Of a stretch of 64,000 bases of DNA, positions 1 to 64,000 are shown in pieces. The stretch's first letter is position 1; the number at the start of each line of letters is the position of its first letter. The position numbers and the translations under genes were made by a program. The notes beneath the pieces were generated by a model. That model had not been told where the DNA came from, did no database searches, and saw only the letters and a list, made by a program, of their open reading frames with translations. Origin of the DNA: Thermodesulfatator indicus DSM 15286 (GTDB taxonomy: Bacteria > Desulfobacterota > Thermodesulfobacteria > Thermodesulfobacteriales > Thermodesulfatatoraceae); contig NC_015681.1 in assembly GCF_000217795.1 (NCBI RefSeq), positions 1,045,244 to 1,109,243 on the forward strand. The letters run 5' to 3'.

Positions 1-19
1 TACTAGCCCTCTACCAGCA

Positions 20-114
20 GCCATCAGCCATTGGCCATCGGCCAACTACCATGTAGTCACTGCGAGCCCGTCCGGGCGAAGTAGTCTCGTAAGTAAAGCG
101 TTTACAAAAGTCTC
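20..114 (+). repeat. Dispersed hairpin element, partial copy
   Basis: This is a partial copy of the element found repeatedly in the window. A hairpin with outer arms ACTGC/GTAGT and inner arms GCCC/GGGC is followed by a degenerate right end close to TTTACAAAAGTCTC. The 35 bases before the hairpin are built from short GCCATC/GGCCA-like words, and a similar prefix precedes the copy near 59.8 kb. The element ends directly against the pyrC stop codon. The left terminal repeat is not visible, so this copy is truncated. Confidence 0.7.
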
Positions 115-1389
115 TTAAAGGCGAGAAAATACTATTTTGCCTGAAACGATAGTTATTACCGTCTGGCCCTGCATCTCCCAGCCTAGGAAAGGTGTGTTCT
201 TGCTCTTGGAATGCAGAGCCTTTTCGTCAACCACCCAGCGCTTTTCCGGGTCAAAAACCGTGACATCGGCTACCTCGCCGGGTTTCAACGAGCCCCCTGG
301 CACGCCTAAAATTTTAGCTGGATTACAGGACATAAGTTCTACCAGGCGGGATAAGGAAATAACTTTTTCTCTTACCAGGCGCAAAGCTAGAGGAAGGGCC
401 GTTTCCAGACCAATTAAACCGCAAGCAGCTTTTTCAAATTCACAAAGCTTTTCAAGGGGGCTATGGGGAGCGTGGTCTGTGGCGATCACGTCCAGAGTCC
501 CGTCAGCCAAAGCCTTAATAATGGCCTCGCGGTCAGCCTCGCTTCTCAACGGCGGATTCACTTTGGCGTTGGTCTGATAACCAAAAGTGGCCTCTTCGGT
601 AAGCGAAAAATAATGTGGAGCGGTTTCAGCGGTGACGGGGATTCCCTCTGCTTTAGCGCGCCGAATGATCTCTACCCCTTCTTTGGTTGAGACATGAGCA
701 ATGTGAATAGGCGTTCCCGTAAGCTTGGCCAGCATTGCCTCCCTAAAAATAGCTATGGCCTCACCCTCAGCCGGAATGCCCTTAAGACCTAACTTAGCTG
801 AAGCCAGGCCTTCGTTTACGTGCCCACCTTTTGAAAGGGCTAGTTCTTCAGAATGGGAGATAATTGGTAAATCGAAATTTTTAGCGTATTCCAGGGCAAG
901 GCGCATGAGCCCGGCATCTGAAACGGGATAGCCATCGTCAGATAAAGCCACCGCACCGGCTTCTTTTAGCTCGCCAAATTCAGTTAAGCTCTCTCCCTTT
1001 TGGCCTCTGGTGATACAGGCCACCGGATAAACCCGGGCGAGGCCTGCTTCTTCGGCTTTTTTAAGGATAAAACGCGTAACTTCCGCGTTGTCATTAGGCG
1101 GCTTGGTATTAGGCATACAGGCCACGGCGGTAAAACCACCGGCTACCGCTGCTTTGGTGCCCGTCTCAATGGTTTCTTTCCATTCTTCACCTGGCTCACG
1201 CAAATGGACATGCATGTCTATTAAGCCAGGGCAAACAATTAAACCCCGGCAGTCAATCACGCGGGCGTCTTCCGCGGAAATATTTGGCAAAATGGCTTCA
1301 ATTTTTCCGTCAGAGATCAAAACGTCGGCTATCTGGTCGAGATTTTGAGAAGGGTCTATTACGCGGCCGCCTTTTAATAGAATTTTCAC
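115..1389 (-). CDS. pyrC: Dihydroorotase
   Basis: It cyclises carbamoyl-aspartate to dihydroorotate, the third step of pyrimidine synthesis, in the cytoplasm. The 424-residue protein has the amidohydrolase metal motif with His60 and His62 (DMHVHLREPG). It also has ALSDDGYP, ISHSEE, IHIAHVS and ATDHAPHS, which carry the remaining metal and catalytic residues of the class I family. The start is GTG, overlapping the pyrB stop (GTGA), with a GGAGGT ribosome site inside the end of pyrB, so the two genes should be translationally coupled. The TAA stop abuts a dispersed repeat. Length and motifs are normal. Confidence 0.96.
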   Translation of the reverse strand: MKILLKGGRVIDPSQNLDQIADVLISDGKIEAILPNISAEDARVIDCRGLIVCPGLIDMHVHLREPGEEWKETIETGTKAAVAGGFTAVACMPNTKPPNDNAEVTRFILKKAEEAGLARVYPVACITRGQKGESLTEFGELKEAGAVALSDDGYPVSDAGLMRLALEYAKNFDLPIISHSEELALSKGGHVNEGLASAKLGLKGIPAEGEAIAIFREAMLAKLTGTPIHIAHVSTKEGVEIIRRAKAEGIPVTAETAPHYFSLTEEATFGYQTNAKVNPPLRSEADREAIIKALADGTLDVIATDHAPHSPLEKLCEFEKAACGLIGLETALPLALRLVREKVISLSRLVELMSCNPAKILGVPGGSLKPGEVADVTVFDPEKRWVVDEKALHSKSKNTPFLGWEMQGQTVITIVSGKIVFSRL

Positions 1390-2309
1390 GCTCCACCTCC
1401 AAGAAGGAGCACTAATAGGGCCATGCGTACAGCTACGCCGTTTGTCACCTGTTCAAGGATCACGCTGCGCGGGTCTTTTTCAAGCTCTGGATGAAGTTCA
1501 ACGCCCCAGTTAATGGGCCCTGGATGCATGAGAAGACAATCATCTTTGGCCAGGGCCAGGCGCTCAGCATTTATTCCGAACTGACGGGCGTATTCTCTGA
1601 TGGAAGGAAACAAGGCCCTTCCGTGGCGTTCTTTTTGCACGCGCAGGGCCATAACCACGTCAGCGTCTTTTAAAGCCTCCTCCAGGCGATAACAAACTCT
1701 GGCTCCCAGGGCTTCTCTTTCTGGAGGAAGCATAGTAGCCGGCCCGCTAACATAAACCTCGGCACCCATTTTGCGAAAGGCACAAATCCCCGAATGCGCC
1801 ACCCGGCTGTGGCGAATATCACCGATAATAGCCACTTTAAGGTCTTTTAAAGAGCCTTTCTTTTCGCGCACGGTAAAAAGATCAAGCAAGGCCTGGGTGG
1901 GATGGGCGTTAAAACCATCGCCTGCATTTATAACTTTGGTGTTTACGTTTTCCGCTATGAGATGAGGAGCTCCAGCGTTGGGGTGTCTTATAACGAAAAG
2001 ATCGGCCCCCATAGCCTGGATATTTAGCACGGTGTCTATCAGAGACTCTCCCTTTTCTACACTACTCATGCGGGCGGTAAAATTGAATACATCGGCTGAA
2101 AGGACCTTGGCAGCCTTTTCAAAAGAAAGACGGGTGCGCGTGCTCGGCTCAAAAAAAAGATGGGCTACGAGCTTTCCTCTGAGTGTGGGAACCTTGGGGA
2201 TAGGTCGAGATAAAATTTCTTTTAAGGCTTCGGCAGTATCTAGAATAAAAATAATTTCTTCAGGCGCAAGAGAAGCGATGTCGAGTATGTGTTTTTTTGA
2301 GAAGTCCAT
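1386..2309 (-). CDS. pyrB: Aspartate carbamoyltransferase catalytic subunit
   Basis: It joins carbamoyl phosphate and aspartate in the committed step of pyrimidine synthesis. The carbamoyl-phosphate loop FFEPSTRTRLSFE, the HPTQALLDLFT segment and HPGPINWGVE are all present. The frame opens upstream at a TTG (2342), but the ATG at 2309 gives 307 residues beginning MDFSKKHILDIASL, the usual family N-terminus, and follows an AGGGG site, so I place the start there. It sits between ferritin and pyrC on the same strand and overlaps pyrC by 3 bases. No regulatory subunit gene (pyrI) is seen nearby. Confidence 0.95.
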   Translation of the reverse strand: MDFSKKHILDIASLAPEEIIFILDTAEALKEILSRPIPKVPTLRGKLVAHLFFEPSTRTRLSFEKAAKVLSADVFNFTARMSSVEKGESLIDTVLNIQAMGADLFVIRHPNAGAPHLIAENVNTKVINAGDGFNAHPTQALLDLFTVREKKGSLKDLKVAIIGDIRHSRVAHSGICAFRKMGAEVYVSGPATMLPPEREALGARVCYRLEEALKDADVVMALRVQKERHGRALFPSIREYARQFGINAERLALAKDDCLLMHPGPINWGVELHPELEKDPRSVILEQVTNGVAVRMALLVLLLGGGA

Positions 2310-2364
2310 AATAAAGCCCCTGGCTCGGAAAAGGGATACCAAAATACCAGGGGCTGGTCAAGCT

Positions 2365-2886
2365 TTACTGTACTTCTTGGGTGAGGCCCGTAAAATCTAT
2401 GTTACGGCTGGCAAGTTCACGGTCAATCATAAAAAGGGCCTCTGGTGAGTCTTTGACCAGGCGCATCTGCGCCACTATACTTCCAAAAGAGTCCTCCTCT
2501 TCTACCTGTTCGGTAATGAACCACTGGAGAAAAATCTGCGAAGCGTGATCTTTTTCCTGCTGGGCAAGCTCCATCAGATTATTAATACGACGGGTGACTT
2601 CTTTTTCATGGTTTAAGGCATATTCCATAACCGCCAACGGCGATTCCCATTCCGTAGGGGGTTTATCAATAGCTTCAAGATCAACTTTTCCACCGCGTTC
2701 GTTGATAAAGTTATAAAATTTCATAGCGTGCATGGTTTCTTCCACGGCCTGGGCCTTCATCCACTTAGAAAACCCGGGTAAGTTAAGGCTATCAAAATAA
2801 GCGGCCATGGAGAGATAAAGATAGGCCGAATAAAGCTCCCATTTTATCTGCTCGTTAAAGGCTTTTTCCATCTTTTCTGTAAACAT
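2365..2886 (-). CDS. ftnA: Bacterial non-haem ferritin
   Basis: This is an iron-storage protein that oxidises Fe(II) and stores it as a mineral in a 24-subunit shell. Starting at the ATG at 2886 (behind AAAGGAGGGG) it is 173 residues, and the ferroxidase ligands fall at the standard positions Glu17, Glu50, His53 and Glu94. The C-terminal half carries the acidic EQVEEE segment of the additional iron site. A longer frame to 2922 adds 12 residues without support. It lies 22 bases after argD and about 55 bases before pyrB, so it appears to be embedded in an amino-acid/pyrimidine transcript. Confidence 0.93.
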   Translation of the reverse strand: MFTEKMEKAFNEQIKWELYSAYLYLSMAAYFDSLNLPGFSKWMKAQAVEETMHAMKFYNFINERGGKVDLEAIDKPPTEWESPLAVMEYALNHEKEVTRRINNLMELAQQEKDHASQIFLQWFITEQVEEEDSFGSIVAQMRLVKDSPEALFMIDRELASRNIDFTGLTQEVQ

Positions 2887-2908
2887 AACCCCTCCTTTAA
2901 TTTTGTTT

Positions 2909-4108
2909 TTATTCGCTAGCAATTTTAGCTAGGGCTTCATCTAAAGCTTCGCCTAGGGCGTCTATTTCACGATAAGCAATGATAAGAGGTGGTGTAAAGC
3001 GCAAAACTCGGTCTTTTATTACGGTTATTAAAATGCGTTTTTCGTAAAATAGATATTCCCCAACTGGTGTGGCTGAAACTTTAAGTTCCATAGCCTGCAT
3101 AAGACCCTGTCCTCTAACTTCAGCTACTAAGTCGCCATAATTATCGGCCAGGTTTAAAAGTTTTTGACGCAAAGCCTTACCTTTTAAAACCACTTCTTCT
3201 AAAAATCCCTCTTCTAAAATTTTGTTAAGAACCACCAGCGCTGCCGCGCAACTTACAGGATTACCGCCAAAGGTAGAGGCATGGGTGCCTGGTTCTAGAG
3301 CCGCCATAACTTCTTCCGTAGCCAAAAGAGCGCCAAGAGGCATACCACCGGCTAGACCTTTGGCCAAACACATGACATCAGGTGTTACCCCGGTCCATTC
3401 GTAGGCAAAGAGTTTTCCGGTACGACCTATGCCAGTCTGAATCTCATCAAAAATCAATAAAGCATTGTATTTATCGGCCAATTCACGGGCAGCTTTTATG
3501 AATTCATCGCTAAGAGGGATAACTCCGCCTTCGCCAATAATTGGTTCAAAAATAATAGCACAGGTTTTCTCGGAAATCGCTTCTTCAAGGGCTTTGATGT
3601 CGTTTGGTAGCACGTGGCGAAAACCTGGCACCAGAGGTTTAAAGCCTTCCCAGTAAACCGGCTGCCCGGTGGCGGAAAGAGCCCCAAAAGTACGGCCGTG
3701 AAAAGAATTTTCAAGGGCTATGATTTCGTGTTTCTCCGGGCCAAAATTTTTCCAGGCATAACGTCTGGCAAGCTTCAAAGCGGCTTCTACTACTTCGGCG
3801 CCGCTATTGGCAAAAAAGACCCTATCGGCAAAAGAGTGCTCGCAAAGAATTTGGGCAAGTTTGGCTTGAGGTTCTGTCCAGTAAAGATTAGACACGTGGA
3901 TTAGCTTTTGGGCTTGCTCACAGATGGCTTTAGAAACTTCTGGATGGGCGTGCCCCAGCGCACAAACCGCTATGCCGGCACAAAAGTCTAAATATTCATT
4001 TCCCTCTTCATCGTAGAGGCGAGAGCCTTTTCCTTTAACAAAAGCTACGGGAAAACGTTTGTAATTTTTAGCCAAATATATTTCTCCCAAATCTTTTATA
4101 TAACCCAT
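2909..4108 (-). CDS. argD: Acetylornithine aminotransferase
   Basis: This PLP enzyme of arginine synthesis converts N-acetylglutamate semialdehyde to acetylornithine and may also serve lysine synthesis. The 399-residue class III aminotransferase shows the PLP-pocket segment LIFDEIQTGIGRTGK and the Schiff-base lysine in MCLAKGLAGGMPLGA. The substrate-side motif GNPVSCAAA is also present. The start ATG follows a strong GGGAGG site. It is the first gene of a minus-strand run argD-ftnA-pyrB-pyrC and is divergent from the cold-shock gene. Ornithine or gamma-aminobutyrate aminotransferase are alternatives, but the length and N-terminus fit ArgD best. Confidence 0.9.
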   Translation of the reverse strand: MGYIKDLGEIYLAKNYKRFPVAFVKGKGSRLYDEEGNEYLDFCAGIAVCALGHAHPEVSKAICEQAQKLIHVSNLYWTEPQAKLAQILCEHSFADRVFFANSGAEVVEAALKLARRYAWKNFGPEKHEIIALENSFHGRTFGALSATGQPVYWEGFKPLVPGFRHVLPNDIKALEEAISEKTCAIIFEPIIGEGGVIPLSDEFIKAARELADKYNALLIFDEIQTGIGRTGKLFAYEWTGVTPDVMCLAKGLAGGMPLGALLATEEVMAALEPGTHASTFGGNPVSCAAALVVLNKILEEGFLEEVVLKGKALRQKLLNLADNYGDLVAEVRGQGLMQAMELKVSATPVGEYLFYEKRILITVIKDRVLRFTPPLIIAYREIDALGEALDEALAKIASE

Positions 4109-4211
4109 TTTAACCTCCCAGTTTGTTTTTTGCCTGTCCCTAATTTTGACAAAATTTTTTTATATTAAGAAATACTTTTACAAAAAATTTGAAAATTATT
4201 TTATTTTTTTC

Positions 4212-4270
4212 TTTACTTTTGTTTTAGCATAAGTATAATGCCTTAATTAAGTATTAAATTATTTAGGAGG
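4212..4270 (+). promoter_or_regulatory. Promoter and ribosome site of the cold-shock gene
   Basis: A -35-like TTTACT (4212-4217) and a perfect TATAAT (4234-4239) are separated by 16 bases. A full AGGAGG lies at 4265-4270, 11 bases before the csp ATG. The rest of the 173-base divergent region shared with argD is AT-rich. It holds one GCCTGTCCC word at 4132-4140 directly before a TTGACA at 4146-4151 that lacks a suitably spaced -10. Confidence 0.6.
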
Positions 4271-4281
4271 ATTTTAGTAAC

Positions 4282-4488
4282 ATGGTTAAAGGCAAGGTAA
4301 AATGGTTTGATGAAAAGAAGGGCTATGGTTTTATTTCTAGAGACGATGGTGGAGATGTTTTTGTTCACTTTTCCGCCATCCAGATGAACGGTTTTAAGAC
4401 CCTCCAGGAAGGCCAAACGGTTGAATTTGAAATCACCCAAGGCCCCAAAGGGGAACAGGCTGCCAACGTTACCGTTGTAGAAGAATAA
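4282..4488 (+). CDS. csp: Cold-shock domain protein
   Basis: This is a 68-residue single-stranded RNA/DNA binding protein, one OB-fold of the CspA family, acting as an RNA chaperone in the cytoplasm. Both nucleic-acid motifs are intact: RNP1 as KGYGFI and RNP2 as VFVHF. The N-terminus [16 protein letters not shown] is typical. It is monocistronic, with its own promoter and a strong terminator 25 bases after the stop. I cannot tell from sequence which csp paralogue it is. Confidence 0.96.
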
Positions 4489-4512
4489 TTCATCTTCAAA
4501 GACGACTAAACA

Positions 4513-4537
4513 AGGCCCCGAACGGGGCCTTTTTTAT
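4513..4537 (+). terminator. Rho-independent terminator of csp
   Basis: An 8-bp GC-rich stem AGGCCCCG/CGGGGCCT with an AA loop (4513-4530) is followed by a run of T. It overlaps the stop codon of the convergent kdsB gene. Confidence 0.9.
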
Positions 4538-5268
4538 TTGGCCAACAACTCTTCTATCTTTTTTAAATCCTCTGGTGTATCAACCTCCGGGCATTCATAT
4601 TTGGTAACGGAAACGGCTATGGGATAGCCATGTTCTAGAGCGCGTAATTGTTCCAGTTTTTCAGCCTGTTCAAGCTCACCTGGGCTCAAGCGCACAAAGG
4701 TGTCAAGAAATTCTTTACGGTAGGCATAAAGGCCTATGTGACGCAGGTAAGTAGGGCTTGGACCTGGTGGACGATAAAAAGGTATCAAGGAACGTGAAAA
4801 ATAAATGGCCTGTCCCTCTTTATTAAGCACTACTTTGACCCGATTGGGATCGTGCTTATCTTCCTCGCGTTCAATGGGCACCGCCACCGTAGCCATAGGC
4901 AGATCTGCATTTAAGAGAAGTGGCTTTACCAGTTCTTCAATAACCGCTGGTTCAAGGAGGGGCTGGTCAGCCTGAATATTTACTACAATGTCATCTGGTG
5001 CAAGGCGGAGGATTTCTGCGGCCTCGGCAATTCGTTCGGTTCCACAGGTATGTTCTTTACTGGTAAGCAAGGCTTCACCCTCTATTTCTTCTACGACCTT
5101 TTTTATTCGTTCATCGTCCGTGGCTACTACCACTTTTTCTAAAACTGAGCTTAATCTTGCCCTTTCATAAACATGAACAATCATCGGACGCCCTGCTATT
5201 AAAGCTAGAGGTTTTCCCGGAAGTCTAGTCGAACCGTACCTTGCTGGAATAAAACCATAAATTTTCAT
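4534..5268 (-). CDS. kdsB: 3-deoxy-manno-octulosonate cytidylyltransferase
   Basis: It activates Kdo as CMP-Kdo for the inner core of lipopolysaccharide. The 244-residue protein opens with the nucleotidyltransferase loop IPARYGSTRLPGKPL. It also has VVNIQADQPLLEP, the metal/nucleotide site, and the family segment YLRHIGLYAYRKEFL. The ATG follows GGAGG. It is a single gene between csp and a divergent cupin gene, and shows that the organism makes an outer membrane with Kdo. Confidence 0.95.
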   Translation of the reverse strand: MKIYGFIPARYGSTRLPGKPLALIAGRPMIVHVYERARLSSVLEKVVVATDDERIKKVVEEIEGEALLTSKEHTCGTERIAEAAEILRLAPDDIVVNIQADQPLLEPAVIEELVKPLLLNADLPMATVAVPIEREEDKHDPNRVKVVLNKEGQAIYFSRSLIPFYRPPGPSPTYLRHIGLYAYRKEFLDTFVRLSPGELEQAEKLEQLRALEHGYPIAVSVTKYECPEVDTPEDLKKIEELLAK

Positions 5269-5336
5269 ATTTCCTCCATTGTTAAAATTATATTTCCTTT
5301 TATATACTTCGTTTATAACCCAAAAAGGAGGGAATT

Positions 5337-5678
5337 ATGATTTATTTTTTCCCAGGAAAAGAAGTAAAGTTTGAAAATCATCCCAAGTTTAGCGGGGTAA
5401 AGTGGTTCCCTATGATAGACAAAAATAAAACCGATCGCGTAAGCGTTTGTTATCTTCTCATTGAACCAGGAGTGGAAATTCCCGTTCACATCCATGATCC
5501 AGAGATAGATTCTATCCTTGTGCTTGAAGGCGAAGCTGAAATCTACATGAACGGCGGCTGGCATAAGGTAGAAGCTGGCGATTATTTATTCGTGCCCGCC
5601 AAAGAAGAACACGGCGTAAAAAATATTGGTAAAACGCCTCTTAAGCTCTTTATTGTTCATTCGCCACCGTTATATTAA
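5337..5678 (+). CDS. Small cupin-domain protein
   Basis: This is a 113-residue single-domain cupin. Motif 1 is PVHIHDPEIDSILVLEGEAE, with the two metal-binding His and the Glu, and motif 2 is GDYLFVPAKEEHGVKN with the second His. The substrate is not recognisable; such proteins are often sugar or small-acid binding or isomerising proteins. It has an AAGGAGGG ribosome site and lies 18 bases before hisI, so it is probably cotranscribed with hisI-hisG. A role in histidine synthesis is not supported beyond position. Confidence 0.8.
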   Translation: MIYFFPGKEVKFENHPKFSGVKWFPMIDKNKTDRVSVCYLLIEPGVEIPVHIHDPEIDSILVLEGEAEIYMNGGWHKVEAGDYLFVPAKEEHGVKNIGKTPLKLFIVHSPPLY

Positions 5679-5699
5679 AGGCTCTTACGAGGAGGTATG

Positions 5700-6083
5700 A
5701 TGATTAAACCTGATTTTGAAAAAACTGGTGGACTGGTGCCGGTTATTGCCCAGGATTATAAAACCGGCGACGTGCTTATGCTGGCTTATATGAACGAAGA
5801 AGCCTGGAAGAAGACTTTAGAAACTGGAAAAGTCCACTATTACAGCCGGAGCCGTAATAAAATATGGTTAAAAGGTGAATCTTCCGGTCACGTGCAGTTA
5901 GTAAAAGAAATTTTTCTTGACTGTGATCTTGATACAGTTTTGATAAAAGTTGACCAATTAGGTGGGGCGGCCTGCCACAAAGGTTATCGTTCCTGTTTTT
6001 ATCGCCGATTAGATGGTAATGAGTTAAAAATTGTTGGCGAAAAAATATTTGATCCCGAGGTGGTCTATGGAAAAAAAGCTTAA
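5700..6083 (+). CDS. hisI: Phosphoribosyl-AMP cyclohydrolase
   Basis: It opens the purine ring of phosphoribosyl-AMP, the third step of histidine synthesis. This is a stand-alone cyclohydrolase of about 127 residues without the HisE domain. The zinc and magnesium site is visible as [11 protein letters not shown] and [13 protein letters not shown]. Two consecutive ATGs are possible. AGGAGG at 5690-5695 leaves only one base before the first (5697) and four before the second (5700), so I prefer the second. Its 3' end overlaps hisG by 17 bases. Confidence 0.93.
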
Positions 6084-6942
6084 ACTTGGAATTCCAAAGG
6101 GAAGTCTTGAGAAGGCTACTATGGAACTATTTGAAAAATCTGGCTGGCGTATAAATGTTCACCACCGGAATTATTTTCCAGACATTGATGACCCGGAGAT
6201 AGAATGTGCCATTTGCCGCGCGCAGGAAATGAGCCGTTATGTAGAACAGGGCATTCTTGATTGCGGCATAACCGGAAAAGACTGGATTCTTGAAAATAAC
6301 TCTGATGTTCATACTATAACCGAACTAATCTATTCCAAAGTTAGCAAAAGGCCGGCTCGTTGGGTTTTGGCGGTCCCAGCTGATTCTAACATTAAAAGGC
6401 TAGAAGATTTAGAAGGTAAAAAAATTGCCACCGAGCTAGTTAATTTCACCAAGCGTTATTTTGCCGAAAGAGGCATAAACGTAACGGTTGAATTTTCCTG
6501 GGGAGCCACAGAGGCCAAAGTGGTCCAAGGGCTTGCCGATGCCATCGTAGAGGTTACGGAAACCGGAAGTACCATAAGGGCTCACGGACTAAAGATTATT
6601 CACGAACTCATGCAGAGTACGCCGCAGTTCATTGCTAATCACGAATCCTGGAATGACCCTTGGAAAAGAAAAAAAATGGAACAACTGGCTATTATGTTGA
6701 AAGGGGCCTTACGCGCCCATAAACTAGTAGGGCTCAAAATGAACGTAGCTAGAGAAAATCTGGATAAAATAGTGGAAATACTGCCAAGCTTAAATGCTCC
6801 TACCATTTCGCCGCTTTACCAGAGTGACTGGTTTGCCGTGGAAACTGTGGTCTCTGAAGATGTAGTAAGAGAGCTTATTCCCAAACTCCTTGAAGCCGGG
6901 GCTCAGGGAATAATTGAATACGCCTTAAACAAGGTAATTTAA
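6067..6942 (+). CDS. hisG: ATP phosphoribosyltransferase, long form
   Basis: It is the first enzyme of histidine synthesis. With the start at ATG 6067 (behind GAGGTGG) it has 291 residues and begins [16 protein letters not shown] longer frame from 6031 reads inside hisI and is rejected. The length and the C-terminal ACT-like region indicate the long HisG form, which is feedback-inhibited by histidine and does not need HisZ. The PRPP-binding segment is [18 protein letters not shown]. The stop codon lies in sequence that belongs to the dispersed repeat (TTTAAGACTGCTT). Confidence 0.93.
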
Positions 6943-7192
6943 GACTGCTTTGTCGCGCTTACACGCTCCTCGCAGTGATAAATTGGAATAGTCACTGCGA
7001 GCCCGTGTGGATAAAGCAGTCTTAAATGAGACCTTTGCAAAATTAAGGAAAATATAGATTGATCGCCACAGCGCTTAGTGCTTCGCGACAGAGATTGCTT
7101 CGGCTGCTAACGCAGCCTCGCAATGACTATCTCACGGTGTCACTGCGAGACCGTGTGGGAAAGCAGTCTTAAATAAAACATTGTAAAAGTCT
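6940..7192. repeat. Dispersed hairpin element, one full copy plus a fragment
   Basis: The stretch 6940-7025 is an inverted-repeat fragment: AAGACTGCTTTG at its left, ACTGCGAGCCCG and AAGCAGTCTT at its right. The stretch 7028-7192 is a more complete copy. It starts with GAGACCTTTGCAAAAT, then an ATTGC...GCAAT hairpin, then an ACTGC...GCAGT hairpin, and ends in the degenerate TTGTAAAAGTCT. The hisG stop codon is inside the left edge, and the ribosome site of the next gene begins at the right edge. No coding capacity is seen. Confidence 0.75.
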
Positions 7193-7205
7193 AAAGGATT
7201 AAAAT

Positions 7206-7976
7206 ATGCGTTTTAAAAAATTACTTTTGTTCGTTTTTTTATTGGGAATGGCGGCCTGCCAGAGTGTGGAGCCACCGCCCAGTTTTTATCAAGAAAAGTC
7301 CAATGTTCACCTTGAAAGAGCCTATATCTACTATCACGAAGGCCGCCTGGCTGAAGCCTTAAAAGAGGCTTTTCTGGCCAAAGATATTAACCCTAAGGAC
7401 CATAACATCTATAACCTGATCGGCCTAATTTACATGGACAAAGGCCAATATAACGAAGCCGAAAAATACTTCAAAAAAGCTTTGGAAATAGCCCCGGATT
7501 CACCTGAAATTCTTAATAATTTAGGTTCACTCTATCTACTTAAAAACGAAATAAAAAAAGCTATTTCTTGCTTTGAAAAGGCCTTAAAAGACCCCTTTTA
7601 TCCTAAACCCTTTATTGCTTACACAAACCTGGCCTGGGCTTACTACAAACTGGGAGACAAAGATAAGGCTATTTATTACTTAGATAAAGCCCTCAACTAC
7701 AACCCCAGGTATTCGGTGGCCTACTTTTATAGAGGTTTAATAGCCCTGGAAGAAGGGATACTTGATAAAGCTCAGCTTGATTTTCGCCGTGCCATAAGAT
7801 TTAACCGTCAGGACATGGCCTCCCGTTATTATCTGGGTATAGTTTATTTTCGTTTGAACCAGATAGAAAAAGCAAAAAAGGTATGGCGTTCAATTATAGA
7901 GCTAGCCCCAGAGTCCCGCTGGGCCTTAAAGGCTGAAGAAAAACTCATGACTTTAGAAGAACTAGAAGGTTCTTAA
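7206..7976 (+). CDS. TPR-repeat lipoprotein, PilF/PilW-like
   Basis: This 256-residue protein starts with a short hydrophobic signal and a lipobox-like GMAAC (Cys18), so it is probably an outer-membrane lipoprotein. After it come about five to six tetratricopeptide repeats, for example AYIYYHEGRLAEALKEAFLA and GLIYMDKGQYNEAEKYFKKA. The layout matches the type IV pilus pilotin PilF/PilW, but no pilus genes are adjacent, so that assignment is tentative. The start has a weak AAAGGA site lying at the edge of the upstream repeat. Its TAA touches the stop of the convergent DUF2905 gene with no bases between. Confidence 0.8.
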   Translation: MRFKKLLLFVFLLGMAACQSVEPPPSFYQEKSNVHLERAYIYYHEGRLAEALKEAFLAKDINPKDHNIYNLIGLIYMDKGQYNEAEKYFKKALEIAPDSPEILNNLGSLYLLKNEIKKAISCFEKALKDPFYPKPFIAYTNLAWAYYKLGDKDKAIYYLDKALNYNPRYSVAYFYRGLIALEEGILDKAQLDFRRAIRFNRQDMASRYYLGIVYFRLNQIEKAKKVWRSIIELAPESRWALKAEEKLMTLEELEGS

Positions 7977-8201
7977 CTACTTACGAAATATTAACGAAAA
8001 AATAAGAGTTAAAAGAATACTTAAAAGAATACATGTCCCCAGCGGAAAATAAAAAGTAAAGTTATCTCGCTTTATTAGTATGTCTCCAGGAAGTTTACCT
8101 AAAAACGGTATTTTGCTACCAAGAATCATTATCCCGCCGACAAAAACCATAAAAAGGCCAACCAGTATGATAATCTTCCCTAAGTCTTCAAAGGGATTCA
8201 T
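7977..8201 (-). CDS. DUF2905 small membrane protein
   Basis: This 74-residue protein has two predicted membrane helices flanking the conserved loop GKLPGDILIKRDNFTFYFP, which is the DUF2905 signature. Function is unknown. It has a good AAGGAGGG site. It overlaps the 3' end of queH by 14 bases, so it is the second gene of a two-gene unit. Confidence 0.88.
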   Translation of the reverse strand: MNPFEDLGKIIILVGLFMVFVGGIMILGSKIPFLGKLPGDILIKRDNFTFYFPLGTCILLSILLTLIFSLIFRK

Positions 8202-8775
8202 TTTTGGCCCTCCTTAATCTTCGGCGTAATTTTTTATTGTAGCGTTCCTCTTCACTAAATATACAACCACAATAAGGCTGGCGGTAGATATCAAGTATTT
8301 TAGCTTCTTCCTGACCCTCTTCCCAGCCGATTCTAAAATCCTTATATAAAAAGGGAACTTTGTAACGAAAAGCAAGGTCTTCGGCTATATCTTTTATGAG
8401 GCTATGAGCTTGATAGCGACTATAAAGTAGGGTGGTGGTAAAGGCTTCAGCTTTTTCTTCCAAAGCCTTTTTTACTGTTTGTTCAAGCCTTATTAAATAA
8501 CAAATCTCACATCGTTTATCTTCCCGGTAAGTAATGGCTCTTAAAAAATTTCTCAAGCCGTATTCGGTATCGTAAATTACAGGTAAATTTTTTATTTCTG
8601 CTACTTGCCTTAAAGCCCGAATCCTTCTGCGAAATTCCTGATAAGGGTGTATATTAGGGTTAAAAAAATAACCGGTTACTTCAAAACCCTCTTTATAAAG
8701 AACTTTTAAAGGATAAAGGGCACAAGGGCCACAACAAATATGGAGTAAAATTTTTGATTTTTTCATTTTCATCAT
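8188..8775 (-). CDS. queH: Epoxyqueuosine reductase QueH
   Basis: It catalyses the last step of queuosine tRNA modification, reducing epoxyqueuosine by an iron-sulfur mechanism unrelated to QueG. The cysteines are in place: LHICCGPC near the N-terminus, RCEICY in the middle and PYCGC near the C-terminus. The open frame extends to 8880, but that extension is encoded by a dispersed repeat. I place the start at one of three ATGs at 8764-8775 (MMKMKKSKILLH). The queF gene for the same pathway is at 22.4 kb. Confidence 0.9.
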   Translation of the reverse strand: MMKMKKSKILLHICCGPCALYPLKVLYKEGFEVTGYFFNPNIHPYQEFRRRIRALRQVAEIKNLPVIYDTEYGLRNFLRAITYREDKRCEICYLIRLEQTVKKALEEKAEAFTTTLLYSRYQAHSLIKDIAEDLAFRYKVPFLYKDFRIGWEEGQEEAKILDIYRQPYCGCIFSEEERYNKKLRRRLRRAKNESL

Positions 8776-8787
8776 GTTTGTGAACAA

Positions 8788-8978
8788 GAGACTTTTGCAA
8801 AATCCAGTAAACAAGATTGAAATCGCTCCAGCGCCTGGAGCCTTGCCACAGAGATTGCTTCGCCACTTCGTGGCTCGCAATGACTCTTTTTGGTTATCAC
8901 TGCGAGCCTATCTCCTAGTGTCACTGCGAGCCCGTATGGGCGAAGCAGTCTCTTAAATAAGATGTTCTGTAAAGGTCT
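8788..8978. repeat. Dispersed hairpin element, near-complete copy
   Basis: This 191-bp copy has left end GAGACTTTTGCAAAAT and right end GTAAAGGTCT, imperfect inverted repeats of each other. Inside are a hairpin ATTGC...GCCAC-TTC-GTGGC...GCAAT and a hairpin ACTGC...GCCC-GTAT-GGGC...GCAGT. The ACTGCGAG word is duplicated, so the second half is slightly longer than in other copies. It separates queH from dnaN. Confidence 0.8.
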
Positions 8979-9169
8979 TTGTGAATAAATGTTTAAAATT
9001 ATGTTAAAAGGTTGTTGAAATTTATGTTAAAATATTTTACCCCAAAATTTAAACAAAGTTTTCAACAATCTCTTTTTATAGAAAATACTAAGATTTGCCC
9101 TTTTTTTGACAATTTAAACCCGCTATATAAATTTAAAAAGTCTTTAAAAGAAAATAATAGGAGTTAGAG
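8979..9169. other. AT-rich region before dnaN, possible replication origin or promoter region
   Basis: This is a strongly AT-rich stretch. It has a one-mismatch DnaA-box-like word (TTATTCACA on minus, 8980-8988) and an inverted pair of two-mismatch words (9013-9021 and 9059-9067, core TTCAACA). A TTGACA at 9106-9111 is followed by TATATAAATT near 9124-9133 and may be the dnaN promoter, although the spacing is not ideal. The position next to dnaN-gyrB suits an origin, but dnaA is not in the window. Confidence 0.35.
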
Positions 9170-12675
<3,506 letters not shown>

Positions 12676-12683
12676 GAGGGCTT

Positions 12684-12887
12684 ATGGAGTGTCAAAAAGA
12701 GAAAAACTTGGCTCGTTGTAATTGCACGTATGAGCCCTGTTCTAAAAAAGGTATATGCTGTGAGTGTTTGAGTTATCATTTATCAAGGCGAGAGCTTCCG
12801 GGATGTTGTTTTCCGCAAGAGGCAGAGCGCACCTGGGACCGTTCTTTTGAACACTTCGCCCGCTTGGTTAGAGAAGGAAAAATTTAA
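12684..12887 (+). CDS. Small cysteine-rich protein, DUF6485 type
   Basis: This 67-residue protein has cysteines arranged [15 protein letters not shown] and GCCF, which suggests a metal-binding or redox fold. It resembles the DUF6485 family, whose function is unknown. It begins 8 bases after gyrB with a GGAGG site and is probably cotranscribed. Its stop codon ends one base before the 3' CCA end of the convergent tRNA gene. Confidence 0.75.
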
Positions 12888-12964
12888 TGGCGCGCCTGGG
12901 AGGACTCGAACCTCCAGCCTTTGGATTCGAAGTCCAACGCTCTATCCGGTTGAGCTACAGGCGC
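12888..12964 (-). tRNA. tRNA-Arg (anticodon UCG)
   Basis: The gene is 77 bases including an encoded CCA. The acceptor stem GCGCCTG/CAGGCGC, D stem GCTC/GAGC, anticodon stem TTGGA/TCCAA with loop CTTCGAA, and T arm GGAGG-TTCGAGT-CCTCC all pair. The anticodon is positions 34-36, TCG, reading CGA and probably CGG arginine codons. Confidence 0.95.
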
Positions 12965-13025
12965 TTTTAATTATTTAGCCACAATATTTATCTTTTGCCA
13001 AGAATTTTATTTAAAAGAATATATA

Positions 13026-13235
13026 GAGACCGCTCAAGGAGGCTCTTTCTTCTGGCGCAGCCTCGCCATGATTCTTTCCTGGTATTACGGCAAATCCTTA
13101 CTTCTCGTCACGGCAAGTCCTTTCCTTCTCCCACTGCGAGTCCTTTTCCTTACTGTCACTGCGAGGAGCCGTAGGAGATCCCTTTGCTGGTGCTCGGGAC
13201 AGGCGAAGCAGTCTCTTAAGTAAATCATTTGCAAA
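13026..13235. repeat. Degenerate dispersed element
   Basis: A diverged copy of the element begins GAGACC at 13026 and contains several CACTGCGAG-like words. It ends GAAGCAGTCTCTTAAGTAAATCATTTGCAAA. A short GGGACAGGC word (13196-13204) is embedded just before GAAGCAGTC. The gap 12965-13582 between the tRNA and the PEP-CTERM gene holds only this copy, the next one and the terminator; no coding signal was seen. Confidence 0.6.
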
Positions 13236-13240
13236 ACTAT

Positions 13241-13490
13241 TTATATGAGACCTTTGCAAATTATATGAGACCTTTGCAAAATTCAAATAATATAGAAAAT
13301 TCAAATAATTATAGATAGATCACCACGGTGCCATCGGCGCCTCGTGACAGGGATTGCTTCGCCACTTCGTAGTTCGCAATGACGGGAAAGGAGCTGATGG
13401 GCTTGCAATGACTTTTTTAGGGTGTCACGGCGAGGAGCCAGCTTCCATTCCGTCACTGCGAGCGTAGCGAAGCAGTCTCTTAAATATTTT
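13241..13490. repeat. Dispersed element with tandemly duplicated left end
   Basis: The left end, a 20-base unit containing GAGACCTTTGCAAA, is present twice in tandem (13241-13260 and 13261-13280). It is followed by two versions of AATTCAAATAAT. Then come the two hairpins, with the second ending CGAAGCAGTCTCTTAAATATTTT. The right terminal GCAAAGGTCTC is missing. Confidence 0.65.
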
Positions 13491-13540
13491 ATATTTATTA
13501 GGTAATTTTCAAGAGGATGTTGAGGTTTTTGGGGCCTTAG

Positions 13541-13584
13541 AAAGATAAATAAGGGGGAGCAAAAGCTCCCCCTTATTTATCTTT
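13541..13584 (-). terminator. Long perfect hairpin terminator
   Basis: A 20-base stem with an AAAA/TTTT loop contains GGGGGAGC/GCTCCCCC flanked by AT pairs. It begins at the stop codon of the PEP-CTERM gene. It is the only perfect 20-bp hairpin I noticed in the window. Confidence 0.85.
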
Positions 13585-14305
13585 ATTTTTTATTGCGTTT
13601 GCGGGAAATACCAAAGGCGATGAGGCCACCAGCACCCAAAAGGAGAACGGTGCTTGGTTCAGGTACAGCAGAAACTTTAAAATCAGCTGTACCTGTGCCG
13701 TCTATGATGCCGTTTCCGCCGCCGAGGATGTTGTCAAGCAAAGTGAGATCAGCGTTGATAGTATCATATAAATTGTCAGCAGTAAGGGTTAATATAATTT
13801 TAGTTATGGTATCTCCTGGATCAGCAAGCGCGTTAGTATCGTCATAAATTTCCCAGCTAAAAAGTGCATTTTCAACGGTATAATCACCTAAGGTAAAATC
13901 TATTGTTCCATCACCATCGTAATCTACAGGTAATTCGGGCACATCAAAATTTCCCAAATTATAACTTCCAGAGCTTGAAAGAGGAGCTTCCCAGGTGCCA
14001 ATGTTGAAAGGTCCTAAATTGGAACCACTTATATCATCATCGGTAGTACCCGGTACAAAATCTAGAAAAAAGTTATCAATTTCCAAATACCACTGGTAAG
14101 TGCCTGACGGAGGGTCAGGCAAAGTAAGGCCCGTGATATTATCAATAGTCAAAGTTAAAGGGCCATTTGTAGGTGTACCATTTACAGAAAACCCGGTTAA
14201 ATCAAAATCAAAGTTAGTGTTGTAAGTCCAAGTATAGGCCCTGGCCCCTACCGCTAAAACCATCAATAAAAATAAAACCAAACCGCCAAAAATAACTTTT
14301 CTCAT
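13583..14305 (-). CDS. PEP-CTERM sorting-domain exported protein
   Basis: This 240-residue secreted protein has an N-terminal signal peptide ending near GARA and a beta-rich middle poor in charged repeats. Its C-terminal sorting signal is VPEPSTVLLLGAGG followed by a short helix and RKR. PEP-CTERM proteins are cleaved by exosortase and are usually tied to exopolysaccharide production in Gram-negative bacteria. No exosortase gene is in the window. The ribosome site is AGGAGGGG. The middle resembles no family I can name. It stands alone between repeats and its own terminator. Confidence 0.85.
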   Translation of the reverse strand: MRKVIFGGLVLFLLMVLAVGARAYTWTYNTNFDFDLTGFSVNGTPTNGPLTLTIDNITGLTLPDPPSGTYQWYLEIDNFFLDFVPGTTDDDISGSNLGPFNIGTWEAPLSSSGSYNLGNFDVPELPVDYDGDGTIDFTLGDYTVENALFSWEIYDDTNALADPGDTITKIILTLTADNLYDTINADLTLLDNILGGGNGIIDGTGTADFKVSAVPEPSTVLLLGAGGLIAFGISRKRNKK

Positions 14306-14453
14306 AATTAAACCCCTCCTAAATTTTTTTTAATATTTTTATGCAAGAAGAATGCCCGTTTGTCATTTTTATTCTATTTTCAAAAAAACGTTGATAACCA
14401 AGTGTTTTGGATATGTTTTAAGTAAATTTTTATATATCGATTAACTAAGAATA

Positions 14454-14535
14454 GAAAAAATTTTCCACTTGCCTAGATTTAAAGCCCGTTTTAAAGGGAA
14501 AAATTTTTCTCTTGTGGGAAAAATTTTTCCACTTA
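14454..14535. promoter_or_regulatory. Three phased GGGAAAAATTTTTCC-like repeats
   Basis: Three related near-palindromes, cores GAAAAAATTTTC, GGGAAAAATTTTTC and GGGAAAAATTTTTCC, each followed by C(A/T)CTT, start at 14454, 14496 and 14516. The spacings of 42 and 20 bases are close to whole DNA turns. They lie upstream of the nik promoter and about 150 bases upstream of the divergent PEP-CTERM gene. They could be operator sites or an A-tract bend. The binding protein is unknown. Confidence 0.4.
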
Positions 14536-14556
14536 AGGGACAGGTAAAATTTATGG

Positions 14557-14616
14557 TTGACATTAATAAAAATTAATTTTTATTACTTAGTGTTATTAAT
14601 TTTAAAATTTTAACAT
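14557..14616 (+). promoter_or_regulatory. nik operon promoter with palindromic operator and NikR-like site
   Basis: TTGACA (14557-14562) is separated by 17 bases from TTATTA (14580-14585). A perfect 22-bp AT-rich palindrome (14564-14585) fills the spacer and the -10. Just downstream, GTGTTAT (14590-14596) and TTAACAT (14610-14616) are separated by 13 bases. This is close to the NikR site I recall for delta-type bacteria, GTGTTAC-N13-GTAACAC. A site covering the start region would suit nickel-dependent repression. The ribosome site AAGGAGG follows. Confidence 0.5.
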
Positions 14617-14629
14617 TAAGGAGGTTTAA

Positions 14630-15448
14630 ATGAGAAGGTTTTGGTTTTTGCTTCTGGTTTTGCTTTTGGGTGTAGGTGGTAAGGCCTGGGCTCATTTTCA
14701 GCTACTTATCCCTTCAAATGAAATTGTTACGGTAAATGACGGGCGCAGTGTAGAGCTTTTCTTAAGTTTTACCCATCCTATGGAGGGCGGTCCAAATATG
14801 GAAATGGCTCGTCCTGAGGCCTTTGGAGTGTTCGTAAGAGGCCAAAAGTATGATCTATTAAATACCTTAAAGATGATAAAAATACCCGTATATCCTAAAT
14901 GGCATCCTGAAGCAGCCAAAGAAAAGGGCACAGCCACGGCCTGGAAAGCGGTTTATAAATTCCGTCGTCCAGGAGATCACATCTTCTACGTAGTTCCTAA
15001 ACCTTATTTTGAACCCGCAGAAGAAAAATTTATCCTCCAGATTACCAAAGTGGTGGTAAACGCCTTTGGTGCTGAAGAAGGTTGGGATTCTCCCGTAGGT
15101 CTTAAGGCCGAGATAATTCCTCTTACCAGGCCTTACGGTGTGTGGGAAGGCAATACCTTCCAGGGCCTGGTTCTTATAAATGGCAAACCTGCCCCAAACC
15201 TTGAAGTAGAAGTTGAATATTACAACAAAGATGGCCGGGCTCATGCTCCCAAGGATCCCTTTGTTACCCAGGTCATTAAAACTGACGAAAACGGTGTTTT
15301 CACTTACACTATTCCCTGGGCTGGTTGGTGGGGTTTTTCAGCTCTAGGTGAAGGTGGCACCCTTAAAAAAGACGGTAAAAGCTATCCTGTTGAGCTTGAC
15401 GCTGTTATCTGGATTAAGGCCTATCCTATTCCTAAAGGAGTTAAGTAA
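14630..15448 (+). CDS. nikK: DUF4198 periplasmic protein of the nickel transporter
   Basis: This 272-residue exported protein has a clear signal peptide ending KAWA and a DUF4198 body. The mature protein starts HFQLLIPSNE, and the C-terminal half has a carboxypeptidase-like beta-sandwich repeat (LINGKPAPNLEVEVEYYN). In related nickel clusters this family is called NikK and is thought to help deliver or bind nickel in the periplasm. It is the first gene of an operon, sharing TAATG with nikM. The role is inferred from context and the NikR-like operator. Confidence 0.75.
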   Translation: MRRFWFLLLVLLLGVGGKAWAHFQLLIPSNEIVTVNDGRSVELFLSFTHPMEGGPNMEMARPEAFGVFVRGQKYDLLNTLKMIKIPVYPKWHPEAAKEKGTATAWKAVYKFRRPGDHIFYVVPKPYFEPAEEKFILQITKVVVNAFGAEEGWDSPVGLKAEIIPLTRPYGVWEGNTFQGLVLINGKPAPNLEVEVEYYNKDGRAHAPKDPFVTQVIKTDENGVFTYTIPWAGWWGFSALGEGGTLKKDGKSYPVELDAVIWIKAYPIPKGVK

Positions 15449-16053
15449 TGCATATTTCTGAGGGAGTACTTTCGGCCCCGGTGCTAATGGCCGGGGCCCT
15501 GGGTACGTGTGTTGGTACTATTCTCGGGTTAAGAAAAATATCACCTGAAAAAGTTCCCCAGGTAGCCCTTCTTTCCGCTGCCTTTTTTGTAGCTTCGCTG
15601 GTGCATGTGCCTTTAGGGCCAAGTTCTGTTCATCTAGTTTTAAATGGTGTGGTAGGAATAATTCTAGGTTGGGCTACTTTCCCTGCGCTTTTAGTAGCTC
15701 TCTTTTTACAGGCCATTCTTTTTCAATTCGGAGGGCTTACCACTTTAGGGGTAAATACCTTTAACATGGCTTTCCCAGGGGTTGTGGTTTATTACTTGTT
15801 TGGCCCCTTGGTTAGGTCTTTTAATCCTTTTGCAGCAGGGGTAGGGGCTTTTCTGGCTGGTGCTTTGGCCGTGCTTTTAAGTGGTATCCTGGTAGCCTTT
15901 GAGCTTACTTTTACAGGGGAAAGTTTTAAAGCCGCCGCTAAACTTATTCTAGCGGCTCATCTTCCGGTCATGATTATCGAAGGAATTATTACGGTTCTTT
16001 TAGTTAGCTTCCTCAAAAAAGTGCGTCCAGAAATATTCAAGCAGGAGGTATGA
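15448..16053 (+). CDS. nikM: Nickel ECF transporter substrate-specific membrane subunit (CbiM/NikM family)
   Basis: This 201-residue integral membrane protein begins MHISEGVLSAP. The N-terminal Met-His stretch of CbiM/NikM proteins forms the square-planar metal site. Further conserved pieces are HVPLGPSSVHLVLNG and LFQFGGLTTLGVNTFNMA. It is the S component that binds Ni(II) or Co(II). The neighbours NikK and NikL, rather than CbiN and cobalamin genes, favour nickel. The start overlaps the nikK stop by one base. Confidence 0.9.
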   Translation: MHISEGVLSAPVLMAGALGTCVGTILGLRKISPEKVPQVALLSAAFFVASLVHVPLGPSSVHLVLNGVVGIILGWATFPALLVALFLQAILFQFGGLTTLGVNTFNMAFPGVVVYYLFGPLVRSFNPFAAGVGAFLAGALAVLLSGILVAFELTFTGESFKAAAKLILAAHLPVMIIEGIITVLLVSFLKKVRPEIFKQEV

Positions 16054-16054
16054 G

Positions 16055-16654
16055 GTGAAACGTTTTTTTATCGGCCCGGTAATTATTTGCTGTTTACTCA
16101 TCGCCAGCCAAGCTTTGGCTCATAAAATCAGTATCTTTGCCTATACAGAAGATAATTCCATTCAGGGAGAAGTATATTTCAACGACGGTTCTCCAGCTAA
16201 AAATACCAGAGTTACTCTTCACCCCGTTGAAGGAGACAAGGTACTTGCAGAAACCAAAACAGATAAAGACGGAACTTTTAAGTTGCCCATCCCTAAGGGT
16301 GTAAAAGAAGTAAGGGTGGTGGCCTGGGCTGAAATGGGACATCGAGCCGAGATGAAACTAAAACTGGGCCAGGAAAATACAGAAACAGCGCCATCTGAGC
16401 CTGCTCCCGAAGCCAAAGCAGAGCCAACAAGCGCTCAAGTATCACCAACAGTTGCAGCCACTTCTATTTCAGAAGAACAACTTAGGAAAATTATTCGCGA
16501 GGAGGTTCGCAAGGAAATAGCCCCTATTAAGAATATGATCCAGGAGCTTGCCCGCGAAGCAGAAAAGCCTTCAGTAGGAGAAATTTTTGGAGGAATAGGT
16601 TATATTTTTGGGTTGTTTGGAATATGGGCATGGTTTCAGGCTCGCCGCAGATAA
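16055..16654 (+). CDS. nikL: NikL-like accessory subunit of the nickel transporter
   Basis: This 199-residue protein has a signal peptide, mature start HKISIFAYTEDN, and a beta-sandwich domain (GEVYFNDGSPAKNTRVTLH). It then has a low-complexity Pro/Ala/Glu linker, a predicted coiled coil (REEVRKEIAPIKNMIQELAR) and one C-terminal membrane helix. This is the NikL layout, a one-helix companion of NikM. It starts at GTG behind AGGAGG, one base after the nikM stop, and overlaps nikQ by 31 bases. Confidence 0.75.
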   Translation: MKRFFIGPVIICCLLIASQALAHKISIFAYTEDNSIQGEVYFNDGSPAKNTRVTLHPVEGDKVLAETKTDKDGTFKLPIPKGVKEVRVVAWAEMGHRAEMKLKLGQENTETAPSEPAPEAKAEPTSAQVSPTVAATSISEEQLRKIIREEVRKEIAPIKNMIQELAREAEKPSVGEIFGGIGYIFGLFGIWAWFQARRR

Positions 16655-17376
16655 GAAAAAATGCTTTTTTAAGAACTTGTGATCCGAGGGTCAAGTTTAT
16701 TTTGGCCCTCGGATACGCCATATTAGTAGCCCTTACTTATAATTTTAAGTTCTTAGCTCTGGCTTCAGTTTTTTCTATTATTTGTTTGTTTTTAAGTGGC
16801 CTACCTTTAGGTTATTACCTTAAAAGACTTGGGCTGGTAAATATATTTTTGCTCATCGTTTTAATTACTTTACCTTTTACTACCCCTGGGAAAGAAGTTT
16901 TCAAGATATGTTTTTTAACGGCTTCCAAAGAAGGGCTTAAACTGGCTCTTTTAATTTTTCTCAAATCAAACTTAATAATCCTTACGACCACGGCTCTTTT
17001 ATCTACTTCGTCTATATTTGAGCTGGCTCATGCACTTCACCATCTTTATTTGCCATCAAAGTTAGTTCAGCTGCTATTTTTTACTTTTCGTTATCTGCAC
17101 GTTATTGATAAGGAATTTACGCGCTTAAAAGAAGCCGCTGCTTTGCGCTGTTTTGTTCCCCGCACCAACCTATTTACTTATCGCACTACGGCTTATCTGG
17201 TAGGAAGCCTTATTGTGCGAAGCTATGACCGCTCCCAAAGGGTTTACGAAGCCATGTTATGCCGAGGCTTCAGTGGCACTTTCCCTGTCTATCATCACTT
17301 TTGTCTCAGAAAAAAAGATTTGCTCTTTGGAGTTTTTAGTGCCACCTACCTCGCTACTATTTTGATTTTTTGTTAA
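16624..17376 (+). CDS. nikQ: ECF transporter T component
   Basis: This 250-residue membrane protein of the CbiQ/NikQ family couples the substrate subunit to the ATPase. The conserved N-terminal DPRVKFILALGYA and the C-terminal coupling helix around SYDRSQRVYEAMLCRGFSG are visible, with four to five membrane helices between. ATG at 16624 and a second ATG at 16630 are both possible; both lie inside nikL. The operon order and overlaps show it belongs with nikK, nikM, nikL and nikO. Confidence 0.88.
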   Translation: MGMVSGSPQIRKNAFLRTCDPRVKFILALGYAILVALTYNFKFLALASVFSIICLFLSGLPLGYYLKRLGLVNIFLLIVLITLPFTTPGKEVFKICFLTASKEGLKLALLIFLKSNLIILTTTALLSTSSIFELAHALHHLYLPSKLVQLLFFTFRYLHVIDKEFTRLKEAAALRCFVPRTNLFTYRTTAYLVGSLIVRSYDRSQRVYEAMLCRGFSGTFPVYHHFCLRKKDLLFGVFSATYLATILIFC

Positions 17377-17386
17377 TTTGTTTTTT

Positions 17387-18094
17387 ATGGCGCTTTTAGA
17401 AATACGCAATTTGCACTTTGGTTATCCAACCCGGCCTATTTTTAAAGATTTTAATTTTTCTCTTTCCCCTGGAGAAAAAATAGGCTTGATGGGGCCAAAT
17501 GGAGCCGGTAAAACCACTCTTTTACGGCTAATTGTTGGTCTCTTAAAGCCTGAGCGGGGTGAAATAATTTACAACGGGCGGGTATGTCAGTCTGAAAAAG
17601 ACTTTCGCCTCCTGAGACGTGAAGTAAGTTTAGTTTTTCAAGATCCTGACGACCAGCTTTTTTGCCCTACAGTAGCTGAAGACATAGCCTTTGGGCCGTT
17701 AAATTTAGGTGTTCCTCGGGAAAAGGTGCCCAAATTAGTTAAACAGGTATTGGAACTCCTTGGTCTTCAAGGCTTTGAAAAAAGGATTACCTATCGTCTT
17801 TCTGGAGGAGAAAAGCGTTTGGTGGCTCTGGGAACGGTGCTAGCTATGGACCCGCAAGTTTTACTACTTGACGAACCTACCGGAGATCTTGACCCGCAAA
17901 ATATTGAAAGGCTTATCAAAATTCTTAATAAACTTCCAGCAGCTAAGCTTATAGTGTCTCACGATTTAGAATTTCTCAAAGCCACAACTGAAAAAATATA
18001 CTGGCTTGAAGCAGGAAATTTATCTCTTTATTACGATGTCTCTTCTTATAAATCTTCTCGTCTAATTTCCCTTGATCGTAGTATATTTCATTAA
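17387..18094 (+). CDS. nikO: ECF transporter ATPase
   Basis: This ATP-binding subunit powers nickel uptake. It has Walker A GPNGAGKTT, Q-loop FQDPDDQLF, signature LSGGEKR, Walker B VLLLDEPTGDLD and the switch His in VSHD. The start is the ATG at 17387 (MALLEIRNL, 235 residues); an upstream TTG at 17378 adds three hydrophobic residues without support. The C-terminus after the H-loop is short. It is the last gene of the nik operon. Confidence 0.9.
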   Translation: MALLEIRNLHFGYPTRPIFKDFNFSLSPGEKIGLMGPNGAGKTTLLRLIVGLLKPERGEIIYNGRVCQSEKDFRLLRREVSLVFQDPDDQLFCPTVAEDIAFGPLNLGVPREKVPKLVKQVLELLGLQGFEKRITYRLSGGEKRLVALGTVLAMDPQVLLLDEPTGDLDPQNIERLIKILNKLPAAKLIVSHDLEFLKATTEKIYWLEAGNLSLYYDVSSYKSSRLISLDRSIFH

Positions 18095-18113
18095 TGACAA
18101 ATCTTCGTTTTTT

Positions 18114-18305
18114 GGTCCCGGGAGGCGAAATTGTAAAATTTACCTTGCTATTTCTGCCGCGGAGTTCTGGTGGGATTGGTTATAGCCCAAAAATTAAGTC
18201 TTCCGCAAAGGCACCTTCTTTGCGGTGGCAGATGCTTATCAAAACTGGTATGACTTATCTCCAGAATAGCTTAAACAAGCTGGTTATTTTGATACGGAGG
18301 AATAA
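18114..18305 (+). pseudogene. Decayed coding remnant
   Basis: In the frame of 18114 the stretch reads as plausible protein, including AAEFWWDWL, FRKGTFFAVADAYQNWYDLS and LKQAGYFDTEE. It is broken by stops at 18183, 18195 and 18267 before ending at 18303. I do not recognise the family. An 8-bp hairpin CCGCAAAG/CTTTGCGG (18203-18225) lies inside. The last codons also form the ribosome site of the next gene. A 77-residue frame over the same bases has no coding character. Confidence 0.3.
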
Positions 18306-18307
18306 AT

Positions 18308-19045
18308 ATGGAACAACCGGTTTTTGATCATCGCAAACTAACTCTTGACGATGTTTTTGAGTTTGCCTGTTACCCTGGCATATCCTGTTTTAATATGTGT
18401 TGCTATGATTTGACTTTAGTTTTAAGTCCCTACGATTTTTTGCGCTTAAGGCGGGCGCTAGATCTTTCGTCTAAAGAGTTCATCGAGAGGTTTGCTGATT
18501 TTTATCTTGGAGACGTAACCCAGTTACCAGTTATCTCGGTTAGGATGAAAACTCATGATTTTGCCTGTCCCTTTTTGCGGGAGGAAGGCTGTTCTGTTTA
18601 TCCTGATCGTCCGGCATCATGCCGAACTTATCCACTGGCGCGATTTACCGGCCGAGATGAAGAAGGCAAGCGTTTTGAAATTTACCGTATTATTCGAGAG
18701 ACTCACTGCAAAGGCCACTTTGAAAAACGCCCCATAACGGTTAGAGAGTGGATAAAAGAACAAGGGCTTGAGCCCTATCACGAGTTTAATGACCTCTTCA
18801 GCGAGATCGTTTTTGCCCGCCAGCATATGGATAGGCCCCTATCTGCCGACGAACTGGATTTGATCTATAATGTTTTTTATGGCCTGGAAAACTTTAAAGA
18901 TTATGTGACTTCTGAAGAGCAACTATTTAAGAAGTTCTTTTCTGAAGATAAAATAAAAGAAGCTCTTGAAGATGATGAGAAACTTTTGCGTCTGGGTTTA
19001 GATTTTTTGCGTCAAACAATTTTTAAAGAATATCTAGCCTTATAA
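18308..19045 (+). CDS. YkgJ-family cysteine-cluster protein
   Basis: This 245-residue cytoplasmic protein has an N-terminal zinc or iron chelating cysteine cluster: GISCFNMCCYDL, then CPFLREEGCSVYPDRPASCR, then ETHCKGH. This pattern defines the YkgJ (CxxxCxxCC) family, whose role is unknown. The C-terminal half is helical and acidic. The ribosome site is CGGAGG. It stands alone between the nik operon and rsfS. Confidence 0.82.
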   Translation: MEQPVFDHRKLTLDDVFEFACYPGISCFNMCCYDLTLVLSPYDFLRLRRALDLSSKEFIERFADFYLGDVTQLPVISVRMKTHDFACPFLREEGCSVYPDRPASCRTYPLARFTGRDEEGKRFEIYRIIRETHCKGHFEKRPITVREWIKEQGLEPYHEFNDLFSEIVFARQHMDRPLSADELDLIYNVFYGLENFKDYVTSEEQLFKKFFSEDKIKEALEDDEKLLRLGLDFLRQTIFKEYLAL

Positions 19046-19099
19046 AGTTTATCCTTAAACTTAGTTGCGTTATACTTGAATAAATTTCATCTAGGAGGT

Positions 19100-19537
19100 A
19101 TGAGCAGCCGAGTGAAAAGAGAAGCTTTAGCTACTAAGAAAACTGTTTTAAAACCCGAAGACCTTGCCCGCCTTATGGCCCAACTTGCCTTAAACAAAAA
19201 AGTTCACGACTTAGTCATAATAGATGTTAGAGGACTTTCTTCTTATGCCGATTTTATACTGGTGGCTAGCGCTCGTTCAGCACGGCATGTGCAGGGAGTG
19301 GCTGATTACTTAGAAGAAGAGCTATACCGGGAAAACATTACGCCTCTTGGTATTGAAGGCACAGATGAAGGTCAGTGGGTACTGATGGATTATGGAGACG
19401 TTGTTTTTCATCTGTTTTTTGAGCCAGTTAGAGAATTTTACGACATCGAAGGCCTCTGGATGGATGCTACTCGCATAAAACCTGAAGACTGGGGCCTGGT
19501 TTTAGCAGAACCTACCGAAGAAGATGAAAATAAATAA
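19100..19537 (+). CDS. rsfS: Ribosomal silencing factor RsfS
   Basis: It binds ribosomal protein uL14 and blocks joining of the subunits when nutrients are scarce. Family segments DLVIIDVRGLSSYADFILV, SARHVQGVADYLEE and DYGDVVFHLFFEPVREFYDIEGLW are complete. The open frame begins at a TTG (19076), but AGGAGG at 19093-19098 lies one base before an ATG (19100) and 13 bases before a GTG (19112), so the exact start is uncertain. It overlaps gpmI by 14 bases. Confidence 0.92.
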   Translation: MSSRVKREALATKKTVLKPEDLARLMAQLALNKKVHDLVIIDVRGLSSYADFILVASARSARHVQGVADYLEEELYRENITPLGIEGTDEGQWVLMDYGDVVFHLFFEPVREFYDIEGLWMDATRIKPEDWGLVLAEPTEEDENK

Positions 19538-21074
19538 ACTACTTTTGATTATCCTTGACGGCTGGGGTTATCGCGAAGAAATAGAAGGCAATGCCATTCG
19601 TCTGGCAGGTACTCCCAACCTTGACGCTTTAAAAGAGGTTTATCCTTTTACCTTGCTTAAATGTTCTGGAGAGGCTGTAGGTCTCCCCGAAGGCCAGATG
19701 GGTAATTCCGAAGTAGGTCATCTCAATATCGGAGCCGGAAGAATCGTTTATCAAGATTTGACTCGTATAAACAGGGCCATAAAAGACGGAAGTTTTTTCA
19801 ATAATCCTGTCTTGAAAGAAGCTTTTGCCAAAGCGCGTGAGACAGGAGGTAAGGTTCATCTTTTGGGCCTAGTTTCAGATGGAGGAGTCCACAGTAGCCT
19901 TGACCACCTATTTGCACTCCTTGAATTTGCTAAAAAAGAGGGTTTATGTGATCGGGTATTCCTCCATGCTTTTACTGACGGGCGAGATACACCCCCCAAA
20001 AGCGCTCTTGGTTACATAACCCAGATTAAACAAAAAATGGAAGAACTTGGTTGTGGCGAGATTGCCTCGGTTAGTGGCCGTTTTTACGCTATGGACAGAG
20101 ACAAGCGCTGGGAGCGGGTGGCGCAAGCCTACTACGCCCTAGTTTTAGGTGAAGCTTTAGAGGTCTCTGATGCCCTACAGGCGGTAAAAGAGGCTTATAA
20201 CCGGGGAGAAACTGACGAATTCATTAAACCTACAGTTATCGTAAAAAATGGCAAACCTTTAGCCCTTATAGAAGACGGCGACATAGTTATTTTCTTCAAC
20301 TTTAGAGCTGACCGGGCTCGTGAGCTCACACGAGCCTTAACAGATCCAGATTTTAACGAGTTTGATCGTAAAAAGTGGCCTAAATTAGCTTACTACGTTT
20401 GTATGACCCTCTATGACGAAACCTTTGATTTGCCTGTAGCTTTTCCTCCTGAGCATTTAGTAAACATTTGGGGAGAGGTGATAAGCAAGGCCAGTCTTTA
20501 TCAATTCCGTACAGCAGAGACAGAAAAATACGCCCACGTTACCTATTTTTTTAATGGAGGAGAGGAAAAGCCCTTTCCTTTAGAAGAACGAAAGCTTATA
20601 CCCTCTCCGCGAGATATAGCTACTTATGACCAAAAACCCGAAATGAGTGCTTATGAAGTAACCGAAGAGGTTATTAAAAGGATTAAAAGCGATAAATATT
20701 CGTTTATTGTTATGAACTATGCCAATGGCGATATGGTAGGCCATACAGGAGTGCTTGAAGCGGCTATTAAGGCGGTAAAGGTGGTTGATGAATGTGTAGG
20801 TAAAGTCTTAAAAGTCTGGCGCGAGGTCACAGATAACGCTCCAGCTATCGTCACTGCTGACCATGGTAACTGTGAGATGATGGTTGACCCTGAAACAGGA
20901 GGACCTTTTACAGCCCACACAGCTAATCCAGTACCATTTTATCTTGTTGATGACCGATTTAAAAATAAAAAACTCTATCAAGGGATACTAGCTGATATTG
21001 CCCCAACAGGTCTATTTCTTATGGGGCTTGAAATACCTAAAGAAATGACAGGCAACATATTATTAAAACTTTAA
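19524..21074 (+). CDS. gpmI: Phosphoglycerate mutase, cofactor-independent
   Basis: It interconverts 3- and 2-phosphoglycerate in glycolysis and gluconeogenesis through a phosphoserine, with Mn(II). The 516-residue alkaline-phosphatase fold shows LLIILDGWG with the first metal Asp, the nucleophile Ser62 in GQMGNSEVGHLNIG and VSDGGVHSSLDHL. It also has DGRDTPP, YANGDMVGHTG and the metal-binding TADHGNCE. It is translated from within the end of rsfS. Confidence 0.96.
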   Translation: MKINKLLLIILDGWGYREEIEGNAIRLAGTPNLDALKEVYPFTLLKCSGEAVGLPEGQMGNSEVGHLNIGAGRIVYQDLTRINRAIKDGSFFNNPVLKEAFAKARETGGKVHLLGLVSDGGVHSSLDHLFALLEFAKKEGLCDRVFLHAFTDGRDTPPKSALGYITQIKQKMEELGCGEIASVSGRFYAMDRDKRWERVAQAYYALVLGEALEVSDALQAVKEAYNRGETDEFIKPTVIVKNGKPLALIEDGDIVIFFNFRADRARELTRALTDPDFNEFDRKKWPKLAYYVCMTLYDETFDLPVAFPPEHLVNIWGEVISKASLYQFRTAETEKYAHVTYFFNGGEEKPFPLEERKLIPSPRDIATYDQKPEMSAYEVTEEVIKRIKSDKYSFIVMNYANGDMVGHTGVLEAAIKAVKVVDECVGKVLKVWREVTDNAPAIVTADHGNCEMMVDPETGGPFTAHTANPVPFYLVDDRFKNKKLYQGILADIAPTGLFLMGLEIPKEMTGNILLKL

Positions 21075-21217
21075 AAAAAATCCTAAAAGTTTTATTTGTC
21101 TATAATCCTGAGGCCCGTCTTGACCTCTTCGAACTTTTTCCATGTTTAAAAAATTTTTTTAAAAATCGTCGCAATTTTGCTGTTATCAGAACCTTTGGCG
21201 ATATAGTTTTTACTATT

Positions 21218-22414
21218 TTGATTTTTATGGGGCTTTTTGGTCCTCAAGATCCTTCAGAAAATATTATGTTATTTATTTCCTGGGGACTCTGGTGGACTTC
21301 AATCGTGCTTTCTTGGTTTTTTGTAGGACGAATGTGGTGTGGAGTCTGTCCTTTTCCTGGTATTGGTCGTATTTTTCAAAAACTAGGTCTTTACCGAAAA
21401 AAGCTTCCTAAACAGATCTTTCTTAAGTATTGTGCCTATGGAGCTACTATTCTTTTAGCTTTTATTTTATGGGTAGAAGCAGTAACTCATATGAAATATT
21501 CTCCATTTCTTACCTCATTGCTTCTTATTGCTATTCTTGTGGGTGCTACTATTTTTGCAATTCTTTATAAAGGTCAGGCTTGGTGCCGTCATTTTTGCCC
21601 AATGGGCAAGATTATCGGTGCGGCAGCTACGATGTCAATACTCGAGTTTCGCCCTTTGCTAGAAAAATGTCGCGGATGTAAAACTTTTCCCTGTAAAAGA
21701 GGCAAAGGAAATATTTCAGGTTGTCCTGTATACTTGGGAGCTTATGCCGTAAATAACAACTTACTTTGCCTGGTTTGCGGACATTGTGTTTACCTTTGTG
21801 ATAGAGATTCTCCAAGGCTTTTTTTACGACATCCATTAAAAGAACTTATAATTAACAAAGGACGACACCTTACTTGTATTTATATCATTCCTTTTTTAAT
21901 GGCTGCTCAATTGGCTCGTTTTGTACAGGAGAAAACCTCTTGGTATCAATCTTTTAAAACTTTTTTAGGTAATTCTGAAGCTTTGGCTTTTACGGTCATT
22001 TTAGGACTGTGGTTCATTTTTTTTCTCGGCATTATACGTCTGGGTAAGCTTTTTATATTTTCTGAAGATGAATTATTTGGGAAATTTTCACCTATGGTAT
22101 CTGTCTTAGTTCCTATGGCTTTTTCTGGAGAGCTTATCTATCGCTTGGAATATGTTTTATATGAGGTGGGTAATTTTTTTCCAGTCTTTGGAAGACAATT
22201 TGGTTTTAATTTGGAAAGCTTGGGATTTGTTATTCCCGCGTGTTTAATATCTTTTGTCCTAAAAATAATTACTATTCTTGGTGGTATTGGCGCTTTTTAT
22301 GTGGCCTGGATTTTTTATTCTCAAGAATTTGAAGGGATGGTGCCAAAGAAAAATTTTTTTGTTATTGTGGGATTAATCATATTAGTAAGTATTTTATACT
22401 TTAGCTTTATTTGA
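21218..22414 (+). CDS. Polyferredoxin-like membrane protein, NapH/CcoG type
   Basis: This membrane electron-transfer protein has about eight hydrophobic segments and cytoplasmic cysteine motifs: MWCGVCPFPG, WCRHFCPMG, CRGCKTFPC and CLVCGHCVYLC. The pattern is like NapH and related quinol-linked ferredoxins. The first start codons in frame are TTG 21218 and ATG 21227. However, the frame stays open upstream through a protein-like stretch (YNPEARLDLFELFPCLKN) to inside gpmI with no ATG, GTG or TTG. The true start may be a rare ATT near 21059-21062, so the N-terminus given here is probably short. Confidence 0.72.
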   Translation: MIFMGLFGPQDPSENIMLFISWGLWWTSIVLSWFFVGRMWCGVCPFPGIGRIFQKLGLYRKKLPKQIFLKYCAYGATILLAFILWVEAVTHMKYSPFLTSLLLIAILVGATIFAILYKGQAWCRHFCPMGKIIGAAATMSILEFRPLLEKCRGCKTFPCKRGKGNISGCPVYLGAYAVNNNLLCLVCGHCVYLCDRDSPRLFLRHPLKELIINKGRHLTCIYIIPFLMAAQLARFVQEKTSWYQSFKTFLGNSEALAFTVILGLWFIFFLGIIRLGKLFIFSEDELFGKFSPMVSVLVPMAFSGELIYRLEYVLYEVGNFFPVFGRQFGFNLESLGFVIPACLISFVLKIITILGGIGAFYVAWIFYSQEFEGMVPKKNFFVIVGLIILVSILYFSFI

Positions 22415-22422
22415 GGTAAAAT

Positions 22423-22803
22423 ATGTCTGACGAAATAAAATATGGAGAAAAGGCTATACTTGAAGCTGAGCTTGAGCCCTGGTCGAATCCCTACCCTGAT
22501 AGAGATTACCTTATCGAAATAACCTTTCCTGAGTTTACCTGTCTTTGTCCGCGTTCGGGGTATCCTGACTTTGCTACTATAAGGCTAAGTTATATTCCTG
22601 ATCAAAAAATAGTGGAGCTTAGGTCTTTGAAGCTCTGGCTAAATAAATTTCGTAATCGTTACATTTCCCACGAGGCGGCTACCAATGAGATCTTTGATGC
22701 CTTATGGGAAAAGTTAGAGCCACGCTACTTAAAGGTAGAGGGTGACTTCCATCCCCGTGGCAATGTTCATACGGTCATTACCGTAGAAAAACACAAAGAA
22801 TAA
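22423..22803 (+). CDS. queF: preQ0 reductase QueF
   Basis: This NADPH-dependent enzyme reduces the nitrile of 7-cyano-7-deazaguanine to preQ1 in queuosine synthesis. At 126 residues it is the short, type I form. The catalytic Cys is in [14 protein letters not shown] and the family motif is [14 protein letters not shown] followed by SHE. A GAGGT site precedes the ATG. The later pathway enzyme queH is at 8.2 kb. Confidence 0.94.
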
Positions 22804-22840
22804 TCATAATCCCCAGTTAAATATTGGGGGAGTTAAGGCG

Positions 22841-22859
22841 TTAGGGGCGAAGCCCCTAA
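22841..22859. terminator. GC-rich hairpin between queF and the AsmA gene
   Basis: The arms TTAGGGGC and GCCCCTAA enclose a 3-base loop. The site lies between two convergent genes but has no good T-run on either side, so termination is only likely. On plus, the surrounding bases are an open frame (containing LGAKPLMVVYPGAENTADLK) without a start; I could not identify it. Confidence 0.4.
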
Positions 22860-22954
22860 TGGTTGTTTATCCAGGCGCTGAAAATACAGCAGACTTAAAG
22901 CTTTACAGGAAGCCATTTTTATTAACTAAGATCTCCCTTAAGCAGAAAACTTAG

Positions 22955-24958
22955 TTACTGTCCTAAAAGTTTGAAAATCTCTTTGATGGCCTTTTCTTTT
23001 ACTTTTTCCTTTACCTTTTCTTCAACCTCTTTAAGGGAAACTTTAGGGCTTTCTATGGTGCCAGAGATGGTAAGAGGAATTTCATAGCCATTTGGACCTC
23101 TAAACAAAGAAGCCCCAGGAAAAGATCTGACAAATATTGAAGCATATTTCCCGGTCAAAAGTAATTTAGGAGTCAAATTTAGTTGTCCATCAAGTCCGAT
23201 TTTTCCAGCTAGGTTAATAAGTAAGCCTTCACGAGAGAAATTACCTTTAACATTAACCCACCCATTGACTATAGAATACTTAAGTTTCCCTTGTTCAAAA
23301 GAAGGACTTTTCAGTTCGTCTATTTTCAAAATTTGAGCCACTAAAATGGTTATGGGATTTTCTTTAAAGCCTATTTGCATAAAACGAGCATTCCCTTGAC
23401 CAGTAAGAGATTTTTTAATGGTTTCCGCTTCAAGGCCGCGGGCAGAAAAAGACCCTTCCGTCCAGACTTTTCCGCTGGCAAAATAAGTGCTTTTAGGAAG
23501 AAAGTTTTGAACTAAAGCAGGCAAGTCCGCTCCGGCTATAGAGTAAGCAAATTTTATTTTCGGAGTTTTAGAAAGGTCGGTAACAGTTCCGTTAAGTTGT
23601 GCTAAAGCTCCGGCTAATAGAAAATTGAAAGTTTTTAGATCAATGCGCTCTTTTGTCAAAACTATTTCGGCTTTAGTATCTTTGGCACAAACCTGATAGC
23701 AGACCTCATCGCCTTGAAATCGAATTTTTCCCGTAATAGGTATAGCCAGAGAGGCCTTGCCTGCTTTGGAAGGAGTCTGCTCTTTGGAGGCCTCTTTAGA
23801 TGGGGTTTCTTTTTCTCCTTTAGGAATTAAGGCCTTTAAATCAAGTTTTTTGGTTGAAATTAAGAGATCAACTTTTGGCAGGGCCTCTTTTAGAGATATT
23901 TTTCCAGAAACATTCAGTTTTTCTCCGTTAATAGCCACATCTATTTTGGGTGACACTTCGGTCCTAGTAGCTCTGATTAATCCTTCCGTTATTATTTCGT
24001 ACGGACCTTGTTTTATTTTGAGGGGCTTGGGGTAAAGAGAGACAGCTATTAAGGGGTTAGCTGTCTTTCCGGCTAATGATATTTCTACATTAAAATGCCC
24101 GTCTAACTCTGGAAGTTCCGCTTCTGGAAAGAAATATGGCCTAAGAACTTTGGCTAAATTTTCACCTTCTTTAAAGCTGGCCTTAGAGAGCTTTATGAGC
24201 CCTTTTAAGGTATCTTCAGCAAGTAAGACCTTTCCTTCAACTTTGCCTTTTAAAACTTTGCCTCCCTCAAAGATAATTTGATTTTCTTTTCCTTTAACCA
24301 GGGCTTTAAACTGTAGGTTTTCTATCAGAGGGTACTTTTCAACTGTTAAATTTAAATGGCCTTTGCCGAAAAAGGCCAAAGAAGTTCCTTCTAGCTTTAA
24401 GCCTCCATTTAAAGAAAATTTTCCTTCAGCAGGAGGAAGTTCTTTTTTTAAGTCTATAAAATTAATTTTGGCGTTTTCAATTTTTATGCTTTGGAAAATA
24501 AGAGCAAGTTTTCCGGGTTCTTTTTTAGCTGGTGGAGCTTCCTGGGGTTTGGTCGTTTCTTTTGCGCTAAAATATTTGACAAGATTTATGCTTCCGTCAG
24601 GTTCTCTAATTATTAAAATTTTGGGATGTATAAAGGCTACTTCAGAGACTACCAGTTTTCTTTTTAAAAGAGGACTTAATTTTAAACTCAGTCTTAACTC
24701 TTCAGCGGAGATAACGTTTTTTTGAACTTGAGGATCCGCAAAATTTACCTGGGTTACTTTAACTCCAAAAAAAACAGCCCTTTTGATTTCTCCAATGGAA
24801 ACTTTTAAACCCGTGGCTTCTTCAAGGGGTGGAACAATAAAGGCTTTAATTCTTTCTGGAGTTAAGTACCGGCTGGCAACAAAGTAGAGAACAACTATTA
24901 CTACCAGAATTAGCGCTAAAATTGCTCCTAATATTTTGCTGAGTTTGCCCATTTCCAT
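22955..24958 (-). CDS. AsmA-family protein
   Basis: This 667-residue protein is anchored by one N-terminal helix (residues about 8-28) with a long periplasmic beta-rich body. The N-terminal RIKAFIVPPLEEATGLKVSIGEI and the C-terminal segment around GLEAETIKKSLTGQGNARFM are typical of AsmA proteins. These help move lipids between membranes or tune outer-membrane assembly. A Lys/Glu/Pro-rich linker lies near residues 370-395. GAGAGGG lies too close to the first ATG, so the ATG at 24952 may be the real start. It is a single gene. Confidence 0.85.
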   Translation of the reverse strand: MEMGKLSKILGAILALILVVIVVLYFVASRYLTPERIKAFIVPPLEEATGLKVSIGEIKRAVFFGVKVTQVNFADPQVQKNVISAEELRLSLKLSPLLKRKLVVSEVAFIHPKILIIREPDGSINLVKYFSAKETTKPQEAPPAKKEPGKLALIFQSIKIENAKINFIDLKKELPPAEGKFSLNGGLKLEGTSLAFFGKGHLNLTVEKYPLIENLQFKALVKGKENQIIFEGGKVLKGKVEGKVLLAEDTLKGLIKLSKASFKEGENLAKVLRPYFFPEAELPELDGHFNVEISLAGKTANPLIAVSLYPKPLKIKQGPYEIITEGLIRATRTEVSPKIDVAINGEKLNVSGKISLKEALPKVDLLISTKKLDLKALIPKGEKETPSKEASKEQTPSKAGKASLAIPITGKIRFQGDEVCYQVCAKDTKAEIVLTKERIDLKTFNFLLAGALAQLNGTVTDLSKTPKIKFAYSIAGADLPALVQNFLPKSTYFASGKVWTEGSFSARGLEAETIKKSLTGQGNARFMQIGFKENPITILVAQILKIDELKSPSFEQGKLKYSIVNGWVNVKGNFSREGLLINLAGKIGLDGQLNLTPKLLLTGKYASIFVRSFPGASLFRGPNGYEIPLTISGTIESPKVSLKEVEEKVKEKVKEKAIKEIFKLLGQ

Positions 24959-25019
24959 CCCTCTCTTTTTTCAACCATTTTAACACCAAGTTTAAAATAT
25001 TTTCTACTTAATTTTGACT

Positions 25020-26255
25020 TTAATGTGACTTTTGAGGACAGGGCGGATTTTTGAAAAGCTCTTCCAGGCTAATATCTGGACGAAAAAGGATCTTTATACC
25101 TAAGGAACTCAAGGCATAAAAAAGACCTCGGGCCTTATTGTCATCAGAAGGAACTATAAAAGTATTTACGTTTTGGTCTCTAAGCCATTCGGCCAGTAAC
25201 ACCCCGCGACGCTTTTCTTCTTGACGGCAAGGGTTGGGCACTCTTTTTTCTTCGACTATCTGGGGAGGATTTTTTTCACAATCTATAACCAGGAAAAGAA
25301 ATTCCGGGGCACAGGCCAGGTGAGAGGTTATCTGACCATTTTCATCTAACGGTATCGCTATTTTTATTTTGTCCAATCGAGGAGGCTCAAAATGAATGAT
25401 AACTCTGTCAATTTCAGGAAAGTTGTCGTAAATTTCTTCTTCTATGATAGTAACTATTTCGTGTGCTTCTTCTAAAGTGTGAACATCTAAAACCAGCTCT
25501 ATTTCTACAAAGCGGTATCTTCCCGAACGTCTTCCAACTATCTTTTTTATTTTTATGACTTCTGGAAATTGGCGTACTATTTCGGCTATACGAGTAACCA
25601 CTTCTGATTCAAGCCCTATATCCAAAAGCACTTTAAAGGCGTCAAGCATTATTTCCCAGCCGGTGTGAAAAATGATGACCGCAATAATTAGTGCTGCTAT
25701 TTTGTCAAGCCAGTGAACACCAAAAAATCCGCCAATAAGACCGACCATAATAACAGCGGTGGCCAAAAAGTCAGTTTTCATGTGTTCAGCGTCTGCCGCT
25801 AAGCTTGGAGAGCCGGAACTTTTAGCGATTTTTAATTCCCAGCGGGAAAATAGAAAAAGGGCCAAAGTCATCAAGATCAAACCGCCTATGGCAAGAGGAA
25901 TGTTATTTACTATCAAAGGCTCTTTAGAGTGAAGGGCGTTTAGTAGGATCTCATAAGCAGCCAAAAAAATGAAGCCAGCCGAAACGAGAGAGGCTAAATT
26001 TTCTAGCTTGTAAAGCCCATAAGGGAAAGCTTCTGATTTGCGGTCAGAAAACTTAAGTCCTAAAAAAACAGAGATCGAGCCAATGACATCAGTTAAAGAA
26101 TGAAGGGCATCGGCCTGAAGAGAAAGGCTTCCGGCATATCTTCCTAATAGGTATTTAGCGGCGGCTAAAGAGAGATTGAAAATAGCCGCCAGCAGGGCTA
26201 CACGGGCTAGTGTTTGTGACTCTTGGACTATCTTTGTCTGCCTCTCATACGCCAA
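25020..26255 (-). CDS. Cation diffusion facilitator fused to a NifX-like domain
   Basis: Residues about 1-295 form a cation diffusion facilitator. There are six membrane helices, metal ligands in SLQADALHSLTDVIGS and AADAEHMKTDFLATA, and the cytoplasmic dimer domain ending VIIHFEPP. Residues about 300-400 (IAIPLDENGQITSHLACAPE to NTFIVPS) match the dinitrogenase iron-molybdenum cofactor domain found in NifX/NafY. It likely exports Fe(II), Zn(II) or a similar ion, with the tail possibly binding a metal cluster. There is no ATG; a TTG at 26255, six bases after GAGGAGG, fits better than one at 26261. The gene overlaps the zinc-ribbon gene. Confidence 0.82.
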   Translation of the reverse strand: MAYERQTKIVQESQTLARVALLAAIFNLSLAAAKYLLGRYAGSLSLQADALHSLTDVIGSISVFLGLKFSDRKSEAFPYGLYKLENLASLVSAGFIFLAAYEILLNALHSKEPLIVNNIPLAIGGLILMTLALFLFSRWELKIAKSSGSPSLAADAEHMKTDFLATAVIMVGLIGGFFGVHWLDKIAALIIAVIIFHTGWEIMLDAFKVLLDIGLESEVVTRIAEIVRQFPEVIKIKKIVGRRSGRYRFVEIELVLDVHTLEEAHEIVTIIEEEIYDNFPEIDRVIIHFEPPRLDKIKIAIPLDENGQITSHLACAPEFLFLVIDCEKNPPQIVEEKRVPNPCRQEEKRRGVLLAEWLRDQNVNTFIVPSDDNKARGLFYALSSLGIKILFRPDISLEELFKNPPCPQKSH

Positions 26256-26425
26256 CGCCAACCTCCTCTTCCCCCGGGCGGGCCAGGATTTGTTCGTCTG
26301 ATGTTCAGGCTACCACACTTAGGACAAGTAAAAACCCGCCCTGTTCCGAATGGTACACGCCACCGGTGACCACAGTCAAAGCATTCAAATTCACGATAAA
26401 ACTCCACTAAAAACCCCCTAGCCAA
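26228..26425 (-). CDS. Small zinc-ribbon protein
   Basis: This 65-residue protein has a rubredoxin-like zinc ribbon (CFDCGHRW and CPKCGSLN) and a Gly/Arg/Trp-rich basic tail (PGPPGGRGGWRWRMRG). It overlaps the start of the CDF::NifX gene by about 30 bases on the same strand and must be cotranscribed with it. Function is unknown; the tail could bind nucleic acid or a protein partner. The start codon is ATG without a strong ribosome site. Confidence 0.65.
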   Translation of the reverse strand: MARGFLVEFYREFECFDCGHRWRVPFGTGRVFTCPKCGSLNIRRTNPGPPGGRGGWRWRMRGRQR

Positions 26426-26529
26426 TTTTTGTTAACTGAAGACTAATCTTTTTGCGACTCAAAGTCAATTACAGTTTTTATTGTGTTCCTTTTCTGTTAT
26501 GGCGAGCGGAGTTTATGAGGTTTAGTATG

Positions 26530-26575
26530 CCCCTGAGACTGCTTCGTCGGCACCCAGTGTCTCCTCGCAGTGACA
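26530..26575. repeat. Inverted fragment of the dispersed hairpin element
   Basis: GAGACTGCTTCG...CTCGCAGTGAC is the reverse orientation of the ACTGCGAG...GAAGCAGTCTC hairpin seen elsewhere. Terminal repeats are absent. Confidence 0.6.
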
Positions 26576-26669
26576 GGTAATTGGCTGATAGCAATTAATA
26601 TCAGAAAAGTGTCAATAGCTAAAAAAGAAGGCTGTTGAGGCTATTGATGTAATGAATGTAAGAAGTGGG

Positions 26670-26701
26670 GGGACAGGCGAAATTAAAAGGTTGCCTGTCC
26701 C
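26670..26701 (-). terminator. GGGACAGGC/GCCTGTCCC inverted repeat after hcp
   Basis: Nine-base arms (26670-26678 and 26693-26701) with a 14-base AT-rich loop lie just past the hcp stop. They may terminate hcp. They are also two copies of a 9-base word that recurs in the window. Confidence 0.4.
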
Positions 26702-26709
26702 TTAAATTT

Positions 26710-28338
26710 TTAGCCTTTCAGGCAGGCCTTAAGATCAGTTTCAGGATCAGAAATGGGCTTTATATCGTATTTGTCCGCCAGAAACTTGAGCACGTTTGGT
26801 GAAAGAAAGGCCGGAAGAGTTGGGCCAAGGTAAATATTTTTTATGCCCAGGTAAAGCAAGGTCAAAAGAATAGCTACGGCCTTTTGTTCGTACCAGGACA
26901 CAATGAGCGAAAGGGGGAGTTCGTTTACATCTACGTTAAAGGCCTTGGCCAGAGCCAGCGCTACCTGGATAGCCGAGTAGGCATCATTACACTGGCCCAT
27001 ATCTAGCAGCCTCGGTAAATCGCCAATAGTCCCTAAATCTTTGTCAAAGAAGCGGAATTTCCCGCATCCAAGGGTAAGGACAATGGTATCTTTGGGCGTA
27101 AGTTCAACAAACCTGGTGTAATAATTGCGGCCGGGTTTTGCGCCATCACAACCTCCTACCAGGAAGAAGTGTTTAATAGCGCCGCTTTTTACCCCTTCAA
27201 TAACTTTGTCAGCCACGGATAGCACTGTTTCGTGGGCAAAACCTGTCAGCACTTTGCGTCCGTTAGAGTCTTCCTTAAAGCCTTCCATATTTTGGGCCAT
27301 TTCAATAACTTCTGAAAAATCATGTCCAGAGATATGCTTCACGCCGGGGAAAGCTACCGGCCCCAAGGTGAAAACACGGTCTTTGTAGGCTTCTTTGGGC
27401 GGCATCAAACAATTAGTAGTCATTACAATAGGTCCAGGAAATTCTGGAAATTCTTTTTGTTGATTTTGCCAGGCGGTGCCGTAGTGGCCGTAAAAATGCT
27501 CAAATTTTTTGAGTTCAGGATAGCCGTGGGCTGGTAGCATCTCTCCGTGGGTATAGACATAGATACCTTTGCCTTCAGTTTGTTTAAGAAGTTCATAGAG
27601 ATCTTCTAAATCATGGCCAGAGACCAATATGGCTTTGCCGGCCTTATGTCCCAGCGGTACTTCCGTTGGCTTGGGCACACCGAAGTTTTTGTGATTGGCC
27701 CTGTCAAGCAATTCCATAACCTTGAGGTTTACTTTACCTAACTCAAGGACCATGTTTACCCAATCTTCAAGCCCTAACTCGTTTGACTCAAGGGTGGCCA
27801 GGGCGCGGTGCATGTATTCATAGACCATGGGGTCTTCTTCGCCGAGTTTAGTGGCGTGATACTGATAAGCAGCTATACCTTTTAGGCTGTAGATAGTAGT
27901 CAACTTCAGGGAGAAAATGTCAGGGTCTTTGGCCGTTTCAGGGCGGGGTTCGATCTGTTCGGCTGCTTTTAAAAGGGCTTCGTGTTCTTTTGGGGGATTA
28001 AACCCGGCAGAGCCGTCTTCAGGAGCCTCGCCGCCTTTGGCCTTAATCTTTTCTTTGAGCTGCTCCCTAAGTTCAATGGCCTTAAAGATATAGTTTTTGA
28101 TAGCTTCCTGGTCAAAGTTAACGTTAGTTAAAGTGGCAAAAAGGGCTTCACAGGTAAAAAAGTTTACGTTTTTTTCGTCTATGCCCACCTGGCGGCCAGC
28201 CTGAGCTACTTTGCCAAGCCCCTGTAGCGCATAAATCAAAAGATCCTGCAAAACGTCTGTCTCATGGTCTTTACCGCACACGCCGATTTTGGTGCAGGCT
28301 ACACCTTTGGCTGTTTGTTCACACTGATTGCAAAACAT
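26710..28338 (-). CDS. hcp: Hybrid-cluster protein (hydroxylamine reductase)
   Basis: This cytoplasmic iron-sulfur enzyme reduces hydroxylamine or nitric oxide and protects anaerobes from nitrosative stress. The N-terminal cluster ligands Cys3 and Cys6 (CNQCEQTA), with further Cys at 15 and 21, are close-packed as in anaerobe-type Hcp. Hybrid-cluster ligands are in SGHDLEDLYE, HGEMLPAHGYPE, TTNCLMPP, VGGCDGAKPGRNYY, TLGCGKFRF and SWYEQKAV. The 542-residue length and AGGAGGTAG ribosome site are normal. An FNR-type box sits upstream. No hcr reductase gene is adjacent. Confidence 0.96.
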   Translation of the reverse strand: MFCNQCEQTAKGVACTKIGVCGKDHETDVLQDLLIYALQGLGKVAQAGRQVGIDEKNVNFFTCEALFATLTNVNFDQEAIKNYIFKAIELREQLKEKIKAKGGEAPEDGSAGFNPPKEHEALLKAAEQIEPRPETAKDPDIFSLKLTTIYSLKGIAAYQYHATKLGEEDPMVYEYMHRALATLESNELGLEDWVNMVLELGKVNLKVMELLDRANHKNFGVPKPTEVPLGHKAGKAILVSGHDLEDLYELLKQTEGKGIYVYTHGEMLPAHGYPELKKFEHFYGHYGTAWQNQQKEFPEFPGPIVMTTNCLMPPKEAYKDRVFTLGPVAFPGVKHISGHDFSEVIEMAQNMEGFKEDSNGRKVLTGFAHETVLSVADKVIEGVKSGAIKHFFLVGGCDGAKPGRNYYTRFVELTPKDTIVLTLGCGKFRFFDKDLGTIGDLPRLLDMGQCNDAYSAIQVALALAKAFNVDVNELPLSLIVSWYEQKAVAILLTLLYLGIKNIYLGPTLPAFLSPNVLKFLADKYDIKPISDPETDLKACLKG

Positions 28339-28370
28339 AATTTCTACCTCCTACATTTTGTTTTTCCTAC

Positions 28371-28412
28371 AATTTAACTAGGGGTTCGGTAGGAGGCCTT
28401 GACTTAAATCAA
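28371..28412 (-). promoter_or_regulatory. FNR/HcpR-type activator box and -10 of hcp
   Basis: The palindrome at 28399-28412 reads TTGATTTAAGTCAA on minus, one base away from TTGAT-N4-ATCAA. If it is centred at -41.5, a TAAATT (28376-28371) falls exactly at -10. It overlaps the stop codon of the upstream HAD gene. The layout is that of a class II activated promoter. Confidence 0.55.
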
Positions 28413-29086
28413 GAAAGGAAAATTTCTTGAGGAAAAAATTTTTTGAGGCTGCCGCCTGGGTAACGTAAGGCCCAGAGTCCGGCCGCTCTGGCACCTAAAA
28501 CATCGTCAGATAGGCTATCCCCTATCATTAAAGCCCTGTTCGGAGAAATTTTTAGCCTTTCGCAGGCCAGGTGAAAAATTTCAGGCTCTGGCTTCATAAA
28601 GCCTGCTTCACAGGATACTAGAATGTCTTCAAATAAGTGTTCAAGGCCAAAGGCTTTAATCAAGCGAATGAGCCTTTCGTCCCAGTTAGAAAGAATAGCC
28701 AGCCTGCGGCCAGAGGCCTTAAGAGCAGAAAGGGTTTCTTCGGTATCTGGGGACAGGCGAAAATATTTTGGGTTAGCAAAACATTCATATCCTTTTAAAT
28801 AAGCGGCTTCAGGGTCTTTGAGCTTCCCAAAAAAAGAAATGGTTTTAAGAAACACCTCGCGCCAGCCTTCAAAACAGCTTTCAGGAGAGGCCTTCCAGTT
28901 TCCACGAAGGCTCAAATAAACCTTTAAAAAAGTTTTTTGGAGTTCAGAAGCGTCAACTAACAGGCCATATTCACGGCAAATTTCTGCGTAAATATAGCCC
29001 ACTGGCGGGGTGATGTGAAAAAGGGTTCCTTCAGCGTCAAAAAAGACTGCTTCAATTTTTTCCCAGATATTTTGGGGTAGCATCAT
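28409..29086 (-). CDS. HAD-superfamily hydrolase
   Basis: This 225-residue haloacid-dehalogenase-like phosphatase has motif I FFDAEGTLF with the nucleophile Asp, motif II LAILSNWD, motif III MKPEPEIF and motif IV IGDSLSDDVLGA. Motif I has Glu where most phosphatases have the second Asp (DxE rather than DxD), as in a minority subfamily, so the activity may be unusual. The start overlaps the radical SAM stop (ATGA). A second ATG at 29083 has better spacing to GGAGG. The substrate is unknown. Confidence 0.82.
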   Translation of the reverse strand: MMLPQNIWEKIEAVFFDAEGTLFHITPPVGYIYAEICREYGLLVDASELQKTFLKVYLSLRGNWKASPESCFEGWREVFLKTISFFGKLKDPEAAYLKGYECFANPKYFRLSPDTEETLSALKASGRRLAILSNWDERLIRLIKAFGLEHLFEDILVSCEAGFMKPEPEIFHLACERLKISPNRALMIGDSLSDDVLGARAAGLWALRYPGGSLKKFFPQEIFLS

Positions 29087-30105
29087 TCCTCCAGCGGCGG
29101 CAAAGTTGAACGCAGGTTTTCGTAAAAGGCCTTAGGGGCCAATTCTTCAAATACTCCTGTTTGGGCCAGAAATCGCCTCACTTCAACGCAAAGATGACAT
29201 TTGCCGGCAAAGAATTTATTTTCAAGCTCAAGGCCAAACTCATTTTGGGCAAAAATAAAAAGCCCGTAAGGGCCTTCTTCAACGAGAATTTTAACTAAAG
29301 GAAGTTTACGATAATCAAAAGTTTTAACAAAAGCAGCCAGGTCTTCTATTTTTCCCAGGCTTAAGCCGCCACAAAAAAGAGGTATATAATGGCCATAGGG
29401 GTCAAAATGGACATGGCCTGAGAGGAGAATTTCGCGAAGGCAATTCTCACGGGCAAAATGTTCTGGAGGATATTTGCTAGGGGCTAAAAAACCTAGCTCC
29501 ACACCGGCTCGGCCCCCTGGAATTAAGGCATAACCGTCCCAGAATAGACTCCCCGCGGCCTCGTTACCAAAAGTTTTAATCCAGTTATTAAGCGGGATGG
29601 GTTTTTCCCGGCTAAAACGGTCTATCAAGTCAATAAACTGCCACATATAAACGATTACGTTGCCGGCTCCAAGAATCTTTTCTGAAACCCTGATCGCGGT
29701 AAGCGTCCGCTTAAGGGGGATAGTTTCTGCGTGAAAAGGACTAACAGAAATGAGAATGCTTCTTAAGCCAGCATCTTTCAAAAGCTTTAACTTTTCTACA
29801 CCGGTTGCGTAATCGACGCACCACCCGGCATTTGTTTCTACGTATTCTAGGGGAACGCCAAGCTCTGTGCATTTTTCCACGGCAAATAGCAAAAGGTCAA
29901 AATTCAGAAAGGCTTCGCCACCGGCCAGATGAAACCCCTTAAGGTTTTCTGAAGTTTCTTTTAGGCCGCGTAAGAGATTTTCTAAAAAATCGCGAGACAT
30001 CCAGTCTTGCCACTTGGAGCCACAAGCGTAAACACAATGCCTACACCCACTCTGGCAACGATAAGAAAGCATTATGCCGCCAGAATCGAGAGGTTTAAGC
30101 TTCAT
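29083..30105 (-). CDS. Radical SAM protein of unknown function
   Basis: This 340-residue protein has the radical SAM cluster motif Cys17-x3-Cys21-x2-Cys24 (CQSGCRHCVYAC) at its start and HLAGGEAFLN as the SAM-binding GGE. Additional cysteines near the C-terminus (LFCGG, KCHLCVEV) could hold an auxiliary cluster or zinc. The central DPYGHYIPLFCGG resembles radical SAM proteins with SPASM-like tails, but I cannot assign a substrate. It overlaps the nitrilase fusion gene by 11 bases and the HAD gene by 4, so all three form one transcript. Confidence 0.8.
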   Translation of the reverse strand: MKLKPLDSGGIMLSYRCQSGCRHCVYACGSKWQDWMSRDFLENLLRGLKETSENLKGFHLAGGEAFLNFDLLLFAVEKCTELGVPLEYVETNAGWCVDYATGVEKLKLLKDAGLRSILISVSPFHAETIPLKRTLTAIRVSEKILGAGNVIVYMWQFIDLIDRFSREKPIPLNNWIKTFGNEAAGSLFWDGYALIPGGRAGVELGFLAPSKYPPEHFARENCLREILLSGHVHFDPYGHYIPLFCGGLSLGKIEDLAAFVKTFDYRKLPLVKILVEEGPYGLFIFAQNEFGLELENKFFAGKCHLCVEVRRFLAQTGVFEELAPKAFYENLRSTLPPLEE

Positions 30106-31297
30106 TTTTTCTGATTTTTTCTATGATTTTGGTAGTAGATATCTCATGTTCGAAAGGAATACGCAAGACTTTTCCGCCATAACTTTTAACAAAACTGGCC
30201 CCAACTATTTTTTCTTCTGGCCAGTCCGCTCCTTTGACCAGGATGTCTGGTCGCAGGGTCTTGATGAGCTTTTCTGGTGTATCTTCATCAAAGAAAACAA
30301 CGTAGTCAACCACCGAAAGGGCGGCTAAGACCTTAGCCCTGTTTTCCTGAGGATTTATAGGCCGTTCTGGGCCTTTAATTCTTTTAACTGAGGCGTCAGA
30401 ATTAAGGCCTATTACCAGAAAGTCTCCTGCTTCGCGGGCCCTGGCAAGATAGCTAACATGGCCGGCGTGAAGCAAGTCAAAACAACCGTTAGTAAAAACA
30501 AGCTTTTGCCCAAGCGCCTTGCGCCGCCTAACCCGCTGGCAAAGTTCTTCTAGAGGCAGGATTTTTTCGGATAAAAGTGATGGGGAGACCGTGCGTGAAG
30601 TAACAAACAGTTGGCGAGCTTTTTCAAGGGCAGAAAAGTCCAGTTCTAAAAGGGTGATACCGCCAAAAGATTCTGATATTATTTTACCCCAGGGATCAAA
30701 GGCCACGCTTTGGCCACCAAGTTCAATGCCTTCTACCTGGCCCCTGGCGTTTACCCCAAGGCAAAAGACCTGGTTTTCTATAGCGCGGGTGCGCAAAAGG
30801 GTGTGGAAATGGGGCAGCCGTGCTTTAGGCCAGGCTGCTAAGCAAAATAGCACGTGGGCCCCTTCGGCAACAAGCTTTTTGGCTATCTCCGGAAATCTCA
30901 AGTCATAACAGATAAAAACTCCAATAGGCACACCCTTGAGTGTAAAAGGCGGAAGGAGACGGCCTGGTTTAAAGCCCTTTTTCTCGTCAAAGCCCGGAAA
31001 AAGATTTATCTTTTCCGCCACCTTGGTGATGGATTCAGGTGTTATTAGCCAGGCGGCACTTTTGGCTTTGCTGATATCCGCTCCGCCGATAAGTAAAGGG
31101 CTTTTTAACTTTTTCTGGATAGTAGGAAAAGCCTTTTTCAGGAAACTAGCCTCAAGGGCCTTTTCGTATCCGGAAATACCCAACTCTGGGGCTACCACGA
31201 GATCTGCTTCTGGGGCTTTCTCCAGAAGTTCAAGAAGACCGGCCAGAGTTTTTTCCGGTTCAGCGTAAAAAGGGTATTCCAGTATGCCTATTTTCAT
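30095..31297 (-). CDS. Nitrilase-family amidohydrolase fused to HldE-type adenylyltransferase
   Basis: Residues about 1-240 are a carbon-nitrogen hydrolase with the Glu-Lys-Cys triad in APELGISGYE, EKINLFPGFDEK and GVFICYDLRFPE. Residues about 250-400 are the second domain of RfaE/HldE, which adenylates a heptose 1-phosphate. It shows FTNGCFDLLHAGHVSYLARA with the catalytic HxGH, GLNSDASVKRIKGPERPINP and DILVKGADW. Both halves look catalytically intact and the frame is continuous. The HldE kinase half is not in the window. Whether the fused enzymes share a pathway is unknown. Confidence 0.88.
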   Translation of the reverse strand: MKIGILEYPFYAEPEKTLAGLLELLEKAPEADLVVAPELGISGYEKALEASFLKKAFPTIQKKLKSPLLIGGADISKAKSAAWLITPESITKVAEKINLFPGFDEKKGFKPGRLLPPFTLKGVPIGVFICYDLRFPEIAKKLVAEGAHVLFCLAAWPKARLPHFHTLLRTRAIENQVFCLGVNARGQVEGIELGGQSVAFDPWGKIISESFGGITLLELDFSALEKARQLFVTSRTVSPSLLSEKILPLEELCQRVRRRKALGQKLVFTNGCFDLLHAGHVSYLARAREAGDFLVIGLNSDASVKRIKGPERPINPQENRAKVLAALSVVDYVVFFDEDTPEKLIKTLRPDILVKGADWPEEKIVGASFVKSYGGKVLRIPFEHEISTTKIIEKIRKNEA

Positions 31298-31308
31298 GGA
31301 AGTGCATT

Positions 31309-31974
31309 TTAGCCTCTTCTGGCCAGGGTAGCCACTTCTATTTTAGCGGCTCCGGCCTTTAAAAGTACGCGGGCACACTCCGCCAGCGTAGCGCCAGTGG
31401 TAAGCACATCATCAAATAACAATATCTTTTTCCCCTCCACCAACGCGAAATCTGTGACCTTGAAGGCCCCTTTTATGTTTTTGACTCTGGCCTGGCGAGT
31501 AAGTCCGGCCTGGGGCCTGGTATTTTTGTGACGAATTAGCAACTCTTTTACGGCGTTTTGGCCGAATATTTCCCGGGCCAGAAATAAAGTCTGGTTAAAA
31601 CCTCTTTGGGCCAGGCGTTTAGGATGAAGCGGCACCGGACACACCACGAATTCTTCAGGCAAAGGTAAAAACTCTTTACGAAAGAATCTTCCCATTTCTC
31701 GTATTAGGTGGACACTTTCCTTGTATTTGAGGGCTTTAATGGCCCTTTTCAAGGGCTCTTCATATAAAAAGGGAGTTTTTAAGGGCAAGAAAAGCTCATC
31801 TTTACTCAAAAAGCCTACTTCGTTGCGAGGGAGTTTCTCGGCACAGCTTTTACAAAATAGGTTTTCGTTTGTTTCTAGGAGTTTTTTGCAAAGAAAACAA
31901 TATCTTGGGAAAATTAAATCAAGTAGGGAATTGGTTAGCTTTTTTAGGCTGAGTTGTTTTGTTTGTTGCCACAT
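31309..31974 (-). CDS. comF: ComF-family phosphoribosyltransferase-like protein
   Basis: This 221-residue protein has an N-terminal zinc finger (CFLCKKLL and CKSCAEKL) and a phosphoribosyltransferase-like domain ending ILLFDDVLTTGATLAEC. ComF helps DNA uptake and recombination in naturally competent bacteria and is widespread with unclear function. Conserved VPLHPKRLAQRGFNQ and NTRPQAGLTRQAR are present. No ribosome site precedes the ATG. The gene is followed 11 bases later by the nitrilase fusion. Confidence 0.88.
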   Translation of the reverse strand: MWQQTKQLSLKKLTNSLLDLIFPRYCFLCKKLLETNENLFCKSCAEKLPRNEVGFLSKDELFLPLKTPFLYEEPLKRAIKALKYKESVHLIREMGRFFRKEFLPLPEEFVVCPVPLHPKRLAQRGFNQTLFLAREIFGQNAVKELLIRHKNTRPQAGLTRQARVKNIKGAFKVTDFALVEGKKILLFDDVLTTGATLAECARVLLKAGAAKIEVATLARRG

Positions 31975-32076
31975 GGTTATAACGAATAAATCGGCCAGGA
32001 ATTTTTGAATATAAAGTTGTTTTTGGAATGAGTTAAAAATAAATAGAAAATGCCGTTGTTATGGCAAGGCCACTTA

Positions 32077-32151
32077 GCCCTCTAAAATGTTGTGTATAGG
32101 CTGTCAGTAAACACCTGTGCTTTCCATGGCTACAATGGGACAATTCTTAAA
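32077..32151 (-). pseudogene. IS110-family transposase remnant
   Basis: On the minus strand the bases read KNCPIVAMESTGVY, then a TGA where Trp is expected, then QPIHNILEG and TAA. The MESTGVYW-P motif is the conserved core of IS110/IS1111-type transposases. Only about 25 codons remain, with no ends visible. It lies between the degP terminator and comF; the rest of the gap 31975-32182 shows nothing else. Confidence 0.65.
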
Positions 32152-32152
32152 A

Positions 32153-32177
32153 AGGGCCCGACTAAAAGTCGGGCCCT
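32153..32177 (-). terminator. Rho-independent terminator of the degP operon
   Basis: An 11-bp GC-rich stem AGGGCCCGACT/AGTCGGGCCCT with a 3-base loop is followed on the minus strand by TTTTT. It lies 6 bases past the degP stop. Confidence 0.88.
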
Positions 32178-32182
32178 AAAAA

Positions 32183-33679
32183 CTACCTTAAGCGGATGCT
32201 TACATAACGTCTAAATTCTTTATCTCTGACAAGGAAAAGAACTATTCCTGTTTTCTTACTAAGTGCTAAAGCTTCAACAAATTCCTTAAGGTTGTGGACT
32301 CGACGGTGATTTACCTCTTCGATCAGCATACCTGGACGCAAACCAGCGATATCTGCGGGGCTACCAGGGGCTACACCTGTAATAACTACGCCTTCATTTA
32401 CTCCATAACCCAGCTGTTCGGCCAAGGCCGGCGTAAGAGGCTTTACCTCTAGTCCTAACTTTTGCAATAACTCATTTTGACCGGTAAGGATACTAAAACT
32501 TTGAGGTTGGGAACCGATAACAACTTCAAGCTCCTTTTTATGGCCTTTTCTGAATACCACCATCTTGACTTTAGTTCCTGGAGAAGTAAGGGCTACTAAA
32601 GTGCGCAATTCAGCGACATTTTTGACGGGTTTACCATTATATTCGACAATTATGTCTCCGGGTTTAAGCCCTGCCTTATCAGCGGGGGAATTGGGAGCTA
32701 CATCTGTTACCAAAGCCCCTTCAGGCTTTTCTAAGCCAAAGGATTTAGCCAGATCTTCATTGAGATCCTGAATTACCACTCCAAGCCATCCCCTTACCAC
32801 CTTGCCTTTTTCTATCAGCTGTTTAGCAATCACCTTGACCATATTAATGGGAATAGCAAAACCTATCCCCATGTAACCGCCTGACCGAGTAAAAATGGCG
32901 GTATTCATCCCAATAGCTTCACCTCTAAGGTTGACTAATGGTCCTCCAGAATTACCCGGATTAATAGCCGCATCGGTTTGAATAAAGTCTTCATAGTCAG
33001 TGATGCCCATACCTGAACGACCTTTGGCACTAATTACACCTACGGTGACGGTTTGGGTAAGGCCAAAGGGATTACCGATAGCTATAACCCATTCACCAAC
33101 CTGAATCTTATCTGAATCGCCTAGGGGAAGAACTGGCAAGTTATCGGCCTTGATTTTGAGTACCGCTACATCAGAAGCCGGGTCTGTACCTACTATTTTG
33201 GCCTTAAATTCTCGGCCATCGGCAAGCTTTACTGTAACTTTATCCGCATTAGCCACCACGTGATTATTAGTAATGATATATCCGTCTTTGCTTATAATAA
33301 AACCTGAGCCCGCTGCCATTTGCTTGTATTTGTGGGGGAAACGTTCTCTGAAAAATCTTTCAAAAAAGTCTGGACCAAAAAAGTCAAAAGGACTGCCAAA
33401 AGGAAAAGGTTCCATGGCAGGCCCTTGTTTTACTATCACCTTTTCAACTTGAACAAAAACTACAGCTGGCCCAGCTTTTTTGGCTACCTGGGCAAAAGCA
33501 TGTGAAAGTTTTATGGCCAAATTGATGGCTTCTTGATCTTGAACTTTATTCTGAGTGGTAACGGCTTTATTTTCTTCTGTCCTTTTTACTTTGAAAATTT
33601 CCTCAAAAACCGAGGCATTAGCATTAACATTCGCCAAAAAAACGAAAAATAACAAAATAACTCCTATTTTAGACCTCAT
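32183..33679 (-). CDS. degP: Periplasmic serine protease DegP/HtrA
   Basis: This 498-residue exported protease and chaperone degrades or holds misfolded envelope proteins. It has a signal peptide ending near NANAS and a long Gln-loop region with FPFGSPFDFFGPDFF. The trypsin-like triad is His in TNNHVV, Asp in SDVAVLKI and Ser in NPGNSGGPL. Two PDZ domains follow (GALVTDVAPNSPADKAGLKP and GVVITGVAPGSPADIAGLRP). It is the last gene of an operon and sits 15 bases after the HPF::sigma gene. The HtrA architecture is complete. Confidence 0.96.
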   Translation of the reverse strand: MRSKIGVILLFFVFLANVNANASVFEEIFKVKRTEENKAVTTQNKVQDQEAINLAIKLSHAFAQVAKKAGPAVVFVQVEKVIVKQGPAMEPFPFGSPFDFFGPDFFERFFRERFPHKYKQMAAGSGFIISKDGYIITNNHVVANADKVTVKLADGREFKAKIVGTDPASDVAVLKIKADNLPVLPLGDSDKIQVGEWVIAIGNPFGLTQTVTVGVISAKGRSGMGITDYEDFIQTDAAINPGNSGGPLVNLRGEAIGMNTAIFTRSGGYMGIGFAIPINMVKVIAKQLIEKGKVVRGWLGVVIQDLNEDLAKSFGLEKPEGALVTDVAPNSPADKAGLKPGDIIVEYNGKPVKNVAELRTLVALTSPGTKVKMVVFRKGHKKELEVVIGSQPQSFSILTGQNELLQKLGLEVKPLTPALAEQLGYGVNEGVVITGVAPGSPADIAGLRPGMLIEEVNHRRVHNLKEFVEALALSKKTGIVLFLVRDKEFRRYVSIRLR

Positions 33680-33694
33680 TTTAAAACCTCCTTT

Positions 33695-34744
33695 TTATTT
33701 TGCTTCTACTTCCTCTTCTATTTCTTTGGGCTTAGCCCCTAAGGCCTGCCAGCGCTGCCGTATATACTCACGTACTTCTTCTATGTCTTGGCGAACGCTT
33801 TCTTCGTCTCGCCCCTGAAGTTTGGCTATCTCTGCAAAACTTAGACCATCAAGAACATGCCAAACAAAAGCCTGCCGTTTTTCTTCAGGCACTCTTGAAA
33901 GCTCTCGCATGATAAGATTGTTAAGTTCTTCCGCTGAAAGAGCTTCTTCAGGTTCGGTAACCTCTCCCGCTGGTAATACATCTTCCCAACGAAGTCTTTC
34001 TTCTTCAAAAAAGTAGGGACTTTCAGGCATTTCCTTGAGTTTATAACGTACGTCATCTAAAGGCACAGTTTCTTCCACTGGTATGGCCTCGTGTCCTTCT
34101 TCCTTTAGTTTATTTATCTCTCGCTTGATAATTTCGAGGATTTTCTTATGCAAAGCATGGGCCAAATCTCCCATAGCCACTATTTGGTCGTAGTTTTCAT
34201 AAGCCCAAAGGATAGCCTCATCTACCACATCGCCTGGATCTAAATATTCTGGAGGCAACTCCCCGGTTAGCTGATGAAAAAGTATTTCGCGACGAGCAAT
34301 ACGATAAAGGTCTCGCAAAAGAGGACGCAAACGATCCATAAAACGCTCTTTGAGGTCAGCCTGTTTATCTACGGCCAGTTCTGGTAAGGCCTTGGCCATC
34401 TCTTGTATATAACGCTGATGGCGCTTATAAACATGTTCTCCTCTCAATTCAGAAAGATGACGAGCAAGTTCTTTTTCCAAACGCTCTCTAGCTATTTTAA
34501 AAGCGGTTTTCAGGCGTTTGTGTTCTCCCCTTGCCGAAAGAACTCCCTGAGGGACTGAAAGGGTTAATTGCACGAAATAAAACTTTTTCTTTTCAAGCCC
34601 TTCCACCACGATTCTCAAATGCACCAGGTCAGGGTCAAATTTGTTGGTCAACTTTTCGAAACGTTCAATGATTTTGGCTACATAATTTTCAGCAAGCTTT
34701 TTATCTGCTGGGCTAATATCACGATAAATTACATGATGTTGCAT
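33695..34744 (-). CDS. HPF/RaiA ribosome-binding domain fused to a sigma-70-like factor
   Basis: Residues about 1-105 resemble the ribosome hibernation factor HPF/RaiA (YFVQLTLSVPQGVLSARGEH, then a helix FKIARERLEKELARHL). Residues about 125-215 look like sigma region 2 (LYRIARREILF, LDPGDVVDEAILWAYENYD). After an acidic linker, residues about 285-340 match sigma region 4 (RVPEEKRQAFVWHVLDGLSF, EIAKLQGRDEESVRQDIEEV). The protein is highly charged and cytoplasmic. Loss of the -35 helix specificity cannot be judged. The gene lies between a diadenylate cyclase and degP with gaps of 12 and 15 bases. I know of no characterised homologue with this layout. Confidence 0.75.
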   Translation of the reverse strand: MQHHVIYRDISPADKKLAENYVAKIIERFEKLTNKFDPDLVHLRIVVEGLEKKKFYFVQLTLSVPQGVLSARGEHKRLKTAFKIARERLEKELARHLSELRGEHVYKRHQRYIQEMAKALPELAVDKQADLKERFMDRLRPLLRDLYRIARREILFHQLTGELPPEYLDPGDVVDEAILWAYENYDQIVAMGDLAHALHKKILEIIKREINKLKEEGHEAIPVEETVPLDDVRYKLKEMPESPYFFEEERLRWEDVLPAGEVTEPEEALSAEELNNLIMRELSRVPEEKRQAFVWHVLDGLSFAEIAKLQGRDEESVRQDIEEVREYIRQRWQALGAKPKEIEEEVEAK

Positions 34745-34756
34745 AGTTTCCCTCCT

Positions 34757-35707
34757 TTATTTGATTTCTTCTCTTATTGAAAAAGTTTTTTCTTCCGTAG
34801 GTAATGAACCAAAAATCAAAGGCCTTTCTATTTCCATGATTATTTTCCCACCGTAGAAAACCATAACGGTTCCAGTTGATTCACTAACAGTAATGGCTAC
34901 GGCCTTGGTTATAGCGGTAATAGCCGCTGCAGATCTATGCCGGGTCCCAAGTCCTGGAGGAATATCCACCATAACTCCTCCAGCGCGAATAAAAGCACCA
35001 GCCGTTTCAATTATCCCGTCACCCCTTATGACAAAAGCCCCATCAAGGCTGGCAAATTCTTTGATTGTTTCTTCGAGATGGGGATCAAGAATATTTCGTT
35101 CTTTCTCGTCATATCCTTTGAAGGGGTTTAATATAAGCTGTTCACAATATTCCAGGACTTTCTCGCTATCACCTATGATAAAAGTTGTGCCGATAGGCTT
35201 CCCTTCTCTTCCTTCTACGGCTAGGTCAATGGCTATTTCTAGAACGCGTAAGAAAACTTCTGGCCTAACAACTTCGCGTAAATGTTCAAGCTGATTGACT
35301 TCGAAAAACTCAAACTCTGAACCGATATCTATGATGAAAAGAGAATCTAGTACCCCACTTTCGGCAATTCCAGATAGACAGAGGATTATATCTTGAGGGT
35401 GAAAAATACCTTTAGACACACCTACCAGGACGGCTATTTTCATCTGTCCTAGGCGGGTCAATTTGATATGAGGCACTCTTATAAAAGATACTTTTTCTGG
35501 TAAAGGAAAATTTAATTTATCACGACTTACCAAAACAAGTTGAGCATTTTCCAGTCTTTCCACATAACTTTTGAGTTCTTCTTCATTATGAAAAACATCG
35601 GCGTAAACCATAATGGCTTGCAAGGGAAGACAGTTGGAAAGCTCCACAGCATAATCTAGAAGTTTATCTGTTAGACATTTTTTTAAGTCTAATTTCAGTA
35701 AGTTCAT
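34757..35707 (-). CDS. Diadenylate cyclase (DisA_N/DAC domain)
   Basis: It probably makes the second messenger cyclic di-AMP. The C-terminal half has the DAC active site: DGAFVIRGDGIIETAGAF for the DGA motif and GLGTRHRSAAAITAITKA for the RHR motif. Residues 1-150 form a soluble alpha/beta domain (ILCLSGIAESGVLDSLFIID). It resembles the pyruvate-kinase C-terminal-like domain of archaeal DacZ more than the membrane CdaA type. The start is the ATG at 35707 behind AGGAGG; the longer frame to 35755 lies in yprB. It overlaps yprB by 44 bases. Confidence 0.85.
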   Translation of the reverse strand: MNLLKLDLKKCLTDKLLDYAVELSNCLPLQAIMVYADVFHNEEELKSYVERLENAQLVLVSRDKLNFPLPEKVSFIRVPHIKLTRLGQMKIAVLVGVSKGIFHPQDIILCLSGIAESGVLDSLFIIDIGSEFEFFEVNQLEHLREVVRPEVFLRVLEIAIDLAVEGREGKPIGTTFIIGDSEKVLEYCEQLILNPFKGYDEKERNILDPHLEETIKEFASLDGAFVIRGDGIIETAGAFIRAGGVMVDIPPGLGTRHRSAAAITAITKAVAITVSESTGTVMVFYGGKIIMEIERPLIFGSLPTEEKTFSIREEIK

Positions 35708-36500
35708 ACGGCCTCCTGATAACCCCTTCCGAGGAGACCGTAAGAGCGGGAACATGCCGTGTCAAGACAAGATGTTTTAGGCCTTGATAGGTAATTTCGG
35801 CTAGATATAAAAGATTTATTACGTCTTCTCGATTATAAAGAATAAGCTTTTCTAAAGCTTTTACATCTTTTTGGTGTTGCCACTTGCGCCAGAGCCTTAC
35901 GGCTTCAAAGCCGTCAAGGCCGTCTATCTCGCTGGGACGGGCTAAGCCAAAGACTTTTTCAATACGTTTAAGGCCTCCTTTAAAGCCCAACCGTTTCAGC
36001 AAAGGGCAAAGATCTAAATGGACTTTTGGCATGGGGAGCCAGGGATAGTGATTTCTTAAGAAAGGAAAATCAAAAAAAGAGCCTCCAAAAGTAACTACCA
36101 GTTCGGCATCAGCTAAAATTTGAAGGCCTTCTTCTAAATTTTCTCCAGCAATAAAGGCTTTATATTCTTCTCCATCAAAAAGGCCTAGTACAGTCACTTG
36201 GTTTAGACCCTTCTTTAAACCATCTGTTTCAATATCAAGAAAAAGGGCTCGATTTTTGAATTTTTGATACAAACGCCAGTGATGGCGCTTGGGCAAAATC
36301 TCAGCTAAAGAGGCGAGGTTTTCTTTAAAAATAATGACTTGACTAAGTTTTTTCTTCCAAAAAGAAAGCCTCCCAGGGGATATCCCTGGAAGGCTTTCTG
36401 CTTCCAAAAGCTTCCACCAATGGGTAACACCTTCTTGCCAGAGGAAAAACTCAGTCCTTTCGCTAACCCCTGGCAAAAATAAAAAAGTACGATATAGCAT
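35664..36500 (-). CDS. yprB: YprB-like ribonuclease H-fold exonuclease
   Basis: This 278-residue protein has a DEDD-type 3'-5' exonuclease fold. The metal ligands are in ALFLDIETDG, VVTFGGSFFDFPFLR, VHLDLCPLLKRLGFKGGLKR and ILYNREDVINLLYL. YprB-family proteins have a predicted nucleic-acid processing role but no settled function. The start codon overlaps the ppiC stop by one base (TAATG). The 3' end overlaps the diadenylate cyclase start, so the pair is coupled. Confidence 0.82.
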   Translation of the reverse strand: MLYRTFLFLPGVSERTEFFLWQEGVTHWWKLLEAESLPGISPGRLSFWKKKLSQVIIFKENLASLAEILPKRHHWRLYQKFKNRALFLDIETDGLKKGLNQVTVLGLFDGEEYKAFIAGENLEEGLQILADAELVVTFGGSFFDFPFLRNHYPWLPMPKVHLDLCPLLKRLGFKGGLKRIEKVFGLARPSEIDGLDGFEAVRLWRKWQHQKDVKALEKLILYNREDVINLLYLAEITYQGLKHLVLTRHVPALTVSSEGVIRRPYELTEIRLKKMSNR

Positions 36501-37363
36501 TAAAGCTTATCGGTATAAATTTTTACCTTGTATTTTGCTTTAAGTTCTTTTAAAGCCTGCTGTAAGGCTTCTTTTTGCTTTTGATTAATGTATTCTTCTT
36601 TTACTTTCGCTTTGACTTCTTCAAATGGCTTTTCCTTAGGAACTTTCTTTTCTTCGACTTGAATAATATGAAAACCAAAAGGCGTACGAATTGGCTTACT
36701 AATTTCTCCAGGTTTTAAAGAAAAAGCAGCATCTTCAAACTCTTTGATCATTTGGCCTCTACTAAAAAAGCCAAGCTCTCCCCCTTTGTCTTTAGTGCCT
36801 GGATCATCGGAGTACTCTTTGGCCAGTTTGGCAAAGTCTTCACCCTTAAGAAGTCTTTCGCGGATTTTTTGGGCTTTCTCGTAAGCCTTTTTAACTTCCT
36901 CTTTAGAAGCATTTTGGGGAACTTGAATTAAAATGTGCCTAGCCCTTACTTCTTCGGGTTCCTGAAATTTAGCTTTGTTTTTTTCGTAATAACTTTTAAG
37001 CTCTTTATCGCTAACCTGTTTGACTTTGGCTAGGACTTTCTTTTCAAGATAGGCTTGGGCAAGAATTTGTTTGGTAGCCTCTTCTATTTGACGCTTGACC
37101 TCTGGGTCTTTTTCGAGGCCAGCATCTTTGGCTCCTAGGGCCAAAACTGAAATTTCCGCCCAGCGTTCTACCAAAGCTTTTTTGAGCTCAGGCTGATGAG
37201 CAAGAATCATCTTGATTTGAGGAGGAGCAGATTCAAGCTGAGCCTCAAATTCTTTTTTGGTTAACTTATAAGGACCCACTTTAGCTAAGATTTCATCCTT
37301 GGCGTGTACCGTAGAGGCAAATCCTATTAGTAATGCCAAAACCACCGAAATTAAAAATTTCAT
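36500..37363 (-). CDS. ppiC: Periplasmic peptidyl-prolyl isomerase (parvulin/SurA-like)
   Basis: This is a 287-residue exported foldase. It has a signal peptide ending VHAKD and an N-terminal helical SurA-like chaperone region. One parvulin domain follows ([41 protein letters not shown]). It helps outer-membrane protein folding. It is the first gene of a minus-strand operon that continues with yprB, the diadenylate cyclase, the HPF::sigma gene and degP, and shares a 162-base divergent gap with rex. No Rex-like box was seen in that gap. Confidence 0.92.
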
Positions 37364-37525
37364 ACGTCCTCCTAATGTTGGAATTAATGAAGTATTACCT
37401 AAATTTTCACTACTGTCTATGAAATAAATTTATTTTCCTAAATTCCCGCTGAATCGGAAGTTAGAGTCTGTTTTTATATGTCCCAAGAATTGACGCTTAA
37501 GAGCTAATTTGCTAAAAAACTTTAA

Positions 37526-38155
37526 ATGGCTGGATTTAAGATCCCTGGCATAACTGTATATAGGCTTGCCTTATATGCCCGCACGCTCGAAAAATTGCTT
37601 GAAGAAGGAAAAGATATTATCAGTTCCGAAGAATTAGCCAGAGAATGCGGGGTTAATTCTGCTCAACTTCGCAAAGATCTTTCTTATTTTGGCCAGTTCG
37701 GGGTAAGAGGGGTTGGCTATTCTATTCCCGCTCTTCTAAGACACATCCGTCGCATATTGGGGGCAGGTAGAGAATGGTTTATGGTACTTATGGGCGCAGG
37801 GCATTTGGGACAGGCTCTTCTAAAATATGAGTTTTTGCCTAAACGCGGCTTTAAGTTCGTTGCCGCCTTTGATATAGACGAAGAAAAAATAGGCCGAGTC
37901 GTAAATGACGTTTATGTTTATCACCTCAATCAATTAAGCTGGGTATTGAGAGAACATCCTGCAGAAATCGGCGTTATTGCCACTCCAGCCAAGGCCGCTC
38001 AAGAAGTAGCTGATCTTTTGATAGAAAATAATATAAAAGGTATTCTTAATTTTGCGCCTGTTCGCATTAAACACCCGCCCAACGTCATAGTCGAACATTC
38101 AGATCTTACTATCCTTTTTGACAAGTTAGCCTTTTATTTAAATCGGCTGGACTAA
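37526..38155 (+). CDS. rex: Redox-sensing transcriptional repressor Rex
   Basis: This 209-residue repressor senses the NADH/NAD ratio. The N-terminal winged helix (ISSEELARECGVNSAQLRKD, LSYFGQFGVRGVGY) binds DNA, and the Rossmann domain has GAGHLGQALLKYE. The C-terminal helix for domain swapping (LFDKLAFYLNRLD) is complete. Only a weak ribosome site precedes the ATG. It lies upstream of obg and proB with a 45-base gap. Confidence 0.95.
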   Translation: MAGFKIPGITVYRLALYARTLEKLLEEGKDIISSEELARECGVNSAQLRKDLSYFGQFGVRGVGYSIPALLRHIRRILGAGREWFMVLMGAGHLGQALLKYEFLPKRGFKFVAAFDIDEEKIGRVVNDVYVYHLNQLSWVLREHPAEIGVIATPAKAAQEVADLLIENNIKGILNFAPVRIKHPPNVIVEHSDLTILFDKLAFYLNRLD

Positions 38156-38200
38156 TCGTTTTTCCGTTTTATCTTACCAGAAGAAGTATTCGGAGCGAGT

Positions 38201-39199
38201 ATGCCTAGATTTGTTGATCAAACCAAAATTTACGTAAAAGCAGGTAATGGGGGAGCTGGCTGTGTGAGCTTCCGCCGCGAGAAATATGTCCCTCGTGGTG
38301 GCCCTGATGGAGGCGATGGCGGCAAAGGCGGAGATGTGATCCTCGTAGCCTCGAGTCAGCTCCATACCCTTTATGATTTCTACCACCAAACCCATTTTAG
38401 GGCCGAAAATGGCCGCCCTGGCATGGGCAAAAAAATGAAAGGCCGTGATGGAGATGACCTTATCTTGAAAGTGCCTGTAGGCACTATCGTCAAAGACGCA
38501 GAAACCGGAGAAATACTTTATGACTTTACTAAAGACGGAGAAAGTTTTGTAGTAGCCAAAGGTGGACGAGGAGGAAGAGGCAACGCCCGTTTTGCCACTC
38601 CTACTCGCCAGGCTCCCCGTTTTGCTGAGCCAGGCAAACCTGGAGAAGAACGCTGGATCATTCTTGAACTAAAACTTATAGCCGACGTGGGTCTAGTTGG
38701 TCTCCCAAATGCTGGAAAATCTACGCTTCTCTCACGTATTACCGCAGCCAGGCCTAAAATTGCTGATTATCCCTTTACTACCATTACTCCTAATCTTGGG
38801 GTGGTAAAACTCGATGAAGAACGTTCCTTTGTCGTGGCTGATATCCCGGGGTTGATTGAAGGAGCTCATAAAGGCGTAGGATTAGGACTTGACTTTTTAA
38901 GGCACATAGAACGAACCAAAGCTATTTTGTATGTTCTTGACGCTTCAAAGGGCGAAGAATGTTTAAAAGATTTCGAATTATTACAAAAAGAATTAGCTCA
39001 TTATCACCGTTCATTGATAGAAAAACCCGCCGCTATTGCCCTTAACAAAATAGATATCGTCTCTGACCGCCAAAAACTGTATGAACTAAAGGCCTTCTTT
39101 GAGAAAAAGGGCTATCCAGTGTATCTTATTTCTGCAGTAACTGGAGAAGGCATAAAAGAACTTCTGGAAGGGCTATGGCGGCTAATTCATCAAGTTTAA
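38201..39199 (+). CDS. obg: GTPase Obg
   Basis: This ribosome-associated GTPase is needed for 50S assembly and stress control. The glycine-rich Obg fold (GNGGAGCVSFRREKYVPRGG) is followed by the G domain: G1 GLPNAGKSTLLS, G3 DIPGLIEG, G4 NKID and G5 ISAVTGEG. The 332-residue length shows it lacks the C-terminal OCT domain. Its end overlaps proB by 25 bases. The neighbours rex-obg-proB are commonly clustered in this kind of genome. Confidence 0.96.
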   Translation: MPRFVDQTKIYVKAGNGGAGCVSFRREKYVPRGGPDGGDGGKGGDVILVASSQLHTLYDFYHQTHFRAENGRPGMGKKMKGRDGDDLILKVPVGTIVKDAETGEILYDFTKDGESFVVAKGGRGGRGNARFATPTRQAPRFAEPGKPGEERWIILELKLIADVGLVGLPNAGKSTLLSRITAARPKIADYPFTTITPNLGVVKLDEERSFVVADIPGLIEGAHKGVGLGLDFLRHIERTKAILYVLDASKGEECLKDFELLQKELAHYHRSLIEKPAAIALNKIDIVSDRQKLYELKAFFEKKGYPVYLISAVTGEGIKELLEGLWRLIHQV

Positions 39200-40320
39200 A
39201 CAAAAGAAGACCTTACTTAGAGCGAGCCAAACGCATAGTAGTAAAGGTTGGAAGCGCTGTTATTACCGGTGAAGACGGTCTTTCTCGCGAAGTAATTAAT
39301 AATCTTTCGGCAGAGTTATCACGTTTTGCCAGAGAAGGTTACGAAGTGGTTCTGGTTTCTTCTGGAGCTATTGCCTGTGGCCGAAAAAAGTTAGGCTTGC
39401 CTAAGCGGCAATTTACTCTTACCGAAAAGCAGGCTTTGGCTGCTACAGGTCAAGCCGGGCTTATTCAATCATATGAAGAATACTTTGAACAATACGGACA
39501 AACCGTAGCCCAGATCCTTCTTACCCGCACGGACCTGGAAGACAGACATCGTTATCTTTTGGCCAGAAACACTATTTTAAAGCTATTACGCTGGCGGGTT
39601 ATCCCTATAATAAACGAAAACGATACCGTGGCGGTAGAAGAAATTCAATTTGGCGATAACGATCTCTTGGCCGCTATGGTAACTGGTTTAATAGGGGCAG
39701 ACATTTTGATTTGCCTCTCAGACATTGATGCTTTGTTTGATAAAGACCCTAGAGAAGATCCTACTGCTAGGCCGGTGCGCGTAGTAGAAAAAATAGACCA
39801 AACCATAGAAAAAATGGCTGGCAAAAAACCTGGACGCTTAGGTCGCGGGGGAATGGTCTCTAAAATTAGAGCCGCAAAGATGGTCACCTCTCTAGGAATA
39901 CCCATGGTTATTGCGCCAGGGCGTGAACCCATGATACTTGAGAAGATATTTGCTGGCAAAGAAATAGGGACTTTTTTCCTGCCTGCCAAAAAGATTACCG
40001 CACGAAAATTTTGGATAGCATATCATCCCAGGCCTGAGGGGGCTTTGATTTTGGACGAGGGAGCAGTAAAGGCCTTGGTAGAAAGAAATAAAAGTCTTCT
40101 TCCTGCAGGGATAAAAGAAGTCCGAGGAGTCTTTGATAAAGGTGCTTGTGTAGAATGTCTAGACGAAAAAGGCCGCCGTGTCGCCCTTGGCCTTACAAAT
40201 TTTTCCTCAAATGAGATTCAAAAAATTAAAGGCTGTCACTCCCGAGAGATTTGTCAGAGGTTAGGGCTAGCTCATCAAGACGAAGTTATCCACCGGGATA
40301 ATCTGGTTCTTTGTGAGTAG
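39175..40320 (+). CDS. proB: Glutamate 5-kinase with PUA domain
   Basis: It makes glutamyl phosphate, the first step of proline synthesis. The amino-acid kinase domain shows VVKVGSAVI, VLVSSGAIACG, INENDTVA and GRGGMVSKIRAA. A C-terminal PUA domain begins around EGALILDEGAVKALV. The start lies inside obg behind GGAAGGG. Length 381 is normal. The partner proA is not in the window. Confidence 0.95.
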   Translation: MAANSSSLNKRRPYLERAKRIVVKVGSAVITGEDGLSREVINNLSAELSRFAREGYEVVLVSSGAIACGRKKLGLPKRQFTLTEKQALAATGQAGLIQSYEEYFEQYGQTVAQILLTRTDLEDRHRYLLARNTILKLLRWRVIPIINENDTVAVEEIQFGDNDLLAAMVTGLIGADILICLSDIDALFDKDPREDPTARPVRVVEKIDQTIEKMAGKKPGRLGRGGMVSKIRAAKMVTSLGIPMVIAPGREPMILEKIFAGKEIGTFFLPAKKITARKFWIAYHPRPEGALILDEGAVKALVERNKSLLPAGIKEVRGVFDKGACVECLDEKGRRVALGLTNFSSNEIQKIKGCHSREICQRLGLAHQDEVIHRDNLVLCE

Positions 40321-40380
40321 TTACATCTCCTTTTGCCACTTACTACTACAAGCACCCCAGAAGACGATAAAAAATTTTTC

Positions 40381-40433
40381 GCCTGTCCCTATTATCGGCA
40401 TAACTTTGGGATAACTGAAATTTTGCCTGTCCC
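40381..40433. repeat. Two copies of the GGGACAGGC word before mqnC
   Basis: GCCTGTCCC at 40381-40389 and 40425-40433, both on plus, have AT-rich flanks. They fill the gap between proB and mqnC together with a TTGACT at 40441. The apparent N-terminal extension of mqnC over this stretch is not coding. Confidence 0.5.
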
Positions 40434-40476
40434 CAATTTATTGACTTTACTGTTTTACCCTGCTACCCATGAATAC

Positions 40477-41529
40477 ATGGAAAAGATTGTGGCGAAAATC
40501 CTTGATGGCCAGAGAATTACCAAAGAAGAAGCCTTGCTGCTCTGGCAGGAGGCCTCTTTTTTTGATCTCGGCTTTCTGGCCAGAGAAGTGCGCTTAAGAC
40601 TCCATCCAGAAAGGGTCGTTACTTATATCGTTGACCGCAACATAAATTATACCAACATTTGTATCTCGGGATGCAAGTTTTGCGCCTATTATCGTCCTCC
40701 TGGAACTCCAGGTGGTTTCGTGCTTTCCCAGGAAGAACTTTTCCGCAAGATAGAAGAAACTCTTGCCCTTGGAGGAGTTCAAATTTTGCTCCAGGGCGGT
40801 CTTCACCCTGAGCTTCCTTTTTCTTTTTACGTTGACATGCTAAGAAGCATAAAAGAAAAGTTCCCAGAAATTCATATTCATGGTTTTTCTCCTCCTGAAA
40901 TTATTCATTTCTCTAAGATTTCAGGAAAAAGTATTGAAGATGTTCTTAAAGACTTGATAGAAGCAGGCCTTGCTTCTATCCCTGGTGGTGGAGCAGAAAT
41001 CCTTGTTGACAGAGTTCGCCAAAAGATTTCTCCCAACAAATGTAGTGCCGAGGAATGGCTTGAAGTAATGCGTGTAGCCCACACCCTTGGGCTTAAGACT
41101 ACGGCTACCATGATGTTCGGTCATATAGAAACCATTGAGGAGCGCATTGAACACCTGGCCCGGATAAGGGAGCTCCAGGATGAAACCGGCGGCTTTACCG
41201 CCTTTATTCCCTGGCCTTTTCAACCCGGCAACACTGAACTTAGAACTCCCAAAGTTTTGCCCGTAGAATATCTGAAAATGCTTGCTCTCTCGCGCATATT
41301 TTTAGACAATGTAAAAAATATTCAGGCCTCCTGGGTAACTCAGGGGCCCAAAGTGGCCCAATTAGCCCTTGAGTTTGGGGCCAACGATTTTGGTAGCACC
41401 ATGATTGAAGAAAACGTAGTAGCCGCCGCGGGAGTCTCGCACCGCCTTTCCATAGACGAAATAGAGCGCATTATAAAAGATGCTGGCTACATCCCCCGGC
41501 GCCGAAAGATGGACTACACTTTAATTTAA
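40477..41529 (+). CDS. mqnC: Cyclic dehypoxanthinyl futalosine synthase (MqnC)
   Basis: This radical SAM enzyme of the futalosine menaquinone pathway cyclises dehypoxanthine futalosine. The cluster motif is CISGCKFCAYYRPPG (CxxxCxxC). Near-diagnostic segments are VVTYIVDRNINYTN, QGGLHP, PGGGAEILVDRVR and NIQASWVTQGPK. The start is the ATG at 40477 (350 residues); the frame is open to 40333, but that part covers repeats. There is no clear ribosome site. It is followed 9 bases later by an MqnX-like deaminase. Confidence 0.95.
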   Translation: MEKIVAKILDGQRITKEEALLLWQEASFFDLGFLAREVRLRLHPERVVTYIVDRNINYTNICISGCKFCAYYRPPGTPGGFVLSQEELFRKIEETLALGGVQILLQGGLHPELPFSFYVDMLRSIKEKFPEIHIHGFSPPEIIHFSKISGKSIEDVLKDLIEAGLASIPGGGAEILVDRVRQKISPNKCSAEEWLEVMRVAHTLGLKTTATMMFGHIETIEERIEHLARIRELQDETGGFTAFIPWPFQPGNTELRTPKVLPVEYLKMLALSRIFLDNVKNIQASWVTQGPKVAQLALEFGANDFGSTMIEENVVAAAGVSHRLSIDEIERIIKDAGYIPRRRKMDYTLI

Positions 41530-41538
41530 AGGATTCTG

Positions 41539-42750
41539 ATGGAATTAAGGATCTCCAAAAGACCCACCCTTTACCGCTCCAAATACCTGCTACCCATAAT
41601 AAAAGAACCCGTTGAAAATGGAGCTATAATTGCCACCGAAGGTCTAATTATAGATAGTGGGCCATATAAACAGGTAAAAAAGGGGTTTATTGGAGAAGAA
41701 GTTGACCTTGGCCACTCCCTCCTCCTTCCAGCCCTGGTAAATGCCCATACCCACATAGAGCTTTCGGCTTTTAAGTGGCGTCTTTCCCCTACCTCGTCTT
41801 TCGTAAGCTGGATCAAAAAACTTATTCGCCTGCGACAGGAAATAACTCCTGAAGAATATATTAAAAGTGCCCGTTTAGGCCTTAAAGAGATGTGGCAGGC
41901 CGGCATCGGCCTTATAGGAGATCACGGCAATACCGGGCTTTCGGTGCCTTTACTAAAGGACTCTCCTTTTAGGGCGGTTTTTTTTAGAGAAGTAATAGAC
42001 TTTCAAGGCCGCACCAATCTAAAAGAATTCCTCAAAGACCAGTTGAGTGACCCCAAAGTTGTTTTAAGCTTAGCCCCTCACGCCCCTTATACGGTTTCGC
42101 CTATTCTTATGCAGGCCATTAAAAAATGGACCCAAAAATACCGCCTCCCATTTTCCCTACACGTGGCCGAATCTCCAGAAGAAGTAGAGTTTTTGTTACA
42201 CGGAAAAGGCCCGATAAAAGAGCTTCTAAAAGAAAGAGGTCAGTGGCCTTCCTCTTTTGTGGCTCCTGGATTAAGGCCGGTATTTTATCTAGATCGCTTA
42301 GAAATACTTGATGAAAATACCATTTGCGTGCATCTCACCCAGGCTAGCTCTCAGGAGCTAGCCCTTCTGGCTAAAAGAAAGGCCAAACCCTGCCTTTGTC
42401 CCAGGAGCAATACTTTTTTGGGAGTAGGGTTTCCACAGGTAGAAGAAATGCTTGCCCTTGGCCTTGAACCTTGCCTGGGAACTGATAGCCTGGCCAGTAA
42501 CGATTATCTTTCTATCTTTGCCGAGATAGCGGCCCTTAAACAGTATTTTCCAGCCCTTTCTCCTGACATACTTCTTAAAATGGCTACCTGGTGGGGAGCT
42601 AAGGCTTTGAAGCAAAAAGACATGGGTTATATAGACAAGGGGGCTATAGCTGATCTACTTATTTTGCCCGCCGAAGGAGAAAAACTTGAACACATCCTTG
42701 AAGAATTGGTGACTAAACCTCCTCAGCAAATTGGCCGACTTTATGGTTAA
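41539..42750 (+). CDS. mqnX: Amidohydrolase, probable aminofutalosine deaminase
   Basis: This 403-residue member of the metal-dependent amidohydrolase family has metal ligands in VNAHTHIELS, SLHVAESPEEV, VHLTQASSQE and GTDSLASND. Adjacency to mqnC supports deamination of aminodeoxyfutalosine to futalosine, the step done by MqnX in bacteria that lack the MqnB-only route. Other deaminases of this family (guanine, chlorohydrolase types) are alternatives, so the symbol is inferred from context. Confidence 0.78.
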   Translation: MELRISKRPTLYRSKYLLPIIKEPVENGAIIATEGLIIDSGPYKQVKKGFIGEEVDLGHSLLLPALVNAHTHIELSAFKWRLSPTSSFVSWIKKLIRLRQEITPEEYIKSARLGLKEMWQAGIGLIGDHGNTGLSVPLLKDSPFRAVFFREVIDFQGRTNLKEFLKDQLSDPKVVLSLAPHAPYTVSPILMQAIKKWTQKYRLPFSLHVAESPEEVEFLLHGKGPIKELLKERGQWPSSFVAPGLRPVFYLDRLEILDENTICVHLTQASSQELALLAKRKAKPCLCPRSNTFLGVGFPQVEEMLALGLEPCLGTDSLASNDYLSIFAEIAALKQYFPALSPDILLKMATWWGAKALKQKDMGYIDKGAIADLLILPAEGEKLEHILEELVTKPPQQIGRLYG

Positions 42751-42812
42751 AGCCTTTGTTTTTAGTTTGGGTTTCGTTAGAATAGAGATTGAAAAATTTC
42801 GGAGCCCCAAAA

Positions 42813-43529
42813 ATGGTCTTGAAAATTCTTTTGTTTTTAACACTTGTATTGGTCATTTTGTTTCCACAAGAGGTCTTGGCCTTTGGTCCAGGGGCTCATA
42901 TTGAACTAGGGCTAAAACTTATTGAACTGGGCCCCTCCTGTTTCAGGGGCCTTACGGGAAGCCTTGGGCTTGCTTTTATTTACGGCAACCTGGCTCCAGA
43001 CTTTTTTATTGCTCCGGCCCGTTTTAAGAGACTCTATCACTCCTTTGAGGCTTTTGAAAAGCTTCTTTTAGAGGCCAAAAGCCCTGACGAAATTGCCTTT
43101 TCCCTGGGTTACGGCACCCATCTTCTAGCTGATGATGTAGCTCACCTCCATCTTATCCCGGCCCTTGAAAGACGCCTTGATCTTCCTGGAAGGCTTATTC
43201 ATTACTACTTTGAGTGGACCCTTGAACGTAACCGGGGCAAAAACTTTTTCTTATTAAGAGGTATTTATCTCTGGCCAGGCCATAGGCGTCTTAATCAGTT
43301 TATGGCCTCAAGCTTTGGGATTTCTACCCGAATTATTCTTTCGCGAAAACTTTTAACCCTGTCCACCATGAGGCTTGCCAAAATCAAAAGATTTATTCCC
43401 CCAAACAACCTGGTTATCCTTTTTGAAAGAAAGTTCCAGACCGCCCTTCCCAGGTGCCTTGAAAACATGAACCAGATTCTTTTTGTAGAAGAGGCAGATG
43501 ATGCGTGTCGTCGGCTCAGGTGCGCTTAA
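42813..43529 (+). CDS. Zinc-dependent phospholipase C-like protein
   Basis: This is a 238-residue exported protein with a signal peptide MVLKILLFLTLVLVILF ending before LAFGPGAH. The metal ligands of the zinc-dependent phospholipase C fold are in FGPGAHIELG, GNLAPDFF and YGTHLLADDVAHLHLIP. The substrate could be membrane lipid; function is unproved. I start at the ATG at 42813 with GGAG nine bases before; an upstream TTG adds eight residues. It overlaps the next gene by 32 bases. Confidence 0.72.
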   Translation: MVLKILLFLTLVLVILFPQEVLAFGPGAHIELGLKLIELGPSCFRGLTGSLGLAFIYGNLAPDFFIAPARFKRLYHSFEAFEKLLLEAKSPDEIAFSLGYGTHLLADDVAHLHLIPALERRLDLPGRLIHYYFEWTLERNRGKNFFLLRGIYLWPGHRRLNQFMASSFGISTRIILSRKLLTLSTMRLAKIKRFIPPNNLVILFERKFQTALPRCLENMNQILFVEEADDACRRLRCA

Positions 43530-44454
43530 CCTTGATTTTTTCTACGAAATAGAAGACTTACGCTTGCTCAAATCTTCCAAAGGCCTTGTGCCCGGGGGAG
43601 AGGTGTGGGGAAGTCGTAAAGAATTTGAGGTCCTGCGGGAAGAGCTTGAGCAAAAGGGCCGTTTTATCGCTCAAAGCGGAGGTGGCTCGGCGGCCAATAC
43701 CATTTTTGCCCTAAAAACCTGGGGCTTTGAAACAGGCTTTATTGGTATCGTTGGGGCCGACGAAGAAGGTGAGGCCATTTTAGCTGAGCTTGAAGGGGTT
43801 GATTTAAGTCGAGTTATAAGACGAGGTTATTCGGCCTGTTGCCTCATTATTATTGACGCCCAAAAAGATCGGGCTATCTTGGTCTCTCCCCATTCTGAAG
43901 AACCATCCCTTACCCATTTTTCTTGCCAAACCAACTCAGATGAATGGCTGCATCTGAGTTCTCTCATTACAGACGAAGGTTTTTCTTTCCATTGCCAGCT
44001 TAAAAAGAATCACCCTGGCCCTTTTAGCATTGATCCTGGCGAGATCTACGCCCGAAGAGGTTTTGAGGCCTTAAAAAACTTTTTCCAAAAAGCCAAACTC
44101 GTTTTTATAACCAGTCAGGAACTAGAAATACTTAAAATTACTCCCGAAGAAATTACCGCTTTTGGCCCTAAACTTTTTCTAAAACAGGGGGGAAAGGGAG
44201 CCACCATTTATGACGGCAAGCCTAAAAACATACCACCAGCTACACCACCTGAAATTGTTGACAATACCGGTGCAGGTGACGTGTTTGATGCCGGGGTAAT
44301 AGCCGGTATCCTCTCCGGACTATCTTTGGAAAAAGCAGGAAAATTAGGAGCCGCTATGGCCGCTATTTCTTTAAGAGATTATGCTAGAAAGGGCTATCCT
44401 TTGCCTGAAGAATTTTCGGCGAAACTAAAGGAGATTAAAAATGCAACCGGATAA
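43498..44454 (+). CDS. PfkB-family sugar or nucleoside kinase
   Basis: This 318-residue ribokinase-like kinase has QSGGGSAANTIFALKTWG, the substrate-side motif, and DNTGAGDVFDAGVIAG with the catalytic Asp. The sugar is not clear from sequence; adenosine-kinase-like and fructokinase-like enzymes share these motifs. It overlaps both neighbours (phospholipase-like gene and tldD), so it is cotranscribed with them. Confidence 0.85.
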   Translation: MMRVVGSGALNLDFFYEIEDLRLLKSSKGLVPGGEVWGSRKEFEVLREELEQKGRFIAQSGGGSAANTIFALKTWGFETGFIGIVGADEEGEAILAELEGVDLSRVIRRGYSACCLIIIDAQKDRAILVSPHSEEPSLTHFSCQTNSDEWLHLSSLITDEGFSFHCQLKKNHPGPFSIDPGEIYARRGFEALKNFFQKAKLVFITSQELEILKITPEEITAFGPKLFLKQGGKGATIYDGKPKNIPPATPPEIVDNTGAGDVFDAGVIAGILSGLSLEKAGKLGAAMAAISLRDYARKGYPLPEEFSAKLKEIKNATG

Positions 44455-45823
44455 GGCCGCTCAAATAATTGAAAAAGCTCTGGGTAAAGGGAAGTTCGCT
44501 GATCTTTACCTTGAAGAAACTGAAACCACGTACATAGTCTATGAAAACGACCGTCTGGAAAAGGTAGTCACCGGTGGAGATAGAGGGGCTGGTTTACGCG
44601 CTATTTATGGGGATTTCCATACAGCCTACGCCTATACCAACGAGTTAAGCTGGGAGGGAATGTCCAGCCTGGCCGAGAACCTGGCCTCCATCACTGGACC
44701 CGTTTCTCAAAAAGTAAAGATGGAAAACATAAAGAAAGTCCCCTTTCCTGAAGTTAAGCGGCCACCTTTTGAAGAGTCACTTACTACCAAAATAGACCTG
44801 GTTAAAAAAGCTAACCGTGCTGCTCGCGGAGTCTCCTCTGAAGTAGCCCAGGTAAAAGTTATTTATCAGGATGTGCATAAAAAAATTACCATTGCCAATT
44901 CAGACGGGATTTTCATCAAAGGCGAAAGGATCTACACTTTACTTGCCGTACAGGTAGTGGCCAGACGCGGGGAGATAATTCAGACAGGTTATGAACCCCT
45001 CGGTGGCGCTATTGGCCTTGAGATATTTGAAAAAACTCCACCTGAAGAAATTGCTATAAAAGCGGCCAGGCGGGCCGTACTTATGCTTTCGGCTCCCAAA
45101 GCCCCTGGAGGCACCATGCCCGTAGTACTTTCGTCTGAGGCCGGAGGCACTATGATCCACGAAGCTGTTGGCCACGGCCTTGAGGCAGACCTTGCCGAAG
45201 AAGGCTTTTCGGTTTATGCCGGAAAAATCGGCGAAAAAGTAGCATCCTCACTTATTACCGTGGTTGATGATCCAACCCTTCTTTACCAGCGTGGTTTTTA
45301 TCAATTTGACGACGAAGGCGTCTTTGCGCAAAAGACCATTCTCATAGAAAACGGCGTTTTAAAAGATTTTCTTTACGATCGCTTATCGGCCATGAAAGCC
45401 GGGAAGGAATCAAACGGCCACGGGCGCCGTGAGTCCTATCGCCATCGTCCTATTCCGCGCATGTCTAACACTTACATTGCTCCTGGCCCTCATACGCCTG
45501 AAGAAATTATAAGAAGCGTGGACAAAGGGCTCTTTGTTAAAAAGATGGGCGGTGGGCAGGTAGATACCATCTCCGGCAACTTTGTCTTTGAAGTCACCGA
45601 AGGCTATTTGATAGAAAACGGCCTCCTAGGAGAACCCGTCAGAGGAGCTACTATTTCCGGAAATGGGCCGCAAGTCCTTCAGATTATTGACATGGTTGGC
45701 CACGACCTTGGCTTTACCATTGGCACCTGCGGAAAAGACGGCCAGGGGGTACCGGTTTCTGACGGCCAGCCTACTTTACGTATCCCGGAAATTGTAGTAG
45801 GTGGTGCCATAGGAGAAAAATAA
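44441..45823 (+). CDS. tldD: Metalloprotease TldD
   Basis: It is half of the TldD/TldE zinc protease that degrades unfolded peptides and matures microcins. The 460-residue protein has the zinc motif HEAVGHGLEADL and the family segments NSDGIFIKGE, ISGNFVFEVTEGYLIENG and ISGNGPQVL. The tldE/pmbA partner is not in the window. It overlaps the kinase gene by 14 bases and is followed 16 bases later by purF. Confidence 0.94.
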   Translation: MQPDKAAQIIEKALGKGKFADLYLEETETTYIVYENDRLEKVVTGGDRGAGLRAIYGDFHTAYAYTNELSWEGMSSLAENLASITGPVSQKVKMENIKKVPFPEVKRPPFEESLTTKIDLVKKANRAARGVSSEVAQVKVIYQDVHKKITIANSDGIFIKGERIYTLLAVQVVARRGEIIQTGYEPLGGAIGLEIFEKTPPEEIAIKAARRAVLMLSAPKAPGGTMPVVLSSEAGGTMIHEAVGHGLEADLAEEGFSVYAGKIGEKVASSLITVVDDPTLLYQRGFYQFDDEGVFAQKTILIENGVLKDFLYDRLSAMKAGKESNGHGRRESYRHRPIPRMSNTYIAPGPHTPEEIIRSVDKGLFVKKMGGGQVDTISGNFVFEVTEGYLIENGLLGEPVRGATISGNGPQVLQIIDMVGHDLGFTIGTCGKDGQGVPVSDGQPTLRIPEIVVGGAIGEK

Positions 45824-45839
45824 AAGGCGGGAGCCACTC

Positions 45840-47213
45840 ATGTGTGGAATAATAGGAGTTTTTGGACATAAAGAAGCCGCCAAAATAGCCTTCTTCGGGC
45901 TTTATGCCCTTCAGCATCGCGGCCAGGAAAGTGCGGGCATTGTTACCTCAGACGGCGAAGAAGCCTACGAACACCGGGCTTTAGGCTTGGTAGCCGAAGT
46001 ATTTAACGAACCCATTTTGCAAAAACTAAAAGGCCATCTGGCTGTAGGGCACGTGCGCTACTCCACTACTGGCTCTACCACTACCAAAAACACCCAGCCC
46101 TTTTTCGTAATTCACGGCAAACGCACCTTTGCTCTGGCCCATAACGGCAATCTGGTAAACGCCCATATCCTACGCACAGAACTTGAAAAACAGGGCTCGC
46201 TTTTTCAAACCAGCATGGACAGTGAGATCATTGTCCACCTCATTGCCAAATCTCTTAATAAGGGTCTGGTAGAGGCTATTCGCGATACCATGGAAGTTAT
46301 AGAAGGCGCTTATTCAGTGATTCTTTTATCGCAAGACAAAATAGTAGCCTTTAGAGACCCTTACGGCTTTCGGCCCCTGGCCCTTGGTATGCTAAACGGG
46401 GGCTATATTTTGGCCTCTGAAACCTGTGCTTTTGACCTGGTTCAGGCCCAATATTTGCGAGATATTGAGCCTGGAGAGATTCTAGTAATTGACGAAAATG
46501 GCCTGAATTCTTACAAAGGCGTGGAAAGCAAAACGACGGCCCATTGCATATTTGAATTTATTTACTTTGCCCGCCCGGATAGCGATATCTTCGGCCAAAA
46601 TGTCTACAACTTTCGCAAAAAACTTGGCTTTCAATTGGCCGAAGAGTGCCCACTTCAAGCTGACTTCGTTATGCCCTTTCCTGATTCGGGGAACTACGCC
46701 GCAATTGGTTACGCTCAAGCCACAGGGCTTCCCTTTGAGATGGGCGTTATCAGGAACCACTATGTAGGGCGTACTTTTATACAGCCTTCACAAAGCATGC
46801 GCGATTTTTCCGTAAGAGTGAAGCTAAACCCGGTAAAAGACATCTTGAGGGGCAAAAAAGTAGCAGTGGTAGATGATTCTCTGGTTCGCGGAACCACCAG
46901 CCGCACCAGGGTAAAGGCCATTCGTGAGGCTGGTGCTTTTGAAATCAATATGCTTATAAGCTGTCCGCCCATCAAGTATCCCTGTTTTTACGGCATAGAT
47001 TTCCCCTCGCGTGGAGAGCTAATTGCAGCCAAGCACTCGGTAGAAGAAATAAGGCGCTACCTGGAACTTGATCGCCTGCATTATCTTTCCCTTGAAGGGC
47101 TAATTAAAGCGGCCGGCGGCAACCATAAGAGCTTTTGTCTAGCCTGTTTTAACGGAAAATACCCTGTACCTATAAAAATCCCTGTACACAAAGAAATCCT
47201 TGAAAAGGATTAG
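45840..47213 (+). CDS. purF: Amidophosphoribosyltransferase
   Basis: It is the first committed enzyme of purine synthesis. The N-terminal glutaminase begins MCGIIGVFGH, with Cys2 as the nucleophile, so there is no propeptide. LQHRGQESAGI and AHNGNLVN are intact. The PRPP loop is VVDDSLVRGTTS. Cysteines in AHCIFEFIYFARPDS, CPPIKYPCFYG and CLACFNG fit the 4Fe-4S form of the B. subtilis type. Length 457 is normal. Confidence 0.96.
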   Translation: MCGIIGVFGHKEAAKIAFFGLYALQHRGQESAGIVTSDGEEAYEHRALGLVAEVFNEPILQKLKGHLAVGHVRYSTTGSTTTKNTQPFFVIHGKRTFALAHNGNLVNAHILRTELEKQGSLFQTSMDSEIIVHLIAKSLNKGLVEAIRDTMEVIEGAYSVILLSQDKIVAFRDPYGFRPLALGMLNGGYILASETCAFDLVQAQYLRDIEPGEILVIDENGLNSYKGVESKTTAHCIFEFIYFARPDSDIFGQNVYNFRKKLGFQLAEECPLQADFVMPFPDSGNYAAIGYAQATGLPFEMGVIRNHYVGRTFIQPSQSMRDFSVRVKLNPVKDILRGKKVAVVDDSLVRGTTSRTRVKAIREAGAFEINMLISCPPIKYPCFYGIDFPSRGELIAAKHSVEEIRRYLELDRLHYLSLEGLIKAAGGNHKSFCLACFNGKYPVPIKIPVHKEILEKD

Positions 47214-47216
47214 CCC

Positions 47217-48698
47217 ATGATTGCTTACAAAGATTTACAGGAATTTATTCAAAGACTTGAATCCGAAAACGAACTTTTGCGTATAAAAGAACCCTTATCC
47301 CCCAAACTGGAAATACCAGAGGTAACAGACCGGGTCTGCAAGGTTTACGGCCCAGCCCTTCTCTTTGAAAATGTACCAGGCTATGATATGCCGGTTCTTA
47401 CCAATGCCTTTGGTAGCTTTCGCCGCATGGCCATGGCCCTTGGGGTCAAAAATTTAAATGACCTTGGCCAAGACGTTCTCCAGTTTATAGAGATTGAAAA
47501 ACCTGACTCCATTATAAAAAAGCTAAATCTAATCCCCAAAGTAAAGCGCCTGGCCAACGTTTTCCCCAAGATGGTAGATAAAGCTCCCTGCCAGGAAATA
47601 GTTTTTAAAGGCGACGAAGTAGATTTGTTTAGACTTCCGGTTTTACACTGTTGGCCCCAGGATGGCGGGCCTTTTATCACCTTGCCAGTAGTGATTACCA
47701 AGCATCCGCTTACCGGCGTGCGCAATGTGGGCATGTATCGCATGCAGGTGTTTGACAGGAGAACCACCGGGATGCACTGGCACCTTCACAAAGGCGGTGC
47801 GCATCACTATCGTGTGGCGGAAAAACTTGGCAAACGACTGGAAGTGGCCGTGGCCATTGGCCCTGACCCGGCTACCACTTACGCTGCTACCGCTCCCCTT
47901 CCAGACGACGTTGACGAAATCCTCTTTGCCGGCTTTTTACGGGGAAAACCCGTAGAGATGGTCAAATGCTTAACCGTTGACTTAGAAGTCCCGGCCCAGA
48001 GCCAGATTGTGCTTGAAGGCTATGTTGAACCAGGTGAAAGACGCCTTGAAGGTCCTTTTGGGGATCATACTGGTTATTATTCCCTACCTGATTATTATCC
48101 GGTGTTTCACGTTACCTGCATGACCATGCGGAAAGACGCCATTTACCCGGCCACTATCGTGGGTAAACCCCCTCAGGAAGATTGCTACATGGCTAAGGCT
48201 ACGGAACGCCTTTTTCTTCCTTTAATCCAAAAGACTCTTCCTGAAGTGGTTGACATGAATCTTCCCATGGAAGGTGTTTTTCACAACCTGGCCTTTGTTT
48301 CCATTGACAAGAGATATCCTGGGCACGCCCGTAAAGTTGCTAGCGCCCTCTGGGGGTTTGGCCAGATGATGTTTTGCAAGATCATCGTCATCTTTGATAA
48401 AGAAGTAAACGTGCAGGATACCTCTGAGTGCCTCTGGCGTTTAGGCAATAACATTGACCCTGAACGCGATATATTCTTTGTCAAAGGTCCGGTGGATGCC
48501 CTTGACCACGCCGCCCCGCTTCCTTATTACGGTAGCAAAATGGCTATTGACGCCACCCGCAAGTGGCCAGAAGAAGGCTTTGAGCGTGACTGGCCTGACG
48601 TCATAGAAATGGACCCCCAGGTTCAACGAAAAATAAATCGCCTCTGGCACAAATTAGGCGTGGAAAAATTTCTGAAAAAGAAGCTTTCAGAATTTTAG
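47217..48698 (+). CDS. mqnL: UbiD-family prenylated-FMN decarboxylase, probably MqnL
   Basis: This 493-residue UbiD-type decarboxylase uses prenylated FMN. The cofactor and catalytic region reads VGMYRMQVFDRRTTGMHWHL, and the acid motif is LEGPFGDHTGYYSLPDYYPV. In organisms that use the futalosine route a UbiD homologue (MqnL) removes the carboxylate of dihydroxynaphthoate, and mqnC is 6 kb away. It is three bases after purF. A generic aromatic decarboxylase cannot be excluded. Confidence 0.82.
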   Translation: MIAYKDLQEFIQRLESENELLRIKEPLSPKLEIPEVTDRVCKVYGPALLFENVPGYDMPVLTNAFGSFRRMAMALGVKNLNDLGQDVLQFIEIEKPDSIIKKLNLIPKVKRLANVFPKMVDKAPCQEIVFKGDEVDLFRLPVLHCWPQDGGPFITLPVVITKHPLTGVRNVGMYRMQVFDRRTTGMHWHLHKGGAHHYRVAEKLGKRLEVAVAIGPDPATTYAATAPLPDDVDEILFAGFLRGKPVEMVKCLTVDLEVPAQSQIVLEGYVEPGERRLEGPFGDHTGYYSLPDYYPVFHVTCMTMRKDAIYPATIVGKPPQEDCYMAKATERLFLPLIQKTLPEVVDMNLPMEGVFHNLAFVSIDKRYPGHARKVASALWGFGQMMFCKIIVIFDKEVNVQDTSECLWRLGNNIDPERDIFFVKGPVDALDHAAPLPYYGSKMAIDATRKWPEEGFERDWPDVIEMDPQVQRKINRLWHKLGVEKFLKKKLSEF

Positions 48699-48788
48699 AG
48701 ACCTTTAGATTTATTCGCTACTTCACGGTTTGCAAGAGGCTTTCTTGCCAGCAAGCCAATTTGTTTATCCAATGGTAGTGTACATACA

Positions 48789-50639
48789 CTATTTGGTCAC
48801 TAGCTGAGAAGCTTCTTTTTCAAGTTGCTGAATGCGAGAGAACATCTCTTTGACCTCTCTCATAACCTGGTCGATAATATCAGCGATTTGAGAAAATTCT
48901 TTTGAGGCATCAGAGACTTGAAAAGATATTTTATTTAATTCCTTTCTTATCTTTTCTCCATAAGGGACGATCTTTTGAACTTCTTGTTTGGAATCGTCGG
49001 CTAGCTTTTTGATCTCGTTGGCTACCACGGTGAATCCTCTACCAGCCTCGCCAGCCCGTACAGCCTCAATAGTAGCGTTTAGGGAGAGAAGATTTATTTG
49101 TTCGGCTATTTTATTTATGGCTGCAGCTATGGGGCCGAAATTTTCGGTTATCTTGGCATAGCTCTCTATTTCGGACACCAAGCCGTCAAACTCCTCTTTT
49201 TGCCTTTCCAGAAGTTCTCCAAGACGAGAGGCCATTTCCTGTATGGTAGCAATCTCTTGATTCATCTCATTTAAAGATTTAAAAATATATTCTGCAACAG
49301 ATTCGTTTTTGTTTTTCATTTCCATGACTTTAGTCAAAGTATTTTTGAGTTCGGCTTCATTGTAATGGAAGCAGTTTTCCGGTTTGTTGAGACCGTTGTA
49401 AATAGCAATCGCCATGTCCTGGCATTTGCCGTAACCACATGCCATACAATTGTATAAATCTTTTTCTGAATATTTGTGCATAGTTTCGTAAACTTTTTTG
49501 AGCTCTCGTTCTGATGGCATTTTTAACTCGTTATTTTCTTTAAGGTTTAAATAACTCCTGTCATAAAGTCCTTCTTTCCAGTATTTATTGACGACTTTTT
49601 CTATTTTTTTTGCCGAAACTTTGTTGCCGAACCTGGCTTTATAGCGCTCCTGCATTTCTTTTCGGCGTTTTTCAATATAAAATTCTACCTCGTCAGGGCT
49701 GGCGTGTTGGCGTAGGCTTCCCGGACCTCCGTTACAGCCCAATTCACAGTTCAAGCAATCTACAAGTAAAGGATTGAGGCCTTTGCGCACCAGTTCGGGA
49801 AGCTTTTTGAGATAGCTGTAAACCATGGTCACACCTTCGATTTTTCTTGTGCGCTCTTTGATGTCTGGTATCCATCTTTCGGCCGTACGCATAAGCCCAC
49901 CGGGAGACGAAAAGAGGACTGCTCTTTCCGCAGGAGGATTGTCAAAATCTACTTCAGGATACGAAGAAAGTTGAATATTTTTTTCTCTGAAATATTTGTC
50001 AATTGATTTGAAGGTTACATTATAATCTCCTAAACCTGTTTCATCAAATTCTCTCTTTTTTGCTAAACATGGTGAAATAACCGCTACTTTGAAATCTTTG
50101 TATTCAGGATAAAAATGTTTTATCATGATGATAGTGTGAAGCATAGGACTTTGAACAGGGATGAGATATTCCAGAAGCTCTGGCTGATAAATCTGCATAT
50201 AGGTGACGATAGCCGGACAGGGCTGAGCAATAATCATATTTGGTTGTTTCTTTTTTAGATATTCCACATAGCTTTTTACAGTGAGTTCGGCACCAAAGCT
50301 CACATCAAAAACAGCTTTTATCCCGATAGATTTTAGCCATCCGTTTAGGCGGAGATAATTGTGTGGGAAATTAGCAGCTACAGCCGGAGCCACAATAGCT
50401 ACCATGTTCGTCTTTTTTACGTCTTTCATGAACGCATCAAAATCATCTACCCATTGCCTGGCTCCGGTTTCACATACTTCAATACAGGCTCCACAGCCTA
50501 TACACATATTGTGGTTTATTTCAACTGCACTCTCCGAGGCTTTGTTACAAAACTTGACCGGACAGACAGCAATACATTTATGGCAATTATTGCACTTTTC
50601 TGCATCAACCTTAACTACAGGAGAAAGCTCTTTTTTCAT
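48789..50639 (-). CDS. [FeFe]-hydrogenase-like methyl-accepting sensor
   Basis: This soluble 616-residue sensor has two 4Fe-4S sites at Cys16/19/22/26 and Cys46/49/52/56. Its hydrogenase-like domain has the H-cluster cysteines Cys141 (AQPCPAI), Cys191 ([10 protein letters not shown]) and Cys298/Cys302 ([13 protein letters not shown]). An FeS domain follows near residue 405 ([13 protein letters not shown]), and a chemoreceptor hairpin core lies near 535 ([20 protein letters not shown]). There is no membrane helix. The canonical TSCCP motif is QPCP here, so the proton-transfer Cys is missing, as expected for a sensor rather than a turnover enzyme. It probably senses H2 or redox and signals to CheA. 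AGGAG precedes the ATG. Confidence 0.9.
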
Positions 50640-50653
50640 CTACTCCTCCCAAC

Positions 50654-50812
50654 TTAAAAAAATTTACAACTAGGGCCTGATTTACTTTTTCCTAAGAGGC
50701 TAAAACTCCAAGAGGCCAAAACTTTAAGATCATCCATAGGGGCAAGGCCAAAATCTGGATCCCTATTTTTGATAGCCTTGAGATGACGTGCCTTAATGGT
50801 ATCTAACTTCAT
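50654..50812 (-). CDS. Possible 52-residue protein upstream of the hydrogenase-like sensor
   Basis: An open frame starts at ATG 50812 (GGAAG site 7 bases before) and ends 14 bases before the sensor gene. The peptide begins MKLDTIKARHLKAIKNRDPD and is basic at the N-terminus. I recognise no family. The remaining gap 50813-51272 is AT-rich and holds a short direct repeat (TAAAGCCATCTCAGAG near 50945 and 51238) and a palindrome, with no convincing gene. Confidence 0.35.
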   Translation of the reverse strand: MKLDTIKARHLKAIKNRDPDFGLAPMDDLKVLASWSFSLLGKSKSGPSCKFF

Positions 50813-51183
50813 GTTATACTTCCATTTACTTGAACGTCTATCTTTTTTTCGGTAAAGAAAAAAAATACTTTAAGTTTTTCAGCAAAGAGAAAACACTCTT
50901 AAAAAAATTTCCCTAACTCCCTTTGCCGCTTCAATAAAAGCTCTCTTAAAGCCATCTCAGAGATAGCCCAAAATCTGGCCAGCCAAAACGTTGGTTTTGT
51001 TATAGAACACGGGATCCCCTAAGTCTAAAATTTGGCCACAAATAGTTTTATTTATTGTACTTCTTAGGACGTATTCCAGTCATATTTGTCATATTTTGGT
51101 TAAAAGATATTGAAATGAAGGAAGTTATCCAGTTTTTCTCTCAAAAAACGGGAATCTGCATCGCCAGCATCGAGGGGGCACGA

Positions 51184-51207
51184 GTTGGAGACGAACTCGT
51201 CTCCAAC
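51184..51207. repeat. Perfect 11-bp inverted repeat
   Basis: GTTGGAGACGA and TCGTCTCCAAC are separated by two bases. The site is 66 bases past the folC stop on the minus strand and is not followed by a T-run. It could be a terminator, a protein site or a transposon scar. Confidence 0.45.
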
Positions 51208-51272
51208 AGGTCATACTAGGAGCATGAATGTGCAAGTAAAGCCATCTCAGAGCAAAGGAAGCGAGCTTACCG

Positions 51273-52559
51273 TCACCGGCTTTGTTTTTCGATTTTAGTT
51301 TTCAAGTAAGCACGGACGTGCCCCACCAGATAAAGAGAGCCAGCCACTACCAAAGGTAAATCCCCTCGTGAAACTAAAGCTTTTTCTAATGTTTCCTCCC
51401 ACGAAGAAGAAAAAAAACTGGGAGGAAGAGAAAACCCTTTAAGTTTTTCTTGCCATTCTTCAATTGAGACGGGTTTTCTTGGGCCTGGAGGCGGACAAAT
51501 AAAAAGTTTACGACATTTAGGTAAAAGCATAGAAAGCATTTTTACAAAAGGCTTTGTCTTATCTTCGTTAGAAGCACCGAAAATAAGAGCGTATTCTTCG
51601 ATACCATAGTCAGCCAGAGCGGTTTTCAAAATTCTAATCCCATCTTCGTTGTGGGCCCCGTCAAGGATTACAGGAGGAGAAAATTCAAATATTTCAAAAC
51701 GTCCAGGCCAAAAAGTATTGGCTATAGCTTCTTTTAATTTTTCTGCTTTAAGGTTTAAGTGTTTATTTTCTTCTAAAAGTTCCGCGGCCTTAATTGCCAG
51801 AGATAAATTGTCCAACTGGTGGCGGCCTTTAAGAGATGGCTTTAAGCCAGAGAAGTAGTTTTTTCCTTTGTAAAGGACCGTCCCATTTTGGGGAAAGGCA
51901 TCAAATAGCTTTCCTTTCACGTAAAGGGGAGAATTTCTTTTAAATGCTATTTCTTCAATCACTTTCATAGCCTCTTCTTTTTGCCAGCAGGTCACCGCAG
52001 GCCTTTGAGGCTTAATGATGTCAGCTTCTTCAAAGGCAATGGAGCTAAGGGTATTGCCCAGATAAAATTCGTGATCAAAACTTATAGAAGTGACGATAGA
52101 GACTTCTGGGTAAATAACATTAGTGGCGTCAAGGCGTCCTCCAAGACCACACTCTATAACCGCTATATCAACTTCTTCTTCGGCAAAAGCCAAAAAAGCA
52201 ATCGCCGTAGTCAGCTCAAAATAGGTGGCCGGGCTTGCTCCTAAAGCTTTTTTTACTTTTGAAGTTAGTTCTGCAAATTTTTCTTCAGAAATAGGGTTTC
52301 CGTTTATAACAAAACGTTCGCAGACTGAAATTAGATGAGGCGATGTATAAAGGCCTGTTTTTAAACCATGCTGGCGTAAAATACTTTCAAGAAAAGCAGC
52401 TGTAGAACCTTTTCCATTAGTGCCAGAAATATGAACCGTTGGATAACGTAAATGGGGTTCTTTTAAACGAGCAAGAATCTCTCTGATTCTTTCAAGACCG
52501 GGTTTGATGCCGTGAAACTGGTGTTTTGAAAGCCAATTTAGCGCTTCTTCGAACCTCAT
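51273..52559 (-). CDS. folC: Folylpolyglutamate/dihydrofolate synthase
   Basis: It adds glutamate to dihydropteroate and to folates. The Mur-ligase-like 428-residue protein has the ATP loop VHISGTNGKGSTAAF and the family motif LYTSPHLISVCERF. It also has GLGGRLDATNV, the carbamate-lysine region, and ILDGAHNEDGIR. There is no clear ribosome site before ATG 52559, and a hairpin lies immediately upstream, so its translation or transcription may be modulated by readthrough from the symporter gene. Confidence 0.94.
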   Translation of the reverse strand: MRFEEALNWLSKHQFHGIKPGLERIREILARLKEPHLRYPTVHISGTNGKGSTAAFLESILRQHGLKTGLYTSPHLISVCERFVINGNPISEEKFAELTSKVKKALGASPATYFELTTAIAFLAFAEEEVDIAVIECGLGGRLDATNVIYPEVSIVTSISFDHEFYLGNTLSSIAFEEADIIKPQRPAVTCWQKEEAMKVIEEIAFKRNSPLYVKGKLFDAFPQNGTVLYKGKNYFSGLKPSLKGRHQLDNLSLAIKAAELLEENKHLNLKAEKLKEAIANTFWPGRFEIFEFSPPVILDGAHNEDGIRILKTALADYGIEEYALIFGASNEDKTKPFVKMLSMLLPKCRKLFICPPPGPRKPVSIEEWQEKLKGFSLPPSFFSSSWEETLEKALVSRGDLPLVVAGSLYLVGHVRAYLKTKIEKQSR

Positions 52560-52570
52560 AAGTAAATTCT

Positions 52571-52594
52571 AGGGGAAGACCTTAGGGCCTTCCC
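52571..52594 (-). terminator. Hairpin between the symporter and folC
   Basis: The arms AGGGGAAG and CTTCCCCT lie 10 bases past the symporter stop and 12 bases before folC. No T-run follows, so it may attenuate rather than end transcription. Confidence 0.5.
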
Positions 52595-52603
52595 CTTAGA
52601 AGT

Positions 52604-54217
52604 CTATCTTCTTTTACGATGGGCCAAAGCCATAAATTTTTCTACTTCACCCGTATCTTTAGTCACTAAGCTGGCAATAATAAATACAATAAAAGCTATA
52701 GGAGCACTATAGAGAGCAGGATTTACCAGTACCGGTAGGCCAAGTATAGACTTTAGCCCGAAAAAGCGTGCAAAAGTAAAAATAAGAGAGACTATCAAGC
52801 CAGTAGCCATTCCCCAGACTACACCTTGTTTGGTAAGCCTTGGCCACCATACAGTCAGAACAAGGGCCGGGGCAAAAGTGCTGGCAGCTATTCCAAAGGA
52901 CATTCCTACCAACATACCTACGTTTTGGTTTTTGAGCCAGATAGCCATCAAAATAGAAATAGCAGCTAAGACAAAAACGGCTTTTTTGGCAAAGCTGACC
53001 CTTTCTTCGTCTGGACTGTGGGGCTTAAATATTGAGGCATAAAGGTCGTGAGCAATACTGGTGGTGGCGGTTATAAGGAGCCCTGTACAAGTACTGAGCA
53101 TGGCGGCTAAAGCACCTGCAGCAATTATACCCAGGAAAAATTCTCCACCTATTTCCTGGCCAAACATGGGTACGGCCATGTTAGTGGCCATACCTTTTTT
53201 GCCTGTAGCCACTAGGTTTACCAATGTAGGATAAAGAGCATACATAATGGCCAGGCCAACAAAAAGAACAGCAGAATAAAAGATAGCGAGTCCCCAAATA
53301 GTAAATTCAATACTCTTTTGGGCGGCTTTGGCATCACGAACGGTATAAAAACGAATAAGAATATGAGGTAACCCTAAAACACCCAAAAACAAGCCCAAAA
53401 CCAGACTTAATTGATTCCAAAAATCTCTTAATCCAACTCCAGGGGTTAAAGCACTGGGAGCATCAGGTAAGGCTTGGCGGGCCGCTTCAACTGCTGCTTT
53501 ATAATTAGGTGCATTTTTTACCACTTCGGGAATTTCTTTAGCCGCAATAACCGTTGGTACCATCTTTTTAGCCGTTTTAATGATGTTAAATATATTGCCA
53601 TCAAAATGAATGAAAATGGCACTTATCAATAAAATGAGCATGGCAGCTAAAAGTATTAAACCCTGCACGGCTTGATTGAAGGTCGTTCCCCTCATTCCTC
53701 CAAGGATAACCAAGGCCGTTATCAATATACCAGAAACAATTACTGTGGTGTGATAATTCCAACCTAATAGGAGTTTGAATAAATGCCCTGCTCCAACAAT
53801 TTGGGGCACTAAATATAAAGTACACAACACGATGGTAGTTAACATCGAAACAGTTCTGATGCCTTTACTGGTGCCAAAACGAGTACCAAGCACATCACCT
53901 ACGGTAAACTTTCCGGCATTTTTAAGGGGAGCGGCTACTAGTAGTAACACGGCTACCCAGGTGGCAAAAAAACCAAGGGCTAGCCACCAACCATCAACCC
54001 CCATAAGAGAAATAGCACCAGCAACCCCTAGGAAGCTTGCGGCACTACAATAGTCACCAAACATGGCCATGCCGTTAATACGCCAGGGGATTTTACCTTC
54101 AGCCACGTAAAAAGCTGCCGTGGTACGGGTGTGTTTACGGAAGTAAAAGCTTATATAAATAGACAACAAAACACTTAAGGCCACGATGATAAAAGCGATA
54201 GGATACGTCAAACTCAT
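52604..54217 (-). CDS. actP: Sodium:solute symporter, acetate-permease (ActP) type
   Basis: This 537-residue membrane transporter of the sodium/solute symporter family has about 13 helices. It has RINGMAMFGDYCSAASFLGV near the start, GMRGTTFNQAVQGLILL and AALLSTCTG-like AAMLSTCTGLLITATTSIAHD. The closest known group is ActP, which takes up acetate and short acids. An insert near residues 220-265 (KMVPTVIAAKEIPEVVKNAP) separates two helices. The start overlaps the stop of the Usp::DUF485 gene by one base (TAATG). Confidence 0.88.
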   Translation of the reverse strand: MSLTYPIAFIIVALSVLLSIYISFYFRKHTRTTAAFYVAEGKIPWRINGMAMFGDYCSAASFLGVAGAISLMGVDGWWLALGFFATWVAVLLLVAAPLKNAGKFTVGDVLGTRFGTSKGIRTVSMLTTIVLCTLYLVPQIVGAGHLFKLLLGWNYHTTVIVSGILITALVILGGMRGTTFNQAVQGLILLAAMLILLISAIFIHFDGNIFNIIKTAKKMVPTVIAAKEIPEVVKNAPNYKAAVEAARQALPDAPSALTPGVGLRDFWNQLSLVLGLFLGVLGLPHILIRFYTVRDAKAAQKSIEFTIWGLAIFYSAVLFVGLAIMYALYPTLVNLVATGKKGMATNMAVPMFGQEIGGEFFLGIIAAGALAAMLSTCTGLLITATTSIAHDLYASIFKPHSPDEERVSFAKKAVFVLAAISILMAIWLKNQNVGMLVGMSFGIAASTFAPALVLTVWWPRLTKQGVVWGMATGLIVSLIFTFARFFGLKSILGLPVLVNPALYSAPIAFIVFIIASLVTKDTGEVEKFMALAHRKRR

Positions 54218-54936
54218 TAGCTTTCACCTCCTTGTTTAGCAAGATAAATCCTTGTAAGAACTATTCCCGAAACTACCAAAAATAAGCCACACCATATACC
54301 AAAGGGAAGGCCTAATATTTCTAGAGCAGCGACGTCCTTAAGAGGTTTAGAAGTAATGATAACAGCAAAAAAGTAGATAGCGGTAAGTATGACAAAAAGC
54401 GTTCCGGAAAACTTAAGGTTTTCATACAAAATACGGGGATCATAGACTGGAATTTCAATAATTTCTGGTTTCTCAACGATCTGTTTAGCAAGTTCTTTCA
54501 AGTCAGAAATATCGACCCAGCCCTTCTTAATAACAAGAACCGGTCGATCAGCATTTTCGGTAACTGCTTGAGCTACACTACCAAAATAAAGCTTTTGGAA
54601 ACCTTTGCGCCCGGAATCACCTAGTAGAATTAAATCGACATTTTCTTCACGGGCGGTGGCAAGAATCGCTCCAGCTACTGGGCCTGTTTTCTTAACTGTT
54701 TTTACCGAAACACCCATAAGTTGAGCGTAAGCCTTGGCCAGAGGCAAAGGATCTTCGCTAATAGGAGGTTCAACGGCTTCCATCATTTTTTCCGTAGGGA
54801 GAAGGGGGACTTCTTCTTTAACCTGGAGAACTACTATCTCTGCCTGATAATCTTGGGCCAGTTCCACGGCCTTTTTAAAGGCCCCGAGTGATGGCTCATA
54901 GCCATCAACCGCTACCAACATCTTTTTAAACCCCAT
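54217..54936 (-). CDS. Universal stress domain fused to DUF485-like membrane domain
   Basis: Residues about 1-135 form a UspA domain (KMLVAVDGYEPS, LILLGDSGRKGFQKLYFGSV, ADRPVLVIKK). Residues about 165-235 hold two membrane helices (FSGTLFVILTAIYFFAVII, LGLPFGIWCGLFLVV) ending LTRIYLAK. This looks like the DUF485/YjcH subunit that normally precedes ActP. The tail would tie a nucleotide-sensing Usp domain to the symporter. The ribosome site is GGAGGTG. The gap upstream (54937-55288) is AT-rich and holds one dispersed element. Confidence 0.8.
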   Translation of the reverse strand: MGFKKMLVAVDGYEPSLGAFKKAVELAQDYQAEIVVLQVKEEVPLLPTEKMMEAVEPPISEDPLPLAKAYAQLMGVSVKTVKKTGPVAGAILATAREENVDLILLGDSGRKGFQKLYFGSVAQAVTENADRPVLVIKKGWVDISDLKELAKQIVEKPEIIEIPVYDPRILYENLKFSGTLFVILTAIYFFAVIITSKPLKDVAALEILGLPFGIWCGLFLVVSGIVLTRIYLAKQGGES

Positions 54937-55105
54937 CCTACACCTCCTTCAAATTTTTGAGAGAATGTTATTAATACCCAAAAATTTCATTTTATAAAAC
55001 ATTTAATACAAAAAAATTTACAAAAATTTTTAAAAGATATCTAAATTGATTAAAAAAATTTATATTGCCCCTTTTGCTTCTTAAGATAGATTTAACAAAA
55101 TTTTT

Positions 55106-55267
55106 ACAAAATTCAGAAAACATAGATATATCGCTACGGCGACTTAGTTGCCTCGCAGCAGGGACTGCTTCGGCTGCTGGCGCAGCCTAGCATGACTATC
55201 TCGCAGTGTCACGGCGAGCCCGGATGGACGAAGCGGTCTCTCGAGTAAGATATTTTGCAAAGGTCTC
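55106..55267. repeat. Dispersed hairpin element, near-complete copy
   Basis: The left end is degenerate (ACAAAATTCAG) and the right end is the good TATTTTGCAAAGGTCTC. Both hairpins are present but mutated (GACTGCTTCGGCTGC and CACGGCGAGCC...GAAGCGGTCTC). It lies 22 bases from the stop codon of the amidase gene. Confidence 0.75.
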
Positions 55268-55288
55268 TTAATGTGGATTCTTTAGATC

Positions 55289-56965
55289 CTAAGGGAGAGA
55301 CGTTAGTTTTATAGAGTGGACATATTCTTCTATCCCTTTGGCTATCCCTTCGGCAATGAGGTTCCAGTAAGTTGGGCTTTTTAGACGGGCCCTTTCATAG
55401 CGATTACTGATAAAGCCTATTTCTACCAGTACCGCAGGCATTCTGGTACCAATAAGGACTATAAAAGGTGCGGTTCTCACTCCGCGATTTTTTACATAAC
55501 GATATCGTTTTCTAACTCCGCCTACCATATTTTTCTGAACTGCTTGGGCCAAACGCCTGGATTCTTCTAGTTTGGTGTTAAGCAAAATGTTTTTTAGAAG
55601 ATCCTGCAATTCGCTTAAAGAATGCGAAGAGGCAGCGTTTTCAAGGGCTGCGGTACGCATGGCTTCTTCGTCACTGGCAAAGTTGAGGTAGTATGTTTCA
55701 AGACCATAAGCCCTTCTGTTTGGAGAGCTATTCACATGGATTGATATGAAAAGATCAGCATTTTTAAGATTGGCTATAGCCGTACGTTCTTCTAACGGAA
55801 TAAATTTGTCTCGTGTTCGCGTTAAAACTACCTCACAACCCAGTCGAGACTTTAATTTTTGAGCCAAACGTTTTGAAACTTCTAAGGAAATATACTTCTC
55901 CTTCAAGCGCCCGTAACGACAGCCAGGGTCTTTTCCTCCATGGCCAGGATCAATTACAATGCGTCTAATTCCCAGCCCAAGCTGTTGAGCCAAAGAAAGA
56001 TCTCCATTTATAATCTTAGGTGTGGCAACTACTGTTTCTTTTTGGGGCTTTTTATTGTTATAAAGGTCTATTACCAGGCGAGCCGGTTCATTTAAGAAGA
56101 ATATGCGATAATCAGTAAGGCTGGTTAAGTCTAGCACGACCCTTACGGTATCTTTACGATATTGTCCAAAACGTATCTGTTTAAGGAAACTGTCTTTTAT
56201 GGGGATCTCAGGCTTGGTGTAAGGAGAAATCTTGGCTGGCTTAAGGTCCACATAAAGGCGAGGAGGTTTGCCGGCGTGAGCCTTAAGCACGTGGGCTTTA
56301 TATTTTACTGGTTTCGATAGGTCGAGCACCACCCGACTGTAATTTTCACCAGACCACTGCCGAATTTGTTTGACTGTACCTCCTACTTCTACCGCCAAAA
56401 GTTTATGGTGATTAGAGGTAGCTGGAGTTTTTGTTTGGTTATTAGTTGCCGTAGAAGTTTTTGGGGCGATTTTCTTGGGAGGGGAATGCTTTTTTCTTCT
56501 GTCCGTTAATTTTTTAGGTTTTTTCTTAAGAGAAAGGGCTTTTACAGGATCTTTTAGTTTTTTCTCATAAATAGAAATAGCCCTTTGTAAGGCTAGCTTG
56601 GCTTGTGGGCTTCGCGGATACTTTTCCCATATCAACCGATAATAACTTAGAGCACGCTTTAAGTCGTAAGTTTTCCCTGAATAACCATAAAGTTCTTCAT
56701 AAAGGCGACCGCAGCGATATAAAGCCCGAGGGGCTACAGCGCTTTCTGGATAACGCAAATAGATTTGGCGATAACGATTTATGATTTCTATCCAGTAACG
56801 GCGGTATTTTATCTTTCGCGAATGGGCAAAGCGGTTTAGTTCTTTCTCGGCTAGCTGAAAGGCTTTTTCGGCACTTGTGGCTTGTACACTATCAACAAAA
56901 AAACACTGGCTAAAAAACGCCAAAAACAAGAACAGAAAAGTTATTTTTTTGACAGGAACAAACAT
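55289..56965 (-). CDS. amiC: N-acetylmuramoyl-L-alanine amidase (AmiC-like)
   Basis: This is a 558-residue exported cell-wall hydrolase. It has a signal peptide, an N-terminal helical TPR-like region to about residue 140 and a Lys/Thr-rich linker. Two AMIN-like stretches follow (SRVVLDLSKPVKYKAH and VRVVLDLTSLTDYRI), then the zinc amidase domain (RIVIDPGHGGKDPG, ISIHVNSSP, VLVEIGFISN). It separates daughter cells at division. It overlaps the mutS stop by one base, an unusual pairing. Confidence 0.92.
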   Translation of the reverse strand: MFVPVKKITFLFLFLAFFSQCFFVDSVQATSAEKAFQLAEKELNRFAHSRKIKYRRYWIEIINRYRQIYLRYPESAVAPRALYRCGRLYEELYGYSGKTYDLKRALSYYRLIWEKYPRSPQAKLALQRAISIYEKKLKDPVKALSLKKKPKKLTDRRKKHSPPKKIAPKTSTATNNQTKTPATSNHHKLLAVEVGGTVKQIRQWSGENYSRVVLDLSKPVKYKAHVLKAHAGKPPRLYVDLKPAKISPYTKPEIPIKDSFLKQIRFGQYRKDTVRVVLDLTSLTDYRIFFLNEPARLVIDLYNNKKPQKETVVATPKIINGDLSLAQQLGLGIRRIVIDPGHGGKDPGCRYGRLKEKYISLEVSKRLAQKLKSRLGCEVVLTRTRDKFIPLEERTAIANLKNADLFISIHVNSSPNRRAYGLETYYLNFASDEEAMRTAALENAASSHSLSELQDLLKNILLNTKLEESRRLAQAVQKNMVGGVRKRYRYVKNRGVRTAPFIVLIGTRMPAVLVEIGFISNRYERARLKSPTYWNLIAEGIAKGIEEYVHSIKLTSLP

Positions 56966-59538
56966 TAATGCTTCTCCGCCAGTGCTTTGAGCTCATAGAG
57001 TTTTTGTAGAGCTTCAAGTGGGCTCAGGCGATCTGGATCTATTCCTAATATCTGGCGCTTTAAAATATCATCTGGTGAGAACAGGCTTTTTTGCCTTTTC
57101 TTTTCTTTTTTAGCTTTTAAAGGAGGAGAAGTTTTGTTTTCCAAAGATTTTAAAATATCTTTTGCTCTGGCAATTACTTCTTTTGGCAACCCTGCCAGGG
57201 CAGCCACTTGTACCCCATAGGACTCACTGGCTGGCCCAGGTAGTAGGCGATAAAGAAAAATTATTTGGTCTTCAAAGGTCTTAACCGCCACGTTGAAGTT
57301 CTTTATACCAGGATATTCTCCTGCAAGCTCTACTAGTTCGTGATAGTGAGTGGCAAAAAGCGTCATAATCTTTTTTTCATGCAAAAACTCTGCCACTGCC
57401 CACGCAATGGCCAGGCCATCATAAGTGCTGGTGCCTCGGCCGATTTCGTCAAGGATTACAAGGCTTCTTGAAGTGGCCTGATGTAAGATGTTAGCACATT
57501 CAGACATTTCCACCATAAAGGTGCTGCGTCCGCGAGAGAGCTGGTCAGAAGCCCCTATCCGTGAAAATATGCGGTCACAAAGCCCAATAGTAGCCTCTTC
57601 AGCGGGCACAAAAGAACCTACATGGGCAAGAAGGGTTATAAGGGCTGTCTGGCGCAAAATTGTTGATTTCCCGGCCATGTTAGGGCCAGTGATAACAAGA
57701 ACAACGTTTTCTTTGAGGTCCAGTTTTACACTATTGGGCACAAAAGAACCCGAAGGTAGAGCCTTTTCCACTACTGGATGGCGGCCTTCTCTGATTTGTA
57801 TCCCCGGTTCTTCGATAATTTTGGGACGAATGTAATTGTTGGTAACCGCCACTTCAGCTAGAGAAGCCAATACATCTAAAGTAGCTAGTGCTCTAGCGAG
57901 CTTTTTTAATTCTTGTGCCTTTTCGGCTACGTTTTTTCTTATCTCCAGGAAAAGCTCCTGTTCAAGTTCTTTTATACGTTCATCGGCCGAAAGAACTTTG
58001 GCTTCGAATTCTTTTAGCTCAGGGGTAATAAAGCGCTCTCCGCCCACCAGGGTTTGTTTGCGAATGTAATTATCTGGGACTTTTGATAAATGGCTTTTAG
58101 AGACTTCAATGTAGTAGCCGAATACGCGATTGTAGCCCACCTTAAGGTTGGGGATCCCTGTGCGAGCTCGTTCTCGGGTTTCCAGTTCAGCCAGAAAAGA
58201 AAGGGCATCGTCTTTTAAACGGCGTAGTTCGTCGAGTTCTTCGTGAACACCGTCTTTGATGACGCCCCCTTCTTTGAAATTAACTGGGGCCTCTTCGCGA
58301 ATAGTTTTTTCTAGGTTTTGGACTAAATCTCCTGGCACCAAAAGGTTTTCCTTAATGGCGTCGAGCAAAGGGGAAATTTTTTCTGGTAAAAGTTCTTTTA
58401 GCTGGGGAACCATTTTTAGGGAATCTTTTAGGGCCAATAAATCGCGGGGATTTGCCACCCCCATGGCAGCACGGCCAGTAAGTCTTTCCACATCAGCAAT
58501 GCGAGCCAGTAGTTCGCGTAAATTTTTGCGTTTAGAAGGTTCATCTACTAAATAAGCTACTGCCTCAAGGCGTGCTTCTATTGACTCTAGATTTCTTAGG
58601 GGATAAAGAAGCCATTCTTTAAGGAGCCTGCCGCCCATCGGAGTGAGGGTCTTATCAAGTACCCAGAGAAGGCTTCCTTTAAGGCTACCATCAAGATTAT
58701 TGCGTAGTATTTCTAGATTTCTCTTGGTAGCTTCATCTATTATTAAAAACTGTGAAAGGTAATAAAATTTAGGGACGCCTAGATGACTTGAGACTTCCTT
58801 CTGAGTTTCTATTACGTAATCAAGAAGGGTTGCGGCTGCACAGAGAGCCGCAGGAGCTTGGCTAAGGCCAAAACCAGTGAGGTCTGCCACTTGATATCTT
58901 TCTTTGATTAGCTCTTCAGCCCTTTGTTTTGCATTAATAAAAACTCGATAGGAAATAAAAATATGCGGTATAAGTTCGCGAATTTTTCTTTCTAAAGCGC
59001 TATCTTTAAGGGTTTCTGGTAGTAGAATTTCTTTAGGCTCAAGGCGGAAAAGTTCGTTTAACATTTCTTCTTCGCTATGAATTTCGGTGACTTTAAAATC
59101 TCCGGTTGAGAGGTCTAGATGGGCCATTCCCCAAGCCTTTCCAGGGAAAAGGCTTACAAGAAAACGATTATCTTTAGAGGTGAGCGTCTCTTCGTCCAGA
59201 TTGAGCCCTGGAGTTACCACCCGGATAACTTCCCTTTTTACTATGCCTTTGGCCTGTTTGGGATCTTCCACCTGTTCACATATAGCTACCTTATAGCCAG
59301 CAGATACCAGGCGGTTTATGTAATGGGCGGCGTTTGCCGCCGGCACTCCACACATAGGGACCTTTTCTTTTGTGCCTTTGTCTCGCGACGTAAGGGCAAT
59401 ATCAAGGATGCGAGAAGCTAGCTCTGCATCTTCAAAAAACATTTCGTAAAAATCACCCAGACGGAAAAAAAGGATGGCATCTGGGTACTTTTCTTTAATC
59501 TCGAGATACTGACGAAACATAGGGGTAATGTGTACCAT
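56965..59538 (-). CDS. mutS: DNA mismatch repair protein MutS
   Basis: It recognises mismatches and starts repair. The mismatch-contacting motif is RLGDFYEMF. The ATPase has Walker A GPNMAGKSTILRQ, Walker B SLVILDEIGRGTSTYDG and the helix-turn-helix end EVIARAKDILKSLE. The C-terminal QKSLFS is a plausible sliding-clamp binding motif. Length 857 is normal. ATG at 59538 or at 59520 could be the start; neither has a strong ribosome site. Confidence 0.96.
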   Translation of the reverse strand: MVHITPMFRQYLEIKEKYPDAILFFRLGDFYEMFFEDAELASRILDIALTSRDKGTKEKVPMCGVPAANAAHYINRLVSAGYKVAICEQVEDPKQAKGIVKREVIRVVTPGLNLDEETLTSKDNRFLVSLFPGKAWGMAHLDLSTGDFKVTEIHSEEEMLNELFRLEPKEILLPETLKDSALERKIRELIPHIFISYRVFINAKQRAEELIKERYQVADLTGFGLSQAPAALCAAATLLDYVIETQKEVSSHLGVPKFYYLSQFLIIDEATKRNLEILRNNLDGSLKGSLLWVLDKTLTPMGGRLLKEWLLYPLRNLESIEARLEAVAYLVDEPSKRKNLRELLARIADVERLTGRAAMGVANPRDLLALKDSLKMVPQLKELLPEKISPLLDAIKENLLVPGDLVQNLEKTIREEAPVNFKEGGVIKDGVHEELDELRRLKDDALSFLAELETRERARTGIPNLKVGYNRVFGYYIEVSKSHLSKVPDNYIRKQTLVGGERFITPELKEFEAKVLSADERIKELEQELFLEIRKNVAEKAQELKKLARALATLDVLASLAEVAVTNNYIRPKIIEEPGIQIREGRHPVVEKALPSGSFVPNSVKLDLKENVVLVITGPNMAGKSTILRQTALITLLAHVGSFVPAEEATIGLCDRIFSRIGASDQLSRGRSTFMVEMSECANILHQATSRSLVILDEIGRGTSTYDGLAIAWAVAEFLHEKKIMTLFATHYHELVELAGEYPGIKNFNVAVKTFEDQIIFLYRLLPGPASESYGVQVAALAGLPKEVIARAKDILKSLENKTSPPLKAKKEKKRQKSLFSPDDILKRQILGIDPDRLSPLEALQKLYELKALAEKH

Positions 59539-59580
59539 AGGCCTAATTCTAAACTATAGACCAAGAATTTAAACAGGTCT

Positions 59581-59733
59581 TTAAGGGGCAGGAATTTCCT
59601 GGCTAACCGTTAAATCAAACATCTGGAAGACAAAGATTACTTCGTAGACCCTGAGGGCCTCTTCGTAAGATAACGTGGTCACCGTGGCGATATCAACCAA
59701 AATATTTCGGTTTCTAGGGTAAAATCCTTATAA
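59581..59733 (-). pseudogene. Coding remnant upstream of mutS
   Basis: A 50-codon open frame without ATG contains NRNILVDIATVTTLSYEEAL and ends SQEIPAP. The composition is convincingly protein-like, but I do not recognise it. A TTG could give 39 residues. An ATG in another frame at 59744 would join it only through a frameshift. The rest of the gap 59539-59850 holds the repeat copy at its end and nothing else I can name. Confidence 0.3.
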
Positions 59734-59792
59734 TTATGTTTCATGTAAGAATATTTCTACACCCATCACCACTCAACCGCGCCAATAACTAT

Positions 59793-59873
59793 CTACCATC
59801 GGCCATCTGCCATTTAGTCACTGCGAGCCCGTATGGGCGAAGCAGTCTCTTTAAGATATTTTGCAAAGGTCTC
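59793..59873. repeat. Dispersed hairpin element, right half
   Basis: The ACTGC...GCCC-GTAT-GGGC...GCAGT hairpin and a perfect right end ATTTTGCAAAGGTCTC are present. As in the copy at the window start, it is preceded by CCATCGGCCA-like words. The last 23 bases code for the end of the uracil-DNA glycosylase. Confidence 0.8.
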
Positions 59874-60534
59874 CATAAAGTTTTTTAAGGAGTTTCAAAT
59901 CTTCAAAAGCTGCACTTTTTTGGCTATTATTGCGTAATAAATAAGCAGGGTGATAAGTGACTAGTACTTTGATGTCGTCAAGCTTGTGGATTTTTCCCCT
60001 AAGAGAACCGAGATCGCTAGTGGTGGCCAGAACTGTTTGGGCAGCCACACGGCCAAGTGTACAAATAATGGCAGGGCGAATCAGCTTGATTTGCTTGGTA
60101 AGGTAAGGCAGGCAGGCTTCAATTTCATCAGGTTGCGGGGTCCGATTACCTGGTGGACGGCACTTGACCACGTTGGTTATATAGACTTCGCTTCGGTTAA
60201 TCCCTACGGTGTTTAGCATTTGATCAAGAAGCTGCCCAGCCCGACCAACAAAGGGACGGCCTTCAAGGTCTTCGTCTTTTCCTGGAGCCTCGCCAATAAA
60301 CATGAGTCTGGCTGTCTCTGGGCCTTCTCCCAACACAATATTTTTGCGAGTTCGATGAAGCTTGCAACGCGTGCAATTTTTAATTTCCTCTTCTATCTCC
60401 GCTAGGCTTTTAGGAGGCGGAGTAAAATCAAGATCAAGAAAGCGTCTGATATTTTTTCTGGCTGGCAAGGTGTTCACTCCTATTCTCTTTAAAAATTCCA
60501 GGTATCGCAAAAGATCTTCCCAGACATCTACCAT
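59851..60534 (-). CDS. udg: Uracil-DNA glycosylase, family 4
   Basis: It removes uracil from DNA; this 4Fe-4S type is typical of thermophiles and some anaerobes. The 227-residue protein has cluster cysteines in NCTRCKLHRTR and further on in VVKCRPPGNR and PAIICTLGRVA. The active-site motifs are GEAPGKDEDLEGRPFVG and TYHPAYLLRN. The last residues GDLCKIS and the stop codon are encoded by the end of a dispersed element, so the native C-terminus has been replaced or trimmed. Confidence 0.94.
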   Translation of the reverse strand: MVDVWEDLLRYLEFLKRIGVNTLPARKNIRRFLDLDFTPPPKSLAEIEEEIKNCTRCKLHRTRKNIVLGEGPETARLMFIGEAPGKDEDLEGRPFVGRAGQLLDQMLNTVGINRSEVYITNVVKCRPPGNRTPQPDEIEACLPYLTKQIKLIRPAIICTLGRVAAQTVLATTSDLGSLRGKIHKLDDIKVLVTYHPAYLLRNNSQKSAAFEDLKLLKKLYGDLCKIS

Positions 60535-60584
60535 GACTTTTTCATACTCTTTAGATACTTTTTAGGCAAGAAGCTAAAAGAGTC

Positions 60585-62183
60585 TTATTTTTTATGGGAA
60601 GCAGTTTTTGGGGGACGCCCTCGCCTTAGAGGAATCTTTTCTTCAAGCCCCAGACATTGGATTCGATAACGAAGCTGTCTAAAAGTTAATCCCAGTTCTT
60701 TGGCTGCTCGGGCTACTATAAAATTGTGTCGTTTTAAGACCTCAATTATTTCTTCTTCACTTAATTCTTGCGGAGGAATATCTAAATTTAAAGAAGGTTT
60801 TTCTTCTGGCAAAACCTTTTTAAGCAGAGAACTAATTAACGTTTCAGTTACCGTATCGCTATCACTGAGGATAAAAAGCCTTTCTAGGAAGTTTTCAAGC
60901 TCACGTACGTTACCAGGCCAATGATAGCGACTCATGAGTTCCATGGCTTTAGGAGTAAGGTGCAAATTACGGGCATATTCTTTTGATAGCCGTCGCAAAA
61001 TAAAATTTATTAGGAAGGGTAGGTCCTCTAAACGCTCTCTTAAAGGAGGAATATAAATGGGGAACACGTTTAACCTGAAGTAAAGGTCCTCGCGAAATTT
61101 CCCTTCTCTTACTAATCTTTCGAGGTCGCGGTTAGTAGCGGCAATAATCCTCACATCAACTCTTCTGGTCTTAGTGCTGCCCAAACGTTCAAATTCCCTT
61201 TCCTGAATAAATCTTAAAAGTTTCCCCTGAAGTTCAAAAGATAACTCGGAAATTTCGTCAAGAAAGACCGTTCCTTCGTGAGCCTCCTCTAACAAACCGG
61301 GTTTACTTCTAATCGCTCCGGTAAAAGCCCCTTTTTCGTACCCAAAGAGTTCGGCTTCAAGGAGATTTTCCGGTAAAGAAGCACAGTTTATTTTGACAAA
61401 TGGCTTTTCTGCTCTGGGAGAAAGGTCATGAATTAGACGGGCAGTTAAAGTTTTGCCTGTCCCCGATTCCCCTTGTAACAAAACCGTGGCTTTAGTAGGG
61501 GCCACCTGTTTTACCAAAGTAAGCACCCTTTGCATTTCAGGGCTTCGCGAACTGGCCATGAAATCGCTGAAACGCTTTTTGAGTTCCGTGCGCAGTAAAA
61601 GGTTTTCCTGTTTTAGGTGAATTTCTCTTTTTTCTACAGAACGACGCAACTGAACGAACTGAGCTACCAGGAGAGCTACTATTTCCAGAAAATTTATGTC
61701 TTCATGATAATCAATTCCATCTTCAAAAAGACGATCCACAGAAAGCACGCCAATAACTTTGTCTTCAAGCATGATGGGCACGGCCAAAAAGGAGATTTCT
61801 TCTCGTTCAAGTTTTCTGGCTCCGGTGCGGTTCAAAAAGAGAGGTTCTTGCTTGACATTTAAAACCACACAAGGTTCGCCAGTTAAAAATACCTGGCCGG
61901 TAATTCCTTCTCCTGGGGCATAGACTCCGCGGGCTTCTTCTTCTGGACTAAGGCCATAAGAGGCCCTAATAAATAAGCGGTCCGCCTCTTCATCGTAAAG
62001 GGTAATGGTGGCCCTTTTCATGCGAAGCTTTTCAGCGAGAACCTGGAGTATCTCTCTTAAAGCGTTGTCCAAATCAAGGGCCTTACCTATTATACGGCAG
62101 GCCTCGTGCAAGACTTCAAGCTTACGATGTTCTAACGATTTCTCGTCTATTTTGACTTTTTTGTTAAAACTATCTTTACGCAT
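60585..62183 (-). CDS. nifA: NifA-type sigma-54-dependent activator
   Basis: This 532-residue activator of nitrogen-fixation genes has a GAF sensor domain (about 25-175) and a sigma-54 AAA+ domain (about 205-440). The AAA+ domain shows [22 protein letters not shown] and [12 protein letters not shown]-terminal Fis-type helix-turn-helix follows ([20 protein letters not shown]) with a basic tail RRGRPPK. No cysteine cluster is obvious in the interdomain linker. It overlaps nifV by 8 bases and has no clear ribosome site, so it is coupled to nifV. The nearby nifH promoter is its likely target. Confidence 0.88.
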
Positions 62184-63351
62184 TTGTCAGTTTTGTTGAA
62201 AAGTCTATTTTATCAACTTCTTCACTTTTGTTTTTTACGGCAAACTGTTCGTATATTTTTTTAATTTCTTCGTCGCTTAAAGGTCGGCCGTATTTTTGGG
62301 CAAGGCTACGAATCTTATTTAACAAAATTGGAAGATATTCCTCTGAAATAGTTAAGCCTAACTCCTTTAATTTTCCCTTTAAAGCTCCAAGGCCTGATTT
62401 TTCTCCCAAAACCAGTTTATGTGAAAGCCCAAGCACTTCTGGAGGAAAAGGCTCATAAAGCTTTTTCTTTTTGTAAAGGCCGTCTACGTGCAAACCAGTT
62501 TCACAAGTAAACAAATATCTTCCCAAAACGGGTTTAAAAGGAGAGATAGTTTCTCCGGCGTGCCAAGAAAGAAAGTGAGCCGCAAGGGGCAATAACTCAA
62601 GGCGGTAGTGCTTTTCCCCGCGGCGGAAATAAAGATAAGCAAGAACTTCTTCAAGAGGGGTAATACCTGCCCTTTCTCCCAACCCTAAAAGACTTACATC
62701 CACCCAGTCTGCTCCAGTTTCAAGGGCTGTTACGGCATTTCCTGTAGCCAGACCCAGATCATTATGAAAATGAAAGGATAGCTCTAGGTTCGGAAAACGT
62801 TTTTTGAACTCTTCAACGAGTTTTATAACTTTTAAAGGTTGCCAAAAACTAAGGGTGTCCGAAAGACGCAAGCGTCTAACTCCTGCAGCTGAAGCTTCTT
62901 CGGCAATTTGATAAAGAAAGCTTGGGGAGGTGCGACTAGCGTCTTCTAGCCCCAAAGATATATAGGAAAAGTATTGAGTAGCTTCCTCTACTAACTTTCT
63001 TATTCTTTTAAGCAGTTCTTCAGAAGTAATTTTGAGCTTGTATTTAATGTGAAGCTTAGAAGCCGGAGCACTTAAATTTATTCTTGTTAGTCCCGGAAAT
63101 AAAGTGTGAGCCAATTCCAAATCTTTTTCATTTAAGCGACACCAAAAACTAAATTTATCTTCTACTTTTTCTTTTCTAATAGCCCGCCAAATATATTCTA
63201 AATCTTTGTCTTTACGGACTATACCCAGTTCTATTTCTTCTATACCAATATCATAAAGTAAAAGCGCCAGGCGTAACTTCACTTCGGGCTTAAGATATAC
63301 TCCGAAGCGCTGCGCTCCTTCTCTTAATGTAGCATCCAGCAATTTCATCAT
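62176..63351 (-). CDS. nifV: Homocitrate synthase
   Basis: It makes homocitrate for the nitrogenase iron-molybdenum cofactor. The 391-residue DRE-TIM enzyme starts [13 protein letters not shown] and has the metal ligands in [15 protein letters not shown]. The family motif is [18 protein letters not shown]. Isopropylmalate synthase is excluded by the length and the nif context. Two ATGs (63351 and 63348) are equivalent. The upstream bases have no ribosome site, so initiation may be weak or leaderless. Confidence 0.9.
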
Positions 63352-63538
63352 GTTTTTAATTTATAGCAAAATCCATTCCAACTTTTGCTGTTATTTTTAT
63401 ACGAAACACATAGAAAAACCAAAAACTACAAAAACTTACAAAATGTTTTCTTTCAAAAAACTTACAATCAATTTATTGTCACTTTCCTAAAAACTACTTC
63501 TTTATCGGAAACCTTTTAAAAATAAAGAAAAGAAGTTT

Positions 63539-63554
63539 TGGCACACCCTTTGCT
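63539..63554 (+). promoter_or_regulatory. Sigma-54 promoter of nifH
   Basis: TGGCAC, five bases (ACCCT) and TTGCT match the -24/-12 consensus exactly. A TTTGATCAAA palindrome (63561-63570) lies at or just past the predicted start of transcription. The 253-base divergent gap with nifV has several AAACT(T)ACAA words but no TGT-N10-ACA activator site that I can find. Confidence 0.92.
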
Positions 63555-63574
63555 CTCAAGTTTGATCAAAATAA

Positions 63575-64000
<426 letters not shown>

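Follow-up and report, generated by a model that had tools for sequence, protein, structure and literature searches.

The window analysed here, a stretch of 64,000 nucleotides from the genome of Thermodesulfatator indicus DSM 15286 (a single 2.32-Mb contig), carries on its minus strand a tight operon with the gene order ppiC-RNaseH_2-dacZ-HPFsigma-degP (Table 1). The fourth of these genes encodes a protein in which an HPF/RaiA-type ribosome hibernation domain is joined to a part shaped like a sigma factor. The continuous frame of 349 residues described in the initial annotation is present at exactly the coordinates given there and lies on the minus strand, the plus strand being full of stops over the same interval. 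Directly upstream of the fusion, the DacZ-like cyclase carries a DacZ_P sensor domain, which suggests c-di-AMP signalling within the operon; the gene is missing at this position in the loci L036 and L062. The former (JAMOVR010000056.1) carries a Thermodesulfatator-type PpiC-RNaseH-HPFsigma-DegP cluster under the label Candidatus Heimdallarchaeota and is most likely a mis-binned bacterial contig. Elsewhere in the window, a single ORF on the minus strand (30095-31297) pairs a carbon-nitrogen hydrolase domain (9-209) with a cytidylyltransferase-like domain (268-393) resembling the heptose-phosphate adenylyltransferase portion of RfaE; such a combination is unusual.

Table 1. Coordinates of the fusion gene, its predicted domains and its neighbours in the window, and of one annotated gene in related loci
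Feature	Coordinates	Strand	Evidence
HPF-sigma fusion gene, 349 aa	33695..34744	-	Sole long ORF, single in-frame ATG start, full-length in relatives
HPF/RaiA domain, residues 1-100	34445..34744	-	PF02482 over cutoff; AF2 pLDDT 86; Foldseek to HPF structures
Sigma2-like helical domain, residues 127-218, VVDE replacing ECF DxxQE	34091..34366	-	TIGR02937, Foldseek
Acidic linker, residues 219-270, family motif (F/W)YQPDE..L..ED(V/L)	33935..34090	-	Family alignment
Sigma4-like helix-turn-helix, residues 271-336, acidic recognition helix	33737..33934	-	PF08281 E 1.6e-9; TM 0.87 to 2h27
DegP/HtrA periplasmic protease, next downstream, 15-bp gap	32183..33679	-	TIGR02037 E 2.9e-159; synteny L031, L036, L062
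DacZ-like diadenylate cyclase, next upstream, 12-bp gap	34757..35755	-	PF02457 E 1.2e-21, PF21755
RNase_H_2-family nuclease, same operon	35664..36500	-	PF13482 E 5.1e-32
PpiC-type peptidyl-prolyl isomerase, same operon	36500..37363	-	PF13616 E 1e-35
NADH dehydrogenase ubiquinone Fe-S protein 4 genes	L057 10633-11193; L060 12633-13193; L072 11140-11721		Annotation

The fused frame is found at full length in nine Desulfobacterota genomes, that of T. indicus included, and in one member of the tLST type. A search for the fusion across this phylum had been proposed in the initial annotation and yields a conserved full-length family: within 395 Desulfobacterota genomes, members are encoded by Thermodesulfatator, by a second genus of the same order (61%), by G056 and by the genomes G001, G041 and G077 (27-32%). 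The homologue of the closest named relative, T. autotrophicus, is 95% identical to the T. indicus protein, and its stop codon overlaps the degP start. Comparison of the two species indicates purifying selection, with a dN/dS of about 0.02 at a dS near saturation. Since the frame is conserved in its fused form and under such selection, a chance ORF or a join created by a frameshift is ruled out. Two other readings were set aside, there being no PADLOC match to a defence system and no match in phage records. A scan of genome contigs returned close relatives only, the viral contigs scanned contained a single relative (L061), and in one alignment of the family (A2) conservation was too low throughout to support a pattern scan.

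The N-terminal half scores marginally above the Pfam cutoff for Ribosomal_S30AE (residues 21-99, 24.2 bits vs 23.7) and falls below that of the NCBIfam yfiA equivalog model (23.0, cutoff 40.9). Because the Pfam score is marginal, the fold was modelled separately. AF2 models the isolated domain with a pLDDT of 86, and all 26 of its top Foldseek matches in the PDB are HPF/YfiA structures, the best being 4hei (E 1.2e-6), so that the HPF/RaiA-like domain first read from the sequence is borne out. This half is net positive (+5 to +12). Seven YfiA positions that we take to be basic and to face the 16S rRNA were compared, and the T. indicus protein has basic residues at six of them, aligned with YfiA R22, K25, K28, K79, R82 and K86; in other members they are variable and less well kept. 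A canonical long HPF, complete with dimerisation domain, is encoded elsewhere in the host genome. The fusion differs from both YfiA and long HPF in that its C-terminal half is sigma-like and not an S30AE_C dimerisation domain.

The protein could be a hibernation factor in which the sigma-derived half is a structural module, used for instance for ribosome dimerisation or to hold RNA polymerase or chaperones at parked ribosomes, with gene choice unaffected. The six basic positions kept in the T. indicus protein would fit such a role, and other HPFs do carry C-terminal or fused modules: the C-terminal domain of long HPF makes 100S dimers, and HibA is an archaeal HPF-CBS fusion (PMC13324472). HibA differs from the present fusion in having its CBS module at the N-terminus, in being archaeal and in containing no sigma-like part. 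We consider a purely structural role rather unlikely, given that a long HPF with its own dimerisation domain is already encoded in the genome, that conservation of the basic positions is poorer in other members, and that the added half consists specifically of a pair of sigma domains, correctly ordered and connected by a conserved linker.

Residues from about 127 to 336 are modelled as an ECF-type sigma2 plus sigma4. Sigma70_r4_2 matches residues 277-321 with 37.7 bits (Pfam cutoff 25.7), and the NCBIfam sigma70-ECF model TIGR02937 spans residues 142-331 above its cutoff, while the Pfam region-2 model (PF04542, Sigma70_r2) did not detect the protein in a scan of its own genome. Since this model misses the protein, the sigma-2 assignment rests on fold and superfamily evidence. 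The full-length AF2 model, which has a low confidence (pLDDT 60.6), finds its best Foldseek matches among two-domain ECF sigma factors, with alignments of about 200 columns, and its sigma4 part superimposes on region 4 of RpoE (2h27) with a TM of 0.87. A profile of the family compared with the PDB recovers HPFs over positions 1-104, and ECFs together with PhyR over about 170-336. On these grounds, with sigma-2 placed as just described, the sigma-2/sigma-4 layout of the initial annotation is right. As in ECF (group 4) sigma factors such as RpoE and SigH, a sigma2 fold is followed by a sigma4 fold that contains the helix-turn-helix. The fusion departs from these proteins by an Asp in sigma2.2, an acidic recognition helix, a long acidic linker and the HPF domain at its N-terminus.

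The contact residues and charges of 25 family members were compared with those of ECF sigma factors from the same phylum. At the Gln position of the sigma2.2 DxxQE motif, which we take to correspond to the core-binding Gln406 of sigma70, all 14 ECFs have Gln and all 25 family members have Asp. In sigma4, where the residues presumed to make the -35 contacts of RpoE served for the comparison, the recognition helix has a mean net charge of -2.7 in the family against +2.4 in the ECFs, and of -4 in the T. indicus protein. Taken over its whole length, the sigma half has -9.2 charges per 100 aa in the family vs -0.26 in the ECFs, and the two sets do not overlap. The charge statistics were obtained on related, non-independent sequences and their P values are nominal for this reason; the robust points are the lack of overlap in charge and the replacement of Gln in 25 of 25 members. 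Of the promoter-contacting residues, whose conservation the initial annotation had proposed to map, those for -35 recognition are replaced throughout the family, as are those for core binding. The sigma half retains the fold but has probably lost sigma function.

These substitutions bear directly on the possibility that the protein is a genuine ECF sigma factor, regulated by an N-terminal HPF domain which, by docking on idle ribosomes, sets free or retains a sigma half directed to quality-control promoters, its own operon included. TIGR02937 is above cutoff for the T. indicus and the Shinella proteins, the best structural matches are functional ECFs (with the close superposition of sigma4 on RpoE region 4), several members are named sigma-70 family sigma factors in RefSeq, and the host genome, which encodes RpoD, RpoD-like, RpoH-like and FliA-type sigma factors, has no other ECF. 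We nevertheless regard a true sigma factor as unlikely in view of the loss of the core-binding Gln in every member, the acidic recognition helix, the strongly acidic sigma half and the failure of Sigma70_r2 to find the protein in its own genome. The proposal made at the outset, that ribosome state is linked to promoter choice, therefore survives in part. A link to transcription is a reasonable guess, but the replaced contact residues, the acidity and the PhyR-like scores weaken the idea that a functional sigma half selects promoters.

In the general stress response of Alphaproteobacteria, PhyR serves as a response regulator that mimics a sigma factor. Three relatives of the fusion (L005, L006 and P0004) score highest or almost highest against PhyR-type models, PhyR_sigma-like being above the Pfam cutoff in L005 only and not in the T. 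indicus protein. The Thr position of the recognition helix is occupied by Glu in both PhyR proteins compared and in 12 of the 25 family members. A review attributes to PhyR a proper ECF structure in which the contacts to promoter and core have degenerated (PMC8103513). PhyR and the fusion have in common that a sigma-like half of this kind is joined to another (sensory) domain; in the fusion, HPF stands in place of the receiver domain, and the Pfam scan of the T. indicus protein found no receiver domain. Neither nepR nor ecfG was seen in the annotated or scanned neighbourhoods, and next to the fusion gene there is no conserved candidate anti-sigma partner gene. Since the host genome has no other ECF, a strict PhyR scheme is problematic, the decoy having no obvious anti-sigma target. 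HPF fusions such as HibA, N-terminally extended ECFs and sigma mimics are each already known. For their combination, no description was found in the open-access literature searched, in agreement with the initial annotation, which knew of no characterised protein of this layout; a subscription paper could be missed by such a search.

Relatives of the fusion are also widespread on plasmids. A tblastn search returned full-length proteins (25-28%) in Shinella, Paracoccus, Burkholderia, Cupriavidus, Sphingomonas and others, and the proteobacterial plasmid homologues overall, at 25-33% identity, lie inside protein-quality-control or heat-resistance islands. When plasmid relatives were used as queries, nearly 300 plasmid records were recovered, mostly from Klebsiella, Enterobacter, Acinetobacter and Escherichia. 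The enterobacterial homologue, a hypothetical gene flanked by hdeD-GI and trx-GI, corresponds by the gene order given in PMC8290217 to orf11 of the locus of heat resistance, LHR/tLST (orf10 of TLPQC). Homology of orf11 to the fusion family extends over the full length, across the HPF and sigma halves (hhalign against the Desulfobacterota alignment: probability 99.1, E 7e-19, 330 columns); it differs in being more diverged, below the Pfam and NCBIfam cutoffs, and borne on mobile islands. In one review, a sigma-24-like gene is noted as a hallmark of a Methylobacillus island (PMC8290217).

Nearly every readable neighbourhood of the fusion gene is a proteostasis locus, G056 being the exception. 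The G248 cluster runs PpiC, RNase_H_2, HPF-sigma, DegP and FtsH, an M50 protease is among the neighbours in G077, and the plasmid copies are accompanied by Hsp20, FtsH, Clp ATPases (ClpK in LHR), HdeD, ClpP, thioredoxin and KefB, or by GroEL/GroES and DnaK. The initial annotation, which had the frame and its domains, had not recognised the strand, the degP-containing operon or the family members within heat-resistance islands. In alphaproteobacterial islands, a gene annotated as NADH dehydrogenase ubiquinone Fe-S protein 4 lies near HPF-sigma and HdeD. One Desulfobacterota genome, G372 (L067, G372:C51, 8028-9170), carries an orf11 homologue in an apparent tLST-like island, its neighbours being read from the sequence; tLST has been described mainly from beta- and gamma-proteobacteria, and this occurrence lies beyond that range.

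A further reading is that the gene is in decay, or is an accessory that stress islands carry along, with no important role. Deletion of orf11 in LHR-bearing E. coli caused no reported heat or chlorine defect (PMC8407380), and orf11 itself is under the Pfam and NCBIfam cutoffs. However, the strong constraint between the Thermodesulfatator species, the retention of the gene across phyla and its stop/start overlap with degP in T. autotrophicus make a mere passenger highly improbable. Because no defect of the deletion was reported, any role of orf11 in E. coli is subtle, redundant or exerted under other conditions.

A sigma mimic linked to the ribosome seems to us more likely than a promoter selector gated by it, and we give a probability of about 0.4 to the reading that these HPF/RaiA and ECF-sigma-shaped fusions form an undescribed family, encoded beside quality-control genes, that acts in this way. 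The predicted folds, the conserved fusion family, its loci and the replaced sigma contact residues are what sequence comparison and modelling establish; that the T. indicus copy is still above the general ECF cutoff counts against a mimic. Mechanistically, the basic HPF half would dock in the mRNA/tRNA channel of the 30S subunit of idle or damaged ribosomes, and the acidic sigma-like half would read no promoters but bind a usual partner of sigma factors, be it an anti-sigma factor or RNA polymerase. Candidate partners are RNA polymerase, RpoH or an unrecognised anti-sigma factor. The acidic half may pack against the basic HPF half in a closed state that is released by ribosome binding, or the reverse, and loss of translation would in this manner tune the expression of chaperones and proteases.

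Since the two domains are fused and relatives reside in heat-resistance islands, cells may steer stress genes by the state of their ribosomes. The wider proposal of a new class of stress regulators, shared by thermophilic Desulfobacterota and enterobacterial mobile heat-resistance islands, in which vacant ribosomes are sensed by HPF and RNA polymerase is redirected to proteostasis genes through the sigma mimic, is on balance doubtful. For orf11 of LHR/tLST, a much-studied locus found in 152 of 5,426 complete E. coli genomes, the analysis provides a hypothesis at the level of domains. If the fusion does couple ribosome binding to transcription, a single protein would link hibernating ribosomes to the control of chaperones and proteases, two stress systems that are usually studied apart.

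Follow-up and report, generated by a model that had tools for sequence, protein, structure and literature searches.

A predicted cytoplasmic chemoreceptor carrying a sensory-type [FeFe]-hydrogenase domain in Thermodesulfatator indicus

Introduction

HydDB lists an [FeFe]-hydrogenase group C2 as 'Chemotactic (putative)' (PMC5037454), a designation repeated elsewhere (PMC9431212), and proposes that H2 sensing is coupled to methyl-accepting chemotaxis proteins (MCPs), with no mechanism or test given. In the literature searched, H2-sensing chemoreceptors have been proposed, but no such protein has been demonstrated to direct cell movement; full-text searches, which probably missed bracketed spellings and subscription papers, returned no experimental paper on a fusion of a hydrogenase-type domain (H-domain) with an MCP. 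TamHydS from Thermoanaerobacter mathranii (group D/M2e) carries two N-terminal [4Fe-4S] clusters, an H-domain and a domain with the motif CX2CX4CX16C, and has no PAS domain (PMC8163306, PMC11803613). TmHydS from Thermotoga maritima (group C/M2f) has the same cluster modules and a PAS output (PMC10055695). Both have lost the proton-relay cysteine and retain slow H2 turnover (PMC10055695, PMC8163306). On the signalling side, soluble MCPs such as that of T. maritima (PDB 2ch7) contain an MCP hairpin with a conserved tip, and Aer-type redox receptors direct taxis by an internal redox signal.

Here we describe a gene of T. indicus DSM 15286 that encodes an H-domain and an MCP signalling core in one chain. 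The gene lies in a 64,000-nucleotide stretch of contig NC_015681.1 (positions 1,045,244 to 1,109,243) that was analysed as a whole and is referred to as the window. The product resembles group C2 by description and, because HydDB already names this group, the kind of protein is not new. Its cluster modules match those of TamHydS and TmHydS, and its hairpin and conserved tip match those of soluble MCPs; unlike soluble MCPs and Aer-type receptors, it has an H-domain as its sensor in place of a PAS-FAD or periplasmic domain, and lacks the EEQ-type adaptation site.

Results

The receptor gene occupies window positions 48789..50639 (minus strand, as for all window features given below except a direct repeat), starts with ATG, encodes 616 amino acids and is preceded by a ribosome-binding site GGGAGGAG at 50643..50650. 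Pfam matches above curated cut-offs to Fer4 (residues 39-61) and Fer4_7 (15-60) mark two ferredoxin-type [4Fe-4S] sites within residues 9-60 (50460..50615), and a further such match, to PF04060, marks a C-terminal FeS domain at residues 396-423 (49371..49454). Between them lies the H-domain (Fe_hyd_lg_C, PF02906; residues 78-306; 49722..50408; E 1e-34, 121 bits), and the chain ends in an MCP signalling coiled-coil hairpin (MCPsignal, PF00015; residues 478-611; 48807..49208; E 1e-25) that phmmer matches to T. maritima MCP 2ch7 (E 1.3e-17) and whose tip, the CheA/CheW contact region (residues 518-530; 49050..49088), is conserved. All eight ferredoxin-type cysteines (16, 19, 22 and 26; 46, 49, 52 and 56) are invariant in an alignment of 41 relatives, as are C398, C401, C406 and C423 of the C-terminal domain, which form the same CX2CX4CX16C motif as in TmHydS and TamHydS (PMC8163306). 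No membrane segment was found in the receptor, whose maximum KD19 is 1.32, whereas seven of the genome's other MCPs reach 2.37-3.14. An AlphaFold2 model (mean pLDDT 90.4) superposes over residues 4-366 on solved [FeFe]-hydrogenases with Z-scores of 30-39, including CbA5H (Z 39.4, 2.6 Å over 343 residues) and CpI (Z 35-36), in a structure search that covered residues 2-368 well. The gene stands alone, with no adjoining electron-transfer partner gene. Chance is excluded as the source of this domain architecture, and the modules named in the sequence-only reading, namely ferredoxin sites, four H-cluster cysteines, an extra FeS domain and a chemoreceptor core with no membrane anchor, are borne out by Pfam, alignment and KD19 values.

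To place the H-domain, residue equivalences to CpI were taken from alignment with the genome's own group A-type enzymes. All four H-cluster cysteines are present as predicted ligands: C141 in motif L1 (IAQPCPA, residues 134-148; 50196..50240), C191 in L2 (SPCLAKKRE, residues 185-199; 50043..50087), and C298 and C302 in L3 (residues 290-308; 49716..49772). K194 corresponds to CpI K358, the cyanide-binding lysine of the diiron site. At the positions of the CpI proton-relay cysteine C299 and of M353 and M497, the receptor has P140, S189 and L296, replacements that set it outside catalytic group A; its TIGR02512 score is 111 bits against a cut-off of 406. Under the HydS module definition used for membership (PMC8163306), its two [4Fe-4S] sites, H-domain, CX2CX4CX16C domain and lost relay cysteine are those of the sensory groups C/D, and the absence of any Pfam match to a PAS domain sets it apart from HydS group C (M2f). 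TamHydS shares serine and leucine at the two methionine positions (PMC8163306, PMC11803613) but has alanine rather than proline at C299 and no output domain where the receptor has its hairpin, whereas TmHydS has Gly/Ser at the methionine positions and also alanine at C299 (PMC10055695). All 79 of the relatives compared, which come from many phyla, share P140, S189, K194, L296 and the four H-cluster cysteines. The proton-transfer cysteine is indeed replaced by proline, as had been read from the letters, and the argument for a sensor rather than a catalyst is supported; its use of the proline as a sign of lost function is rejected, since a residue fixed in all 79 relatives and found at this position in ~10% of sensory HydDB sequences (PMC10055695) is a family trait.

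The host genome is a single contig of 2,322,224 bases (99.9% complete). Thermodesulfatator indicus oxidises H2, reduces sulfate and lives at hydrothermal vents. HydE, HydF and HydG, all above curated cut-offs, are encoded at 517-526 kb in a single cluster that also includes two group A-type hydrogenases. The third of the genome's three group A-type [FeFe]-hydrogenase genes (L019:7188-8810) encodes an N-terminal RR motif (KKISRRSFLE) and its product is possibly Tat-exported, and a truncated 227-aa B-type [FeFe]-hydrogenase fragment (L020:7748-8431) lies just before an apparent ribosomal RNA region. CheA, CheW and putative CheR, CheB and CheY, the last three named from sequence and not by family search, are encoded together at 367-374 kb. 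This is the only CheA/CheW pair, and the sole CheA (L018:8059-10761) has a C-terminal response-regulator receiver domain. Nine MCP genes, including that of the receptor, and two flagellin-family genes, with flagellin at 479 kb, complete the set. A genome devoid of maturases and of any chemotaxis genes, which the sequence-only reading had named as grounds against a sensor feeding chemotaxis, is not what we observe: HydE, HydF, HydG, CheA, CheW and flagellin are all present.

Among 395 genomes of the phylum, 40 encode a relative at E<=1e-30 and only seven encode one with an MCP tail; the other relatives carry a histidine kinase, PAS or sigma54-activator domain at their C-terminus. Scanning genome contigs yielded 80 loci at 49-62% identity in Spirochaetes, Bacteroidetes, Ignavibacteria, Planctomycetes, Acidobacteria, Verrucomicrobia, Deltaproteobacteria and other groups. 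MCPsignal occurs in 41 and PF04060 in 53 of the 61 C-termini scanned, and MCP is the commonest output of the family. Relatives adjoin hydG-hydE (L088) or hydE/hydF/hydG (L065), and others adjoin cheB/cheR (L081), cheB/cheW (L069) or cheA (L063, L086). Five members of the same H-domain family have long C-termini in proteins of 1077-1364 aa, at least some of histidine-kinase or hybrid-kinase type (L065:5998-9231, L071, L073, L093, L138); that of L065 sits between hydE/hydF and hydG.

Phylogenetic analysis separates the family from kinase- and sigma54-type relatives and from group A (support 98/94 and 100/100). The receptor groups with a Spirochaetales MAG (support 92/68) in a tree where long branches are flagged and its own position inside the family is poorly resolved, and we name no donor. 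Its H-domain is placed with those of sensor type and away from the lysine-lacking sigma54-type relatives, in a tree that included no Narf sequence. Because it keeps the cyanide-binding lysine and takes this placement, the H-domain does not look Narf-like, a possibility that the sequence-only reading had raised against its own interpretation; HydE, HydF and HydG are also present in the genome. Because the three same-genus genomes examined lack the gene, we discarded vertical descent in the genus as the simplest explanation; ubiD has different neighbours in those genomes.

HydF is encoded in 7/7 phylum genomes with the MCP fusion versus 46/388 others (Fisher 5e-7, without correction for kinship), and genomes bearing the family encode HydF in 18 of 20 cases and CheW in 20 of 20. 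Across 30 H-domain sensors, those with the K194 lysine are found 14 times in genomes with HydF and 3 times in genomes without, and those missing it 2 and 11 times (Fisher 6e-4, on non-independent counts with five genomes from one family). This test separates relatives likely to have a diiron site from those likely to be without one. In seven sigma54-activator proteins (L047, L049, L053-L056, L059), all from genomes without HydF, the H-domain keeps its cysteines but has A/G where the cyanide-binding lysine would stand. Such proteins are probably cluster sensors that have no diiron site.

The signalling part departs from the other chemoreceptors of the genome. After the hairpin glutamate the receptor has 91 residues versus exactly 139 in six other MCPs, a C-arm 48 residues (~7 heptads) shorter than those of the genome's uniform MCPs; a seventh other MCP has extra domains behind its hairpin. 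All seven of these MCPs have an EEQ-type adaptation motif, located at +72 relative to the tip, which the receptor lacks. A C-arm methylation site is usual, though not universal, in MCPs. Because the adaptation segment of the other MCPs is missing, the receptor likely signals without classical CheR/CheB methylation, and because its C-arm is shorter, joint arrays with the other MCPs are uncertain.

Upstream of the receptor gene, a decayed MCP fragment with a sigma28-like promoter spans 50657-50872. Within it, a 52-codon ORF (50657..50812), identified by DNA identity as the remnant of a PilJ/HAMP-type MCP gene, joins codons 1-9 to sequence from farther along the same domain. The promoter region and first nine codons match the MCP gene at 2247.9 kb with 87% identity over 128 nt, and the part from farther along matches at 2247.6 kb with 93% identity over 72 nt; the intact counterpart at 2247.6-2248.0 kb is the only other site in the genome with such DNA. 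The sigma28-like motility promoter TAAAGTATTTTTTTTCTTTACCGAAAA (50846..50872), found by pattern 206 nt before the ATG and inside the decayed fragment, aligns with comparable sites ahead of three paralogous MCP genes, and the pattern also occurs 33-61 nt before flagellin and motA-like genes (the latter named from sequence) and just before an MCP gene. Genome-wide, the pattern is not enriched (27 sites versus 37 for the reversed control); we rejected the overall count as evidence and rely only on where the pattern stands relative to motility genes. Farther upstream, between the receptor gene and folC, lies a perfect 16-nt direct repeat (50947-50962 and 51237-51252, copies 290 nt apart), which may be the trace of an insertion or excision. 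On our best reading of this region, a decayed chemoreceptor locus received the acquired receptor gene, which may now be expressed from the promoter of that locus.

Discussion

Together, these data point to a cytoplasmic chemoreceptor that would read H2 or the H2-linked redox state through an H-cluster and signal without classical methylation, a reading to which we assign a probability of about 0.7. In the mechanism we propose, HydE, HydF and HydG would put an H-cluster into the H-domain, where H2 would react slowly under HydS-like tuning by S189, L296 and the lack of a relay cysteine. The altered H-domain and ferredoxin-type clusters would then move the C-terminal FeS domain, which would lead by helices into the MCP coiled coil, and the hairpin tip would act on the cell's single CheA/CheW pair and through it on the flagellar motor. 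Cofactor loading, H2 as the stimulus, the direction of the response and array membership are points that we infer. Electron relay to the receptor's C-terminal cluster is unlikely by analogy, because the corresponding cluster of TamHydS is not reduced by H2 (PMC13104023).

One alternative is a general redox or energy sensor: its clusters would report the redox state of ferredoxin or NAD(P)H, or O2 by cluster loss, and its H-domain would have a [4Fe-4S] cluster but no diiron site. Redox-driven taxis receptors such as Aer are known. Relatives of the sigma54 type and some of the kinase type, with a full set of H-domain cysteines, occur in HydF-less genomes, which makes the existence of cluster-only sensors with this fold probable. 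The receptor, however, keeps K194, which those HydF-less relatives lack, and with HydF in all seven MCP-fusion genomes of the phylum sample and hydE/F/G among the neighbours of relatives we regard such a general sensor as unlikely. Another alternative is a catalytic hydrogenase of low activity, with an MCP tail that has drifted or serves only to position the protein at chemoreceptor arrays. We consider this very improbable, even though TmHydS and TamHydS turn over H2 with the same cysteine missing (PMC10055695, PMC8163306), given that the genome already has three group A-type genes, that the hairpin tip is conserved, that MCP is the commonest family output and that no electron-transfer partner gene adjoins the receptor.

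The patchy distribution of the gene, its absence from sister species and a coiled coil that is shorter than, and differs in class from, those of the other MCPs would also suit a protein that signals to CheA or some other target for a purpose unrelated to motility, or a gene that was acquired recently and is little used. Either is quite unlikely in a receptor with an intact frame, conserved ligands and a motility-type promoter region upstream, in a genome with only one CheA/CheW pair. The preferred reading of an H-cluster-based chemoreceptor has a stronger form, in which the protein is a true hydrogen-taxis receptor without methylation-based adaptation, its gene was transferred, and it took over the sigma28 promoter of the decayed chemoreceptor gene; this form is tentative, and we place it somewhat below even odds.

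Compared with the HydDB entry, this analysis adds the lysine/maturase test, the linkage of relatives to hyd and che genes, the lost adaptation segment, and the sigma28-like promoter and decayed chemoreceptor fragment upstream. In the literature searched, putative sensory [FeFe]-hydrogenases have roles that are proposed and unproven, and the best-studied ones have no known output. The fused MCP of the receptor therefore offers a measurable output in CheA activity and swimming, and with a complete genome and one CheA/CheW pair its effects should be readable. If the hydrogen-taxis form is true, H2 sensing would be part of the motility regulon of T. indicus.
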